Shown here: positions 1 through 54,113 of the stretch, piece by piece
Layout: every line of letters begins with the position of its first letter
Numbering within the stretch: the first letter of the stretch is position 1
Assembly: GCA_016873845.1 (NCBI GenBank)
Contig: VGVX01000009.1
Span: forward strand, 1-54,113
Origin: Ignavibacteria bacterium
GTDB lineage: Bacteria; Bacteroidota; Ignavibacteria; Ch128b
DNA: 54,113 nt
Reading direction: 5' to 3'
Translations under genes and position numbers: made by a program
The notes under the pieces: model-generated
Database searches by the model: none
What the model was told of the DNA's origin: nothing
The model's input: only the letters and a program-made list of their open reading frames with translations

Positions 1-653
1 GGAATAATTTTAATATCCTCCGAAGATAAAAAGGGATAATTGATCAACAAATGTTCTTTAAGCTGTCTGGTATAGACAATTATTTTATTTGTATTTAAAA
101 GAACTCGTTGTTCCATTTTTTTTACTATAGTGCGGTGAATTGGAGTAGGATACCACGAAAGAACATCATCAAGCCATGCATCACGGTAATCTAAAATCAG
201 AGGAATATCGAATTTTCTTTTGAGTTCGTCGCCAATTCTAAAAGTAGTGTACGGCGGGGCGGTTGCAAATATTATGTCATGTTTTTCATTCTGTAAAAGC
301 TCAGAAGCAACTTTTAGTGCATCGGACATCCATCCGCGTTTGTTATCCGGAAGCAGAAAAGTCTGACTGACTCTGTTTAGGATTTTTCTCGAGAAATCGT
401 TTTTGAGTTTGGATTGAGAGAATAATCTCTGAGTTGGATCTTTGGGATTCGTTCTAACAATCCTAACTTTTGCATCCTCAACTTCCCTTAAAAGCGATTC
501 ATCAAAGGCATAATACGTTTTAGGATTAATTGTGAGAACCGTTGGCTCCCAATCAAAATCCTTCATGTACTTAACGAATTTTGTAATTCGCTGTACGCCA
601 CTAAAACCCATGGGCGGAAAATAATATGATATTACTAATACTTTATGCGGCAT
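1..653 (-). CDS. Glycosyltransferase family 4, N-terminal part (cut by window edge)
   Basis: Reading the minus strand from an ATG at 651-653 gives an uninterrupted frame of about 217 codons that runs off the left edge, so the C-terminal catalytic half is outside the window. The start 'ISYYFPPMGFSGVQR' is the usual opening of GT4 glycosyltransferases (an N-terminal Rossmann-like acceptor domain, with the glycine-rich loop after the FPP motif). Later 'LDYRDAWLDD' matches the conserved 'DxRDxW' region of the same subfamily. It would transfer a sugar from an activated nucleotide-sugar donor to an envelope glycan at the cytoplasmic face. It starts 6 nt after the aminopeptidase stop, so it is probably in the guaB-aminopeptidase operon. 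Donor and acceptor cannot be told. Confidence 0.8.
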   Translation of the reverse strand, partial: MPHKVLVISYYFPPMGFSGVQRITKFVKYMKDFDWEPTVLTINPKTYYAFDESLLREVEDAKVRIVRTNPKDPTQRLFSQSKLKNDFSRKILNRVSQTFLLPDNKRGWMSDALKVASELLQNEKHDIIFATAPPYTTFRIGDELKRKFDIPLILDYRDAWLDDVLSWYPTPIHRTIVKKMEQRVLLNTNKIIVYTRQLKEHLLINYPFLSSEDIKII

Positions 654-659
654 AAAAAA

Positions 660-1742
660 TTAAATGATTATAAGTTCACGGGGGAGTCTACTCAACACTT
701 CATTCCCTTTTCCCTTGATTAAAATGTCATCTTCAATCCGGACACCAAAGCATGATGGAATATATAATCCAGGTTCAATCGTAACAATTTGATTTTTGAA
801 CAGTTCATCATCGCTGTTCTTGGATATTCTTGGATATGAGTGCAAATCTAAACCAAGCCCGTGTCCCAATGCATGACCAAAATAACTTGCAAGCTTATAT
901 TTTGAGAAATATTCAATGACACTGTTATGAAGTGTTTTGACATTTGTTCCAGCTATAATTTTTTCGATAGAAAATTGATTCGCACGTAAAACAATTTCAT
1001 GAACTTGTAAATATTTTTCGGATGGTCTGCCAAAATAAATATTTCTTGTTAAATCTGAATAATAGCCGTTAACAACTGCTCCCCAGTCAATCAATATAGG
1101 AGAGTTTAATTTCAATTTAGTGGCTTTTGATTTCCCATGCGGCAGAGAAGAGTTTTTTCCAAACAGCACGATTGGGGAAAAATTTTCTTCTTCAGATCCA
1201 TTTATATTTAGACGATACCTGAGTTCAGTCTGGAGTTCATGTTCAGAAATTCCCTCTTTTACGTAAGGAATGATTTGCAGAAATGATTTCTCTGCAATTC
1301 GCACAGCTTTACTTATCGATTCAATAGCGAACCCATCATGAATTGAAATCGTACAGTCAAGTAATCTATCATTTAGCTTAATCTTTCTTTCTCCGAATAT
1401 TTTAATCAAATCCTTGTAAAGCTTAATGGGATGTTTCTCTGTTTGCAGTAAAATTTCAACAAAGGTATTTTTGCTAAATAACGAAGCAAGAGTTTTAATA
1501 ATGAAAATTTCGCAGATAAAAATCTCAGCAAGTGAATTTAACTTGAGTGATTCCTCCTTGTATCTAGAATCAGTAATTATTATGAATTTATCACTGGTTA
1601 AGATACAGCAGGCATTAGAAGAATTTAATCCAGTAAGGTAACGTAAATCATTGGGAGTGAAACTGATGAAAGCACGACTTTTTGTTAGAGATAAACTTCT
1701 CCTTACAGATGATATTCTTCTCTTGAATTGTCGTTTATTCAT
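660..1742 (-). CDS. M24-family aminopeptidase (Xaa-Pro type, PepQ/PepP-like)
   Basis: A 360-residue creatinase-fold metallopeptidase. An N-terminal domain of about 130 residues is followed by the catalytic 'pita-bread' domain. The five metal ligands can be placed: D219 in 'LIDWGAVVNGYYSD', D230 in the same stretch, H294 in 'GHALGHGLGL', E323 in 'TIEPGLY' and E337 in 'VRIEDD'. These proteins cleave the N-terminal residue before proline or hydrolyse X-Pro dipeptides in the cytoplasm, with two Mn or Co ions. The length is normal for Xaa-Pro dipeptidase/aminopeptidase; which of the two cannot be settled. Its ATG overlaps the guaB stop as TGATG, so translation is coupled. Confidence 0.88.
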   Translation of the reverse strand: MNKRQFKRRISSVRRSLSLTKSRAFISFTPNDLRYLTGLNSSNACCILTSDKFIIITDSRYKEESLKLNSLAEIFICEIFIIKTLASLFSKNTFVEILLQTEKHPIKLYKDLIKIFGERKIKLNDRLLDCTISIHDGFAIESISKAVRIAEKSFLQIIPYVKEGISEHELQTELRYRLNINGSEEENFSPIVLFGKNSSLPHGKSKATKLKLNSPILIDWGAVVNGYYSDLTRNIYFGRPSEKYLQVHEIVLRANQFSIEKIIAGTNVKTLHNSVIEYFSKYKLASYFGHALGHGLGLDLHSYPRISKNSDDELFKNQIVTIEPGLYIPSCFGVRIEDDILIKGKGNEVLSRLPRELIII

Positions 1743-3214
1743 CAGTTAATCTTAGTACGGTAGTTTGGTGATTCTTTCGTGATGATTATATCATGCGGAT
1801 GGCTTTCCCGCAGTCCAGCCTCAGTAACCTTGATAAATTTTGATTTCGTTTTTAGTTCATCGATATTTTTGACTCCGCAATAACCCATTGCAGATCTTAA
1901 TCCGCCAAGCATCTGATAAATTGTATCGGATAAAGGACCTTTAAATGGAACTCGTCCTTCGATTCCTTCAGGAACAAGTTTAGTGATATCTTCTTCGACA
2001 TCCTGAAAATATCTATCTTTACTCCCTTTTTGCATAGCAGAAAGAGAACCCATTCCTCTATAAACTTTAAAGCTTCTCCCTTCATATAGAATTTTTTCAC
2101 CAGGACTTTCCTCAACTCCAGCGAATAATCCTCCAATCATCACTGAATCAGCACCGGCTGCAATCGCTTTAGGAATATCTCCTGTTTGTTTAATTCCACC
2201 ATCGGCAATAATAGGCACTTTAAATTTTCCGGCTGCTTTAGAACATTCAATCACAGCTGAGATCTGTGGTACACCAATTCCAGCGATCACACGGGTTGTA
2301 CAAATTGAACCCGGACCAATTCCGACTTTAACACAATCTGCACCAGCCTTGATCACATCTGTTGTTGCCTCTGCAGTCCCAACATTTCCTGCAATAATTT
2401 CAATTGAAGGATATTTCTTTTTAATATTTCTAACCATGTCCAAGACACCTTGGGAATGCGCATGAGCCGTATCGACAGCTATAATATCGACTGATGATTT
2501 TACCAGCTCATCAACACGTTCAATCGTCGTCCCATCAATACCAACTGCAGCACCTACTCTCAATCGACCGAAGTTGTCTTTACAAGCAAATGGATGCTTT
2601 TTCTTTTTTTGAATATCTTTAAATGTAATCAGTCCTATTAACTTTCCTTTTTTATCCACAACCGGTAATTTTTCAATTTTATATTTCTGGAGAATCTGTT
2701 CAGCTTTTTCTAAAGTAGTTCCTGAAGTTGTTGTGATTAAATTTTCCTTAGTCATTATCTCTTGAACATGAAGATTGAGATTAGGTTCAAATCTTAAATC
2801 TCTATTTGTGAGAATTCCAACTAAAAAAAGATCGTCATTAATAACTGGAATTCCGGAAATGTGATATTTCTGCATTAGTTCAAGTGCCTCACGAACAGTT
2901 TGTTCAGGCCGAACAGTAATTGGATCCTTTATCATCCCGCTTTCTGATCGCTTGACTTTTTCGACCATTTCTTTTTGCTGTGAGATCGACATATTCTTGT
3001 GCAAAATTCCAATTCCCCCCTCACGAGCGATGGCGATTGCAAATTCATATTCGGTAACCGTATCCATTGCAGCAGAGATGATTGGAATATTTAGTATGAT
3101 ACTATTTGTGAGTTTCGTTTTCAGGTCAACATTTCGTGGAAGTACGTTTGACTTCCTCGGAACAAGCAGTACATCATCAAATGTTAGTGCTTCAAATAAG
3201 ACTTTCTCTTTCAT
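1742..3214 (-). CDS. guaB: Inosine-5'-monophosphate dehydrogenase
   Basis: Full-length 490-residue IMPDH, which oxidises IMP to XMP with NAD+, the committed step to GMP. The N-terminus 'LTFDDVLLVPRKSNVLP' is diagnostic. The TIM barrel is interrupted by two CBS domains (about residues 92-205, 'MIKDPITVRPEQTVREAL' and 'IMTKENLITTTSGTTLEKA'), which bind regulatory nucleotides in this family. The catalytic loop 'VGIGPGSICTTRVIAG' carries the nucleophile Cys305, and the phosphate-site 'ADGGIKQTGD' and flap 'MGYCGVKN' regions are intact. It begins 39 nt after the acyl-CoA dehydrogenase stop and its stop overlaps the next start by 1 nt. No separate terminator or promoter is obvious in the 39-nt gap. 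Confidence 0.97.
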   Translation of the reverse strand: MKEKVLFEALTFDDVLLVPRKSNVLPRNVDLKTKLTNSIILNIPIISAAMDTVTEYEFAIAIAREGGIGILHKNMSISQQKEMVEKVKRSESGMIKDPITVRPEQTVREALELMQKYHISGIPVINDDLFLVGILTNRDLRFEPNLNLHVQEIMTKENLITTTSGTTLEKAEQILQKYKIEKLPVVDKKGKLIGLITFKDIQKKKKHPFACKDNFGRLRVGAAVGIDGTTIERVDELVKSSVDIIAVDTAHAHSQGVLDMVRNIKKKYPSIEIIAGNVGTAEATTDVIKAGADCVKVGIGPGSICTTRVIAGIGVPQISAVIECSKAAGKFKVPIIADGGIKQTGDIPKAIAAGADSVMIGGLFAGVEESPGEKILYEGRSFKVYRGMGSLSAMQKGSKDRYFQDVEEDITKLVPEGIEGRVPFKGPLSDTIYQMLGGLRSAMGYCGVKNIDELKTKSKFIKVTEAGLRESHPHDIIITKESPNYRTKIN

Positions 3215-3253
3215 TTCTATCTCAAATGTTTTTATACTTTGAATATAATATTC

Positions 3254-4420
3254 TTAATCATACGCAGGGTAGCCGGTAATGTCTTCTCCAACTATTAAGG
3301 TATGCATTTCATGAGTACCTTCGTACGTTTTCACTGATTCTAAATTAGCTGCATGCCTCATTACCGGATATTCATCAAGAATTCCGTTTGCACCTAAAAT
3401 CTCACGGGATATTCTGCAAAGATTCAGAGCAACATCACAGTTGTTCCGCTTTGCAAGTGATATCTGTGTAAATTTTGCTTTTCCTTGATCTTTCAGTTTT
3501 CCCAATTGAAAAACTATAAGCTGTGCTTTGGTGATTTCAGTAAGCATGTTGACTAATTTTGCTTGAGTTAATTGGTAAGCTGCTATTGGTTTCGAAAATT
3601 GCACCCGCGACTTTGCGTATTCAAGTGCAGTCGTGTAAGCAACCATCATTGAACCGATAACGCCCCACGCAATTCCGTATCGTGCTTGACTCAAACACAT
3701 TAACGGAGATTTTAATCCCGATGTATTTGGAAGAAAATGGCTTTCAGGAACAAATACATTGTCAAAAATCAATTCTGAAGTAATTGAAGCACGCAGAGAA
3801 TGTTTATTCTTTGTTTCAGGCGCCGTGAACCCTTTGAAGTCTTTCTCAACTAAAAATCCATTAACTATACCATCCAGCTTTGCCCAAACCACAGCCACGT
3901 CCGCAATTGTTCCGTTTGTAATCCACATCTTTGCTCCATTCAATACATATCCTCCATCAACTTTTTCCGCACGTGTTATCATTCCTCCGGGATTTGACCC
4001 ATAATCAGGTTCAGTCAGTCCGAAACATCCAACTTTTTCTCCCTTCGATAATTTTGGCAACCAACAAAACCTTTGTGCCTCACTGCCAAAGGTAAAAATT
4101 GGATACATAACTAAAGCACTCTGCACTGATGCAAAACTTCTTATTCCACTATCGCCGCGTTCGAGTTCTTGCATTATCATACCATAAGCTATGTTATTAA
4201 GTTCAGCACATCCATACTTTTGCGGTAGAGTTGCACCGAAAACACCGAGCTCAGCGAGTTTTTGGACCAAGTCAATTGGAAATGTTCCATCACGATAATG
4301 CTTTTCAATAATTGGAATAACATTATCGTCGACAAATTCTCTAAGAGTATTTCTAATTAATTTTTCTTCTTCCGTGAAGGAATCGTCGATCGAATAATAA
4401 TCAACACCAGTGAATTTCAT
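3254..4420 (-). CDS. Acyl-CoA dehydrogenase, glutaryl-CoA dehydrogenase-like
   Basis: A 388-residue FAD-dependent acyl-CoA dehydrogenase. It has the N-terminal all-alpha domain, the FAD/substrate signature 'GCFGLTEPDYGSNPGGM' near residue 135 and the C-terminal helical domain. The end 'VKTYEGTHEMHTLIVGEDITG' closely follows the glutaryl-CoA dehydrogenase subgroup (YEGTHxxHxLxxGxxITG) and contains the catalytic base Glu. Family members alpha,beta-dehydrogenate short or branched acyl-CoA thioesters and pass electrons to ETF; the glutaryl type also decarboxylates. No ETF or glutaryl-CoA pathway gene is in the window, so the substrate is uncertain. It is the first gene of a leftward run with guaB. 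The upstream 188 nt separates it from the divergent tRNA-Leu. Confidence 0.88.
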   Translation of the reverse strand: MKFTGVDYYSIDDSFTEEEKLIRNTLREFVDDNVIPIIEKHYRDGTFPIDLVQKLAELGVFGATLPQKYGCAELNNIAYGMIMQELERGDSGIRSFASVQSALVMYPIFTFGSEAQRFCWLPKLSKGEKVGCFGLTEPDYGSNPGGMITRAEKVDGGYVLNGAKMWITNGTIADVAVVWAKLDGIVNGFLVEKDFKGFTAPETKNKHSLRASITSELIFDNVFVPESHFLPNTSGLKSPLMCLSQARYGIAWGVIGSMMVAYTTALEYAKSRVQFSKPIAAYQLTQAKLVNMLTEITKAQLIVFQLGKLKDQGKAKFTQISLAKRNNCDVALNLCRISREILGANGILDEYPVMRHAANLESVKTYEGTHEMHTLIVGEDITGYPAYD

Positions 4421-4550
4421 TTTACCTCAAGAATTTATTTCCAAGTTATGGATGCACAAATAAATAAGCAAGAAAGTTGCTTATAATTGAATTCTATGAT
4501 AAAAAACTTCATTTCGGAATTAAAACAAGTGATTACGGCTAATGAACTTT

Positions 4551-4578
4551 TTGAAGACAAATATTTTTGTTACTTTTG
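4551..4578 (+). promoter_or_regulatory. Bacteroidota-type promoter for tRNA-Leu/tig/clpP
   Basis: TTG at 4551-4553 and TACTTTTG at 4571-4578 fit the Bacteroidota consensus TTG...TAnnTTTG with 17 nt between. Transcription would start near 4585, about 25 nt before the tRNA. This is a pattern match only; no transcription start is known. Confidence 0.4.
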
Positions 4579-4608
4579 TAACCGAATTTCGAAATGATAT
4601 ATATTACT

Positions 4609-4690
4609 GCGAAAGTGGCGGAACTGGCAGACGCGCTAGACTTAGGATCTAGTGAGGAAACTCGTAGGGGTTCGAGTCCCCTCTTTCGCA
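4609..4690 (+). tRNA. tRNA-Leu (UAG anticodon)
   Basis: The acceptor arms GCGAAAG and CTTTCGC (4609-4615 and 4683-4689) pair perfectly. The anticodon stem CTAGA/TCTAG frames the loop CTTAGGA with anticodon TAG. A long variable arm typical of class II tRNAs follows, and the T-arm is GGGGTTCGAGTCCCC. The discriminator is A and CCA is not encoded. The trigger-factor start lies 26 nt downstream with its own ribosome site, so tRNA and tig probably share a transcript. Confidence 0.97.
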
Positions 4691-4704
4691 CTAACAAAAA
4701 CATT

Positions 4705-4710
4705 AAGAGG
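4705..4710 (+). promoter_or_regulatory. Ribosome binding site AAGAGG deciding the tig TTG start
   Basis: AAGAGG lies 5 nt before TTG at 4716. In a genome where most starts have no Shine-Dalgarno site, this supports the rare TTG as the real start of trigger factor. Confidence 0.6.
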
Positions 4711-4715
4711 TAAAT

Positions 4716-5999
4716 TTGAGTATAGAAGTCCAAAAGTTGGAAAATTGTGAACATGAAATGTCTGTAAAAATGGATTCTGCTGAAGCATCTGATTTTTTCG
4801 AAAAGATGTATCAACGTGAGGCTAAAAAAATTACAATTACTGGTTTTAGAAAAGGGAAAGCTCCACTCTCCCTCGTAAAAAAAACTCATGGAGAAAGTTT
4901 AAAAATTCAAAATCTTGACAAAATCGTTGTTGAAAAATTCTGGAAAGAAATCGATGCAAGAAATATTGATGTAATTAGTACACCCGTACTTTCACATTTG
5001 GATATCGATGATAATGACAACATCGAATTCAAAATGAAGTATGAGACATATCCTGAAATAGAGTTAAAAGATATCAAAAAAATAGCAGCAGAAAAAATAG
5101 AATACGAAATAAGTGAAGACTTTATTGATGAAGAAATAAAACAAGTTCTATTCTCAAAACATAAATCTGAAGTAATAGATTCAGTAGTCGATAATGAAGT
5201 TATAATCGAGATAGAGATTGTACGCGTGGATAAAAGCGGTTTAGCAATCATTGGCGAGAAAACCGAAAAAACAAAACTTTACTTGAATTCTCCAGATGCA
5301 AACAAAAATTTGATCGAGTCTTTAATTTCAAAAAACTCCGGAGATGAATTTATTTTTACCCATGTTCCTCAGCATGAACATCATGAAGGGCATGACCATG
5401 TACCCGAAGAGGAAAAATTCCAAGTTAAAGTTTGCTCTGTTGAAAAAGTTATTTTACCCGAACTGAATGACGAGTTTGTATCTGAACTAACGAAGGGTGA
5501 AATTAAAACTGTACCAGAGTTTCGTCAAAAGGTGAAAGATAATTTAGTCGGAAGATATGAAAATATATCACAAAGAATCTTTCACTCGAGTTTAATGAGT
5601 GAGCTTGTCCGTCAAAATGATTTCAATCCTCCAAATAGTTTCATAGAAAAAACTTTGGCTTCATTTATTGAAGAGGAAAAAACTAAATACCCGAACAAGA
5701 AATTTCCATCGGAAGTTAATATAGAAAAAATGCGTGAATCCAAGAAGCCCGATGCAATTTGGGGAGTTAAGTGGATGATCTTGCGTGATAAGCTTCTTCA
5801 GGATCACAACCTTAAAGTTGATGATGAAGAGATTGATAAAGTTGCTGAGACCGAATCAGAAAAAACCGGCATCACAAAAAATAAGATGAAAGAATATTTG
5901 ACTAATTCTAGTTACTTCCTTTCGAATCTCAAGAATGAAAAAGCGTTTAAACTGCTAAAAGAAAATGCACAAATAAAAACTGTTAAAAAAAGTGTTTAA
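4716..5999 (+). CDS. tig: Trigger factor (ribosome-associated chaperone / prolyl isomerase)
   Basis: A 427-residue protein beginning at TTG. The N-terminal ribosome-binding domain contains the signature 'GFRKGKAP' (residues 43-50), which docks on ribosomal protein L23. An FKBP-type prolyl isomerase domain (about 150-245) and the C-terminal chaperone arms follow, ending with a Lys-rich tail. It shields nascent chains as they leave the ribosome. Oddly, residues 216-228 ('HVPQHEHHEGHDH') hold six histidines where ordinary trigger factors have an acidic/aromatic stretch of the isomerase domain; this could bind a metal or weaken isomerase activity. It is followed 12 nt later by clpP, the common tig-clpP pairing, but clpX is absent here. 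Confidence 0.94.
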   Translation: MSIEVQKLENCEHEMSVKMDSAEASDFFEKMYQREAKKITITGFRKGKAPLSLVKKTHGESLKIQNLDKIVVEKFWKEIDARNIDVISTPVLSHLDIDDNDNIEFKMKYETYPEIELKDIKKIAAEKIEYEISEDFIDEEIKQVLFSKHKSEVIDSVVDNEVIIEIEIVRVDKSGLAIIGEKTEKTKLYLNSPDANKNLIESLISKNSGDEFIFTHVPQHEHHEGHDHVPEEEKFQVKVCSVEKVILPELNDEFVSELTKGEIKTVPEFRQKVKDNLVGRYENISQRIFHSSLMSELVRQNDFNPPNSFIEKTLASFIEEEKTKYPNKKFPSEVNIEKMRESKKPDAIWGVKWMILRDKLLQDHNLKVDDEEIDKVAETESEKTGITKNKMKEYLTNSSYFLSNLKNEKAFKLLKENAQIKTVKKSV

Positions 6000-6011
6000 T
6001 TAGGAGTATAT

Positions 6012-6629
6012 ATGAGCGAGAAAATATACAATCAGTTAGTTCCATACGTAATTGAACAAACTGGCCGCGGTGAACGCGGAATGGACATCTTCTCACGATT
6101 ACTACGTGAAAGAATTATTATTATTGGTACTCCAATCGACGATCATATTGCAAGTCTGATAATTGCACAATTGATTTTCCTCGAATCTGAGGATCCGGAT
6201 AAAGATATTAACCTCTATGTCAATTCTCCTGGCGGAAGTGTAAGTGCTGGATTGGCAATTTACGATACAATGCAATATATCAAGTGTGATATTGCAACAA
6301 TCTGTATCGGACTTGCTGCAAGCATGGGTGCAATTCTCCTCGCTGGTGGAACTAAAGGGAAAAGAACTTCTTTACCAAATTCTCGAATTATGATCCATCA
6401 GCCATGGGGAGGATTTCAAGGAACTGCATCTGATATCAGTATTCAAGCTGAAGAGATAATTAAGATCAAGCAAAGACTGAATCAAATATTATCACAGCAT
6501 ACTGGAAAAGAGATCGAGCAGATCGAGAAAGATACTGATAGAGATCGTTATATGTCGGTTGAAGATGCAAAAGAGTACGGAATAATTGATAATATTTTAG
6601 TTAAGCGAACAGACGTTAAAAAAAAATAA
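6012..6629 (+). CDS. clpP: ATP-dependent Clp protease proteolytic subunit
   Basis: A 205-residue ClpP with the full serine protease triad: Ser104 in '[11 protein letters not shown]', His129 in '[11 protein letters not shown]' and the Asp of 'DTDRDRYMS'. The N-terminus '[20 protein letters not shown]' is the standard axial-loop and propeptide region. ClpP forms a two-ring tetradecamer that degrades proteins unfolded by ClpX or ClpA. The preceding sequence TTAGGAGTATATATG gives a good GGAG ribosome site, and the gene sits 12 nt after tig. The stop nearly abuts the convergent sigma-factor stop (1 nt apart), leaving no room for a conventional terminator hairpin between them. Confidence 0.97.
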
Positions 6630-6630
6630 T

Positions 6631-7236
6631 TCAGATCATCCTGATCTTATCTTTAAGCTGTTTATTGAGCAATTCCCTCGCTCTGAAAAGATGGGCTTTT
6701 ACCGTACCAAGCGGCAGATCCATCAATTCGGCAATTTCTTCATAAGACATATCCTCTTGATGTCTTAATTCAATTACTTTCTTATATCTTTCTGGAAGTG
6801 AATCTATTGCATTATTAATAATTTGCTGCCGCTGTTCAAGAATAATTTCTTTATCTGCAAGAAAGGATGTATCGGGAATTTCAAATGGGCCATCATTCTC
6901 TACATCTTCCATTCCAGATTCGATTGAAAAAGTCGTCAGTTTCTTTTTCCTGATGTAATCGATTGTATTGTTTATACCAATCCTAAACAGCCAAGTTGAA
7001 AAAGCAAACTCTTGATTGTATGATGGCAAAGAAGCGAAAGCTTTAATGAATGCTTCTTGCGTAAGATCTTCGACTTCTTTCTTGTCGAATACCATTTTAT
7101 AGATCAAGCTTTGCAGAGAAGGTTTGTACTTCTTCAATAGCCAGGAATAAGCATCTTGGTCACCACTTATTGCTGCCCTAACATGGATCAAGTCATCTTG
7201 CTTGGAATTTTCAGTTTTCTTTTCTGCAGGAGTCAT
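6631..7236 (-). CDS. RNA polymerase sigma factor, ECF/sigma-70 type
   Basis: A 201-residue group 4 sigma factor. Sigma region 2 spans about residues 22-95 ('DLTQEAFIKAFASLPSY', 'STWLFRIGINNTIDYIRKKK'). Region 4 spans about 135-190 ('LPERYKKVIELRHQEDMSY' and the helix-turn-helix 'YEEIAELMDLPLGTVKAHLF'). It would direct RNA polymerase to a small regulon. Its ATG at 7236 lies inside the preceding membrane-protein gene (26-nt overlap), so the two are translationally linked. No recognisable anti-sigma factor with a zinc or ASD motif is present, so the membrane protein is the only candidate partner nearby. Confidence 0.92.
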   Translation of the reverse strand: MTPAEKKTENSKQDDLIHVRAAISGDQDAYSWLLKKYKPSLQSLIYKMVFDKKEVEDLTQEAFIKAFASLPSYNQEFAFSTWLFRIGINNTIDYIRKKKLTTFSIESGMEDVENDGPFEIPDTSFLADKEIILEQRQQIINNAIDSLPERYKKVIELRHQEDMSYEEIAELMDLPLGTVKAHLFRARELLNKQLKDKIRMI

Positions 7237-8080
7237 CTGAAGTAATTTTTTCTAACTCTTTTTTGAGATACAAACCATCTTTTTTTAATGATATGTAATC
7301 ATATAAAATAATGAAACAAAGATATGTAATTGAGCTAAAAAACAAAAAGAATATGATTGAGAACAATCCAATGATTCTAAGAATAGTAATTCTATCTTCG
7401 ATAAATACAAATAATTCACCGCCAAGAAATACTCTGATGAATTCATAAGCAAGAAAGATAGATACGAAAACAGTCGACGCAGCTATCACTAAGAGTATTC
7501 GTGAGGTTAATCCGATTATAAACGATTTCCACCAAAAATGTTGGATTTGTTTTTGCAGTGATATCCGCATCACTGACGATTGTCTTACTTTGAAATAATG
7601 AATCCAATCATGATAAAAGTAAGTTGAAGTAATCGGAAATATCATATTGATGATCGCCGGCATTACCAGAAATACTATAAATACTAACGTTGAAAAATTT
7701 GAGACTAAAATCTGTAAAGAGCTTTGAATAATAATTTGTGGCAATGAATACCAGATAATTTTTGTGCTATAGAAATCTGTGCGTAGCAAAAATCTTTTTG
7801 ATAGCTGAATCCGAGTAGATGATTGTATACTTATGAGCAGTATAATCAGAATAATCACCACATATATACCATTTGCTGAATTTAGATATGAATAATTAAG
7901 TTGAAAATCGAGTTGAAGTATGGTAAACATTGCGAGCAAGATTAAAATTAAATTAAGCAGAAATACACGCGAAAATATATATCCGATGTTATCGAAGAAT
8001 ATTTTAATAGCTGCTGCAATGAAATCCAAAGAGCCAACAGGTTCATTCTCTTCTAAGTATGTATTTATATCTTTCGCCAA
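7211..8080 (-). CDS. Polytopic membrane protein of unknown function
   Basis: 289 residues with about five or six hydrophobic helices (roughly 36-60, 70-88, 120-150, 185-215, 230-270). The last helix runs into 'LYDYISLKKDGLYLKKEL', which resembles the C-terminal 'YYDLRxRxEGxDLE' end of several membrane-protein families of unknown function. I do not recognise a catalytic motif. It overlaps comEC by 16 nt upstream and the sigma factor by 26 nt downstream. A role in controlling that sigma factor is possible from position alone. Confidence 0.78.
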   Translation of the reverse strand: MAKDINTYLEENEPVGSLDFIAAAIKIFFDNIGYIFSRVFLLNLILILLAMFTILQLDFQLNYSYLNSANGIYVVIILIILLISIQSSTRIQLSKRFLLRTDFYSTKIIWYSLPQIIIQSSLQILVSNFSTLVFIVFLVMPAIINMIFPITSTYFYHDWIHYFKVRQSSVMRISLQKQIQHFWWKSFIIGLTSRILLVIAASTVFVSIFLAYEFIRVFLGGELFVFIEDRITILRIIGLFSIIFFLFFSSITYLCFIILYDYISLKKDGLYLKKELEKITSDDSCRKEN

Positions 8081-10377
8081 TCTATTTCCTCAATGTTATT
8101 TTTATCAAGTTTAAAAATTCTGGTCCCAAGAATTCGTCTTTGATTTTGCGAACTTTCCTCTGCCTCAGTAAATCTATAAGATTTATTTTCAATATCATTA
8201 ATTAAGAAATTCATTGAATCAATTCCGATCTCCGAATATATTCTTAGGAATCCCTTTTTGAGTTCAACTCCAGAGGCGCGAATAGTGGTTTTAGGATTAA
8301 GTTCAATCGCGTTGGAATCCGAAATAAGAATTATTGAGTGCTTAGTATCAATCAAGTATTTATTGAGTGTATGATTTTCTCTAATTTGAGGAGAAATAAC
8401 GCTGTTCGAAAAAATAGTTCTAGATGAATTTGTATCAACTAAAATATCATTAGAGCTGAACATGAATTGATGGGGCTTCTGATCATTTATTAAATTCAAA
8501 CCAAGATCGAGTTCTGAATCGATAATTTTTATCTCGTCTAGCGTAAATCCCTCAATTAATTTCAACTTTAGCTCATCATTCAATAATCTCTCATTAATTC
8601 TTAGGCATTTTCCGACTTCATTCACCAGTTCATTTATTAATGATGAATCTTTTACTTTCCTGATTTTTATTACTCTTGAGTTAGGATCAATTACACTTAT
8701 AGATGAGATATTCTCTGTCTCCATTATAATCAAATATGTTTGATCATTTTCTAAATATTTCTTTTGAAATAATGGAAAGTATATCATGTATAAACAAATG
8801 ACTGAGACCGGCAGAATCGCTCTGAATAATTTACTTTCACTTCTATTAAAAAAATAGATGAAGAATCCAATAAAGAAAAAATAAATCACCGCATTGATTG
8901 ATGAATAGTTATCTATCACAACAAATGCAAATGACACTTCACCGAATGCTTTAATTAGGTTGAGAGTAATATTGACTAATGCCGATGAAGCAAGTTCATA
9001 AATGGAAAATAAGAATGGAAATATATTTAGTGTTATTAGGGAGATGATTCCTGAAGCAAGAATAATTCCAATCAGCGGAATGACAAAAATATTAGCAACT
9101 AATGAAATAATGGAAAGCTTTTCATAGTATCCAATTACAAAAGGAAGAGTCCCAATTTGTACAGCAAGAGAAACAAGGAATAAATCGATTATTGAATTTC
9201 TCATAGGAAACTTTGGAATTTTATTAACAAGCTTCCCCTTCAGTTTATCGAACAATGGATATACAAGCGCGATAGATAATACAGCACCGAATGATAGTTG
9301 AAAACCAGGATTGAAAAGATCGTTGGGCTTTAGCATTAAAATGATTATTCCGGAAATCGAGATAGTGCTTAATAGATTAGATTTCCGCTGAAGTAATTTT
9401 GTTGCGAGCCACAATATTGCCATCGACGAAGCTCGTATAACTGATGGAGAAGCATTGGTTATTTGGATGAACAACATTAATCCAAGTGAAACCAGAAAGA
9501 ACTGTATATATTTATTGAATCTGCCGGACAATGCAATAAGAATGATCAAAATGTAACCTGTATGTAATCCGGATACAGCAAGAACATGAGCAACGCCTGA
9601 GTTAACAAAATTTGTTTTAACATCGGCAGGTATTTCGCTTCTATCACCCGTTAGTAATCCACGAAGCAGAAACCCAGTATTTGTCTCCAAGTTTTTATCT
9701 ATCTGGTTAATAATTTTTAACCGTAAATCACTGATAAGATTTCCGAAGGAAAAGTGATATTTATAATGTTCGAGTAAATCGATTCTGGAATACTCGTTAC
9801 AGGTAATTAATCCACTGACATTTTTCCATTCTAGATATTTTAAATAATCAAAATCACCTGGATAGATTTGTCCGACCGGTTTTTTAAAATACCCTTCAAT
9901 TTGAATTACATTGCCAATTTTTATTATCGAGTTGTAGACGTTCAATGACAACTCATCTGCGCGCGATGGAGTTATCTCTACTAAGGAACTAATCTTTATT
10001 GGAAGGATCTTTCCCTCTAATCCAATTTCATCGGACGCAAGAATGAATTTGATTTTATTTTTATTGATGCAGTCAATTTCACCAATTGTACCTTTGACGA
10101 ATATCTTTCTATTGTAAAGATGATCAATGAACTCTTCGCCGGCAGTATTTTGATTTTGTAATTGATAAACACCAATACCGCAAAGAAAAATTAAACTTAT
10201 AAGAAGTAGTGAATTAACAAATATTTTATTAAAGAGAAATAATCTTACAATGGTAAGAACAATTGGGATACTTAATAAAATTAACAAATCCATAGACCTG
10301 AACGAAAAATGTTCAGCTGCAATAATTCCTGATGCCAGCGAAATAAAACTAATTAAAAATAGGTTTTTACTTACCAT
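8065..10377 (-). CDS. comEC: ComEC/Rec2-family DNA uptake channel, without metallo-beta-lactamase domain
   Basis: 770 residues: N-terminal membrane helices, a soluble OB-like DUF4131 region (about 80-200), then the Competence domain with the diagnostic 'GVAHVLAVSGLHTGYILI' and many membrane helices up to about residue 535. ComEC carries single-stranded DNA across the inner membrane during natural transformation. The last about 220 residues are soluble but lack the HxHxDH zinc motif of the usual C-terminal metallo-beta-lactamase domain. They may be a degenerate or unrelated domain, as in shorter Bacteroidota ComEC proteins. The ATG overlaps the preceding gene by 11 nt and the stop overlaps the next gene by 16 nt. 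No pilus genes are nearby. Confidence 0.85.
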   Translation of the reverse strand: MVSKNLFLISFISLASGIIAAEHFSFRSMDLLILLSIPIVLTIVRLFLFNKIFVNSLLLISLIFLCGIGVYQLQNQNTAGEEFIDHLYNRKIFVKGTIGEIDCINKNKIKFILASDEIGLEGKILPIKISSLVEITPSRADELSLNVYNSIIKIGNVIQIEGYFKKPVGQIYPGDFDYLKYLEWKNVSGLITCNEYSRIDLLEHYKYHFSFGNLISDLRLKIINQIDKNLETNTGFLLRGLLTGDRSEIPADVKTNFVNSGVAHVLAVSGLHTGYILIILIALSGRFNKYIQFFLVSLGLMLFIQITNASPSVIRASSMAILWLATKLLQRKSNLLSTISISGIIILMLKPNDLFNPGFQLSFGAVLSIALVYPLFDKLKGKLVNKIPKFPMRNSIIDLFLVSLAVQIGTLPFVIGYYEKLSIISLVANIFVIPLIGIILASGIISLITLNIFPFLFSIYELASSALVNITLNLIKAFGEVSFAFVVIDNYSSINAVIYFFFIGFFIYFFNRSESKLFRAILPVSVICLYMIYFPLFQKKYLENDQTYLIIMETENISSISVIDPNSRVIKIRKVKDSSLINELVNEVGKCLRINERLLNDELKLKLIEGFTLDEIKIIDSELDLGLNLINDQKPHQFMFSSNDILVDTNSSRTIFSNSVISPQIRENHTLNKYLIDTKHSIILISDSNAIELNPKTTIRASGVELKKGFLRIYSEIGIDSMNFLINDIENKSYRFTEAEESSQNQRRILGTRIFKLDKNNIEEIDWRKI

Positions 10378-11281
10378 TTATATACGAAACGATACTGCGT
10401 TTCACATCATTCAATGATTTTATTCGAGCAGCAAATCTATTATGATATTTCCCAACAGCTATTCCTAACGCCGAATTACGCGTATGAGTCTTAACAGATA
10501 AATCTTCAATATTGCCATGGTCGGAAATAACCAAAAGTAGATTTTTCCTATAGTCGAAATTAGATAATATTCCCTCCATGAAACCATCAAAATTCCGAAT
10601 GACGTGATAGGCAAAATTAAAATCTTGACTATGGCCAGCATGATCGGTTAGAAAGTATTCAAACAGATTAAAGTGAAATGGTTTTCCTAAATCATAAAAT
10701 ATTTTTCCTGCCTCTTGAGGGGAGACGATTGGAAGTGAGTAACCCAATTTTTCATTCCATATTTGATTAGTAATCTCAGCAGTAATTGCTTTTTTCTCTA
10801 AAACGTCTTCAACGCTTCGCAACCGCTGATTTGCGTTCAGGTATGAAAGAGTTGTTACAGATAGAGATTTCCTCCCCGTTTCAATATAGTCGAAGAATCG
10901 CTGCGGATAAGCATTTGCGAAGTTCACTCGATAATCTTGCTCAAGCAGTGATTGAAAGATATTTTTATCTTTTATAATGGGTTTAAGCGTTGAATATGGA
11001 TATGGCCCAAAATGCTGTCCAATTGTTTTTGCAGCATTCACGCCACAAAAAATACTCGTCTGACCTGTTCCACTCTGCGGAAGACCCGGCAATCCGAGTG
11101 TTGCATTAACCGGAAAGAGAGAAAAATATTTACTGCTAATTCTGGATTTTCTTCGTGTCGGAAAACCCCCAAAATATTCGTCAATAAAATCGTACTTAAA
11201 TTTTACGAATGGATTTCTTTCAGGATCATTCTTTCCAATACCAACTCCATCCAAGAATATCATTAAAACATTTCGCAGCAT
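10367..11281 (-). CDS. Alkaline-phosphatase/phosphoglycerate-mutase superfamily metalloenzyme
   Basis: 304 residues from ATG at 11281; a TTG six codons upstream is possible, but 'MLRNVLMIFLDGVGIG' is the natural start. Metal-binding features of the superfamily are visible: 'FLDGVGIGKNDPERNPF' at the start, the nucleophile-loop-like 'GLPQSGTGQTSIFCGVNAA', 'LTDHAGHSQDF' and 'VISDHGNIEDLSVKTHTRN'. The superfamily includes phosphopentomutase and cofactor-independent phosphoglycerate mutase, but this protein is too short for either and lacks their inserted domain. It is usually annotated only as a metalloenzyme-domain protein. It probably works on a phosphate ester or nucleotide; the substrate is unknown. 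It sits between dtd and comEC in one leftward run. Confidence 0.78.
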   Translation of the reverse strand: MLRNVLMIFLDGVGIGKNDPERNPFVKFKYDFIDEYFGGFPTRRKSRISSKYFSLFPVNATLGLPGLPQSGTGQTSIFCGVNAAKTIGQHFGPYPYSTLKPIIKDKNIFQSLLEQDYRVNFANAYPQRFFDYIETGRKSLSVTTLSYLNANQRLRSVEDVLEKKAITAEITNQIWNEKLGYSLPIVSPQEAGKIFYDLGKPFHFNLFEYFLTDHAGHSQDFNFAYHVIRNFDGFMEGILSNFDYRKNLLLVISDHGNIEDLSVKTHTRNSALGIAVGKYHNRFAARIKSLNDVKRSIVSYINGK

Positions 11282-11329
11282 GTGATTGTTTATTCCCAAT
11301 AATTTTGCATGTACAAACTATTATAAACT

Positions 11330-11782
11330 TTACTCATTCTCCGACGACACGATTAATGTGACAGGTCCATTATTTATTATTTCAACCGACATCATCGCGC
11401 CAAAGATTCCCGTTTTAACTTTATCAACACCGATTATATTGGATACATGCTCAACGAATTCCAAGTAAAGTTTATTACCCAATTCAGCATCTGCTGCTTC
11501 AGTAAAACTAGGCCTATTTCCTTTTCTGCAATCGCCATAAATAGTGAATTGCGATATAATCAACATTTCTCCGCTGATATCTATAATAGACTTATTCAGT
11601 TTTTCGTTCTCATCATTAAATATTCTGAGGTTACAAATTTTTTCTGCAATCTTTTTGATGACCGCTGAGTTATCATTTTGTTTAACACCAAGCAGAACAA
11701 CTAAACCGCTTTCTATCTTGCGAACATATTCTGTATCTATTTTTACACTGCCACTACTAACTCTTTGAACAACGGCTTTCAT
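11330..11782 (-). CDS. dtd: D-aminoacyl-tRNA deacylase
   Basis: 150 residues from ATG at 11782 ('MKAVVQRVSSGSVKID'), the family's normal length and start. It hydrolyses D-amino acids (and mischarged Gly-tRNA-Ala) from tRNA, acting as a chiral proofreader. The two family signatures are present: the SQxT-type motif in 'ISQFTIYGDCRKGNRPSF' and the Gly-cisPro motif in 'NNGPVTLIV'. The start overlaps the prmC stop as ATGA, so the two are co-translated. The pairing with a second translation-quality gene (prmC) makes functional sense. Confidence 0.96.
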   Translation of the reverse strand: MKAVVQRVSSGSVKIDTEYVRKIESGLVVLLGVKQNDNSAVIKKIAEKICNLRIFNDENEKLNKSIIDISGEMLIISQFTIYGDCRKGNRPSFTEAADAELGNKLYLEFVEHVSNIIGVDKVKTGIFGAMMSVEIINNGPVTLIVSSENE

Positions 11783-12621
11783 TGTAACTCTCCCCAAATA
11801 ATTCTTTCGATTTTATACAGATCTCTTTCAATCTTAATATTATGAAAATTGTTTTCTCTAAGTAAAGCCAGAACTCTTTCCGCTTGACCTTGTCCAATCT
11901 CAAAAAACAATTTTCCAGAAGATTTCAAAATACTGCGACAAATCTCACAGATTCGCTTGTAAAATAACATTTCATCCTGAACAAAAAGCGCTATCGCAGG
12001 CTCATGATCAACTATTTCTTTCTGCATATTTTTTTTTTCACTTATCGAAACATAAGGAGGATTCGAAATAACAAGATCATATTTTTTAGCATGAAGATTT
12101 TCTCTAAGTATATCTGATTTGATGAACTCTATATCATTAACTGAATTTAATTTAGCATTTTTTTGTGCTAATGATAATGCTTCCGACGATATATCTAAAC
12201 ACGTCACTTTCGAATCAGGAACAAGCTTCCCTATTGTAATGCCAATATTCCCTGAACCGCAACCGATGTCTAAAAGATTTACATCAGAGGAGTCCATATT
12301 TTCTAAAACACAAGATACTAGTAACTCTGTTTCAGGTCGAGGGATCAATACATTGTTATCGACCAGGAAAGTTAATCCATAAAAATTCACACTACCAAGA
12401 ATGTACTGAAGGGGTTCATGTCTGCTTTTTCTTTGAAGTAATTCTCGATATTGAGTTAATTCAGAGTTTTTAAGCGGTTTATCAAACTGTGTGTAGATTC
12501 CCACGCGATCTGAATAGAGAATTTTACAAAGCAATAATTCCGCGTTCAAACGAGGACTTTCAATATTCTTTTTCTCAAGAAATTCTGCAGCCAATTTCAA
12601 AGCATCGATAATATTCAACAT
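11779..12621 (-). CDS. prmC: Release-factor glutamine methyltransferase
   Basis: 280 residues from ATG at 12621 ('MLNIIDALKLAAEFLEKKN'). A longer frame to 12711 would overlap the divergent glycosyltransferase and adds an atypical hydrophobic leader, so I reject it. The protein has the N-terminal helical substrate-recognition domain (with 'RHEPLQYILG' near residue 70), the SAM-binding 'LLDIGCGSGNIGI' and the catalytic 'DLVISNPPYVS'. It methylates the Gln of the GGQ motif of release factors RF1 and RF2, improving termination. It is the first gene of the leftward run dtd, metalloenzyme, comEC, membrane protein, sigma factor. Confidence 0.95.
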   Translation of the reverse strand: MLNIIDALKLAAEFLEKKNIESPRLNAELLLCKILYSDRVGIYTQFDKPLKNSELTQYRELLQRKSRHEPLQYILGSVNFYGLTFLVDNNVLIPRPETELLVSCVLENMDSSDVNLLDIGCGSGNIGITIGKLVPDSKVTCLDISSEALSLAQKNAKLNSVNDIEFIKSDILRENLHAKKYDLVISNPPYVSISEKKNMQKEIVDHEPAIALFVQDEMLFYKRICEICRSILKSSGKLFFEIGQGQAERVLALLRENNFHNIKIERDLYKIERIIWGELQ

Positions 12622-12667
12622 CAATTTTTGGAATAGAAAAGTTTTAATTAATTTAGTTAAAATTATT

Positions 12668-13720
12668 ATGATAAAAAATCGAATCGATGTTAATCGAATT
12701 TTACTTATCAAGCTAAGGGGAATTGGAGATGTCCTCCTTTCAACTATTGTAATTCGAAACCTCGCTATTTATTTTCCGAACGCAAAGATCGATTTCTTAA
12801 CTGAGCCTCCTTCTGTTCCAATAATTAATAATCTATCAGAATTAAATGAGATAATTGCTGTTCAGAGAAAAGGTGTTCTTAACACAATTAAAGCTGTATT
12901 AAAGTTACGAAAAAAGAAATATGATATTGTTTTTGATTTGTATACTAATCCAAGATCTGCGCTTTTAACATTTCTATCAAAAGGAAAAGCAAAAGTTGGC
13001 TTCAATCGACGTGGAAGACGATATGCGTATGATCTTGCTGTAAACAGAAAAGATGCACTGTATCATTCAGCCGAGGTAAATTTATTCCAATTGGAATCAC
13101 TCGACATTCCAACTGTAACTAAAGAATTAATTTACCGCATTAAAGATGATGAAAAAGATTTTGCTAAAAATGTATTCATTTCAAATAATCTTGATAATAT
13201 AGTTATTGGGATTTCGCCGAGCGGCGGTTGGGACTCAAAGAGATGTAAACCTTCGAAGTTTATTGAAATTTGCAAAGCAATTAGATCAAAATATTTGTTA
13301 AAGTTTATCGTTCTTTGGGGAGAAAGCGACAAATCTAATGCAGAAGAAATTTACAATAGTATAAAAGAATTTTCTGTATTGGCTCCAAAAACTTCTATTA
13401 GAGAAATGGCAGCCCTTATGTCAAAGTGCAATGCAGTAATTGCAAATGACTCCGGACCAATGCATATCAGTGCTGCAATTGGAATTCCGACATTGGCAAT
13501 CCATGGTCCAACAAGCCCATTTGAGCAAGGGCCATATGGGAGCAAACATGAATGGGTAAGATTCAACGAACTTGAATGTATTCAGTGCAATTTGATAGAA
13601 TGCCCTCGTCAACATGAATGTATGACTCAATTAAATTCGAATGAAGTTTTAACTAAATTCGAACTGTTGTTAATTAAAAATGATATTGAAATTAAAAACT
13701 TTGTAAATACTAAATTCTGA
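12668..13720 (+). CDS. Glycosyltransferase family 9 (heptosyltransferase-like), copy 1
   Basis: 350 residues. The N-terminus 'RILLIKLRGIGDVLLSTIV' is the GT9 opening (ADP-heptose:LPS heptosyltransferase fold), and 'VIANDSGPMHISAAIGIPTL' plus 'HGPTSPFEQGPYG' are the donor-site motifs of the C-terminal domain. GT9 enzymes typically add heptose or related sugars to the lipopolysaccharide core at the inner face of the membrane. A C-terminal cysteine cluster, 'ELECIQCNLIECPRQHEC', follows, as in many GT9 enzymes. The gene is divergent from prmC, with only 46 nt between the starts. It is the first of three GT9 genes in 4.4 kb. Confidence 0.92.
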   Translation: MIKNRIDVNRILLIKLRGIGDVLLSTIVIRNLAIYFPNAKIDFLTEPPSVPIINNLSELNEIIAVQRKGVLNTIKAVLKLRKKKYDIVFDLYTNPRSALLTFLSKGKAKVGFNRRGRRYAYDLAVNRKDALYHSAEVNLFQLESLDIPTVTKELIYRIKDDEKDFAKNVFISNNLDNIVIGISPSGGWDSKRCKPSKFIEICKAIRSKYLLKFIVLWGESDKSNAEEIYNSIKEFSVLAPKTSIREMAALMSKCNAVIANDSGPMHISAAIGIPTLAIHGPTSPFEQGPYGSKHEWVRFNELECIQCNLIECPRQHECMTQLNSNEVLTKFELLLIKNDIEIKNFVNTKF

Positions 13721-13739
13721 ATTCTTGATATTCCTGAAA

Positions 13740-14807
13740 ATGCGATCATTCTCTGCAGTTATATTGTTCTCTTTGATTCTTACAGTCGGTAAAGTTTCAG
13801 CACGAGAGATCTATTATTTCAAAGGAAGAAATTATGGCAGTGAATCAGTATTCAATCCAATCAGTCTATTTCTAAATGCAGGATTTGATATGATTCAAGT
13901 CGATAGAAATAGAAAAATATTCAACCTCCCATTGAATCGAGGAGCAAAAAATGTTTTAAGAAATCTTGCAAATCCATTCACGCCAATTCGGAATTATGGC
14001 ACGTGGAACTTTATCAGAGATCAAATTTTACCAATTTCTTTTGAAAGGAACAACGCTCAATATTGGCCTAACTACACGCTGCATTTAATCGGCGGAGGAA
14101 TGACTTACGTCAACATGACAGAATGGTACTCATATTATAAATTTCCTTCTCCCGAAATTTTTTCTTTGCTTACATATGCAATGTACCACTTTATTAATGA
14201 AGCAGTCGAAAATGATACTCATCAAGGTGATAATGTTGATCCTATCGCGGATATTTATATTTTCGATATAGGAGCAGTAATTTTATTTTCATTTGATAAC
14301 GTGAAAAAGTTTTTTGCTGAGGATCTGAATTTAGCTGATTGGTCTCTCCAACCTTCATTCATTTTGATGGACGAACCAGAACTCCATAACAATGGTCAAT
14401 TTTTTTCTATCAAATGGAAATTCCCCTTTTCCGATCATTTACATCTTTTCTATTATTTCGGTACAAATGGTGTCGGTGGACTTTCTTACAAATTTGATTC
14501 AGGAGAAGCTATTTCACTTGGAGTTGGAATGGCTGCGAGTGAATTTATCACCTTAAACGCAATTAGCAACAAGAAAACCTTGGACCTTGTATGGAATCTC
14601 GGATTATTTTATGATTTAAACAACTCTCTATTGGCAAACATCTCATGGACCAAAAAGACAGATTATATGATAAATGTAAATATTTATCCTGGTTTAATAA
14701 AAATTGGAGATATCTCGCCAGGATTATGGCTCGCGATAAATAAAAATGGTAGTTCGATTTGGGGATTAAATTTTTCGTGGCTCCCATTCGGATTTGCCCT
14801 GAAGTAA
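13740..14807 (+). CDS. Exported protein of unknown function, probably outer-membrane associated
   Basis: 355 residues from ATG at 13740; a TTG at 13725 would add five residues before the signal peptide. 'MRSFSAVILFSLILTVGKVSA' is a clear signal peptide with cleavage after VSA. The rest is rich in aromatic residues and alternating strand-like segments, and ends 'LNFSWLPFGFALK', with the terminal region typical of outer-membrane proteins. The layout (gly-gly region 'LIGGGMTYVN', 'DPIADIYIFDIGAVILF') loosely resembles DUF3943-type outer-membrane proteins; this is a weak resemblance. It sits between two GT9 genes, so an envelope-assembly role is plausible. I do not recognise an enzyme motif. Confidence 0.7.
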   Translation: MRSFSAVILFSLILTVGKVSAREIYYFKGRNYGSESVFNPISLFLNAGFDMIQVDRNRKIFNLPLNRGAKNVLRNLANPFTPIRNYGTWNFIRDQILPISFERNNAQYWPNYTLHLIGGGMTYVNMTEWYSYYKFPSPEIFSLLTYAMYHFINEAVENDTHQGDNVDPIADIYIFDIGAVILFSFDNVKKFFAEDLNLADWSLQPSFILMDEPELHNNGQFFSIKWKFPFSDHLHLFYYFGTNGVGGLSYKFDSGEAISLGVGMAASEFITLNAISNKKTLDLVWNLGLFYDLNNSLLANISWTKKTDYMINVNIYPGLIKIGDISPGLWLAINKNGSSIWGLNFSWLPFGFALK

Positions 14808-14872
14808 ATTTAGTCTTATTCATCTTCTCCCATTTCCTTGCATAATAATAGTTAATTCCTAAACTTTGCAGT

Positions 14873-15880
14873 GTGGTTAAAGATAATTTGACAAATAAAA
14901 ATATTTTGATTATCCGCTTAGGTAAAATCGGCGATATTATTGTTTCGTCATTTGTGTTTGAAGTTCTAAAAAATCAATATCATCTTTCAAAATTAACTTT
15001 AATAACACTTCACAAAAACAAAGATGTACTCAAGTATAATCCCCAACTCGATAAAATTATTTATATCAATAAAAATATTTTTTCGTTATTAAAGCTAATA
15101 AATCTTTTGCCAATTAAGTTTGATATAATATTCGAATTAAACGACGATCCATCTACAACTTCCTCGTATATTCTTAAGTATCTCAGAGGGAAAATAAAAA
15201 TAGGTTATACATTTGATAAGAATATTAAGCACCTCACAACATCTGTAAATAGACCAGACAAAACAAAATCTCACATAGTTGAAAGAGCTGCTTCTTTAAT
15301 TGAGGGGAGCGGAATAAAAGTCAACGAAGCAGACTTAAAACCAATTGTTTATATAGGAGAACAAGAAAAAGACGAAGTGCTCCAACATTTAAAACACGAG
15401 AGAGAACATGCATTAATAATTGCGATAAATATTTCTGCAGGTGCACAGATTCGTTACTGGAAGGAAGAATACTGGATACAGCTTATCCAAATAATTTACA
15501 ATAACAGGCCCAATGTTAAGTTCCTGATATTGTCAATCCCGAAAGATGATTCACAAAGAGATAAAATCCTTTCAAACTTTGATCCGAAGGTATTCATTAT
15601 TCCAAAGTACTTCAGCTTTCAACATTTTGCTTCATACATCAATTTCTGCGATTTACTCATTTCACCAGATACTTCAGCGATTCATATAGCCTCTGCATTT
15701 CAAAAACCAGTAATCGGACTTTATCCTAACTATGAATGGTCGTTTGTGAGCTGGCAGCCATACAAAACGCCGCATCGCTCACTAAAATCTCCTGACGAAT
15801 CAATTTCAGCTATTCAGCCAGAAGAAGTCTACAGTGCTTTCTTAGAACTAACAGATGAAACACAACTATTTAAAAAATAA
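14873..15880 (+). CDS. Glycosyltransferase family 9, copy 2
   Basis: 335 residues starting at GTG (14873). The opening 'NILIIRLGKIGDIIVSSFV' and the donor-site segment 'LLISPDTSAIHIASAFQKPV' are GT9 hallmarks; 'ISAGAQIRYWKEEYW' is the expected mid-domain loop. It lacks the C-terminal cysteine cluster of copies 1 and 3. It is likely to transfer a heptose-like or other sugar to the lipopolysaccharide core or a related glycolipid in the cytoplasm. The end overlaps the longest possible reading of copy 3, but the preferred start of copy 3 lies just after this stop. The donor sugar is not known. Confidence 0.9.
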   Translation: MVKDNLTNKNILIIRLGKIGDIIVSSFVFEVLKNQYHLSKLTLITLHKNKDVLKYNPQLDKIIYINKNIFSLLKLINLLPIKFDIIFELNDDPSTTSSYILKYLRGKIKIGYTFDKNIKHLTTSVNRPDKTKSHIVERAASLIEGSGIKVNEADLKPIVYIGEQEKDEVLQHLKHEREHALIIAINISAGAQIRYWKEEYWIQLIQIIYNNRPNVKFLILSIPKDDSQRDKILSNFDPKVFIIPKYFSFQHFASYINFCDLLISPDTSAIHIASAFQKPVIGLYPNYEWSFVSWQPYKTPHRSLKSPDESISAIQPEEVYSAFLELTDETQLFKK

Positions 15881-15887
15881 CTCAACT

Positions 15888-17030
15888 ATGAAATCAAAAT
15901 TTAATATTCCCGATTGTAAAAATTTTACAGGATACAAACCATGCCAACCTGGTTATAACTGTCTTGAAGATGGATGTAAAGATGAAAATCATTTTGGTGT
16001 GAAAATATTAATAATTAATCTCGATGCAATGGGTGATGTGATTATGACAACCGCTCAACTCGCAGGATTAAAAAGAAAATATCCGGTATCAACGATATAT
16101 TGGATCACACTAAAAAATGCTTACTATCTGATACGAAACAATCCATTCATCGATTTTCCTCTCGAATGGAAATTCGAAAATTCTTTGTTCTTAAATCAGA
16201 TTGAATTTGATCTTATTCTAAATGCAGACAAATCTCGTAGCGCATGTTCACTGCACAAATCATTAAAAGGGAAAGAGAAATTTGGATTCACCTTGAATGA
16301 AAATGGAATTATCGTTCCAGAGAATTCATTCGCCGATTACAATTATCTCCTTGGTCAAAATGATCAAATAAAATTTCGCGAGAATCAAAGAACCGGACAA
16401 GACATTTTAGCTGAGACCTTCAATAATGACTATCAAAGAGATAGATATATTTTAAACTTAACTGAAAAAGAAAAAATATTTGCTTCCGATTTTAGAAACT
16501 CGATTCTTAAAGGTAAGAATCAACTTGTAATTGGATTTAACACCGGATGCTCACTTTTATATCCGAACAAAAAAATGACTGTCGAGCAACATGTTGAATT
16601 AATAAGTCGATTATCAACAAACAAGAATTACAAATTAGTTTTATTAGGCGGTCCCGAAGACACTGATCGAAACAATCAAATAAAAGAACTCTGCGGCGAA
16701 AAAGTAGTAATGACTCCGACAAACGAAGGGCTTCGAAAGGGATTGTGTTACATCGATGTTTGTGATTTGATAATTACCGGAGATTCTTTTGGAATGCACG
16801 CCTCAATAGCTTTGCAAAAATATATTTTAGTATGGTTTGGCGTAAGTTGCTGGTCAGAAATAGATTTGTACGATTATGGGAAGAAATTTATTCCTAAAGA
16901 TTTGTTCTGTTCTCCATGCTGGAAAAAAGTCTGTCCGTATAATTTAGAATGTATTAAAATGATTGACATAGTCGGAATGATTAACGAAGTAAATAATTTT
17001 TACTCAAACATATTTCTGAAGCAGATTTGA
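15888..17030 (+). CDS. Glycosyltransferase family 9, copy 3, with N-terminal Cys-rich module
   Basis: 380 residues from ATG at 15888; an upstream ATG at 15855 is in frame but would lie inside the previous gene. Before the GT9 core ('ILIINLDAMGDVIMTTAQL') comes a short module 'DCKNFTGYKPCQPGYNC' continuing to another Cys. After the core is 'DLFCSPCWKKVCPYNLEC'. Such N-terminal cysteine modules precede GT9 domains in many FCB and candidate-phylum bacteria; they may bind metal, but no role is established that I know of. The donor site 'LIITGDSFGMHASIALQK' is present. Its stop overlaps the next start as TTGA. Confidence 0.88.
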   Translation: MKSKFNIPDCKNFTGYKPCQPGYNCLEDGCKDENHFGVKILIINLDAMGDVIMTTAQLAGLKRKYPVSTIYWITLKNAYYLIRNNPFIDFPLEWKFENSLFLNQIEFDLILNADKSRSACSLHKSLKGKEKFGFTLNENGIIVPENSFADYNYLLGQNDQIKFRENQRTGQDILAETFNNDYQRDRYILNLTEKEKIFASDFRNSILKGKNQLVIGFNTGCSLLYPNKKMTVEQHVELISRLSTNKNYKLVLLGGPEDTDRNNQIKELCGEKVVMTPTNEGLRKGLCYIDVCDLIITGDSFGMHASIALQKYILVWFGVSCWSEIDLYDYGKKFIPKDLFCSPCWKKVCPYNLECIKMIDIVGMINEVNNFYSNIFLKQI

Positions 17031-17923
17031 TCGATAGACAATATTTTCTCAATTCACCTAAACCTCTGCTCCTTGATGGTCCAATGGGTTCTCGACTTAT
17101 TGAATACGGGCAGCAGCTTAATACCCCGATCTGGTCAGCAGAAATATTAATGAAAAATCCTGGGCTGATTCAATCAATTCATACAGAATATATAGACTCA
17201 GGTGCTGACATAATTCGTACAAACACATTTCGTACAAACCCGTATGCGTGTGATCAATACCGATCAAAAATTGATTACAAACATCTTGTGAAAATTGCAG
17301 TAGAAGCTGCTAAGAACGCATTGACTAATTCTAATAAAGTGAATTTACTCGTTGCGGGTTCAAATGCGCCGGCAAGTGACTGCTATTCAAAGAACCAGCA
17401 GTTAAGTTCGGAAGAACTATACAATAACCACATTAAGCATATATCAACTTTATACGAAACTGGAGTTGATTTCATACTCAATGAAACTTTTGGCGATCAT
17501 TTTGAATTGGAAATTGCAGCAAAGATCTGCTATGAGCTAAAAATTCCATTTGCAGCAAGTCTGCTTATCAATAATGAGAATGAGACATATCATGGACAAA
17601 ATTTAAAAAGTGCGTTACAAAATTTACTAATGTATGACCCGATCTTTGTTTCACTGAATTGCTGCCACCCAGATTCTTTAATAAATGCACTCCCAATGCT
17701 GGCTGATTCTAATCCGTTTGGAGTCTATCCTAACCTTGGAACAGTTGACTCATTTACTAAAAATTTTTTAGTTCGAGATTTTACAGAATCAGATTTGACT
17801 GACTTTACAAATTCTGTTATAAATTCAGGGGCAAGTGTTATTGGCGTCTGTTGCGGCGGTAATTCGGATGACGTTAGATTAATGCGAAGATTAATTGATG
17901 CGAGGAGAGATGAAATTCATTAG
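17027..17923 (+). CDS. Homocysteine S-methyltransferase family protein
   Basis: 298 residues, starting at TTG overlapping the GT9 stop by 4 nt. The N-terminus 'LLLDGPMGSRLIEYG' is the standard opening of the betaine/cobalamin-type homocysteine methyltransferase domain. The three zinc-binding cysteines can be placed: one in 'FVSLNCCHPDSL' and a pair in 'VIGVCCGGNSDDVR'. 'GADIIRTNTFRTNP' and 'DFILNETFGDHFE' are further family motifs. It would transfer a methyl group from a donor such as S-methylmethionine or betaine to homocysteine to give methionine. There is no cobalamin domain. Its place among envelope glycosyltransferases is unexplained. A TTG start without a clear ribosome site makes the exact start less sure. 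Confidence 0.88.
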   Translation: MIDRQYFLNSPKPLLLDGPMGSRLIEYGQQLNTPIWSAEILMKNPGLIQSIHTEYIDSGADIIRTNTFRTNPYACDQYRSKIDYKHLVKIAVEAAKNALTNSNKVNLLVAGSNAPASDCYSKNQQLSSEELYNNHIKHISTLYETGVDFILNETFGDHFELEIAAKICYELKIPFAASLLINNENETYHGQNLKSALQNLLMYDPIFVSLNCCHPDSLINALPMLADSNPFGVYPNLGTVDSFTKNFLVRDFTESDLTDFTNSVINSGASVIGVCCGGNSDDVRLMRRLIDARRDEIH

Positions 17924-18722
17924 TCTAGCAAAAATTAATATTGGACTGAATATAATCTCAAAACGAAGTGATGGGTATCATAACCTTGAAACGATTTTCT
18001 ACCCCATAAATCTTTTTGATGATCTTGAATTCATTGAGAGTGACAAATTCTCAATTGATTGTACCGATCCAAGCATCCCAACTGACAGTTCAAATTTAAT
18101 TTGGAAAGCTAAAGATCTTATTCAAGAAAAAAGTTCGGAAGAAATAAATGTAAGAGTTAAACTACTGAAACGGATTCCATCATTTGCCGGATTAGGCGGC
18201 GGAAGCTCAAACGCTGCAATTACTTTGAAAGCGCTAAAACAAATTTACAACATTGATTTGACTAAGGATGAATTGCAGTCAATCGCGGTTAGAATTGGTG
18301 CAGATGTCCCCTTCTTTCTCGAAAACAAGCCTTGTTTTGCTCAAGGCAGAGGAGAAATATTGTTACCCCTAAATGATTTTCAAGTTGATGGAAAAATCGT
18401 TGTAGTGTTTCCAAAAGTTAATGTCTCTACTGCTTGGGCATATAGTGAAATTACTCCTAAGCATCCATATTTTAGCATAGCATCAATAAAAACTTTTTCG
18501 GATTTCTTGGAGAACACAAATAAGATAGAAAACGATTTTGAACATCCTGTATTCTTTAAATATCCAGAAATTGGCGAAATCAAAAACTACCTAATAAAAA
18601 TGGGTTCAATATATTCATCACTCACTGGCAGCGGTTCTGCAGTTTATGGGATATTCCCTTTCGATGTGGAATTAACGCAAATCAAATCTTACTTATCAAA
18701 TTATGAGGTTTTCGAATGTTAA
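17910..18722 (+). CDS. ispE: 4-diphosphocytidyl-2-C-methyl-D-erythritol kinase
   Basis: 270 residues from ATG at 17910 ('MKFISLAKINIGLNI'); TTG and ATG codons at 17895 and 17898 are possible but add non-conserved residues. It is a GHMP kinase, and the ATP-binding 'PSFAGLGGGSSNAAITLKAL' is intact, as are 'GADVPFFL' and the C-terminal 'SSLTGSGSAVYGIF'. It phosphorylates CDP-methylerythritol with ATP in the non-mevalonate isoprenoid pathway. It overlaps the methyltransferase gene by 14 nt and the next gene by 7 nt, so translation is coupled. Confidence 0.95.
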   Translation: MKFISLAKINIGLNIISKRSDGYHNLETIFYPINLFDDLEFIESDKFSIDCTDPSIPTDSSNLIWKAKDLIQEKSSEEINVRVKLLKRIPSFAGLGGGSSNAAITLKALKQIYNIDLTKDELQSIAVRIGADVPFFLENKPCFAQGRGEILLPLNDFQVDGKIVVVFPKVNVSTAWAYSEITPKHPYFSIASIKTFSDFLENTNKIENDFEHPVFFKYPEIGEIKNYLIKMGSIYSSLTGSGSAVYGIFPFDVELTQIKSYLSNYEVFEC

Positions 18723-19324
18723 AAAATATTTTTCTTCTTTTTGCTCTAATCTTTATAGCTTTCTTTAATTCATGCAGTCATTTCAAGCTTCTTAGTTGGG
18801 ATGAATTAAATATCATTCCCAGGTCAGCTTGGAATGCAAGTGAACCTCATGAGTATAAATCCCACATGATTAATCGAATTACAATCCACCATGAAGGTAC
18901 ATTCTTTCATCAAGACAGTTCTGCATTGCGTCATGTGAAAAATGTTCAAACCTGGGGAATGGGACCAGACAGAAATTGGATCGATGTTCCTTACCATTAT
19001 TTGATCGACGGAAAAGGAAATATCATAGAAGGAAGAAATCCATTAACTGTCGGTGAAACAAATACCTCATACGATCCTACTGGACATGTTTTAATTTCGG
19101 TAATTGGACAGTATCATAAAAGGCAAATTCTTAGAGAGGAACAGTTGAATTCAATTGTTCAGCTTGCAGCTAATTTATGTTTGAAGTATAACCTGTCGCC
19201 GGATTCAATTAAGGGTCATAGAGATTTCTGTAAACCTGGTGAAACAAGCTGCCCGGGCGATGATATTTATCAATACATTGATGATGGAACGATTAGAAAC
19301 CGCGTGAAAAAATTAGTTAAATAA
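18716..19324 (+). CDS. N-acetylmuramoyl-L-alanine amidase (Amidase_2/PGRP fold), lipoprotein
   Basis: 202 residues. The start is a lipoprotein signal, with the lipobox-like 'FFNSC' at residues 16-20 and acylation expected at Cys20. The amidase domain covers the rest. Zinc ligands are visible: the first His in 'ITIHHEGTFF', the second in 'KGHRDFCKPG' and the Cys in 'ETSCPGDDI'. It would cleave the bond between N-acetylmuramic acid and L-alanine in peptidoglycan, anchored to a membrane and facing the periplasm. It is the last gene of the rightward run with ispE, and overlaps it by 7 nt. The convergent S66 gene ends 22 nt away. No clear terminator hairpin is seen between them. Confidence 0.9.
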   Translation: MLKNIFLLFALIFIAFFNSCSHFKLLSWDELNIIPRSAWNASEPHEYKSHMINRITIHHEGTFFHQDSSALRHVKNVQTWGMGPDRNWIDVPYHYLIDGKGNIIEGRNPLTVGETNTSYDPTGHVLISVIGQYHKRQILREEQLNSIVQLAANLCLKYNLSPDSIKGHRDFCKPGETSCPGDDIYQYIDDGTIRNRVKKLVK

Positions 19325-19345
19325 TATTTGAATTCTTAATCTGGA

Positions 19346-20287
19346 TTATCTCACGCATCCTTCTAAAATCTCAAACTCTCCTTTTGTTGCATTGATGCGC
19401 GCTCTTACTCCTAGGGGGATTGTATTTTTCGATTTGACATGTCCATAAATCACATTGTAAATAATCGGTTTCTTCACCGACGAAAAATATTCGTATACAA
19501 CGTCATTAATCGACAAAGATTTTTTTGATGGGTCTGTTTCTTCGCAATCGGTGAAATTGCACAATATCATTCCGGACATTTTGTCAAATATCTTTGCTAG
19601 CTTCATTTGGCTAAAGTATCTATCTACCCTGTAAGGTTTTTCATCAACATCTTCCAGAAAAAGAATTGATTTATCAAACTTAGGTAAATATGGCGTGCCC
19701 AATAGACTCCCAATTAAAGAAAGATTGCCACCAATCAATCTTCCATTGGCAATTCCTTTTGTAAGAGTCGAAATTTTTTCTTCATTCGGATTTTTTACTT
19801 TACCGATTTTTTTGTTAGAGGTAACCATTCTCCAAAAGTTATCTTCAGTAAAAGGATCTATCTCATTAGCAAAATCGACAGCAGCCATTGGTCCCGAAAA
19901 AGTTATTAGCCCAGTTTTTACATAAATCGCCAGCTGCAGAGCTGTAATGTCACTGTATCCGACAAATATCTTAGGATTCCGTCTAATTAAATTAAAATTT
20001 ATTTTATCAAGCAGGCGAATTGTACCATATCCACCGCGAATTGAAATTATCGCCTTTACATTTTTATCACTGAACATATCATGAATATCTGATAATCTTT
20101 CTTCGTCCAGACCGCCAAGATATCCATATTGCTTACCGACATTTTTCCCGAGCTTCACCCTATAGCCGAGCCCTTCTAAATATTTTATTGAATCTTGAAT
20201 TTTTGTGAGAAGGTCGGGAGTGGAAGCAGGGGTTATTAGTCCAATTACTTCGCCTTTATTCAGTTTTGCTGGTTTGATCGCTTGCAT
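19346..20287 (-). CDS. S66-family peptidase (LD-carboxypeptidase / MccF-like)
   Basis: 313 residues from ATG at 20287, chosen because GGAGAG (20292-20297) lies 4 nt before it; a TTG at 20299 would overlap that site. The start 'PAKLNKGEVIGLITPASTP' is typical. The triad of the family can be placed: Ser in 'FVGYSDITALQLA', Glu in 'LFLEDVDEKPYR' and His in 'VIYGHVKSKNTIPLG'. S66 enzymes remove D-Ala from murein tetrapeptides (LdcA) or open acyl-sulfamoyl-peptide antibiotics (MccF). It follows the outer-membrane protein gene by only 25 nt on the same strand. It is thus probably the last gene of the PqqD/ATP-grasp operon. Confidence 0.9.
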   Translation of the reverse strand: MQAIKPAKLNKGEVIGLITPASTPDLLTKIQDSIKYLEGLGYRVKLGKNVGKQYGYLGGLDEERLSDIHDMFSDKNVKAIISIRGGYGTIRLLDKINFNLIRRNPKIFVGYSDITALQLAIYVKTGLITFSGPMAAVDFANEIDPFTEDNFWRMVTSNKKIGKVKNPNEEKISTLTKGIANGRLIGGNLSLIGSLLGTPYLPKFDKSILFLEDVDEKPYRVDRYFSQMKLAKIFDKMSGMILCNFTDCEETDPSKKSLSINDVVYEYFSSVKKPIIYNVIYGHVKSKNTIPLGVRARINATKGEFEILEGCVR

Positions 20288-20291
20288 AAAT

Positions 20292-20297
20292 CTCTCC
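20292..20297 (-). promoter_or_regulatory. Strong Shine-Dalgarno site (GGAGAG) of the S66 gene
   Basis: GGAGAG with 4 nt to the ATG at 20287. It fixes the start of the S66 gene and gives it independent ribosome loading although the gap to the gene before is only 25 nt. Confidence 0.65.
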
Positions 20298-20312
20298 AAA
20301 TATTTTTAGATT

Positions 20313-21128
20313 TTATAAATCTATATTTAATTTTAATCCCCCAATTAGATAATCAATCTTGTATGATTCGAACTGAGTGTGTTGAAATGCACTTACAATA
20401 GTCAATTTTGAAAATAAATTATACTCCAACTGAATTCCGACTAAAATTTTTTGAGTATAAATTTGATTAAATAAAATTAATAAATCGGGATCCACAAATA
20501 GAGTTCTCTTCCCATACATTAAATTACTTTTGATCAACAAATCAGAAGAGGGCTGATAATTAAACTTTGCTGCAACTGAAAATAAAGATCGATTATCATT
20601 TGAAAAAGATGCTGTGGTTCTTAATCCCATAAAAATTTTATAATGCGGAATAAATTCAAATCGAAGATTTGCTTGATGCGAATTTACATTCGGCTGCCCC
20701 TGTTGTGTGAAATATGTGTAACCAATTCCATAGTAGTAAGGATAATCTCCTTTTACAATATCAAGATTCACTGCGGATGAGTTATCCGTGTAACTGTAAT
20801 TTGTTACACCCTCGGTGTAGTCACCATTTATTTTAAAATAATTTAACTTCAGATAATAACTCGATATGTTATACACAATTCCAGCGATTATATTTTTTTG
20901 GTGATACTTCCAATCTTTGCTGGTGATGTTCAAGTTATCACATGCTAATATTATATGATCGATATTATTCCACGTTCCGCTGACATAACTAGCAAATGAA
21001 TTAGAATGATCCTCGTTCGTATAATTGCCCCTTGTATAATAAACAGATGGTTTAAGAGTAAATGTTGATTGTGCGAAAACTTCTACAATGAGAATAATAA
21101 ATAGAAACAGAAATATTTTAATCGACAA
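20313..21128 (-). CDS. Outer-membrane beta-barrel-like exported protein
   Basis: 271 residues. 'MSIKIFLFLFIILIVEVFAQ' is a signal peptide with cleavage after the Ala-Gln region. The rest alternates polar and aromatic residues in about 9-12-residue strands ('NIIAGIVYNISSYYLKLNYF', 'YYYGIGYTYFTQQGQ') and ends 'YLIGGLKLNIDL', with a terminal hydrophobic residue as in barrel proteins. The general look is like YaiO-type barrels that follow TPR proteins, but I cannot assign a family. It overlaps the TPR gene by 11 nt and is followed by the S66 gene. It may form the outer-membrane part of the operon's export or uptake route. Confidence 0.7.
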   Translation of the reverse strand: MSIKIFLFLFIILIVEVFAQSTFTLKPSVYYTRGNYTNEDHSNSFASYVSGTWNNIDHIILACDNLNITSKDWKYHQKNIIAGIVYNISSYYLKLNYFKINGDYTEGVTNYSYTDNSSAVNLDIVKGDYPYYYGIGYTYFTQQGQPNVNSHQANLRFEFIPHYKIFMGLRTTASFSNDNRSLFSVAAKFNYQPSSDLLIKSNLMYGKRTLFVDPDLLILFNQIYTQKILVGIQLEYNLFSKLTIVSAFQHTQFESYKIDYLIGGLKLNIDL

Positions 21129-21762
21129 GCTTTAATCCTTCTGTTGCCGATTCATCGTTTTTACTAACCATCAAAACATATATGAATTTTTCTCTTGCTT
21201 CAGCTTTTCGATTTAAATAAAATAAATTCCAACCGTAGGAAAGATTCGCTTCATAATCACTTGGGAACAATCGATTCACTTTTGATAAATACTGATCTGC
21301 ATTTTTGTATTCTTTTCTATTCATCATTATCTGCCCGAGGCGCAGGTTTGCGGTATAATTGTTTGGATCATGAGCAAGAATCTTTTCATAACTTTTGGCT
21401 ACGTCATTCCATTTTTCTTTTGCAGCAAGGGGCAATACAAGACCGAGATATGCTTCAACCGATTGGTGATTCCTTAATTCAACAGCTTTGGAGTAAAATT
21501 TGATTGACTCGTCATACTTTTTGGTAATGTAATATAAGTAACCCAATCTCAGATTCACCAGGTAATCATTTGAATGATTCAAATAAATGTTATTCAGTTC
21601 TTTGATTGCTTCGGTATAATTTCCTCTTTCAGCTTGAGTAATTGAATTATTAAAAGCATTGATCCGACTGTCTAACTCGCCGGAATATACCGCCGAAGCA
21701 ACTGCAATCACTGAAACCAAAATTGCCAGAATACCAACTAGATAAATTTTTTTCTTTTTCAT
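21118..21762 (-). CDS. TPR-repeat protein with N-terminal membrane anchor
   Basis: 214 residues from ATG at 21762, one base after the stop of the transporter-peptidase gene; an in-frame start at 21807 would lie inside that gene. A hydrophobic anchor ('KKKKIYLVGILAILVSVIAV', about residues 2-21) is followed by about five tetratricopeptide repeats, such as 'YLVNLRLGYLYYITKKYDES', 'AYLGLVLPLAAKEKWNDVAK' and 'NYTANLRLGQIMMNRKEYK'. TPR repeats make protein-protein contacts. The protein should face the periplasm and could link the inner-membrane transporter fusion to the outer-membrane protein encoded next (11-nt overlap). Confidence 0.85.
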   Translation of the reverse strand: MKKKKIYLVGILAILVSVIAVASAVYSGELDSRINAFNNSITQAERGNYTEAIKELNNIYLNHSNDYLVNLRLGYLYYITKKYDESIKFYSKAVELRNHQSVEAYLGLVLPLAAKEKWNDVAKSYEKILAHDPNNYTANLRLGQIMMNRKEYKNADQYLSKVNRLFPSDYEANLSYGWNLFYLNRKAEAREKFIYVLMVSKNDESATEGLKLVD

Positions 21763-21763
21763 G

Positions 21764-23908
21764 TTATTTTCCGTCCAAAAGTTCTGCATAAAATTGTTCA
21801 TGATCATTTTCTGTTAACAAGACGCTGTGAAGTCTACCGCTTCTCGCAACATTAAGTTCATAAAATTTTGTTGAAGTTAAAAAATTAAAAATTCCCTTTC
21901 CATAAAGAGAGATTTTATTCGATATTTTGTGTGAGATTTCCTCATTATCAGATGTCTCGACCATGCTAAATTCGCCTTTTGCCCTGAAAGGATTAAATAA
22001 TAAAATGAGAAAGTCACTTAAAATCCTTAGCGGATAGCTGGCTGTTAAAAATAATGGGAATGAGTCTTCCCAGCGTAAATTTTCCTGCGAAGAAAAGGGA
22101 ACTTGCGTCGAAGCAAGATAAAAATGATACAGCACAGTATTTTTCTTGCCCACATAGCTTGTGAAATAAAACACTTCTCCGTCATTGTAAAATGTCGCAG
22201 TGGCAGTTCCTGAAGTTTCTATATACAGAGTATTGGTAAAATCGAGTTTAACTTCCCACTCCTCGTAATGTTCTTTACCGGCTTTATTGAACTTGAATTT
22301 TAGTTTATCACCGAGCTTCAGATTGAATGCATCTTTCAAAGTTTTGTTTATGTCAAGATTCTGAATTAAATCACCTTGATTTGGAAATTCAGCACTCTTC
22401 AATATGAATCCATTTTCTTTGCGAAGCAGATAATGACCAAAAGGAAATTTAAATGTGTTCGCTCCAATTTTTTCACTCATTTGAAATTGGAAATGAATGT
22501 GCGGCTCAGGAGAACGCCCACTATTCCCGCACGCACCAATTACATCCCCACTTTCTATTTCATCTCCCACATTGACTTTGATTGACTTTCTCTTCAAGTG
22601 AGATATCGCACTAAATAAATTCATGCCATGATCAAGAACAACTGTATTTCCCCAATTCTTTTCTAAATTGAACTCACCTATATCATTGTCATCAATATCT
22701 TCAATTGTTTTAACAACTTTTCCCTTGAGCGGAGCTAAAACCGGTGAGCCATAACTGAAGTACTGCTTAAGTGAACGCCCATCTCCCCGAAACATTTTCA
22801 TTTTTTCATCAACAACAACGAAATCAAATGCATATCTCCAATTTTCTTTATGTGTATGCTCTCCATCTATTGCTTGTGTCACCATCCATTCACCATGAAA
22901 TGGAAGATCGACATTCACAAACTTGTATCTCTCGAATCTTGAGGCACGATTCTGATGATAATAATAATTTTCCTCCGGCGAGCCGGGCTTAAAATAAAGT
23001 AAAATTAAATCACCAAACTTTTCGCGGAATTTTAAACCATATACTAAAAGCAAAACAACCAAGTTAAAAGGAAGAACCAGAATCGGAACTTGAAGCGATG
23101 AAAATAAATTCGAAACGATCACTGTAAAAATAATTATGAATATTGTTCCGACTAACACACTTAATATTGATTTATTCGATGGGATAATTAAAGACCCACC
23201 GAGTGCAATCGCGGTGATAATTGAATTAAATAATATTGGACTAGTTAAATCATACACAAAATGCTGCGGCAGCATAGAGATGAAGAATAATCCAATAGAA
23301 AAACCGAGAATCGCGAGTGCTGCCATAATCCTTGAAAAGACCAACATTGCCACAAATATTATTATTCCAGAAAGTAAATCTGTTTGAAGCAGCAGCAATC
23401 CCAACGATTTAAAAAATAATTGAAAACTATCAGGTAAAAATGAGTAAAGTTCGGAATTGAAAGAGAAATCTATTCTTCCATTCAGCATTCCTAAATTTTG
23501 ATTAAAAATGAGGAAAAGAATAATTGAAAGAACAAATGGCAAGCTAAGTCCAGGCAAATTGAATCCGACGGCAAAATAATTTTCAATAGCTGTTGTCACA
23601 AAGAAAGTCACAACTAAAAAAATTACGAGCAGGATAAAGAAAGTGATCCCTATCTCATAAAAAAAAGTTAAAGCCGCACTAAAGAGTAGACCGTTAAAGC
23701 CAAAAAATCCGAGATTAATTTTCGATTTATCATATTGGAGTATGTAAGCGAATAAATTTGTGAATAGAACCGAGGCAACTATGATTAATCCGCTGATTGG
23801 CTTTACAAAAGTTGCCAATAAGATTAGAATCCCGAACCACTTTCTATTCGAAAAGAAAATTTGAGCATAACTATACAATGTTGAATCGATTACGAATTTT
23901 AAATTCAT
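21764..23908 (-). CDS. Urea transporter fused to an M23 (LytM) metallopeptidase
   Basis: 714 residues. Residues 1-300 form a urea-transporter (UT) channel with the internal duplication visible: 'GFFGFNGLLFSAAL' with 'LPGLSLPF' (118-125) in half one, 'LFNSIITAIALGG' with 'VPILVLPF' (274-281) in half two. These match the UT signature LPxxTxPF. Residues about 335-480 are an M23 peptidase: H353 and D362 in 'THKENWRYAFDF', 'NWGNTVVLDHG' and 'PHIHFQFQ' with H472, the zinc ligands of the SH(x8)D subgroup. About 230 further residues of unclear fold follow. It would let urea or a similar amide cross the inner membrane and cut peptidoglycan peptides outside. Its ATG overlaps the decarboxylase stop (ATGA). 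UT-M23 fusions are known in other Bacteroidota genomes as annotations; function untested as far as I know. Confidence 0.88.
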   Translation of the reverse strand: MNLKFVIDSTLYSYAQIFFSNRKWFGILILLATFVKPISGLIIVASVLFTNLFAYILQYDKSKINLGFFGFNGLLFSAALTFFYEIGITFFILLVIFLVVTFFVTTAIENYFAVGFNLPGLSLPFVLSIILFLIFNQNLGMLNGRIDFSFNSELYSFLPDSFQLFFKSLGLLLLQTDLLSGIIIFVAMLVFSRIMAALAILGFSIGLFFISMLPQHFVYDLTSPILFNSIITAIALGGSLIIPSNKSILSVLVGTIFIIIFTVIVSNLFSSLQVPILVLPFNLVVLLLVYGLKFREKFGDLILLYFKPGSPEENYYYHQNRASRFERYKFVNVDLPFHGEWMVTQAIDGEHTHKENWRYAFDFVVVDEKMKMFRGDGRSLKQYFSYGSPVLAPLKGKVVKTIEDIDDNDIGEFNLEKNWGNTVVLDHGMNLFSAISHLKRKSIKVNVGDEIESGDVIGACGNSGRSPEPHIHFQFQMSEKIGANTFKFPFGHYLLRKENGFILKSAEFPNQGDLIQNLDINKTLKDAFNLKLGDKLKFKFNKAGKEHYEEWEVKLDFTNTLYIETSGTATATFYNDGEVFYFTSYVGKKNTVLYHFYLASTQVPFSSQENLRWEDSFPLFLTASYPLRILSDFLILLFNPFRAKGEFSMVETSDNEEISHKISNKISLYGKGIFNFLTSTKFYELNVARSGRLHSVLLTENDHEQFYAELLDGK

Positions 23909-25263
23909 TTAATCTTCAAACTTTCAGGAACTCTTTCTAATTGAGTAATGTATTCAAGAGACTCGCCCTCTCGAATAATTTCAACATTTCCGGATTCCAT
24001 TATCATAACTACTTTTGGTCTTAGACTAATGAATTGCATCCATTGAGTCATATTGTAAGCACCAACATTCTGAATAACCAAAGCATCACCAACAGGAATT
24101 GGCGGCAGTTGAATACCATCACGTATCACATCGATATTCATACAAAGATTTCCGAAAACCACGGAATCTTCAGTATGCTCGCCATAAAACTTAGTCGGTA
24201 AAATGCGATGCTTGTACCAAAAACTTGTAAATAAAATATTAACACCTGCATCGAGAATAACTGCACGTCTTCCATTACTTAATCTTTTGTGAGCGATCAC
24301 TTTTGTAATTAAATAGCCAGATTCATCAACTAACGCTCTCCCGGTTTCCAAAATTAACATTGGAAGTTCAGAAGGTTTGAGATTGTGTTCAAAGATTCCG
24401 CTTGTGATAGCATCGGCATAATCTTCAAAGTTTGGTACAATCCCAGAAGCATCTAAATACTGTGCATGCAGTGTGTTCTTGGATGCAAATCCTCCCCCTA
24501 AATCGATGTATTCCAATGAATGATTAAGCTCATTTAGAATTTTCTTGTAAAGGAGAGTCATTTTTGAGGCAGCTATTCGATAAGCAGAAGTCGATAACAT
24601 ATATGTTCCGATGTGACAATGCAGTCCCACCAAATTTAAGTTTTTAGCGAGCATAATTCTTTTTATTGCATCTAGCGCTTCCCCGTTTTCATAACTGAAA
24701 CCAAATCTATCCCACTTTGGATAGATTCCGACATCCATATTTACTCGGATTGCGACTCTCGCAATTTTAGAGATTTTTTCAGAAACCTCAATAAGTGTGT
24801 AAAGTTCATCAAAATGATCAATATGGATGCTCGCACCATCTTGAATAGCTTTATTCAGTGCTTCTTTTGACTTATCAGGTCCATTGAAAATTATTTTATT
24901 ACCTGGTATACCGAGACGTTTTGCTTTATCATACTCAAATTCAGAAACAACTTCTGCCCAGGAACCCTCTTGATGAAAAATTGAGCAAACCGCATCTAAA
25001 TAATTTGTCTTATAAGACCAAGCGAATTGCACTTTTGGATATCTTGTTTTAAAAATTCTCAATGCATCTTTTTGTTGTTCTCTTAATTTTTTTTCTGAGA
25101 TAACAAATACCGGCGATCCAAACCTCGCAACAAATTCTTCAACAGCAATATCATCTATTTTTTCTATAAGAATTGCAATCGGTGCTTTACCGAATTTATT
25201 CATCATCCCAAGCTGCTGCCTGGTAATAATCGGGCGAACATATTTTTTCTTTTTAATTTCCAT
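23905..25263 (-). CDS. PLP-dependent decarboxylase, fold type III (DAP/ornithine decarboxylase-like)
   Basis: 452 residues. The alanine-racemase-like barrel holds the PLP Lys85 in 'FAWSYKTNYLD', H217 in 'GLHCHIGTYML', the phosphate loop 'YIDLGGGFAS' (D254) and E306 in 'ILETGRALVDESG'. The C-terminal barrel has the reactive Cys374 in 'FGNLCMNIDVIRDG' and Tyr403 in 'VGAYNMTQW'. Diaminopimelate and ornithine decarboxylases have C(E/D)S(G/A)D where this has CMNID, so the substrate is probably different. It decarboxylates an amino acid or a carboxy-terminal amino acid residue. It starts on the ATP-grasp stop (TAATG) and overlaps the transporter gene (ATGA). A simple lysine pathway role is unlikely from context. 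Confidence 0.88.
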   Translation of the reverse strand: MEIKKKKYVRPIITRQQLGMMNKFGKAPIAILIEKIDDIAVEEFVARFGSPVFVISEKKLREQQKDALRIFKTRYPKVQFAWSYKTNYLDAVCSIFHQEGSWAEVVSEFEYDKAKRLGIPGNKIIFNGPDKSKEALNKAIQDGASIHIDHFDELYTLIEVSEKISKIARVAIRVNMDVGIYPKWDRFGFSYENGEALDAIKRIMLAKNLNLVGLHCHIGTYMLSTSAYRIAASKMTLLYKKILNELNHSLEYIDLGGGFASKNTLHAQYLDASGIVPNFEDYADAITSGIFEHNLKPSELPMLILETGRALVDESGYLITKVIAHKRLSNGRRAVILDAGVNILFTSFWYKHRILPTKFYGEHTEDSVVFGNLCMNIDVIRDGIQLPPIPVGDALVIQNVGAYNMTQWMQFISLRPKVVMIMESGNVEIIREGESLEYITQLERVPESLKIK

Positions 25264-26297
25264 TATAATTCTCCAAATACAGAAATTTTTTCAAATGTCT
25301 TCATATCTGAAATTAGATCGTATGAGCACCGAATGAACATCTTGCCAATTTCATAATTAACGAATGGTTCGACATTTTTTCCAAGTGCAAGTTGAACAAG
25401 TGCATATGGTAAATTTTGTCCTGACTGTTCAGTTAGATAAACCCAAGCTGGCAACCGAGAATTGATTTCCAGTAAATAGTACTGATTATCTTCTGTACGT
25501 TTGAGTATCTCAATCTCTAATCCACTCCGCCAATTGATTTTTTGAATAATATCATGAGCCATTCTGATTAATTTATCGTCACCAATTGTAACTCCAGCCC
25601 ACCCTTTACCTTTGTCCGTAATATATAATTTTCTCATTGCGACTGCACCTACTGTATTACCATTTCCATCACCAACTGCGGCAACATTGTACTCATCTCC
25701 AGTCAAATACTCTTGAAGAATGATCGGTAGTCCCCACTTATTTAACAATCGATAATAACTCGATTCAACCTGCTCAAACGAATGACAGATGAAAGCTTCA
25801 TAAAAAACTCCTTTTACAACAACAGGATACTTTAATTCTTCTGCTGCTTTCTTCAATTCGACTAACGAAGTGACTAATTCTTGCTTTGGTACATTTAACC
25901 CATAAGACTTTCCGAATTCATACAGCCTTTCTTTTGAACGAACTTCTAAATTATCTAACGTGGGAAGAAATGTTTTTATGCCTAATGATTTTAATTTGTC
26001 GCTGATTCGAATAAAACCATAGAGTTCTGAATCGAGTGTCGGGATAATCACATCGATTTTTTCTTTTTCGTGTATATAAATAAGTCGATCCCGAAGACTG
26101 TCAGTTCCTGTTGAGGGATATGGGATCAGGTAAGATTTTAGCTTTATTCCCTCCATATATATCCCAGGTTCGAGATTATCGTAGTGTAATCCTATTATTT
26201 CACCCTCAAAATCCGGATGATTTTTTATAGATCGGATTACCGGTACACCAGGACCAGGATTATCAGTATTGTTCAAACCTGTTACAGCAATTTTCAT
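25263..26297 (-). CDS. ATP-grasp ligase (CarB/PylC-like fold)
   Basis: 344 residues. The N-terminal Rossmann part ('MKIAVTGLNNTDNPGPGVPV') resembles the pre-ATP-grasp domain of carbamoyl-phosphate-synthase-like ligases. The ATP-grasp domain has 'YPVVVKG' (K162), 'ILQEYLTGDEYN' (E196) and the metal-binding 'YLLEINSRLPAW' (E278, N280 nearby) followed by 'SGQNLPYALVQLALG'. These enzymes join a carboxylate to an amine or thiol through an acyl-phosphate with ATP. PylC, D-Asp ligases and peptide-tailoring ligases share the fold; the substrate here is unknown. It overlaps the PqqD-like gene by 4 nt and the decarboxylase by 1 nt, so the three are made together. Confidence 0.88.
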   Translation of the reverse strand: MKIAVTGLNNTDNPGPGVPVIRSIKNHPDFEGEIIGLHYDNLEPGIYMEGIKLKSYLIPYPSTGTDSLRDRLIYIHEKEKIDVIIPTLDSELYGFIRISDKLKSLGIKTFLPTLDNLEVRSKERLYEFGKSYGLNVPKQELVTSLVELKKAAEELKYPVVVKGVFYEAFICHSFEQVESSYYRLLNKWGLPIILQEYLTGDEYNVAAVGDGNGNTVGAVAMRKLYITDKGKGWAGVTIGDDKLIRMAHDIIQKINWRSGLEIEILKRTEDNQYYLLEINSRLPAWVYLTEQSGQNLPYALVQLALGKNVEPFVNYEIGKMFIRCSYDLISDMKTFEKISVFGEL

Positions 26298-26539
26298 TCT
26301 GCTTCGATCAGATTAAAGTTTTTTATCCGAGAAATGAAATCTATTAGATCTTTTTCAGCAATATTTTTTTCAACATCAAATTCTTCTATGACCGAATTCA
26401 ATATCTCAGCTTCATTATTTCCGGATTGGATCAAATGCAGGATGAAATTTCCTGTATCGTTGAGGAGGAAAGTATCACCAGTGGAAGAGTGAAATGCAAA
26501 GCCGCTTTCACTAAGTGCAAGATTTTTTTGGAGTTTCAT
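26294..26539 (-). CDS. PqqD-like protein (peptide-recognition element)
   Basis: 81 residues with the PqqD winged-helix pattern: 'SGFAFHSSTGDTFLLNDTG' (beta strands) then 'FILHLIQSGNNEAEILNSV' (helix) and a C-terminal helix ending 'IKNFNLIEAE'. In pathways for ribosomally made peptides, PqqD-like domains (RiPP recognition elements) hold the precursor peptide for modifying enzymes. I found no precursor-peptide gene in the 60 nt before it or anywhere in the operon. It is the first gene of the operon and overlaps the ATP-grasp gene by 4 nt (ATGA). It starts 61 nt after tRNA-Glu with no evident terminator. Confidence 0.85.
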   Translation of the reverse strand: MKLQKNLALSESGFAFHSSTGDTFLLNDTGNFILHLIQSGNNEAEILNSVIEEFDVEKNIAEKDLIDFISRIKNFNLIEAE

Positions 26540-26599
26540 ACTATCTCACGTTTGTATTGAAAAACACTTAAAACCCCTCAAATAAAATGCTCTCTAAAG

Positions 26600-26671
26600 T
26601 GACCCTAACGGGATTCGAACCCATATTACCGCCGTGAAAGGGCGGTGTCCTAACCATTAGACGATAGGGCC
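26600..26671 (-). tRNA. tRNA-Glu (UUC anticodon)
   Basis: Acceptor arm GGCCCTA/TAGGGTC (one G-U pair), anticodon stem CCGCC/GGCGG and loop CTTTCAC with anticodon TTC. T-arm GGGTTCGAATCCC is present. CCA is not encoded. It is the last of three tRNA genes in a row and lies 60 nt before the PqqD-like gene. Confidence 0.97.
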
Positions 26672-26686
26672 ATAATTTCAATGTTG

Positions 26687-26760
26687 GGTGAGCGATGGGA
26701 CTTGAACCCACGACCACCAGAGCCACAATCTGGCGCTCTGCCAACTGAGCTACGCTCACC
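26687..26760 (-). tRNA. tRNA-His (GUG anticodon)
   Basis: Acceptor GTGAGCG/CGCTCAC with the extra G(-1) encoded opposite C73, the mark of bacterial tRNA-His. The anticodon stem CCAGA/TCTGG holds the loop TTGTGGC with anticodon GTG. D- and T-arms are normal. Confidence 0.97.
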
Positions 26761-26834
26761 ATAAGACAAATCAAAAATCAAAAAGTAAAATGCAAATTTT
26801 TTCTTACAATAATTGATATTCGAATCATAGTTCG

Positions 26835-26907
26835 TACGCCCGATTGGACTCGAACCAATAACCCCCAGCTTAGAAGGCTGATGCTCTATCCATTGAGCTA
26901 CGGGCGC
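26835..26907 (-). tRNA. tRNA-Arg (UCU anticodon)
   Basis: Acceptor GCGCCCG/CGGGCGT (G-U at the first pair), anticodon stem TCAGC/GCTGG and loop CTTCTAA with anticodon TCT. T-arm ATTGGTTCGAGTCCAAT is present. It is the first of the tRNA trio; a clear promoter was not identified in the 90 nt upstream. Confidence 0.96.
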
Positions 26908-27009
26908 AGGTTGTACATAATTAAAATGAACAAGTGAAATCCAAATCTGAATTTTGGACAGCAAATTTAATGAATAGGTTTAATTTTTCCAAATTTAAGA
27001 GAGAAAAAA

Positions 27010-27384
27010 TCAACTGAGCTTGAGATGTTTTTTTACTTTCTCAATTAGATCATTCTTATTCATTGGTTTACTGATATAATCATCACAGCCCGCCTTTAAT
27101 AGTCTCTCTTTGTCACCAACCATTGCATATGCTGTTAATGCGATAACAGGCAGTTTAGAATATCTCTCATCAGACCTTAAAACCTTTAAAACCTCCACGC
27201 CATTTTTCTCGCCAGGGAGATTGATATCAAGCAGAATAAGATCAACATGATTCTTCGGTAGAAAATCAAAAGTTTCATCAAAATCTTCTGTGAAATAGAC
27301 ATCACCAATATTTCGAAGCAGCGTCTTGACTAATAGAGCAGAATCAATATGATCTTCTACGTATAATATTTTTGGTCTTTCCAT
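27010..27384 (-). CDS. Single-domain response regulator (CheY-like)
   Basis: 124 residues, a receiver domain with no output domain. The acidic pocket (E10, D11 in 'ILYVEDHID'), phosphate acceptor D53 in 'LILLDINLPG', T84 in 'IALTAYAM' and K106 in 'YISKPMNK' are all in place, so it should be phosphorylated by a histidine kinase. There is no kinase gene in the window. It probably acts by protein-protein contact, as CheY or SpoF do. It is divergent from the large secreted protein and lies upstream of the tRNA trio. Confidence 0.93.
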   Translation of the reverse strand: MERPKILYVEDHIDSALLVKTLLRNIGDVYFTEDFDETFDFLPKNHVDLILLDINLPGEKNGVEVLKVLRSDERYSKLPVIALTAYAMVGDKERLLKAGCDDYISKPMNKNDLIEKVKKHLKLS

Positions 27385-27531
27385 AGCGTTATTTTATTAA
27401 TAATACGATTTATTGCAAACAAAATAAAGATTGCATTGATACCACTTTCCGAGTTAAATTGCATACAAAACTACTTGGATTGCTAAACCTTTCTTAAATA
27501 AGAGTAGGACTGCTTAATCTCAACTGAACAA

Positions 27532-27548
27532 TCTAGTATTAAACTAGA
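27532..27548 (+). repeat. Short inverted repeat before the secreted-protein gene
   Basis: TCTAGT (27532-27537) and ACTAGA (27543-27548) are exact inverted copies with a 5-nt spacer, ending 29 nt before the ATG. It could be an operator or an mRNA hairpin; the function is unknown and a short repeat like this can arise by chance in AT-rich DNA. Confidence 0.45.
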
Positions 27549-27577
27549 ATCATTTAATAATTTTCTTTGGAGTGGAA

Positions 27578-29548
27578 ATGAGAAGATTAACAAACTTTTT
27601 AATAATATTTATAACCGCGTATTGCTTAACCTCTGCACAAAGTGTTGTTGTAAATAAATATTTTAATAGTGGTGCTTCTAATGGAGTTGGCGATATTGTT
27701 GAATTATTAGTAGTACAAAACAACCTTGATATGAGAGGAATGATAATTAAGGATTTTTCCTCCAACATGGCAAATGATGGCGGTGGAAAATTCGAGTTTA
27801 GAAATGTTACGCTATGGCAAAATCTCCAATCTGGAACACTTTTAGTTCTAAGGAATGACACTTCTGCAGTAGATATTAATTCATCAGATTTTACTTTAGA
27901 TGTCGGATTAAAAAACACCTCTTTTTTTATCTCACGTGGTGGAACATTTGATATAGCGATAACTGATATGGTAATGATTAAATCAGCAAGCTCAGATACT
28001 ACTGGTACTGGCGTAGTTGGTAGTATCCATGTACTTGCAGGGGGTACTGCTGGTACGCAATTCACTGCTGCTTCCGAACCAAAGCTAAGAGCAACAGGCA
28101 CTTCACCGACAGGAAAATATATCTTTGCAAAAAACTCAACTTCTTCTCTTATCGATTTTAACGGAACTGACGCCGACTCAACTTCTTCAGCTAAAATCTG
28201 GGGACAAGGGAATAATACAACCAATTCAACTTACATTTCGACACTTCGAGGCACTCCTCCAAATACGAAGGTACAATTTACTTCTTCCGGTCAGACATAT
28301 GGAGAAAATGCTGGAGCTGTTTTAATTAATGTCTCAATTACTAATCCGAGTCCAACAAATGCAACGACTGTGGATGCAGTAATTACTGGTGGTACTGCGA
28401 CATTTTTCACAGATTATTTAAGTCCATCCACTACAATTCCGCTTACTTTTCCTGCAGGTAGTTCTAATAGTGCTTCAATTTCAATTTATATCAATGATGA
28501 TTCCGAAATTGAGAGCGATGAAACGATTATCTTTACTCTGCAAAATATTAGCGGCGGCACGAATGCAGAAATCGGTTCCCCATCAACATTTACTTTGACA
28601 ATCGAAGATAACGATACACCAGTACCATTTCTTACAATCGCTGAAGCGAGGGAAGATTTAAATATTGATTTGATTCCGGATAAAATAGGACAAACTGTTA
28701 AACTTCGGGGAGTAGTAATAGGACCAAATTACCAAACGACAAACTTTTCATATTATATTCAGCAAGGAAATGCTGGAATAAATATTTTCCGAGCTGGTAC
28801 AACCCTTCCATCTCTGATGCTTGGAGATAGTGTTGAAATTACAGGAGTTATTGGACAATTCAGAGGTTTGACACAAATTTCACACTCAAGTGATGGAGAT
28901 CTCATAAAATTAGGAACTGGAACAATACCAAGTCCAGTCACAATGACTTTTGATGAATATAAAGGAAATCCCGAAGCTTATGAATCTGTTTTGATTAAAT
29001 TTAATAATGTAAATAAATCGAGTGGAACATGGCCTGCTGCAGGTAATAGTGCAACGATTGTCATTTCTCAAGGTACCGAAGTTTTGGATTTAAGAATCGA
29101 CAGCGATACTGACATTGATGATAATCCAGAACCGGTCTGGCCTCGTAACATAACCGGAATTGGATCACAATTCAGCAGCTCAACATCGACTTTTAATGAT
29201 GGTTATCAGCTTCTTCCGAGATATTACACGGACTTTGAACCAGCAACATCTGTAAAAGACCAACCTGATTTGATTCCAGATAAAATGAAGCTTTATCAGA
29301 ATTACCCAAATCCATTTAATCCACAAACAAGTATTGAGTACTCAGTACCGAGTCGTGAGCATGTTACATTAAAGATCTATGATGTTCTTGGAAGAGAAGT
29401 TGCAGTCTTGATTAATGAAATCAAGGAAATCGGAAATCATAAAGCAATATTTTCCATTCAGCATTCCGAACTCACAGCGGGTGTTTATCTCTATCAATTG
29501 AACGTAGGTTCAAACATTGCAACCAAAAAGATGGTCTTAATGAAATAA
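27578..29548 (+). CDS. Secreted Calx-beta / OB-fold protein with T9SS C-terminal sorting domain
   Basis: 656 residues from ATG at 27578, with GGAG at 27569-27572 as ribosome site. Signal peptide at 1-22 ('NFLIIFITAYCLTSAQS'). A lamin-tail-like or beta-rich region (about 23-225) is followed by a Calx-beta domain (about 230-345, ending 'FTLTIEDNDTP'), an OB-fold region (about 360-470, 'TIAEAREDLNIDLIPDK') and the C-terminal sorting domain (about 570-656) starting 'LYQNYPNPFNPQTSIEYSV' and ending 'KKMVLMK'. Such proteins are exported by the type IX system and held on the surface or released. The specific target is unknown. It is followed by a strong terminator. Confidence 0.9.
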   Translation: MRRLTNFLIIFITAYCLTSAQSVVVNKYFNSGASNGVGDIVELLVVQNNLDMRGMIIKDFSSNMANDGGGKFEFRNVTLWQNLQSGTLLVLRNDTSAVDINSSDFTLDVGLKNTSFFISRGGTFDIAITDMVMIKSASSDTTGTGVVGSIHVLAGGTAGTQFTAASEPKLRATGTSPTGKYIFAKNSTSSLIDFNGTDADSTSSAKIWGQGNNTTNSTYISTLRGTPPNTKVQFTSSGQTYGENAGAVLINVSITNPSPTNATTVDAVITGGTATFFTDYLSPSTTIPLTFPAGSSNSASISIYINDDSEIESDETIIFTLQNISGGTNAEIGSPSTFTLTIEDNDTPVPFLTIAEAREDLNIDLIPDKIGQTVKLRGVVIGPNYQTTNFSYYIQQGNAGINIFRAGTTLPSLMLGDSVEITGVIGQFRGLTQISHSSDGDLIKLGTGTIPSPVTMTFDEYKGNPEAYESVLIKFNNVNKSSGTWPAAGNSATIVISQGTEVLDLRIDSDTDIDDNPEPVWPRNITGIGSQFSSSTSTFNDGYQLLPRYYTDFEPATSVKDQPDLIPDKMKLYQNYPNPFNPQTSIEYSVPSREHVTLKIYDVLGREVAVLINEIKEIGNHKAIFSIQHSELTAGVYLYQLNVGSNIATKKMVLMK

Positions 29549-29571
29549 CTGTTGAAACCAGTTTAAATAAC

Positions 29572-29608
29572 AAAAGGGCTGTCGAAAATATCAATCGACA
29601 GCCCTTTT
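29572..29608. terminator. Bidirectional rho-independent terminator
   Basis: AAAAGGGCTGTCGA (29572-29585) and its exact reverse complement TCGACAGCCCTTTT (29595-29608) make a 14-bp stem with a 9-nt loop and T-runs on both strands. It lies between the stops of the secreted protein (plus) and the ferredoxin-oxidoreductase gamma subunit (minus), serving both. Confidence 0.92.
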
Positions 29609-29624
29609 TCATTTTAAAAACAAA

Positions 29625-30167
29625 TCAACTCTTAATGAAACTCATTCCTACCTCAAGTGCTTTCTGATTTAATGGAACGAGTTTGTGGTACCTTTCTGGT
29701 AAAACTTCTTTTAAACCAAGGATTGTTGAGTCCAAGCTAACAGTGCCTCTGGCTTTTAAAAAAGCACCGAGCATTATCATGTTCAGGACTTTCATATTAT
29801 CCATCTTTACTGCTTCTTCACTTCCTGGAATTGCATGAATCGCAATGTCAGCTCTTGTTGGTAGATTAATCACATTAGTACTGTCATAGATCAAAGCACC
29901 GCCTGGTTTGATAGCGTTTTCAAATTTATCAACAGATGGCTGATTGAGAGCTACAACAGTATCAAATCTGGAAATTATCGGTGAGCTTATAGATTTATCA
30001 GAGACTATCGTTATACAATTGGCAGTACCGCCTCTCATTTCTGGTCCATAAGAAGGCATAAAGCAGACTTCTTTATTCTCTTTCATCCCAGCGTAACATA
30101 GCACCATTCCCATAGAAAGTACACCTTGTCCGCCAAATCCTGAAAAAATTGCTTCTTCTTTCATCAT
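29625..30167 (-). CDS. 2-oxoacid:ferredoxin oxidoreductase, gamma subunit
   Basis: 180 residues of the gamma family: N-terminal 'IFSGFGGQGVLSMGMVLCYA' and 'PSYGPEMRGGTANC' are its signatures. The gamma subunit helps bind coenzyme A. With the alpha, beta and ferredoxin subunits next to it, it forms a complex that converts a 2-oxoacid (2-oxoglutarate or branched-chain 2-oxoacid) and CoA to acyl-CoA and CO2 with reduction of ferredoxin. It is the last of four genes (delta-alpha-beta-gamma), 3 nt after beta, and ends at the shared terminator. The four-gene type is called Kor or Vor; the substrate cannot be fixed from sequence alone. Confidence 0.93.
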   Translation of the reverse strand: MMKEEAIFSGFGGQGVLSMGMVLCYAGMKENKEVCFMPSYGPEMRGGTANCITIVSDKSISSPIISRFDTVVALNQPSVDKFENAIKPGGALIYDSTNVINLPTRADIAIHAIPGSEEAVKMDNMKVLNMIMLGAFLKARGTVSLDSTILGLKEVLPERYHKLVPLNQKALEVGMSFIKS

Positions 30168-30170
30168 ATG

Positions 30171-30977
30171 TTACTCCTTCGGCACCTTAATATCCCCAAG
30201 AGGATAAAATGGAATTAATTTTTCTACGACAAATTTATTTGATTCAACTGGAGTAGATTTCCAATTAGATGGGCAATTAGAAACGATCTCAACAAAACAA
30301 GTTCCCTTTCCCAATTTTTGATATTCGAAACTTTTTTGGATTGCTTTTTTAGCTTTTCGAACATTAGCAGGTGTATTCACAGCTTGACGCGTGACGTAAT
30401 GTGCACCTGGCAAAATCGAAATCATATCAGCTATTTTCAGTGGATGTCCCATAGTCTTAATATCACGTCCGTATGGTGAAGTGGTGGATGTCATTCCCTC
30501 TAAAGTCGTTGGAGCCATCTGCCCGCTTGTCATACCATAAACTGCATTGTTAATAAAAACGATTAGAATATTTTCACCTCGATTAATGGAATGAATAGTT
30601 TCCGCAGTTCCGATGGCAGCAAGATCGCCATCACCTTGATAAGTAAAAACAAACTTATCAGGCAAAACTCTTTTAATACCAGTTGCTACAGCAGTTGCTC
30701 TCCCGTGAGCGGCTTCCTGCATATCGATATTCATATAATGATATGCGAATACAGAACATCCCACGGGCGCCACACCGATTGTATCTTCCTGCAAATCCAT
30801 TTCGTCAACTACTTCCATAATAATTCGATGAGCTACTCCATGTCCACAGCCAGGGCAGTAATGCATTACTGTGTCAGTTAACGTCTCTGGTTTCTCATAT
30901 ACCAAATTTTCAATACGACAAACGTCTTCAGAAATTAAAATCTGATCACCAACCAAAACATCGCTTTTATCTGTCAT
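30171..30977 (-). CDS. 2-oxoacid:ferredoxin oxidoreductase, beta (TPP) subunit
   Basis: 268 residues holding the thiamine diphosphate site: 'YCPGCGHGVAHRI' at the start, 'FTYQGDGDLAAIGTAETIH' and 'IVFINNAVYGMTSGQMAPTT' form the GDG...NN metal/TPP motif. It decarboxylates the 2-oxoacid. The ATG overlaps the alpha-subunit stop by 4 nt, so the subunits are made in equal amounts. Confidence 0.94.
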   Translation of the reverse strand: MTDKSDVLVGDQILISEDVCRIENLVYEKPETLTDTVMHYCPGCGHGVAHRIIMEVVDEMDLQEDTIGVAPVGCSVFAYHYMNIDMQEAAHGRATAVATGIKRVLPDKFVFTYQGDGDLAAIGTAETIHSINRGENILIVFINNAVYGMTSGQMAPTTLEGMTSTTSPYGRDIKTMGHPLKIADMISILPGAHYVTRQAVNTPANVRKAKKAIQKSFEYQKLGKGTCFVEIVSNCPSNWKSTPVESNKFVVEKLIPFYPLGDIKVPKE

Positions 30978-32053
30978 TTGCTTTCCCCTTTCAAAAAAAT
31001 TTTTTCGAAATGCTCAAAAATTTCTTCAGGAGTTGGTATCACACCTCCCATTCTTCCGTAAAATTCAACTCTCGTTTTACCTTCAATAGAAAGTCGAACA
31101 TCTTCGATCATCTGCCCAGCATTCATTTCAACATCGAGAATCCCCTTTACTCTCGATCCCACTTGTTTAATTATTTCAGATGGAAAAGGGAAAAGTGTGA
31201 TTGGTCTGATCAATCCTGCTTTAACATTCTGTTCACGAAGTAATTCAACAACCTTTTGACTGATTCTTGCTGCTAATCCGTAAGCTACGATTAAATACTC
31301 GGCATCATCGGTCATAAAAGTTTGATAACGAACTTCATTCTTCTTAAGGACTTTATATTTTTCCTGCAGCCGAAGATTAATTGCTTCCATTTCATGCGGA
31401 TCAATATGCAAAGAGGTGATGATATTTCTCTCGCGGCTTTTTGGCTTGCCAACTGTTGCCCAAGGTTTGTCAACTTGTAGATTTGTGATTTGCTCTGGAA
31501 ATTCAACTTTCTCCATCATCTGCCCAACTGCTCCGTCAGATAAAATCATTACAGGATTTCGATACTTATCAGCCAAATCAAAACCAAGCCGAACATGATC
31601 AGCCATTTCTTGAACGCTTGATGGTGCTAAGACAATTAAATGATAATCGCCATGTCCTCCCCCCTTTGTAGATTGGAAATAATCACCTTGAGCAGGTTGG
31701 ATTGTACCCAAACCAGGACCGCCGCGATTGATATTTGCAAGCAGACATGGAAGCTCAGCACTTGCAATATAAGATAAACCTTCCTGCATTAAACTTATGC
31801 CTGGACTTGATGATGTGGTCATAGCTCTTTTTCCAGCACCTGCTGCACCGTAGATCATATTTATCGCCGCAACTTCACTTTCGGCTTGAAGGATTTTCAT
31901 GGCGGCGTTTTTCCTATTTGGAAGTTCTCGTGCTAAATATTCCAATACTTCTGATTGCGGTGTAATTGGATAACCAAAATATGCATCGCAACCGGAGCGA
32001 ATTGCTGCTTCAGCCAATGCTTCATTTCCCTTCATCAACTTAACATCGCCCAT
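30974..32053 (-). CDS. 2-oxoacid:ferredoxin oxidoreductase, alpha subunit (VorB/KorA-like)
   Basis: 359 residues. The N-terminus 'LMKGNEALAEAAIRSGCDAY' followed by 'FGYPITPQSEVLEYLA' matches the alpha subunit (pyrimidine-binding domain), and 'TTSSSPGISLMQEGLSY' is its conserved loop. With the beta subunit it forms the TPP active site. VorB-type proteins, 2-oxoisovalerate-specific, and KorA-type, 2-oxoglutarate-specific, are very close; the lone four-gene order with a small ferredoxin slightly favours the Vor/Kor group. It starts 1 nt after the ferredoxin gene. Confidence 0.93.
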   Translation of the reverse strand: MGDVKLMKGNEALAEAAIRSGCDAYFGYPITPQSEVLEYLARELPNRKNAAMKILQAESEVAAINMIYGAAGAGKRAMTTSSSPGISLMQEGLSYIASAELPCLLANINRGGPGLGTIQPAQGDYFQSTKGGGHGDYHLIVLAPSSVQEMADHVRLGFDLADKYRNPVMILSDGAVGQMMEKVEFPEQITNLQVDKPWATVGKPKSRERNIITSLHIDPHEMEAINLRLQEKYKVLKKNEVRYQTFMTDDAEYLIVAYGLAARISQKVVELLREQNVKAGLIRPITLFPFPSEIIKQVGSRVKGILDVEMNAGQMIEDVRLSIEGKTRVEFYGRMGGVIPTPEEIFEHFEKIFLKGESK

Positions 32054-32054
32054 T

Positions 32055-32339
32055 TCAGCTCACCTCCATTGTCATATCTTTTTTTACATTAGTAACCGTT
32101 GCTACATGCTCTTTTTTACCATCAACCTTTCGATATACTTTTAATATTCCTTCCGGACAAACTAAGGCACAATTTACACATCCAGTGCAAGTATCTTTTA
32201 TCTTTACTACATAATGATAACCTTTTTTGTTGATTTTTTCTGAAAGCACTAGTGAATCCTGGGTACAAGCTACAATGCATAATTCACAACCCTTGCATTT
32301 CTCAATATCAACAAAGATATCCCCTTTTGCTTTAGCCAT
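32055..32339 (-). CDS. 2-oxoacid:ferredoxin oxidoreductase, delta (2[4Fe-4S] ferredoxin) subunit
   Basis: 94 residues with two [4Fe-4S] motifs: 'CKGCELCIVACTQ' and 'CTGCVNCALVCPEG'. It carries electrons out of the enzyme. It is the first gene of the oxidoreductase set and lies 32 nt after lipA, so it may be read from an upstream promoter as part of the longer leftward block. Confidence 0.93.
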   Translation of the reverse strand: MAKAKGDIFVDIEKCKGCELCIVACTQDSLVLSEKINKKGYHYVVKIKDTCTGCVNCALVCPEGILKVYRKVDGKKEHVATVTNVKKDMTMEVS

Positions 32340-32371
32340 CTTAAACCTTTCTATGAAAATGAATTGGCAGA

Positions 32372-33301
32372 TTACAAATTGTAATCAATCTGAACGTAGT
32401 TATTTTCTCGTGTGTGCTTATCTGCATGATAAGAGGATCTGACAAGTGGTGCAGATTCAACAATTTTTAGTCCAATTTTTAATCCTACTTGTTTAAAATT
32501 ACGAAAATCTTCGAGTGAAACAAAACGTTGGACTGGAAGGTGAGCTTTGGTTGGTTGTAAATACTGCCCTATCGTTACTATTTCGCATCCATAATTAAAT
32601 AAATCTATTAGAACTTGATTAACTTCTTCATTTGTTTCCCCAATGCCAACCATTAGCCCAGATTTTGTTCTTAGGTTTCTATGCTTGAACCACTGAAGAA
32701 GCTCTAAGCTGCGTGAATATTTTGCCTGTGGTCGTACTACATCATATAGTTTCGGGACAGTTTCCACATTGTGGCTCAATATATCGGGAGGATTCTGCAT
32801 AATGATTTCGAATGATTTCTCATCACCTTTGAAATCTGGAATTAAAATTTCAACTGTACAATTTGGATTTAATTCTCTTATTCTATTAACAGTAGCCGAG
32901 TAGATAGATGCGCCACCATCTTCCAATTCATCTCTATCGACCGAGGTAATAACACAATGACTTAGATTGAGTTTATTGACTGCCTCAGCAACACGGCGTG
33001 GTTCATCAGTATCAAGCAAAGAAGGCATACCCGTCTTGACAGAACAAAATCCGCAGCTACGTGTGCAAATCTCCCCTAGTATCATAAATGTAGCTGTACG
33101 GTTATTCCAGCACTCTGCAATATTTGGACAGCGTGCCTCTTCACAGACTGTATTGAGATTATTGTTTTTAACTAAATTGAGAACATCGATATAGTTTTCA
33201 CCGGAAGGCATTTTCACTCTGAGCCAGTCCGGTCTTTTACCTAGATTTCGCTCGGACGTCTCAATTAGTTCTTTATATTTTTTTTGATGAGTGTTTATCA
33301 A
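32372..33301 (-). CDS. lipA: Lipoyl synthase
   Basis: 309 residues. The auxiliary cluster cysteines C53, C58 and C64 ('CEEARCPNIAEC') and the radical-SAM C79, C83 and C86 ('CTRSCGFC') are all present. The enzyme inserts two sulfur atoms into protein-bound octanoyl groups to form lipoate, using SAM and iron-sulfur clusters. It has the expected length and ends the lipoate part of the cluster; lipB and lpd are a few genes upstream on the same strand. It starts 6 nt after the TumE-like toxin gene, so that pair and lipA share a transcript. Confidence 0.97.
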   Translation of the reverse strand: MINTHQKKYKELIETSERNLGKRPDWLRVKMPSGENYIDVLNLVKNNNLNTVCEEARCPNIAECWNNRTATFMILGEICTRSCGFCSVKTGMPSLLDTDEPRRVAEAVNKLNLSHCVITSVDRDELEDGGASIYSATVNRIRELNPNCTVEILIPDFKGDEKSFEIIMQNPPDILSHNVETVPKLYDVVRPQAKYSRSLELLQWFKHRNLRTKSGLMVGIGETNEEVNQVLIDLFNYGCEIVTIGQYLQPTKAHLPVQRFVSLEDFRNFKQVGLKIGLKIVESAPLVRSSYHADKHTRENNYVQIDYNL

Positions 33302-33307
33302 TTATTC

Positions 33308-33661
33308 TTAAACACCTATTCTGAGTGCATTTGTAATTTCAATCAATACATCTTCTAAATATACAGTTCGGGAAGACTCAATCTTATTATCTTTACCCAC
33401 ATGTTTGTGATGCGGAAGGGTTGATATATCTTTCCAATGATCTGCATTATCCCAACGAATGGTCAAATTGCCTTTTTTATCAATCCAATGATATGAATAT
33501 TTTCGACTGCCATCTTCGAATTTATAATCCTTAATATAAAGTAAGGAACCATCATTAAACTTAATTTCAGCTGAGAATCTATAAGAATTGTGTTCTTCCT
33601 CGAATTTTTTTATAGAGACTTCGGAAATATAATCTTTAAACTTCTCGAAAATCTCGATCAT
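33308..33661 (-). CDS. TumE-like toxin (DUF6516 family)
   Basis: 117 residues. 'YSYHWIDKKGNLTIRWDNAD' and 'STLPHHKHVG' followed by a C-terminal 'VYLEDVLIEITNAL' match the TumE toxin family. The function of that toxin is not well defined; a nucleic-acid or translation target is assumed. Its ATG overlaps the antitoxin-like gene by 4 nt. It sits between the E2 gene and lipA, an odd place for a toxin, and may keep the whole lipoate operon from being lost. Alternatively it is a recent insertion. Confidence 0.8.
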   Translation of the reverse strand: MIEIFEKFKDYISEVSIKKFEEEHNSYRFSAEIKFNDGSLLYIKDYKFEDGSRKYSYHWIDKKGNLTIRWDNADHWKDISTLPHHKHVGKDNKIESSRTVYLEDVLIEITNALRIGV

Positions 33662-33942
33662 GACTGAATAAGAGCGATTTGTTCTCTGTACTTGGTTAAT
33701 TGCTCAAATGCAAATCGCCAATCAAGTAAATCGTCTTCTTCATTGATATCTTCTTCATTTACTCTGCTATTAATATTTTTTTCAAAAGTGATAAAATCGC
33801 ATTTATACTTTGTCTCGAAAAAATTGCACTCTGCATCATATTTTGCAACTTTTCCAGAAATTATTAACCAAGCATGTTTTTTAGCTGCGTCTTCAATTCC
33901 ACTAAATCCTAGTTCAGAAAGTATTTCTTTGACATCTTGCAT
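33658..33942 (-). CDS. Antitoxin-like partner (TumA-type) of the TumE toxin
   Basis: 94 residues, acidic in the middle ('VNEEDINEEDDLLDW') and rich in charged helices at the C-terminus. The N-terminal 'EILSELGFSGIEDAAKKHAW' pattern is the sort found next to TumE toxins. I infer the antitoxin role from position, size, acidic charge and the 4-nt overlap (antitoxin first, toxin second); no DNA-binding motif is obvious. It begins 88 nt after the E2 stop. Confidence 0.7.
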   Translation of the reverse strand: MQDVKEILSELGFSGIEDAAKKHAWLIISGKVAKYDAECNFFETKYKCDFITFEKNINSRVNEEDINEEDDLLDWRFAFEQLTKYREQIALIQS

Positions 33943-34030
33943 TTTGCACCTATTTTTTTATAAAATAATTATAATTTTTCAACCAAAAAACTTTGTCATT
34001 GAAACAGTTATGTAAGTTAATAGAGAATAA

Positions 34031-35614
34031 TTATCCATCAAAATTTTGAAGAAACTCTTTTAATCGCATCATGAATTTGCCTGCTAAAGCACCATCAACT
34101 AGGCGATGATCATGGCAAAGTGAAATATACATCATTGGCCTGATTGCGATGGTGTCTTGCCCATCAACCTCAATTACAACAGGCTTTTTAGTAACCGCAC
34201 CTATACCAAGTATTGCGACTTCTGGCTGATTGATGATCGGATTACCAAACAAAGTTCCAAATACACCATAATTTGTAATTGTAAAAGTCGAATCTTTAAC
34301 TTCATCCGGACTCAGCCTTTTATTTCTGGCTCTTGTTCCCAGATCATATACAGATTTAGCAAGACCGACAATATTTTTTTCATCAGCACCCTTAATTACT
34401 GGAACAATTAATCCCATTGGATCAAGTGCGACTGCCATTCCGATATTGATGAAATTCTTTAGAACAACATTTTTCCCATCAATTGATGAATTTACATAAG
34501 GAAAATCTTTCAACGCTTTAACTGTTGCATCAATTATAAATGGAAGGTAAGTTAATTTAACTCCTTCTCTTTCGAGAAAAAAGTCTTTATTCTTTTGGAT
34601 GTAGTTATGGATTTTCGACATATCAACTTCTTGAATTCCTGCAACATGCACAGAAGTATCACGGCTTTTTACCATGTTTTCCATTATTAATTGCCGCATG
34701 TTGTCAAGCGGTTCAATCCTGGTTGCTTCTCCGGGCTGAAATTGAACTGTCTCAACTGCTGGTTTTGAGAAAGGTCTAGTTGCTGTCCCAGCAAATTTTC
34801 TTTCGGTCGAGATATAATTTAATATGTCTTTTTTCGTAACGCGCCCGCCAATTCCCGAACCATCAATCATTTCAAGTTCATCAAATGATATATTTTCCAT
34901 ACGAGCAATATTTAGAACGAGAGGAGAATAAAATCTGTTTTTTCCTGAGGCATTTTCCTTCGGTTCAGTTTTGGGTGGTACTGATTCAACCAACTGGTCA
35001 GATTTACTTGAGGTTCTTTCAGTTTTTTTCTCTTCCTCTTTCTTAGAAATTTTTAGTACGAATCCTGATGGAGATATTTTTGCGACCACAACTCCCACAT
35101 CCACAGTTTCCTGTTCGCTAACAATTATTTCTGACAAAACTCCTTCAACTGGAGAAGGCACTTCAGTATCAACTTTATCCGTGCTGATCTCAAATAAAGT
35201 CTCATCTTTTTTAATTTTATCTCCGATAGATTTATGCCATTTTAAAATTGTTCCTTGAGTAACGCTTTCGCCCATCTTTGGCATGATTATATCAATCAGG
35301 TCTCCCGTTGGTTTCGACTCCGAAACTTGTTCAACTGTTTCTTCGGCTATAGGTTCGGTGGAAGGTGCAGATCCATTTCCCGAATCAATAACAGCCACAA
35401 CCGAGCCGACAGGCACAGTTTCCTGCTCAAATACTTTTATATCAGTTAATATTCCTGCCGTTGGAGACGGGATTTCTGTATCTACTTTATCAGTACTGAT
35501 CTCAAATAAAATCTCATCTTTGTTAACTTTATCTCCTTTTTGTTTGTGCCATTTAATGATCGTTCCTTCATTCACGCTTTCACCCATTTTTGGCATAACA
35601 ACATCAATTTTCAT
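34031..35614 (-). CDS. 2-oxoacid dehydrogenase E2 (dihydrolipoyl acyltransferase) with two lipoyl domains
   Basis: 527 residues. Two lipoyl domains (about 1-80 and 105-185), each with the lipoylated lysine in 'EISTDKVDT' (K43 and K147). An acidic, Pro/Ser linker is followed by a peripheral-subunit-binding domain (about 228-270, 'YSPLVLNIARMENISFDEL') and the catalytic domain ending with 'CHDHRLVDGALAGKFM', the HxxxDG active site. It transfers the acyl group from the lipoyl arm to CoA. The two-lipoyl form is seen in branched-chain and some pyruvate dehydrogenases. It begins 11 nt after E1, so the complex is made from one transcript; the substrate is undefined. Confidence 0.95.
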   Translation of the reverse strand: MKIDVVMPKMGESVNEGTIIKWHKQKGDKVNKDEILFEISTDKVDTEIPSPTAGILTDIKVFEQETVPVGSVVAVIDSGNGSAPSTEPIAEETVEQVSESKPTGDLIDIIMPKMGESVTQGTILKWHKSIGDKIKKDETLFEISTDKVDTEVPSPVEGVLSEIIVSEQETVDVGVVVAKISPSGFVLKISKKEEEKKTERTSSKSDQLVESVPPKTEPKENASGKNRFYSPLVLNIARMENISFDELEMIDGSGIGGRVTKKDILNYISTERKFAGTATRPFSKPAVETVQFQPGEATRIEPLDNMRQLIMENMVKSRDTSVHVAGIQEVDMSKIHNYIQKNKDFFLEREGVKLTYLPFIIDATVKALKDFPYVNSSIDGKNVVLKNFINIGMAVALDPMGLIVPVIKGADEKNIVGLAKSVYDLGTRARNKRLSPDEVKDSTFTITNYGVFGTLFGNPIINQPEVAILGIGAVTKKPVVIEVDGQDTIAIRPMMYISLCHDHRLVDGALAGKFMMRLKEFLQNFDG

Positions 35615-35625
35615 TTCTGCTCCAA

Positions 35626-37698
35626 TTAAAATTCTAATATTTCTTTTATTGCTTTACTAATTGTTGGTTTCGTTGGCAGGACATAATACTCAAGATTTGG
35701 ATGATATGGAATCGGTGTGTCTTTAGCTCCAATCCGTTTAACTGGTCCATCCAAATATTCAAATGCTTCATCGGATATGATTGCTGCAATCTCAGCCCCA
35801 AATCCTGCACTCAATGTATCTTCATGCACAATTAAAACCTTTCCGGTTTTCTTCACACTTTCAAGAATTAATTCTTTATCAAGCGGGACGATAGTTCTAA
35901 TATCAATTATCTCGATGGAAGAATCTGAAAAATTCTTAGCGGAGTGAATCGCTTCATTTACCATCGAACCCCAAGTCACTATAGTTAAATCTTCACCGTG
36001 CTGTTTAATTTTTCCCTTCCCAAAAGGTACATAGTAATCTTTTCCTGGCTCATTACTCATTGCATATGATTGACGGTACAATCCTTTGTGTTCAAGAAAC
36101 AAAACAGGATCATCAAGTTGGATTGCTGTTTTTAATAATCCTTTCGCATCTGCAGCATTCGAAGGATAAGCGATGTAAAGTCCCGGACAGTGAGCAAAGA
36201 ACGATTCAATATTTTGACTGTGGTAATGACCGCCATGAATAAATCCGCCGCAAGCTGTTCTAATAACCACATGTGCCGACCAAGCATTATTCGAACGGTA
36301 ACGAATTAATGCAAGCTCATCTCTTATCTGCTGCATTGCTGGCCAGATGTAGTCTGCGAACTGAATTTCAACTACTGGTTTCAAACCGCGCTGTGCCATT
36401 CCGATTGCGACTCCAACTATACTTGCCTCCGCTAATGGCGAATTAAATACTCGCTCATCTCCAAATCGCGTTGACAATCCTTTTGTCGCTGAAAAAACTC
36501 CACCTTTACCATCTGCAATATCTTCACCAAAAATATAAATGCTGGCATCCTTTTCCATCTCTTCTCGCATTGCGTGATTGATCGCATCAACCATTACGAT
36601 CGGTTTTTCCTCCTCACCATAATTTTCATATTCAATATCTTTACTATTAATTGCATCAGAAAAAACATGCAGCGATGCACTTTCCGGTTCAGGATCTGGT
36701 GCATTCTCTGCCCAATTGGCAGCTTCATCGACTCTATCATTAACTTCTTTTAGAATTTCATCAAATGCTAAATCGGTAAGAGTTCCTTTTTCAATAAGCA
36801 AGTCTTTAAAAAGATTTATTGGATCACGTTTCTTATCGGCTTCAATTTGTTCAGCAGGACGGTATTTTTTCTGGTCATCTGAAGATGAATGAGGGAACAA
36901 TCTAACAACATCTGCTTCAATCAAACTTGGTCCCTGCATATTTCTTGAATATTTGACTGCAGCGACTGCAGCCGAATTGCATTCGAGATAATTCGTTCCA
37001 TCAATTTGCTGGCGGAATAAATTTTTATAACCTTTGGTCATTTCAGCAATTGATCCACCCTCGCCTGCTGTCTGATTTTCTACAGGAACAGAAATTGCCC
37101 AGCGATTATTTTCAATTAAAAATATTACAGGTAATTTTTCTCTGCTTGCCCAATTAACTGCCTCATGAAATTCACCTTGGCTTGTTGCCCCCTCGCCGGA
37201 TGAAACGACTGTTACTTCTTTTTTTCCCGTTCTCACAGAGGCTAACGCACAACCAACAGATTGCAAGTATTGAGAACCAGTTGGGCTCGATTGTGTAGGA
37301 ACATTCAGACTCAACGAACTGTAGTGTCCAGGCATTTGCCTTCCACCCGTAAAGGGATCGTCTGCTTTGCCGAATTGATGAAGAAAAATCTCTTCAGGTT
37401 TAATTCCGATTGCCAAGGAAAATGCTAATCCGCGATAATATGGGAACGCCCAGTCGGTTCCAGGTCTCAATGCTTTGGCGACAGCTATTTGAATTGCTTC
37501 GTGACCAGCACAGCCAATGTGAAAAAACATTTTACCCTGCTTGAGAAGGCGGAGAATTTTTTCATCCATTGCTCTTGAAAGGAGCATTGTTCGCATGACA
37601 GAAGTCAATTCCTGCTTTGTCAAGCCGCCAAAAATATCTTTACGTCCGGTTGGTGCATCGAGAATCTGCTTTCCCCCATTGTTTTTACGTGCAGTCAT
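35626..37698 (-). CDS. 2-oxoacid dehydrogenase E1, alpha and beta fused
   Basis: 690 residues. The first half is E1-alpha: 'FFHIGCAGHEAIQIAVAKAL' and the TPP motif 'SSGEGATSQGEFHEAVNWAS' ending in 'LIENNRWAIS'. The second half is E1-beta: 'DASIYIFGEDIADGKGGVFS' and 'FNSPLAEASIVGVAIGMAQRG'. In most bacteria these are two genes; the fused form occurs in Bacteroidota and related groups, usually annotated as branched-chain 2-oxoacid dehydrogenase. It decarboxylates the 2-oxoacid and transfers the acyl group to the E2 lipoate. It lies 3 nt after lipB and 11 nt before E2. Confidence 0.95.
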   Translation of the reverse strand: MTARKNNGGKQILDAPTGRKDIFGGLTKQELTSVMRTMLLSRAMDEKILRLLKQGKMFFHIGCAGHEAIQIAVAKALRPGTDWAFPYYRGLAFSLAIGIKPEEIFLHQFGKADDPFTGGRQMPGHYSSLSLNVPTQSSPTGSQYLQSVGCALASVRTGKKEVTVVSSGEGATSQGEFHEAVNWASREKLPVIFLIENNRWAISVPVENQTAGEGGSIAEMTKGYKNLFRQQIDGTNYLECNSAAVAAVKYSRNMQGPSLIEADVVRLFPHSSSDDQKKYRPAEQIEADKKRDPINLFKDLLIEKGTLTDLAFDEILKEVNDRVDEAANWAENAPDPEPESASLHVFSDAINSKDIEYENYGEEEKPIVMVDAINHAMREEMEKDASIYIFGEDIADGKGGVFSATKGLSTRFGDERVFNSPLAEASIVGVAIGMAQRGLKPVVEIQFADYIWPAMQQIRDELALIRYRSNNAWSAHVVIRTACGGFIHGGHYHSQNIESFFAHCPGLYIAYPSNAADAKGLLKTAIQLDDPVLFLEHKGLYRQSYAMSNEPGKDYYVPFGKGKIKQHGEDLTIVTWGSMVNEAIHSAKNFSDSSIEIIDIRTIVPLDKELILESVKKTGKVLIVHEDTLSAGFGAEIAAIISDEAFEYLDGPVKRIGAKDTPIPYHPNLEYYVLPTKPTISKAIKEILEF

Positions 37699-37701
37699 TT
37701 A

Positions 37702-38415
37702 TTAAGCTCCCTCAAATTCAATTGAATGAAATTCGTTATTAAACTCGTCCATTGAACTAAAATGTTTAATAGAGTCATAATTAAAAATCTTGCAAAAATG
37801 CTTGATTACAACATCTTTAACATTTTTTAGGGGGATTTTCGTTCCCAACTCGGCTGATAAAGAAGTCACTCCTTTCTCAAAGATTCCGCACGGAATGATC
37901 TTATCAAAATACGATAGATCGGTATTCACATTGAAAGCAAATCCATGCATGGTTATCCAGCGGCTGACTTTTATTCCGATGGCAGCAATTTTATTGTTAT
38001 TGATCCAAACTCCTGTGTAATCGTCATTTCTTTCCGATTTAATATTATACTCATCGAGGGTTCGAATAATTATCTCTTCAAGCTCGCGCAAGTACTTGTG
38101 CACATCTTCATAAAGTTCGTCTAATTTTATAATTGGATAGCCGACGATTTGTCCAGGTCCGTGATAAGTAATATCGCCGCCGCGATCGATTTCAAAAACA
38201 TCGATCCTATTCTCATTAAGAGATCGATCATCCGCAAGCAGATGATTTTCATTTGCAGATTTTCCAAGTGTGTAAGTGTGTGGATGTTCAAGAAGAATGA
38301 ATGTATCATCAATGAGATTTCCGAGCCTCAACTGATGCAGCTTTTTCTGGAAGTCCCAAATTTTTTGGTAGGGTTCGATTTCGAGGTTTATGATATTTAA
38401 TTGTCGATAGCTCAA
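37702..38415 (-). CDS. lipB: Octanoyl-[ACP]:protein N-octanoyltransferase
   Basis: 237 residues. The signature 'DRGGDITYHGPGQIVGYP' and the catalytic Lys142 ('KIAAIG') and Cys176 ('IIPCGIFE') are 34 residues apart as in E. coli LipB. It moves octanoate from acyl carrier protein to the lipoyl domains, then LipA adds sulfur. It is 3 nt before the E1 gene in direction of transcription, so the enzyme is made with its main substrate protein. Confidence 0.96.
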   Translation of the reverse strand: MSYRQLNIINLEIEPYQKIWDFQKKLHQLRLGNLIDDTFILLEHPHTYTLGKSANENHLLADDRSLNENRIDVFEIDRGGDITYHGPGQIVGYPIIKLDELYEDVHKYLRELEEIIIRTLDEYNIKSERNDDYTGVWINNNKIAAIGIKVSRWITMHGFAFNVNTDLSYFDKIIPCGIFEKGVTSLSAELGTKIPLKNVKDVVIKHFCKIFNYDSIKHFSSMDEFNNEFHSIEFEGA

Positions 38416-38501
38416 GATTCAATAGAACTCAAGTCTGTTAATCTATTCAGATAAATCCTCTTAACAATATATCTGTTTTTTCTGGATGAATTTCTCAAGA
38501 T

Positions 38502-38909
38502 TTATTTTAATCTTTCAAATTTTTTAAGAATAACTTCCTTTACTTTCAAAGCGATCTCGTGAGCTTCTTTCGTTTCTTGCAGATTTGGTTCATACCATTC
38601 ATCCGGATATCGAATTTCAACAGCATAATCAGTAAGTACATCAGCTAAATGTAATTCTTCTTTAATAGACTGATCAACGGTTGAACATAGATTTAACAGA
38701 GCAATGATACTATGTGTTTTAGGAAATTCGATTTGATGTTTAACGAGATAAGCTTTTAAGAATTTTTCCACGGATTGCTGGCAATGAAAGCAAACGATGT
38801 CAGTTACCACGATTTCAGCTTTCAATCCCTGCTTAGCACTCAGCAAATCTCTTTCAGCAATCTTGAGCCACTGTTGAGCGATGTTATTGATTATTTCGTC
38901 TTTACCCAT
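38502..38909 (-). CDS. HEPN-domain protein of an MNT/HEPN pair
   Basis: 135 residues, all-helical, with the HEPN pattern 'QWLKIAERDLLSAKQGL', 'CFHCQQSVEKFLKAYLV' and 'TDYAVEIRYPDEWYEP'. HEPN proteins paired with a minimal nucleotidyltransferase are toxin-antitoxin systems in many bacteria, where the HEPN part is an RNase toxin. I see no clear R-x4-6-H RNase motif, so toxicity is uncertain. Its start overlaps the nucleotidyltransferase stop by 8 nt. The pair is inserted between lpd and lipB. Confidence 0.85.
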   Translation of the reverse strand: MGKDEIINNIAQQWLKIAERDLLSAKQGLKAEIVVTDIVCFHCQQSVEKFLKAYLVKHQIEFPKTHSIIALLNLCSTVDQSIKEELHLADVLTDYAVEIRYPDEWYEPNLQETKEAHEIALKVKEVILKKFERLK

Positions 38910-39207
38910 AAACTACTTTACCATATTTATTAGCTGTAAAGACAATAGTGCCAACTACATCTTTTAGAATTTCAAATTCTTTTGGAGTCTTAGTAATTAT
39001 ATCAACAGGAATCGAAAAATCTTTTAGTAAATTTCGGATGAGTCTATTCCGCTCAAAAGCTTTTTTCTTATCATTTTTAATAACTAAAAGATCAATATCA
39101 CTGTAATTATTATACTCCCCTGATGAGTTTGAACCAAATAAAATAATCTTCTCTGGTTCATATCCTTTAATTATTTCATCAATTACCATTTTTATCTCTT
39201 TGTTCAT
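38902..39207 (-). CDS. Minimal nucleotidyltransferase (MNT, antitoxin-like)
   Basis: 101 residues. The GSx10DxD motif is complete: 'ILFGSNSSGEYNNYSDIDLL' (G25, S26, D37, D39) with a further Asp in 'SIPVDIITKTP'. In studied pairs, MntA adds AMP to a tyrosine of the HEPN toxin and switches it off. It is the first gene of the pair and overlaps the HEPN gene. The preceding gap to lpd is 42 nt. Confidence 0.88.
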   Translation of the reverse strand: MNKEIKMVIDEIIKGYEPEKIILFGSNSSGEYNNYSDIDLLVIKNDKKKAFERNRLIRNLLKDFSIPVDIITKTPKEFEILKDVVGTIVFTANKYGKVVYG

Positions 39208-39249
39208 AATAAACCTAAATTAAAATTAATTATTTTTAATCGCATTGAA

Positions 39250-40653
39250 TCAAATATGAATCGCTTCTCCATGAGCATCTGCAGCAGCTTCCATTGTTGC
39301 TTCGGACAATGTTGGGTGAGCATGCATCGTTTTAAAAATCGTTACTCCAGTGGCTTCGAGACTTTTTGCAAGTCCGAGTTCGGCAATTAATTCTGTTGCT
39401 TCGCTGCCAATTATGTGAGCACCGAGCAGTTCATCATATTTTTTATCGAAAATTAATTTAACGAATCCTATAGTTTCTCCGCTTGCGATTGATTTACCAT
39501 GACTTCTGAAATTATATTTTCCGATCCGAAGTTCATATCCAAGCTCTTTCGCTTTCTTCTCGGTCAACCCGATGCTAGCAACTTGCGGTTGACAGTATGT
39601 GCAGCCTGGGATAGCATCGTAATTTACTCCAGCTGAATGATGACCTGCAATCTGCTCAACACATGCAATTCCTTCAGCGGAAGCAACATGTGCAAGCCAT
39701 GGCGGACCGCTTACATCCCCAATCGCATAAATATTTTCTAGATTAGTTTTGTAATTCTTTTTGTCAATTGTGATGAAACTTTTCTCAGCCTTAATTCCAA
39801 GTTCTTCCAGTCCAATTCCTTCGATATTGCCTTGAACTCCAATTGCGACAAGTGCAATATCACTTTTTATTTCGGAAATCTTTCCAGAAGTCTCAACAGT
39901 AACAGAAACGTCGGTTTTTGTCTTGTCGATTTCTTTCACTTTGGTGTTTGTGAGAATTTGAATTCCATTTTTCTTAAATTCCCGCTCAAGCAGTTTTGAA
40001 ATTTCTTCATCTTCTATTGGCAGAATGTTCGGAAGCATTTCGATAAGAGTCACCTTTGTTCCAAGCTCGTTGTAAAAATATGCGAACTCGACTCCAATCG
40101 CACCTGCTCCGATGATAACCATTTCCTTCGGCTGCTTTGGAAGAATCATTGCCTCGGTGCTTGAGATAATTTTTTCTCCGTCATTTTTTACGTTGGGGAT
40201 TTCTCTTGCACGTGCCCCAGTCGAAATGATAATGTGTTTAGCAGTGATCTCCCGTGACTTTTTTCCATTCTTATCCAAAACTGAAATGGATTTCTGCTTG
40301 GTTAATTTTCCGAATCCCTCAACGATATCGACTTTGTTTTTCTTCATCAAGAATTCAACACCTTTATTGATCTTCGAAGAAACCTCGCGGCTGCGCTGAA
40401 TTATTTTAGTGAAGTCGAACGAATAACCATCGATCTTAATTCCAAACTCCGATGCATTTTTTACCAAATGGAGCGCTTCTGCATTTTTCAGAAGGGCTTT
40501 GGTCGGTATGCAGCCCCAATTGAGACAAATTCCACCGAGTTTATCTTTCTCGATGAGAACAGTTTTTAATTTTAGTTGTGCGGCACGAATTGCTGCTACG
40601 TATCCGCCAGGTCCTCCGCCAAGAATCGCTGCGTCATATTCAAAATTTTGCAT
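39250..40653 (-). CDS. lpd: Dihydrolipoyl dehydrogenase (E3)
   Basis: 467 residues. The FAD motif 'AAILGGGPGGYVAAIRAAQ', the redox-active disulfide C43/C48 in 'GGICLNWGCIPTKAL', the NAD motif 'VIIGAGAIGVEFAYF' and the C-terminal catalytic His-Glu in 'MHAHPTLSEATME' are all present. It re-oxidises the dihydrolipoyl group with NAD+ as the E3 of the E1/E2 complex encoded downstream. It is the first gene of the block and has a promoter-like sequence 20-50 nt upstream. Confidence 0.97.
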   Translation of the reverse strand: MQNFEYDAAILGGGPGGYVAAIRAAQLKLKTVLIEKDKLGGICLNWGCIPTKALLKNAEALHLVKNASEFGIKIDGYSFDFTKIIQRSREVSSKINKGVEFLMKKNKVDIVEGFGKLTKQKSISVLDKNGKKSREITAKHIIISTGARAREIPNVKNDGEKIISSTEAMILPKQPKEMVIIGAGAIGVEFAYFYNELGTKVTLIEMLPNILPIEDEEISKLLEREFKKNGIQILTNTKVKEIDKTKTDVSVTVETSGKISEIKSDIALVAIGVQGNIEGIGLEELGIKAEKSFITIDKKNYKTNLENIYAIGDVSGPPWLAHVASAEGIACVEQIAGHHSAGVNYDAIPGCTYCQPQVASIGLTEKKAKELGYELRIGKYNFRSHGKSIASGETIGFVKLIFDKKYDELLGAHIIGSEATELIAELGLAKSLEATGVTIFKTMHAHPTLSEATMEAAADAHGEAIHI

Positions 40654-40672
40654 TTTTCCCTATTTTTAAAAC

Positions 40673-40701
40673 AATATAAAAACTCACTTCCCTAAATTCA
40701 A
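40673..40701 (-). promoter_or_regulatory. Possible promoter of the lpd-lipoate block
   Basis: On the minus strand TTGAAT (40701-40696) and TATATT (40678-40673) are 17 nt apart, as in a housekeeping sigma promoter, with the lpd start about 20 nt downstream after AGGG. It is a pattern match in AT-rich DNA and has no experimental support. Confidence 0.35.
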
Positions 40702-40836
40702 TTTAGATAATGCGGGATTTAATAATACTTTTTGGGGGATGCAGTAACATGTGCATAGACGTTTTTGTGAAGTTTTGTGATGTAGCGGCATTGTGCAGTT
40801 TATCGAAGTTTGTTTACTCTAGAAGTTTCAGATTGC

Positions 40837-40860
40837 CACTAAGGCACGAAGACACCAAGA
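40837..40860 (+). repeat. Three tandem 8-nt repeats CACNAAGR
   Basis: CACTAAGG, CACGAAGA and CACCAAGA follow one another without a gap. The rest of the 245-nt stretch between the lpd start and the pseudogene end holds no gene. The same kind of word is found between genes in unrelated AT-rich genomes, so it may be a dispersed intergenic repeat; its function is unknown. Confidence 0.75.
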
Positions 40861-40898
40861 AACACATTGATGTGTTCATAACTCAATAGATCATTTCA

Positions 40899-43069
40899 TC
40901 ACTTAAGGTAGATCATTTTTTTTGTCTCAACGAAATTTCCAGTTCGAAGTTGATAGAAATAAAGACCTGAGGGCAATGGATAGTGGATAATGGAGAATTG
41001 AGAATTGTAGTTGCCAGGTTCTTAAACCTCGTCAACAAGGGTTGCGACTTCACAACCGAGTACATCATAGATTTTTAATTTAACTCTCTCACTACTCAAT
41101 ACTGAATACTCAATACTAGTCACCCCATTGAATGGATTTGGATAATTTTGGTATAATACAAATCCTCCTGGTTGTGAAATTCTGTTGTCGATTTCAACGA
41201 AAGTAATTCCGCCATTTGTTGTATTCATTATTAGACCCTTCGTTCCCACAATCCATCCGCGGTGGGAAGAAACAAAAGATATATCACTCATTCCCCAATG
41301 ATACGGTGAGTTCTGTTTTGTCCAAGTTGTACCCTGATTAGTCGAGATGTAGACTTTATCGCTGCTAATGATATATCCGATGCTATCATTAACAAATGAT
41401 ATTTTATTTAAGTATACGTTTGGCTCTACAAATAATTGAGTCCATGAGGCACCACCATCTGTAGTTTTATACAGTTCATTATATCCAAAGCCCAGAGAAA
41501 AACCGATTTGAGTATTTATTAAATGCATTGAAATTATTTGATCACCGTGAATGAGGGGCAGATGAGTCCAATTACTTCCACCGTTAGTAGTTTTATAGAC
41601 TGACGTTCCAGCAGCAAAACCTAAATCTTGATTCAAAAAAATAATTAAATTAATTATAGGATTTGGAGTGAATTCACTCCCCTGCAATGTCCAATTTGTT
41701 CCACCATCGATTGTTTTCAATGCTATTCCAGGTATTTTTCCGCAAAGCCAGCCAACTTGCTCTGAAATAAAACAGACATCTTTGAATTCAGTATTATCAC
41801 CGGAAGAATAAATTTCAGTTCAATTGGCACCTTCATTAGTTGTCTTGAGCAAAACACCATGTGGAATATATAAGTAGGGAGGTATATATATGTTTTTTGT
41901 AGCGGTGATGAAGCCAGTAAAAAAATCAATAAATCTAATTTTAGAAAAGTCTCTCACTCCATAGTTTGTCTCAGACCATGCAAATCCCCCATCAATAGTT
42001 TTTAATATTTTTGTATTATTAGTTAAAGAAATCCTTTGAGTTCATTGAGGAATTGCACAGAGACTAAGTCCTCTCGAAGAAAATCTTTGGATTGATTGAA
42101 CCAGCTCAGTCCACCGTTTGTGGTTTTGTACATCACTCGTCCACTGTTAAATACCCAACCAGTAGTTGGCGAAACAAATGAAACGTCATTATTAGAATTC
42201 CATAAAGGTTCATTAATTCCGGTATTCAACTTAGCCCAATTTTGTCCGCCATTGGTAGTTCGCACGATTAAATTATCGAATCCACCGACTGCCCATCCAT
42301 TCAATTGATCTGAGAAATAAATTGAGTTGAACCAATTATAAGAAAGTTCAGTTCGATAGATCACACTCCAATTATGTCCGCCGTCCGTTGTAGAAATAAT
42401 CTTACCATTGCTTCCGCCAGCAAAACCTTTTAAACTGTCGATAAAAGCGAGACATTATAAATACTCATAAGTTGTATCTGCATAAACAGTTGTCCAGACA
42501 GATCCGCCATTTGTAGTTTTTATAATTTTATTTCCAGAATTTCCATTATTCCATCGGCATGCCCAACCAAGTTTCTGATCAAGAAATTGAACTTCTATCA
42601 GTGCACTCATAACATTGCTTACTTGTGGAGTCCAATTCTCCCCGCCATTCGATGAATAAAATATTTTCCCATCGTATCCCACAGTCCAGCCGTGCATCTC
42701 GTCTATGAAATAGATCGAATGTAAAAAATATGATAATCCATCGGCTTTTGTTTCCCAATTGTTTCCTCCATTTGTAGTTTTTAAAATAATCCCATTCCAG
42801 CCTACGCAGAATCCCAGATTTTGATTTACAAAATGGATTGAAAATAATCTTGAGGTAGAACCAGTTATTTGAAAAACCCAGCTCTCGCCTCCATCTGTGG
42901 TTTTATAAATTTCACCATGATCGCAGGCGATCCATCCAATATTTTCATTCATAAAAAAACTTGAGTTTATATTCGCTTCAAAGGGACGGGGATTGATTAA
43001 AGACCATTGCGAGTAAACTTGGAACGAGCTTAGAAAAAATATTAGAAGAGTCGATAAAAGAAATTTCAT
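40899..43069 (-). pseudogene. Decayed Ycf48/BNR-repeat secreted protein with T9SS sorting domain
   Basis: Read from ATG at 43069, the sequence encodes a signal peptide ('FLLSTLLIFFLSSFQVYSQ') and many beta-propeller repeats of the type 'GEIYKTTDGGESW'. It ends with a sorting domain ('LYQNYPNPFNGVTSIEYSV' ... 'TKKMIYLK') and the stop at 40899-40901. The frame is broken four times: TAA at 42455-42457, a one-base loss near 42026 (GGATTTCTTTAAC, where a fourth T would restore 'KGFSLTNNTKILK'), TGA at 41820-41822 in place of the Trp of 'GANW', and TAA at 41022-41024 in place of Lys. About 720 codons in all. Several independent lesions argue for real decay, not one sequencing error. A paralogue at 51722-53287 is intact. 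Confidence 0.88.
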
Positions 43070-43367
43070 TTTGATTACCTCCCTAATTTTTCATCATATA
43101 CTGCAGCTTTTTTACAGCATAACCTTTCTTTCAAAATCAGTTTACAAACGGCGGTTCGAGTGTCAATAGGTCTAAATGACCAATAAATTTATCACTAATA
43201 ATGCAATAAATTAGGTATCGTTCATAAGTTTGTTTAGTAATAGATTTTCAATGTGAAGCAATTTTATTTGCAAGCAACACGGATTATAACAATCAATTAC
43301 TTTTACTTTACGCACAAATTCTCGATATTGAACCCAGATTTTTCAAAAAACAATTATCATTAACTCT
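43070..43367. other. Intergenic region between divergent pseudogene and UXS gene
   Basis: 298 nt of AT-rich DNA without a gene. It should hold the promoters of both divergent genes. I see no convincing consensus promoter, hairpin or repeat in it. Confidence 0.5.
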
Positions 43368-44315
43368 ATGAACAATATTCCAATTTCAGTTGTAACGGGT
43401 GGAGCGGGATTTCTCGGCTCTCATCTTTGTGATAAGCTTATAAACAATGGACACAAAGTAATCTGTCTCGATAACCTTATCACAGGTAGTCTTGAAAATG
43501 TATCACATCTTTTCGGGAATGAAAATTTTAAGTTCGTTAAATATGATGTTACAGAATTCGTCCACATCGATGGACGAGTTGACAACATTCTTCATTTTGC
43601 TTCTCCAGCTTCACCGATCGATTATTTAAAATTACCAATACAGACATTGAAAGTCGGATCACTAGGAACACACAAAGCACTCGGACTCGCCAAAGCAAAA
43701 GGTGCAAGGTTTTTATTGGCGTCAACATCAGAAGTATATGGAGATCCGGAAATTCATCCGCAGCCGGAAAGTTACTGGGGAAATGTTAATCCGATCGGAC
43801 CTCGCGGTGTTTATGATGAAGCGAAACGTTTCGCTGAAGCATTGACAATGGCTTATAATCGCTATCATGGAGTTGATACAAGAATCGTTCGTATCTTTAA
43901 TACGTACGGACCAAGAATGCGATTGCACGATGGAAGAGTTCTACCGACTTTTATAGGGCAAGCATTGAAGGGGGAAGATCTTTCAGTCTTTGGAAACGGT
44001 TCACAAACCCGAAGCTTTTGTTTTGTAGAAGATTTGATTGAAGGAATATTTCGATTGCTAAATTCGAATTTTAAAGAGCCGATCAACATTGGTAATGCTG
44101 ACGAAATTACGATACTTGAATTCGCTCAAGAAGTCTTGAAATTCACTAAGAGTAAAAGCAAAATCGCGTTCAAAGAATTGCCGATTGACGATCCAAAAGT
44201 TCGTCAACCCGATATTACACTTGCAAAACAAATTCTCGACTGGGAACCAAAAATATCACGAAGCGAAGGAATAAAAATTACGATTGATTTCTTTAAAAGG
44301 AAATTAGAGTTATAA
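43368..44315 (+). CDS. UDP-glucuronate decarboxylase-type NAD-dependent epimerase/dehydratase (UXS)
   Basis: 315 residues of the extended short-chain dehydrogenase family: '[18 protein letters not shown]' for NAD, the catalytic '[16 protein letters not shown]' and Tyr-Lys in '[13 protein letters not shown]', and '[17 protein letters not shown]', which is characteristic of UXS. UXS converts UDP-glucuronate to UDP-xylose, a donor for surface polysaccharides. It is encoded alone, followed by a repeat-rich gap, and sits near glycosyltransferases and a flippase. A dTDP-glucose dehydratase-like reaction is less likely. Confidence 0.92.
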
Positions 44316-44339
44316 ACGCGTTGAAGGAGCCTAAAAGCA

Positions 44340-44508
44340 ATATTTTTTGAATATCGAATATTGAATAGTGAATTTTGAATGGCGAGTTAATACTCATTCG
44401 ATATTCATTATTCCTAGCTCATTATTCGATATTCCTTGTTCTTTATTTATTATTCATTGTTCATTACTCAACATTGATTGTTCAATATTCATTATTCAAT
44501 TTCCAATT
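44340..44508. repeat. Low-complexity repeat of ATTCATT/TTCAATATT words
   Basis: Between the UXS stop and the thioredoxin-like gene lies a stretch of irregularly repeated TATTCATTATT, TTGAATATTGAAT and related words, about 170 nt. It codes for nothing recognisable. The same words occur in the DNA coding for the T9SS sorting domains (41088-41125 and 29326-29350). Origin unknown. Confidence 0.7.
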
Positions 44509-45036
44509 TCAATTTTGTTTTCCTTCTTCAATGAATTTTTCAAACGTTTGATTAAGATATGCTTCGCTAGAAATGAATTTTAAGATTTTAGTGAACATGT
44601 CTCCATCAATGTATCCTGGAACCACTGTAATTGGATCACTGCTTGAATTAAGAAAAATTGTTGCTGGATAGCCCTTTATTCCAAATGCAGCCGCAAATTG
44701 AACTTTAGTATATTTTTCTCCTTGATAGGTCAATTCCTCACTGGATTCAGCATTTAGTTTTATGAATATAAAGTTTCTAACTATCTCAGAAATAACAGAT
44801 TCATTCTTGAAAGTTTCACGATCCATTTTTTTGCACCAACCGCACCAGTCAGTGTACACGGAAACAACAATTTTTTTATTCAAGCTTTTCGCAGCTTCGA
44901 GTTTTTCATTAAAAGATTTGCCATCATTTGAGCTTAAATCTGTTTCACCATTATTCCCTTCCAATCCGCCGATAGCAAAAAAAGTGATTGCTATCACAAC
45001 ACCCAATATTATTAAAGCGATTAAACTATTCTTCAT
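44509..45036 (-). CDS. Thioredoxin-fold protein, membrane-anchored
   Basis: 175 residues. An N-terminal helix ('SLIALIILGVVIAITFFAI') anchors or exports it. The thioredoxin domain has the redox pair 'YTDWCGWCKKMD' and a cis-proline loop 'IKGYPATIFLN'. It is similar to the DsbD C-terminal/thiol-disulfide group and probably reduces disulfides of exported proteins. The gene is divergent from the glycosyltransferase at 45151. Its partner is unknown. Confidence 0.85.
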   Translation of the reverse strand: MKNSLIALIILGVVIAITFFAIGGLEGNNGETDLSSNDGKSFNEKLEAAKSLNKKIVVSVYTDWCGWCKKMDRETFKNESVISEIVRNFIFIKLNAESSEELTYQGEKYTKVQFAAAFGIKGYPATIFLNSSSDPITVVPGYIDGDMFTKILKFISSEAYLNQTFEKFIEEGKQN

Positions 45037-45150
45037 TTGGTTCCCTTAAATTATTAAATTGTCAATGTTTTTCGATTCGAAATAAAACCAAAGCAATTAT
45101 AAGTTAAATTCGGTTTCATTCAAAAACTTTTTTGGATAAGATGTAATTAA

Positions 45151-46281
45151 ATGAAAAAGGTCGCAATATTAACCACCGGTCATCCTCCAAAGGACGAAAG
45201 AATATTTCATAAAATTGCCGGTTCACTGGACAAAAACAGTTTCAAGGTAACGATTATTTGTTCAACTGAAGACATTGATGCGAAACTCGAAGGAATTAAG
45301 TGCATCGGTTTCGACCAGAAAATAAATTCACTCAATCCTATCTCAAAAATCAAAAGATTAATTAATTACTTAACTCAGTCCGAAGCAGAAATTATCCATG
45401 CCTGTGAGCCGATGACTGTTCTCATTGGATACGTTTTTAGAGTGACGAATCGGAATAATAGAAAAGTAAGAATTTTTTATGATGTTACGGAATGGTATCC
45501 CGAAAACATTGTTAAAAATAGTCCTCTCTTTTTTAAGCCACTCAAATTCCTTTTTGGCCATATTCTGAACTTCATTGTCAGCAATTTATGTGACGCGATT
45601 ATTCTCGGGGAGAATTATAAGAAGCAGAGATACGATTTATACGCTCCGAAAATAAATAAATACCTTATTGGATACTATCCAATACTCGATTACTACAAAG
45701 CTTCAACTCAAGCATTTGACGGTACTGAAATTGTGTTTGGATATGCAGGTGTGATCTCTGTTTCAAGAGGATTGAAAATCATGGCTGATGCGTTACTTCA
45801 ACTGAAAAGGCAAAATCCAAATATGAGAATAAAGTTCATACTTGCGGGCAGATTTGAGGATGAAAGAGAGAAGTCGATCCTAAACGAGTTAGAAGTTAAT
45901 CGAATAAATATTCAGTACTGCCCATGGACTGATTATACCGAATTCTCAAAACATCTTGAACCAACCCACATTTGCTTTGATATTCGTCCTGCAAACGGAA
46001 TTTATGAAAGATCACTCCCGATAAAAATCTTTGATTACATGGCTCTCGGTAAGTGTATAGTTGCATCGAATTACAAACCGATATCAGATACATTCGCTGA
46101 TGCGGATTGCGGAATTTTGGTGAATCCTCTTAATGTGAACATTATAGTTTTTTCTATTGAGAGTCTTATCACTAATCCAGAAAAGATTGTCGAGTTGGGA
46201 AGAAATGGACGCCGAGCCGTTGAAGAATTTTTTAATTGGGGAACGTGTGAGGCGGAATTGCTGAGAGCTTATAACTCCTAA
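45151..46281 (+). CDS. Glycosyltransferase family 4
   Basis: 376 residues, GT-B fold. 'AILTTGHPPKDERIFHKIA' at the start and 'ERSLPIKIFDYMALGKCIV' in the C-terminal donor site (the EX7E-like region) are typical, as is 'VFGYAGVISVSRGLKIMAD'. It transfers a sugar from a nucleotide-sugar donor to a surface polysaccharide. It runs tail-to-tail into the flippase gene (4-nt overlap of stops). It might be in the same pathway as UXS and the flippase; donor and acceptor unknown. Confidence 0.88.
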   Translation: MKKVAILTTGHPPKDERIFHKIAGSLDKNSFKVTIICSTEDIDAKLEGIKCIGFDQKINSLNPISKIKRLINYLTQSEAEIIHACEPMTVLIGYVFRVTNRNNRKVRIFYDVTEWYPENIVKNSPLFFKPLKFLFGHILNFIVSNLCDAIILGENYKKQRYDLYAPKINKYLIGYYPILDYYKASTQAFDGTEIVFGYAGVISVSRGLKIMADALLQLKRQNPNMRIKFILAGRFEDEREKSILNELEVNRINIQYCPWTDYTEFSKHLEPTHICFDIRPANGIYERSLPIKIFDYMALGKCIVASNYKPISDTFADADCGILVNPLNVNIIVFSIESLITNPEKIVELGRNGRRAVEEFFNWGTCEAELLRAYNS

Positions 46282-47723
46282 AACTGCAACCGGATCAATC
46301 TAGCAAAATCAATTACTTTCAATTCACGTACGATTATTACAAAACAAAAAATTAGAACTATATCTAAATATATAGAAGCAATCACCATGGACAAAAATGG
46401 AAATCCGAAACTGACTCCAATGGCTGTCCATAACTTTCTTTTTTCGTAATTCACCTTAACAACTTTTGCGCTGGTTAAATACAAATAAAATGCACCAAGC
46501 ATAAAAGCTGCCATGGTTGCAATTGCAGCTCCAGTCAATCCGATAAAAGGGATAAGAAGTATGTTGAGAATTATATTTCCAATAAAACATAAGAGATCTG
46601 AAAGTAAAAAATGAATCGGCTTATCACTTACATAAGGTCCAAGCGAATAAAACGACATCATTATCGCGAACATATAACCGAACAAAACAAATGGGATCAC
46701 GAAGGCAGCTTCAAAATATTCCGGTGTAAATATTTTAAATCCATTAATATCCAATCTGAACACATCATCGGCAAAAAGTGATATTGGGATAATTAGAATT
46801 GCAGAGATTACAATCAATTTCGAAAAGACTTTGCCAAGATAGTTCGGTTGATCATCTTTTAGATTAACTATGAAGTTGTAATAATGCGGGAGCCAGGAAT
46901 TTTTAAATGAAATTCCAAAAATATTTAATACGAGACCGAATCGATAGCCCAAATAATAAACACCAGCTTTGTCGCTTCCTAAAAAATAATCAACAAGAAA
47001 TCTATCGAATACTTCTGTGAGAACTGTAAAAATACTTGAGAAAAAAAATGGATAACCAAATTTTAAGATACTTTTAATCCAATTTGAGCTGTATTCAAAT
47101 TGAAAATAAATTTTGAGAACATCACTACAAAGCAAAATCAAAACTATTGAACTTATGATCTGCGCATAAAAGATAGAATTTATTCCCATCGATAGATTGT
47201 GAATAAATATCACATTTAAAACAAAATTAAGTAAAGCGGAGATTACTGTATTACTGACAAATCGTTTCGACTTTTCAAGTGTTACGTATATAATCGAAAA
47301 GTAATATGAATAGGTCATCAGAAGAATTGAAATAATCCCAAGCGAAAGAGATAACGAGTACTCGCTGCTGTGGAGAACTATCTGTGAAATTTCTCTTGCG
47401 AAGAAAAGTAAAATCACCGTGATTGGAAGAGATACTGCGGAAATCAAGAAAATCAGATTAGAAAAAATTAATCTCTGTTCACTTTGAGATTTCGCTGAAG
47501 TAAAATACTTCACAAAACTTCCCTGCAGCCCTAGGTGAAAAAAAATAGAGATGATCGAAGCAAACGAAATTACTAAGGAATATATTCCGAATTCCTTTGA
47601 AGAAATATAATGAGTATAGAATGGAAGAAGGATAAAACTCAGACTGCGGGCAATAAGATGTCCGAAACCATAAATACTCGTGTGAAAAAATATTCCGTGA
47701 TTTGATTTCTCAGAGGATCCCAT
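46278..47723 (-). CDS. Polysaccharide flippase (Wzx/MATE-like)
   Basis: 481 residues with about 12-14 hydrophobic helices spread along the whole length, the Wzx/MOP pattern. 'GFGHLIARSLSFILLPFYT' near the start is the conserved opening of polysaccharide biosynthesis flippases. It would move lipid-linked oligosaccharides from the cytoplasmic to the periplasmic side of the inner membrane. The start overlaps the glycosyltransferase upstream by 14 nt, so they are co-translated. Its neighbours indicate an exopolysaccharide or O-antigen-type product. Confidence 0.9.
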   Translation of the reverse strand: MGSSEKSNHGIFFHTSIYGFGHLIARSLSFILLPFYTHYISSKEFGIYSLVISFASIISIFFHLGLQGSFVKYFTSAKSQSEQRLIFSNLIFLISAVSLPITVILLFFAREISQIVLHSSEYSLSLSLGIISILLMTYSYYFSIIYVTLEKSKRFVSNTVISALLNFVLNVIFIHNLSMGINSIFYAQIISSIVLILLCSDVLKIYFQFEYSSNWIKSILKFGYPFFFSSIFTVLTEVFDRFLVDYFLGSDKAGVYYLGYRFGLVLNIFGISFKNSWLPHYYNFIVNLKDDQPNYLGKVFSKLIVISAILIIPISLFADDVFRLDINGFKIFTPEYFEAAFVIPFVLFGYMFAIMMSFYSLGPYVSDKPIHFLLSDLLCFIGNIILNILLIPFIGLTGAAIATMAAFMLGAFYLYLTSAKVVKVNYEKRKLWTAIGVSFGFPFLSMVIASIYLDIVLIFCFVIIVRELKVIDFARLIRLQF

Positions 47724-48798
47724 GCTCGCGGTAATGCTGCTTCAATGCTGAATTAACTTTTTCAAATGAATGATACTCCTCCACCCACTTCCTAGATTTA
47801 ATACTAACTTTTTCACGTAATTCTCGTGAATCAATCAGCTCCATAAGTTTCGAATAAAGCTGATCTTCATTATTTGCGACAACAAATGGATTGGAAGGAA
47901 GAAAGTCTTCATACTCCTTCGTCATATTAGTGAGTGTTGGAATTCCCATTCCAAGACTTTCAAGTCCGCTTTTGCCATACCCGGTTCCTCCCATAGCGCC
48001 GCCAACTTGATCGATGCAAATATCACAAGTCGATTTGACATCAAGCACTTTTGAACGAATCTGTTTTTCCAATAGAATGAAATCGATCTTGCGGTCTTTT
48101 TTAATTTTGTTAATCACTTTCAGAATAAGCGAAGTTCCCTTGAACTTTCTGTTTGTCGGTGTGTGAATAATCTTAATTTTCTCTGAATCATTTTTTTTTC
48201 GAATCGGCAATTCATCGATATTGAATGGATAAAATAAGTAATGTACGGTCGGATGCATTTTGAGATGATCGAATTCAGAAGTTAGATTCAGATCAGAAAT
48301 TCTATCAAGCTCTCTCATCAATCCGCGAGATCGTAAATCACTACCAAAGTAACAGCAAACAATCTTTTTTCCATCTGTTTTCCAATTTTTTGCAATTCTT
48401 GAATCCCTAAAAAAATCCATTCCACCATCGTAGTGAATAACATCGTATTTGTTCAATTCATGTTCTTCAATGAATGCCATTATTTTTTTGGTGCGAAGTG
48501 ATTCGGCAACATCGAAATATAGTGACTCAAAAAAATTTTTAGGTTCAAAATAGATAGGATACGATTTTTCTTTACGTTCTACAGATTTGTGTAGATTTTC
48601 AATTTTACTCTTTCGCCAATAGTTCGAGATGAAGTTTCTCGGAACAAAATAATTTAAACAAGCTTCTTCGGGAAATTTATAAGGTGTATGATAGAATGTT
48701 ACCAGCTTCGCTTCGTCTCCGGATGCCCTATGCATTTGCACATAAGAATAAGGTACGCCAGCATAATTTTCTACTGCTATGTGAAGAATTTTTAACAC
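47710..48798 (-). CDS. Glycosyltransferase, GT4-like
   Basis: 362 residues. 'GYGKSGLESLGMGIPTLTN' and 'CCYFGSDLRSRGLMREL' are features of GT-B glycosyltransferases, with an N-terminal domain binding acceptor and a C-terminal domain binding a nucleotide-sugar. It is part of the leftward run FemAB-like, this gene, flippase (7-nt gap before, 14-nt overlap after). Sugar specificity unknown. Confidence 0.8.
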   Translation of the reverse strand: MLKILHIAVENYAGVPYSYVQMHRASGDEAKLVTFYHTPYKFPEEACLNYFVPRNFISNYWRKSKIENLHKSVERKEKSYPIYFEPKNFFESLYFDVAESLRTKKIMAFIEEHELNKYDVIHYDGGMDFFRDSRIAKNWKTDGKKIVCCYFGSDLRSRGLMRELDRISDLNLTSEFDHLKMHPTVHYLFYPFNIDELPIRKKNDSEKIKIIHTPTNRKFKGTSLILKVINKIKKDRKIDFILLEKQIRSKVLDVKSTCDICIDQVGGAMGGTGYGKSGLESLGMGIPTLTNMTKEYEDFLPSNPFVVANNEDQLYSKLMELIDSRELREKVSIKSRKWVEEYHSFEKVNSALKQHYREHGIL

Positions 48799-48805
48799 TT
48801 AAATT

Positions 48806-49777
48806 CTAAAGGTCTAAATAAAATGTGTCACGGAAAATTCCTCTCGCACCAAAGTTTTCTTTGAATCTTCCTAATCCCCAATTCGGTTCCATATTTACTG
48901 TGAAAATCCCAAAATCAAGATAATTGAATCCTTCTGATTTATATTTTCTCATGATTTCATAAAAAAGTAAATTAACAGGACGATATTCTTGAGCATTTTC
49001 ATCATGGGAGATATAGAAGGCAAGCACGACCTTTTTATTTGCAGAGAAATTACATACTCCAGCAACTAACTTAGATTTCGCAAAAGCGCCAAACAATCTA
49101 ACTTTAGTAGGAAAAATATTTTTTATTTTCTTCAATTCATCTAAAGTGTGTGTTGGATTGACATTGTGCCGCATCTTTAGATTTTGTTTTAAGATTTCAT
49201 AGTATTCTTCAAAACGATCGGTCTCGGCAATCTCAACTCCAGATTTCAAAGATTTTTTTAAAGCTGTTCTTGCTTCCGGTCGGTAAGTATAAACTAAGTT
49301 CTCATCATCGAAATCCAGTGACACGACACTTGAGACTTCTCTTTTCAAATAATTGAATCCATTCTTCACTAAAGCAAAGTCGATATAATTCGAAACTTTC
49401 GTGCAATAAATAATTGGCGGAAGCGTGAGAATTATACGATTGTATTTTTTGCCTCTGCAGTGATCGATGAGTGATTCAACAAGTTCGAATGAATCTTTAA
49501 TGTTTAGCGAAGAATCATAAACAAAAGAACCGTAAGAAGCCCCTCGATGAGAATAAAATATTTTCTTCCCATCATTCTTAAATTCAATTGCCGGAAGGAC
49601 CGAGAATAATTTACTGCTTTTTTCGAACACTAATGATGAGTCGATAAATCTATCTTTTGGGTGATAAGCTAAAAAATCTCTTCGGTGAAAAATCGTACCA
49701 TTGTCGGATTTATCGATAAAATCATTCCAATCTTCGTCTCTTATTTTACCTAAATTAAATTCGCTGACTTCTATCAT
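48806..49777 (-). CDS. FemAB/GNAT-like aminoacyl- or acyl-transferase
   Basis: 323 residues: two GNAT-like domains as in the FemABX family, with 'RPEARTALKKSLKSGVEIAE' (conserved charged segment) and 'NLLFYEIMRKYKSEGFNYLD' in the second domain. FemABX proteins add amino acids to peptidoglycan precursors from aminoacyl-tRNA; close relatives in polysaccharide clusters probably modify sugars. The location among polysaccharide genes supports the second role. It overlaps the PorV-like gene by 4 nt. Confidence 0.8.
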   Translation of the reverse strand: MIEVSEFNLGKIRDEDWNDFIDKSDNGTIFHRRDFLAYHPKDRFIDSSLVFEKSSKLFSVLPAIEFKNDGKKIFYSHRGASYGSFVYDSSLNIKDSFELVESLIDHCRGKKYNRIILTLPPIIYCTKVSNYIDFALVKNGFNYLKREVSSVVSLDFDDENLVYTYRPEARTALKKSLKSGVEIAETDRFEEYYEILKQNLKMRHNVNPTHTLDELKKIKNIFPTKVRLFGAFAKSKLVAGVCNFSANKKVVLAFYISHDENAQEYRPVNLLFYEIMRKYKSEGFNYLDFGIFTVNMEPNWGLGRFKENFGARGIFRDTFYLDL

Positions 49778-50676
49778 AATGAAATAAAAATTGAAAAAAT
49801 ATTTGCTGAACCAAAACTTTCTTTAAAAGGTACATATGCGTAATCAGCCTGAATGCCTTTCCAGTTGATTCCAACTCCTGCTGAGAAACCATGTAGCTCC
49901 CTGCCTGTTCGGTAACCAAGTCGTACAAAAAACATTCTCGAATAATTAGTTTCTAATCCGAATAGTATTGGAAATCCAGCTTTCGAAAAATATTTTTGAA
50001 ATTCGATTGAAGGAGTAAATGAAAACTCTGAGAATTTTAATAAATCCACGTACGATGCACCGATACGAATTTCAGTGGGGAGTTTAGTACTTTCCTGATT
50101 TAGGTTTGACATATGTCCAAGATTCCTGAGAGTCAATCCTAAATTCAAATCTGAATAAAAGTCTTTGTAGAATAATCCCAAGTCCAGAGCATAACCAGAA
50201 GCTTCGTAATCAAAAATATTTTCATAGAGATATTTAAAAACAACACCTGTTGAAATATTTTCATAAAGTTTCAGAGCTGTTCCAAGGCCTATGTTTAAAT
50301 AATGTGCGTTGAAACTTCCCTCTTTCTCCCCGGGTTTAGTTCTAATTTCGATCTCAGAGATATTTGTCGAATTAACAACTGCAAAGAGTGGAATATTAAA
50401 TAATTCGAAATTAGATATTAGGAATTCTGATTTTACATCTTGAATCCATTCATTATGCATAAAGCCGATGTTCGGATTCTCATGAAAGCTAAGCAGTGCC
50501 GGATTATAATAAATAGAAAACGGAGAATTCAAATTCGTGGAAATTGCTTCAGCGAGAGCAGATTCACCGGCACCAACTCCAATTTTTAAGAAGGACAAAC
50601 CAGTTTTTCCAGCATCATTTTGAGCGTAACTCAAAGCATATACAATTATAAAAGTCAAGGTTATTAACTTTTTCAT
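49774..50676 (-). CDS. PorV/UPF0164-like outer-membrane protein, copy 1
   Basis: 300 residues. Signal peptide 'KKLITLTFIIVYALSYAQ', then 'LKIGVGAGESALAEAISTNL' with 'IYYNPALLSF', the N-terminal pattern of PorV/PorQ and FadL-like barrels. Beta-strand-rich to the end. In type IX secretion, PorV collects secreted cargo and removes it from the translocon. It is the second of two such genes in a row and overlaps the first by 1 nt; specific partner unknown. Confidence 0.82.
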   Translation of the reverse strand: MKKLITLTFIIVYALSYAQNDAGKTGLSFLKIGVGAGESALAEAISTNLNSPFSIYYNPALLSFHENPNIGFMHNEWIQDVKSEFLISNFELFNIPLFAVVNSTNISEIEIRTKPGEKEGSFNAHYLNIGLGTALKLYENISTGVVFKYLYENIFDYEASGYALDLGLFYKDFYSDLNLGLTLRNLGHMSNLNQESTKLPTEIRIGASYVDLLKFSEFSFTPSIEFQKYFSKAGFPILFGLETNYSRMFFVRLGYRTGRELHGFSAGVGINWKGIQADYAYVPFKESFGSANIFSIFISL

Positions 50677-51725
50677 TAAAAATTTATTCCTAACGAAATT
50701 ACATGTTCATCAAATGGCGAATAAGCTTCCATTACGAAAGCATAATTAAGTGCAAATTCTAAATTCCAAATCGATTGGTCTAATTGAAATCCAAATGAAG
50801 TTTTCGGAACCATATCTGAATTACTGAGATTAAACCGGTCGAGCCCTGCTCTCAACTTTAGATAATCCAATAAATTATATTCAGCCCCAAATTTTAAAAT
50901 GTTAGTACCGAAATTTGAAGATTCAAAATCTACAGCAACTATTCCAAGATTATTTGGGAGTAAATAACTGATTCCGATTCGTTTTAGAAGAGGAAATTTA
51001 TCAATAGTATTGCTTCTTCCCTTTTCTTTGTAAATCGGTGTAGAATCCCATTGATACTTTGAATTCAAGTCAGCGATAACTGCACTAATGTACAACTCAT
51101 CCATAATTTTTATAATTGCACCAAAATCAAATCCGAGCGAAGTACTCGACATTTTTTCAAATAAAGAATAATAATACATCTTAGCTGTTAATCCAATTGC
51201 GACCCGTTCAGAGGGCTTAATACCAAACGACAAAAAGAATTGATTTTCACTAGTTGAATAGGTTTCAGTTTTTAATCCAGAACCATCTCTTCCATCTATG
51301 TTGCCAACACCTGAATTAATTACACCGACACTAACTCCCGCAGTCGAATGTACTTCATTGGTCGAATTTCCGTCTTCATCCTTTTTATAAAACTTAAAAC
51401 TTCGGCCAACACTTAAAAAGTTCATTCTTCTGTCTAATGAAAGAAATGTATAACCGAGATTTGCATTATTCCCTTTTTGAAAAACTACAAGAGCAGGATT
51501 ATAATATGAACTCAACTGCCCTTCGGTCACTGAAGTCATCGCATTTCCCATGCCGATTCCGCGTGAACCAAATCCCATTCTCGAAAACGATCCCGGTGCA
51601 GAAGATATTTTGCTGGTTTGCGGTTGAGCTAAAACTATACTGTTGCAAATGGCAATAGACAAGAACAATGTTGTGCAGGCAAATTTTATAGAAACCATTT
51701 TTCGAAAATGCATGATCACTCTCAT
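50676..51725 (-). CDS. PorV/UPF0164-like outer-membrane protein, copy 2
   Basis: 349 residues. After a signal segment ('FLSIAICNSIVLAQ', with several possible Met starts before it), 'SFSRMGFGSRGIGMGNAMTS' followed by 'SSYYNPALVVF' is the diagnostic start of PorV-like barrels, closer to the classic PorV pattern than copy 1. It probably forms an outer-membrane barrel. Its ATG overlaps the sorting-domain protein's stop (ATGA), a direct pairing with a possible cargo. Confidence 0.85.
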   Translation of the reverse strand: MRVIMHFRKMVSIKFACTTLFLSIAICNSIVLAQPQTSKISSAPGSFSRMGFGSRGIGMGNAMTSVTEGQLSSYYNPALVVFQKGNNANLGYTFLSLDRRMNFLSVGRSFKFYKKDEDGNSTNEVHSTAGVSVGVINSGVGNIDGRDGSGLKTETYSTSENQFFLSFGIKPSERVAIGLTAKMYYYSLFEKMSSTSLGFDFGAIIKIMDELYISAVIADLNSKYQWDSTPIYKEKGRSNTIDKFPLLKRIGISYLLPNNLGIVAVDFESSNFGTNILKFGAEYNLLDYLKLRAGLDRFNLSNSDMVPKTSFGFQLDQSIWNLEFALNYAFVMEAYSPFDEHVISLGINF

Positions 51726-53287
51726 CTCAACACCATAATCTTTCCGAAAGCAGGTTTTGATTCCCCGATCTCAACTGAATAAAAGTAAACTCCATTACTG
51801 ACAATTGAGTCAAATTCATCCTTTCCGTTCCAAGTTTCTGTCTGTTGAATTAATTTATCGATTGTTCCTGATCTTGGTGCATTCTGAATAATTGTTTTCA
51901 AGAGATTAAAACCGAAGTCATAAATTCTAATAGTTACGTTTTTGTCCGCACCTTCGGTCATATACTTAATTTTTACAACCTCCTGATCAGGATTAAATGG
52001 GTTAGGGTAAGAATAAGTTTCATTTGCTGAATTGACTGGAACATAAGCAAGATAGACCCGCCAAAATCCACCCCACGGTGAACCGGTTTCGGTTGTCTTA
52101 GCAAGTCCGCTATTTGATCCGATCCAAATTGTATTACCTTGACTTGCAGCTGAGTAAAAAGTATTTGTTTGTATTCTTTGTTTTGTAATTGAATCAACAA
52201 TTGCTGGAGCTTTGATCCAATTCACACCTGAATTATCCGTTCTGTAAAGTCCTTCACTCCCTGCCGCATAAGAGATATGATTGTAAAAACCAAAGTTGTG
52301 AAAGCGTTGAGTTCTATTTGACTGCAACCAAGTCTCTCCTCCATCAGACGTGAAACTTACAGCATATTCTTCGGTCAGATCTTCAGCTTTCCAAGTTGCA
52401 GCATAAATGTGAGTAGCACCTCCGACTTTCGTTCCGTTAATTGCAACCACGAAGTTTCCGCTAATGCCATTGGTTTGATTTTGTTTTGTAAACTTTCGCC
52501 AGCTTATTCCTCCATCGGTTGATTTATTTATTCCACCGGCAGTTCCAACCCAAATAATTGAATCTGTTTCAGCGTAAACCGAAAAAACTCGATGATTGAG
52601 ATTGTTTTGATATCCCAAAGAACCGCTAACGGGTGAAAGATCGAACGAAAGTGTATCTGTTGGCTTAATGGAGTTTAGATTGTCTGGAGGAATAACAACT
52701 CGTTCCCAAGTTCCTCCCTTGTTCGTTGATTTTCGCAATCCACCTGCAAAAGATGCAATCCATACTGCATCTTTCGTAACAGCGACATCATATGTGATAT
52801 TATTCACCGCTGTTGTAATTGGGAGAGCATTGAGTTTATTTAAACCGTAATAGACTTTATTGCTATCTTTGTGATCGATTGGCTGAGGAACTTTGTACCA
52901 CGAATTTCCGGCATCTAACGAAAACAGAAATCCACTCCCTTCTGGAAGCGTTTGCCCATCTTTTTCGATTGAATGTGCTGTTGCCGCCCAAATCAATCCA
53001 TTTTTATACCCTAAGCCAGAAATAGCTTCTTTACCAAATTTTGGATGATTATAAAAGTTTAACCAACTTTCACCTTTATCAAAGGAAATGCTTAAACCCT
53101 TTCCACTGCCGAGAAGTATTGTATCGCCTATAGTAATCAAATCAGTAATCGAGTTTCCTGTTTGTGTCGTCGAGCCTGAAGCAGACTTATTCAATTTTAT
53201 TTTTGTTTCAAATTGGAAATCCATTGGAATATGCTGAGCGAAACTGACAGAAGTTAAAAGCAATACGAAAAATAATTTGTTCAACAT
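51722..53287 (-). CDS. Secreted Ycf48/BNR-type propeller protein with C-terminal sorting/FlgD-like domain
   Basis: 521 residues. Signal peptide 'LNKLFFVLLLTSVSFAQ', then beta-propeller repeats of the type 'AGGINKSTDGGISWRKF' and 'AGGLRKSTNKGGTWERV'. The end has 'SYPNPFNPDQEVVKIKYM' and 'TWNGKDEFDSIVSNGVYFYS', a FlgD-Ig-like sorting domain. It is probably a type IX cargo or surface protein. It is the intact counterpart of the pseudogene at 40899-43069. Overlaps the lipoprotein gene by 1 nt and PorV-like copy 2 by 3 nt. Confidence 0.88.
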   Translation of the reverse strand: MLNKLFFVLLLTSVSFAQHIPMDFQFETKIKLNKSASGSTTQTGNSITDLITIGDTILLGSGKGLSISFDKGESWLNFYNHPKFGKEAISGLGYKNGLIWAATAHSIEKDGQTLPEGSGFLFSLDAGNSWYKVPQPIDHKDSNKVYYGLNKLNALPITTAVNNITYDVAVTKDAVWIASFAGGLRKSTNKGGTWERVVIPPDNLNSIKPTDTLSFDLSPVSGSLGYQNNLNHRVFSVYAETDSIIWVGTAGGINKSTDGGISWRKFTKQNQTNGISGNFVVAINGTKVGGATHIYAATWKAEDLTEEYAVSFTSDGGETWLQSNRTQRFHNFGFYNHISYAAGSEGLYRTDNSGVNWIKAPAIVDSITKQRIQTNTFYSAASQGNTIWIGSNSGLAKTTETGSPWGGFWRVYLAYVPVNSANETYSYPNPFNPDQEVVKIKYMTEGADKNVTIRIYDFGFNLLKTIIQNAPRSGTIDKLIQQTETWNGKDEFDSIVSNGVYFYSVEIGESKPAFGKIMVLR

Positions 53288-53748
53288 TATTTCAAAACCA
53301 TAAAGTGAGAAATGACATTACTTAATTCGTTTGATTTATCTATCGCTTGAAAATCAAATCGATACTTTCCTTTGGTAGTACCTGGAGGGAGAATAATAAT
53401 CCGAGAATATGTTCCATCACCTTTTACTAGATCACCATTCGCAACAATGTTCCCGTCGTCAAACATCTGGAAGGGATTGCTTGATGATGGAGAACCATCA
53501 GGCCTGAATGTGTTAAAGTATACAGATGTTAGTTCATTAACACCATCTGCATCCGAAGCATCTACACTAAGTGAGATTTTTAAGGTGTCAGCAAGAGGTA
53601 CGATTAACGTATCAGGCGCTTGAACGTTCTTTACAACAGGCGGAACATTTTGAGCTGGATCGAAGATTGAAGAGTATTCCTTCTCGCACGATTGAATAAA
53701 GATTGAACAGAAAACTACTGCAGCTACTATGTTTTTTATATTATTCAC
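53287..53748 (-). CDS. Lipoprotein of unknown function (Ig-like)
   Basis: 153 residues. The lipobox-like 'FIQSCEKE' (acylation at Cys21) follows a hydrophobic signal. The body is strand-rich, with 'LSVDASDADGVNELTSV' and 'GKYRFDFQAIDKSNELSN', like an immunoglobulin-like fold. It begins 4 nt after the S2P gene and overlaps the sorting-domain gene by 1 nt. It probably belongs to the surface export run that follows. Confidence 0.78.
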   Translation of the reverse strand: MNNIKNIVAAVVFCSIFIQSCEKEYSSIFDPAQNVPPVVKNVQAPDTLIVPLADTLKISLSVDASDADGVNELTSVYFNTFRPDGSPSSSNPFQMFDDGNIVANGDLVKGDGTYSRIIILPPGTTKGKYRFDFQAIDKSNELSNVISHFMVLK

Positions 53749-53752
53749 TTAC

Positions 53753-54113
53753 TTACCAAAATTTAATGTAAAAAGGAACTGGGGTAAAAGATATTATAAA
53801 GATAATGATAGCAAAGTAACCAATCAATTTTCTTTTTTTATCGAGTCCAACTGGATCATAAATTTCTGGATGATAAAGTTTTATCAAGAAGCGTAAAATC
53901 AATGCCCAAAATACCCATCCGCTCCAACCTATTGGAAAATTTAGGTTAAAAAACTCCGAAACAAATCCTGAAATTCCAAGAATCATTAGTAATGCAAATG
54001 TTACATCGGCAACTTTGCGGTGAAGATTAGTACCGAACATAGAATAAAATATATGCCCGCCATCGAGCTGTCCCACCGGGATTAAATTCATTGCTGTAAC
54101 AAACAATCCAAAA
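53753..54113 (-). CDS. Site-2 protease-type (M50) membrane metallopeptidase, C-terminal part
   Basis: The frame runs off the right edge; about 120 residues are seen. 'AMNLIPVGQLDGGHIFYS' carries the second zinc-ligand motif (NxxPxxxLDG) of the M50 family, and the rest shows membrane helices ending in 'SFTPVPFYIKFW'. These enzymes cut transmembrane proteins within the membrane, for instance anti-sigma factors, or process membrane proteins. The N-terminal HExxH motif lies outside the window. It is followed 4 nt later by the lipoprotein gene, so it heads or joins the leftward run. Confidence 0.85.
   Translation of the reverse strand, partial: FGLFVTAMNLIPVGQLDGGHIFYSMFGTNLHRKVADVTFALLMILGISGFVSEFFNLNFPIGWSGWVFWALILRFLIKLYHPEIYDPVGLDKKRKLIGYFAIIIFIISFTPVPFYIKFW

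Follow-up and report, generated by a model that had tools for sequence, protein, structure and literature searches.

A six-gene cluster joining a PqqD-like protein, an ATP-grasp ligase and a PLP decarboxylase to a urea-transporter–M23 fusion and two envelope proteins is kept in order in many very different Bacteroidota

The PqqD fold elsewhere docks leader peptides, and in the butirosin system (BtrJ-BtrI-BtrK) ATP-grasp ligation is followed by decarboxylation on a carrier by an enzyme with the alanine-racemase fold. FslC/FigC (rhizoferrin), SbnH, and AcsE, the decarboxylases of citrate siderophores, act on an amino acid already linked to a larger acid (PMC7857480). The locus described here lies on contig VGVX01000009.1 of an Ignavibacteria bacterium (the window, i.e., the whole stretch analysed, is 54,113 nt). 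It has an ATP-grasp ligase beside an alanine-racemase-fold decarboxylase, as in butirosin, but with a PqqD-like protein instead of an acyl-carrier protein and with additional membrane and envelope genes. With the siderophore enzymes it shares a Met beside the catalytic Cys and, as we propose, decarboxylation of a joined amino acid; unlike them, its decarboxylase is partnered by an ATP-grasp and a PqqD-like protein, not by an NIS synthetase, and siderophore uptake genes are absent from the cluster. A full-text search of the open-access PMC literature returned no description of this gene combination or of a corresponding pathway.

All seven minus-strand open reading frames were confirmed in the window sequence, and the spacing given in an earlier note on this DNA was reproduced to the base: overlaps of 4 nt (PqqD/ATP-grasp), 1 nt (ATP-grasp/decarboxylase), and 4 nt (decarboxylase/UT-M23), a 1-nt gap to the TPR gene with its start at 21762, an 11-nt overlap between the TPR and outer-membrane protein genes, and a 25-nt gap to S66 with its start at 20287 (Table 1). 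The TPR start is a Met backed by homologues and gives 214 aa, as in related locus L033. Pfam bore out the family calls for PqqD, ATP-grasp, decarboxylase, UT, M23, TPR, and S66; the outer-membrane protein had no Pfam match but is barrel-type in sequence all the same. The run of seven genes, which had been read as one operon, is therefore real, but the conserved unit comprises six, because, among L033-L066, S66 was detected solely in 5 loci of the window's own family. The tRNA genes directly upstream are likewise restricted to own-family loci (L033-L036) and absent from the other loci checked, and for this reason tRNA-dependent ligation, hinted at by the adjoining tRNA-Glu, was rejected.

Table 1. 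Features of the locus, in window coordinates.
Feature	Position	Strand	Basis
PqqD-like protein, 81 aa, first gene of conserved unit	26294..26539	-	Pfam PF05402 6.6e-11
ATP-grasp ligase, 344 aa, carbamoyl-phosphate-synthase-like fold	25263..26297	-	Pfam, AlphaFold model
Alanine-racemase-fold PLP decarboxylase, 452 aa, conjugated-amino-acid type (probable)	23905..25263	-	Pfam Orn_Arg_deC_N 1.2e-32
UT-M23 fusion	21764..23908	-	Pfam UT 8.6e-47, Peptidase_M23 5.8e-16; model
UT channel part, aa 7-290, ten membrane spans, predicted to begin and end in the cytosol	23039..23890	-	Pfam, charge count
M23-like domain, aa 341-500, predicted cytosolic, catalytic set intact	22409..22888	-	Residues in 92/92
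TPR protein, 214 aa, N-terminal membrane/signal segment, predicted periplasmic	21118..21762	-	Pfam TPR
Outer-membrane beta-barrel protein, 271 aa	20313..21128	-	Barrel-type sequence, conserved family
S66 LD-carboxypeptidase	19346..20287	-	Pfam S66 1e-39
tRNA-Glu, tRNA-His, tRNA-Arg, directly upstream, outside conserved unit	26599..26907	-	Family-specific context

The six-gene cluster is kept in order in many very different Bacteroidota. The order PqqD–ATP-grasp–decarboxylase was found in 114/114 loci, the UT/M23 fusion came next after this triad in 99/100, a TPR protein was present in 82/84, and a barrel gene, either of the window's type or of a 440-aa type, in 78/84. More than 100 loci share the gene order at about 36-60% median protein identity, which is far beyond chance, in a sample that favours close relatives (the 80 loci named are the top scorers among at least 580 relatives). 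In a set of 396 genomes spread evenly over the phylum, exactly the same 34 carried the ATP-grasp and the complete UT-M23 fusion, and the pairwise distances of five of the proteins co-vary (r 0.67-0.87 against a permutation maximum of 0.17), a figure that includes shared species history. At one locus (L088) the fusion is missing locally and is encoded at another site of the same genome. Confinement to a single strain, or unlinked homologues elsewhere, had been set beforehand as grounds for abandoning the idea of one functional unit; the more than 100 loci and 396 genomes clearly gave the opposite picture, and the idea was upheld. An anti-phage defence system was rejected as an explanation, as no PADLOC model matched the five cluster proteins searched.

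The closest solved structure to the decarboxylase is the N-citrylornithine decarboxylase FslC/FigC (7kh2, 298 bits, against 228 for DapDC); BtrK is also among the solved relatives (148-149 bits). Lys85, which carries the PLP, His217, GGG256-258, Cys374, Met375, and Tyr403 are present in 106/106 sequences, so the PLP lysine, GGG loop, and catalytic Cys that mark the active site of the FslC/SbnH/BtrK group are invariant. A GPxCM[N/Q]ID-type motif is also found in 106/106; the acid beside the catalytic Cys has been lost, with Met instead, and the specificity helix reads T-x-x-W-Y, without the Asp/Arg of ODC/DapDC. In FigC, M355 stands where ODC and DapDC have an acid for binding the side-chain amine of the substrate (PMC7857480); Met in place of this acid suggests that the cluster enzyme probably acts on a conjugated amino acid. 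It scored below the cut-offs for N-citrylornithine decarboxylase proper (NF041039, 246.9 against 500 bits) and for LysA (TIGR01048, 230.6 against 297.9 bits), and it has a CM instead of a CE motif. A role in lysine biosynthesis was rejected, since another LysA-type gene, with a stronger Orn_Arg_deC match, lies on contig C45 of the same genome, and the pocket residues differ.

That the nearest solved decarboxylase is a siderophore enzyme raises the question of whether the cluster is a metallophore or metal-homeostasis system like those of the citrate siderophores. Beside many Bacteroidia loci lies a gene for an AraC regulator whose N-terminal part looks metal-binding (NMxxxCC), sometimes accompanied by a DUF2202 gene, in keeping with such a role. 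However, the Cys residues of this regulator vary and Pfam HMA is not above cut-off, the core has neither an IucA/IucC-type synthetase nor a TonB receptor, and Ile377 of the cluster decarboxylase occupies the position of the citrate-contacting H357 of FigC and K347 of SbnH; we regard this explanation as improbable.

The predicted structure of the UT-M23 fusion (pLDDT 88.6) matches 3k3f in its UT part and LytM domains in its M23 part. By fold (target-normalised TM of 0.82 to dvUT 3k3f), by family (E 9e-47), and by its mostly kept hydrophobic slot residues F27, F80, and L84, the UT part resembles dvUT and the human UT. Unlike these transporters, it is fused to an M23 domain and a further beta domain, and its filter is altered: in 92 sequences, the T130 position is Ser in 85, the T294 position is Ser in 53, Val in 30, and Thr in 4, and the E187 position is Ala/Leu (residue roles from PMC4357013). 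The Thr pair of the Sm urea-conduction filter is thus not conserved in these sequences, and the match to the urea_trans_yut equivalog was 93.7 bits against a cut-off of 274.6. Urea is a doubtful solute because these filter residues are substituted.

The M23 domain resembles DipM, ShyA, and lysostaphin in fold and in H437, HxH470/472, and D362, and the full Zn/catalytic set (H353, D362, H437, H470, H472) is present in 92/92 sequences. It differs from them in its first motif, H-x8-D rather than the usual H-x3-D, in its junction to a channel, and in its predicted location. The loops of the UT part carry 7.2 K+R on the cytosolic side and 2.1 on the periplasmic side (92 sequences). The number of membrane spans ahead of the M23 domain is even, which places it on the side with the positive charge. 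By the positive-inside rule, the domain and the C-terminus are predicted to be cytosolic in these 92 sequences, in the same compartment as the cluster's enzymes, not extracytoplasmic as in a murein endopeptidase, which argues against murein cleavage. Separate UT and M23 genes at one locus (L169; 4-nt overlap, no signal peptide) were dropped as support for a cytosolic M23 because the query ranges of the two matches (6-329 and 313-709) overlap and a frameshift is equally likely.

The earlier note had linked the locus to murein cleavage or recycling. Both M23 and S66 families do occur in a single run here, and a convergent amidase_2 gene adjoins it, but S66 is confined to one family, the M23 domain is predicted to face the cytosol, and the conserved unit has no murein ligase, amino-sugar, or permease gene. 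Murein recycling was rejected as the main reading on account of the family-specific S66 and the predicted cytosolic M23, and a murein operon now appears highly improbable.

Smaller versions of the cluster were also found. On one phage contig the PqqD–ATP-grasp–decarboxylase triad stands by itself, with overlaps of 4 and 1 nt; its PqqD was found by the family profile and gave no match to the window's PqqD in pairwise BLAST. One Streptomyces plasmid encodes a natural ATP-grasp–decarboxylase fusion in which the CM and NPxPG motifs are kept. Plasmid ATP-grasp matches in Rhizobium and haloarchaea were set aside, as the neighbours at the two loci inspected (L178, L179) are glycan-type or unrelated and include no decarboxylase. 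The INPHARED phage collection yielded no ATP-grasp relatives; its decarboxylase matches were 21-28% identical, some of them annotated LysA.

The PqqD-like protein matched PF05402 above cut-off, as recognition proteins of RiPP clusters do, scored under every NCBIfam subfamily cut-off, and has essentially invariant Gly13, Gly21, and Asn27 (112 sequences). The ATP-grasp model (pLDDT 92.8) best matched 2pn1 in the PDB (TM 0.77), and its nucleotide/Mg residues K162, E263, E277, N279, and R281 are invariant in 112 sequences. The PqqD-like protein resembles RiPP recognition elements in family and size, but the cluster has neither a precursor peptide nor a radical-SAM partner. No conserved small ORF was found up to 1.2 kb upstream or 0.9 kb downstream at 111 loci, where the recurrent small ORFs are antisense to or overlap coding genes; no linked carrier or precursor gene was found at these loci either, extending to all of them the absence first seen in the window.

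These results bear on a RiPP-type pathway, in which PqqD would read the leader of an unlinked ribosomal precursor, the ATP-grasp would add an amino acid to this precursor or form an amide there, the PLP enzyme would decarboxylate it, and the cytosolic M23 domain would serve as leader or product peptidase. The PqqD family match, the predicted cytosolic peptidase domain within the unit, and the persistence of PqqD with the triad in phage are in keeping with such a pathway. Against it stand the lack of a precursor gene in the intervals searched at 111 loci and a urea-sized pore, which would be too small for a peptide, and we consider it rather unlikely as a whole.

A secreted T9SS protein family, A9, lies directly upstream of PqqD in 22 loci. 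It occurs in 16 of 197 class genomes, all of them among the 33 that bear the cluster (P about 9e-15, taking genomes as independent). Its gene mostly adjoins the cluster, but in the window's own family it is present yet unlinked (G000:C39). The cluster might thus modify, anchor, or load A9 at the cell surface. However, A9 is limited to 16 of the 33 cluster-bearing genomes, in 3 families, and a comparable T9SS family, A10, shows no tie to the cluster, which only 2 of its 6 genomes contain; A10 was rejected as a general partner, and no A9–A10 profile link was found. We regard modification or service of a surface protein as an improbable role for the cluster.

Ligation, decarboxylation, and transport, the steps named in the earlier note, are supported as likely. 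We judge the chances about even that the cluster produces and transports a small product of amine or amide type by a "ligate, then decarboxylate" logic, the order of the reactions and the amide linkage being our inference. The PqqD-like protein would present an acceptor in the cytosol, either a peptide or protein whose gene lies elsewhere or a carrier of another kind; the ATP-grasp would spend ATP joining an amino acid to it through an amide bond, and the PLP enzyme would decarboxylate the amino acid while it is still attached. The M23-like metallohydrolase, from its position at the cytosolic mouth of the UT, would cut the amide and release a small uncharged product into the pore, and the periplasmic TPR protein and outer-membrane barrel would carry the path onward, with participation of the T9SS-secreted surface protein in some lineages. 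Judged by position, the transport may be export, not uptake.

More tentatively, the whole may form an undescribed envelope-spanning machine for biosynthesis and release. The triad would supply a channel gated on its cytosolic side by a built-in metallopeptidase, which would free the product exactly at the pore mouth; the way out would then be the periplasmic TPR protein and outer-membrane barrel. A phage would have acquired the triad separately, with the fused enzyme on an actinomycete plasmid; taken jointly, these propositions are possible but doubtful.

The analysis adds to the biology of the Bacteroidota a cluster of six or more genes that is strongly conserved and present in roughly 1 in 11 of the sampled genomes. 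It is a concrete new candidate for amino-acid decarboxylation on a substrate held by another molecule, and its predicted channel-protease fusion would place the protease inside the cell, an unusual location for an M23 enzyme. A small testable core of two or three genes is available in the phage and Streptomyces versions. Identifying the product would both add a metabolite to those known from the Bacteroidota and show what is carried by a urea-transporter family member that does not transport urea.

Comparison at the sequence level showed that the operon holds a conserved unit of co-occurring genes with intact active sites and a pocket signature, and revealed both a fusion and a minimal module of its enzymes in other genomes. 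The seven minus-strand genes and their overlaps, as described in the earlier note, are exact in the sequence, given homologue-supported Met starts for TPR and S66, which were chosen by comparing homologue lengths. Pfam assigned PqqD, ATP-grasp, PLP decarboxylase (Orn_Arg_deC), a urea-transporter/M23 peptidase fusion (UT-M23), TPR and S66, and gave no match for the outer-membrane beta-barrel gene. No intergenic intrinsic-terminator-like sites were found in the operon; all matches were intragenic, in about the number expected from shuffled sequence. The tRNA trio upstream is kept in the organism's own family only; a secreted amidase gene lies beyond S66, and neither it nor S66 is a member of the conserved unit.

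Coordinates of the operon's neighbors and of related loci
Feature	Location	Remark
tRNA-Arg, tRNA-His, tRNA-Glu	window 26599-26907	operon's strand, directly upstream of operon
Secreted N-acetylmuramoyl-L-alanine amidase	window 18716-19324	convergent with S66, 21-nt gap
A9 homologue	G000:C39:21180-21740	organism's own genome, unlinked to cluster
AraC-type regulator	L091:9114-9704; L169:4207-4797	about two dozen further loci
UT and M23 as two ORFs	L169:7944-10198	4-nt overlap, one genome
ATP-grasp/decarboxylase fusion	L177:5995-8271	Streptomyces zaomyceticus plasmid NZ_CP108525.1
PqqD-ATP-grasp-decarboxylase	L159:3444-5922	IMGVR_UViG_3300047160_011268; overlaps 4 and 1 nt

A search of 197 class genomes found full-length UT-M23 relatives, in loci with the order PqqD, ATP-grasp, decarboxylase, UT-M23, TPR, barrel. 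An ATP-grasp alignment, used to scan GTDB species genomes, detected at least 580 relatives; the 80 best-scoring loci, from Ignavibacteria, Bacteroidales, Flavobacteriales, Chitinophaga, Balneolaceae and Chlorobiota/Chlorobi MAGs, all carry PqqD and ATP-grasp, followed by the decarboxylase wherever the contig reaches. Among loci with enough room, PqqD and ATP-grasp precede the decarboxylase in 114/114, UT-M23 follows it in 99/100 (the exception encodes the fusion elsewhere in its genome), TPR is present in 82/84 and the barrel in 78/84; median intergenic gaps are -4, 12 and 11.5 nt. In an even draw of 396 genomes from the phylum, ATP-grasp and the full UT-M23 fusion occur in the identical 34, and four more match the M23 part alone; eight loci of this draw, taken from outside the class, all have the first three genes plus UT-M23, seven with barrel and TPR. 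Pairwise distances of five core proteins co-vary (r 0.67-0.87 versus a permutation maximum of 0.17), shared species history still being included. S66 was seen in the window's family only; the core is therefore six genes in conserved order, one fewer than first proposed.

A9, a T9SS-secreted, FG-GAP-like family of ~280 aa, lies directly upstream of PqqD in 22 Ignavibacteria loci. Of the 197 class genomes, 16 encode it, and every one of these belongs to the 33 that carry ATP-grasp; the window's family has it as well, but unlinked to the cluster. Another T9SS family, A10, lies within some operons, yet without a tie to the cluster. A T9SS neighbor alone is weak functional evidence, as the organism's genome matches the T9SS C-terminal sorting domain 134 times. 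Many Bacteroidia loci have, next to the cluster, an AraC regulator whose N-terminal part is ferredoxin-like and bears NMxxxCC, in some cases together with DUF2202.

ATP-grasp was modelled with confidence (pLDDT 92.8); the nearest structure is the CPS-like protein 2pn1, and the active-site residues are invariant in 112 sequences. Among solved structures the decarboxylase is closest to N-citrylornithine decarboxylase 7kh2 (298 bits), followed by DapDC (228), BtrK (149) and SbnH (90). In ODC, ADC and DapDC, an acid adjoining the catalytic Cys binds the substrate's side-chain amine; FigC/FslC have Met355 there and a specificity helix without the Asp/Arg of free-amino-acid enzymes, and the amino acid substrates of FigC, SbnH, AcsE, BtrK and MccE are attached to something else (PMC7857480). 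With Met375 in 106/106 sequences, a T-x-x-W-Y helix and this precedent, a conjugated amino acid is the best inference for the substrate. Citrate is an unlikely partner, as its contact in FigC/SbnH (H357/K347) is Ile377 here. The genome's candidate LysA is another decarboxylase match, stronger than this one and located on contig C45.

The UT fold of UT-M23 is certain. UTs have two inverted halves, ten spans in total and a periplasmic inter-half loop (PMC4357013). Across 92 sequences, cytosol-assigned loops average 7.2 K+R and periplasm-assigned loops 2.1, acidic residues show the opposite distribution, and 2.5 K+R directly follow the last span, which predicts a cytosolic M23 domain. All 92 sequences keep H353, D362, H437, H470 and H472 of this domain, whose first motif reads H-x8-D where the family usually has H-x3-D. 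The dvUT filter residues T130, T294 and E187 (PMC4357013) are replaced by Ser, Ser/Val and Ala/Leu, making urea doubtful as the solute, which is likely small and uncharged. The two-ORF arrangement in one genome may be a genuine split or a frameshift.

The Streptomyces fusion, a single 758-aa protein annotated "hypothetical", matches ATP-grasp in its N-terminal half (2e-18) and the decarboxylase in its C-terminal half (5e-14; tblastn) and retains NPxPG at its N-terminal end as well as a CM motif; the fusion itself argues that the two enzymes work in series. Its neighbors are a fatty acid desaturase and an overlapping 195-aa gene to which Pfam assigns no family. On the phage-like 65.7-kb IMG/VR contig, the first three genes stand without UT-M23 beside them, and the decarboxylase (49% identity to the window's over 408 aa) has the CMNID motif; a DNA polymerase, a nucleoside deoxyribosyltransferase match and more replication-type genes adjoin, and a putative role in nucleotide or DNA modification is possible. 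PqqD, ATP-grasp and decarboxylase thus form a self-standing module, and UT-M23, TPR and barrel are its envelope part in Bacteroidota (fusion and phage case being independent of each other and one record each).

A full-text search of open-access PMC found no published description of the pathway, which is undescribed within that limit only. PqqD would present an acceptor on which ATP-grasp forms the conjugate, decarboxylation would take place on that conjugate, and the cytosolic M23 domain would free the product, which would then pass the UT pore, TPR and barrel; transport may run inward, as uptake, in place of export.
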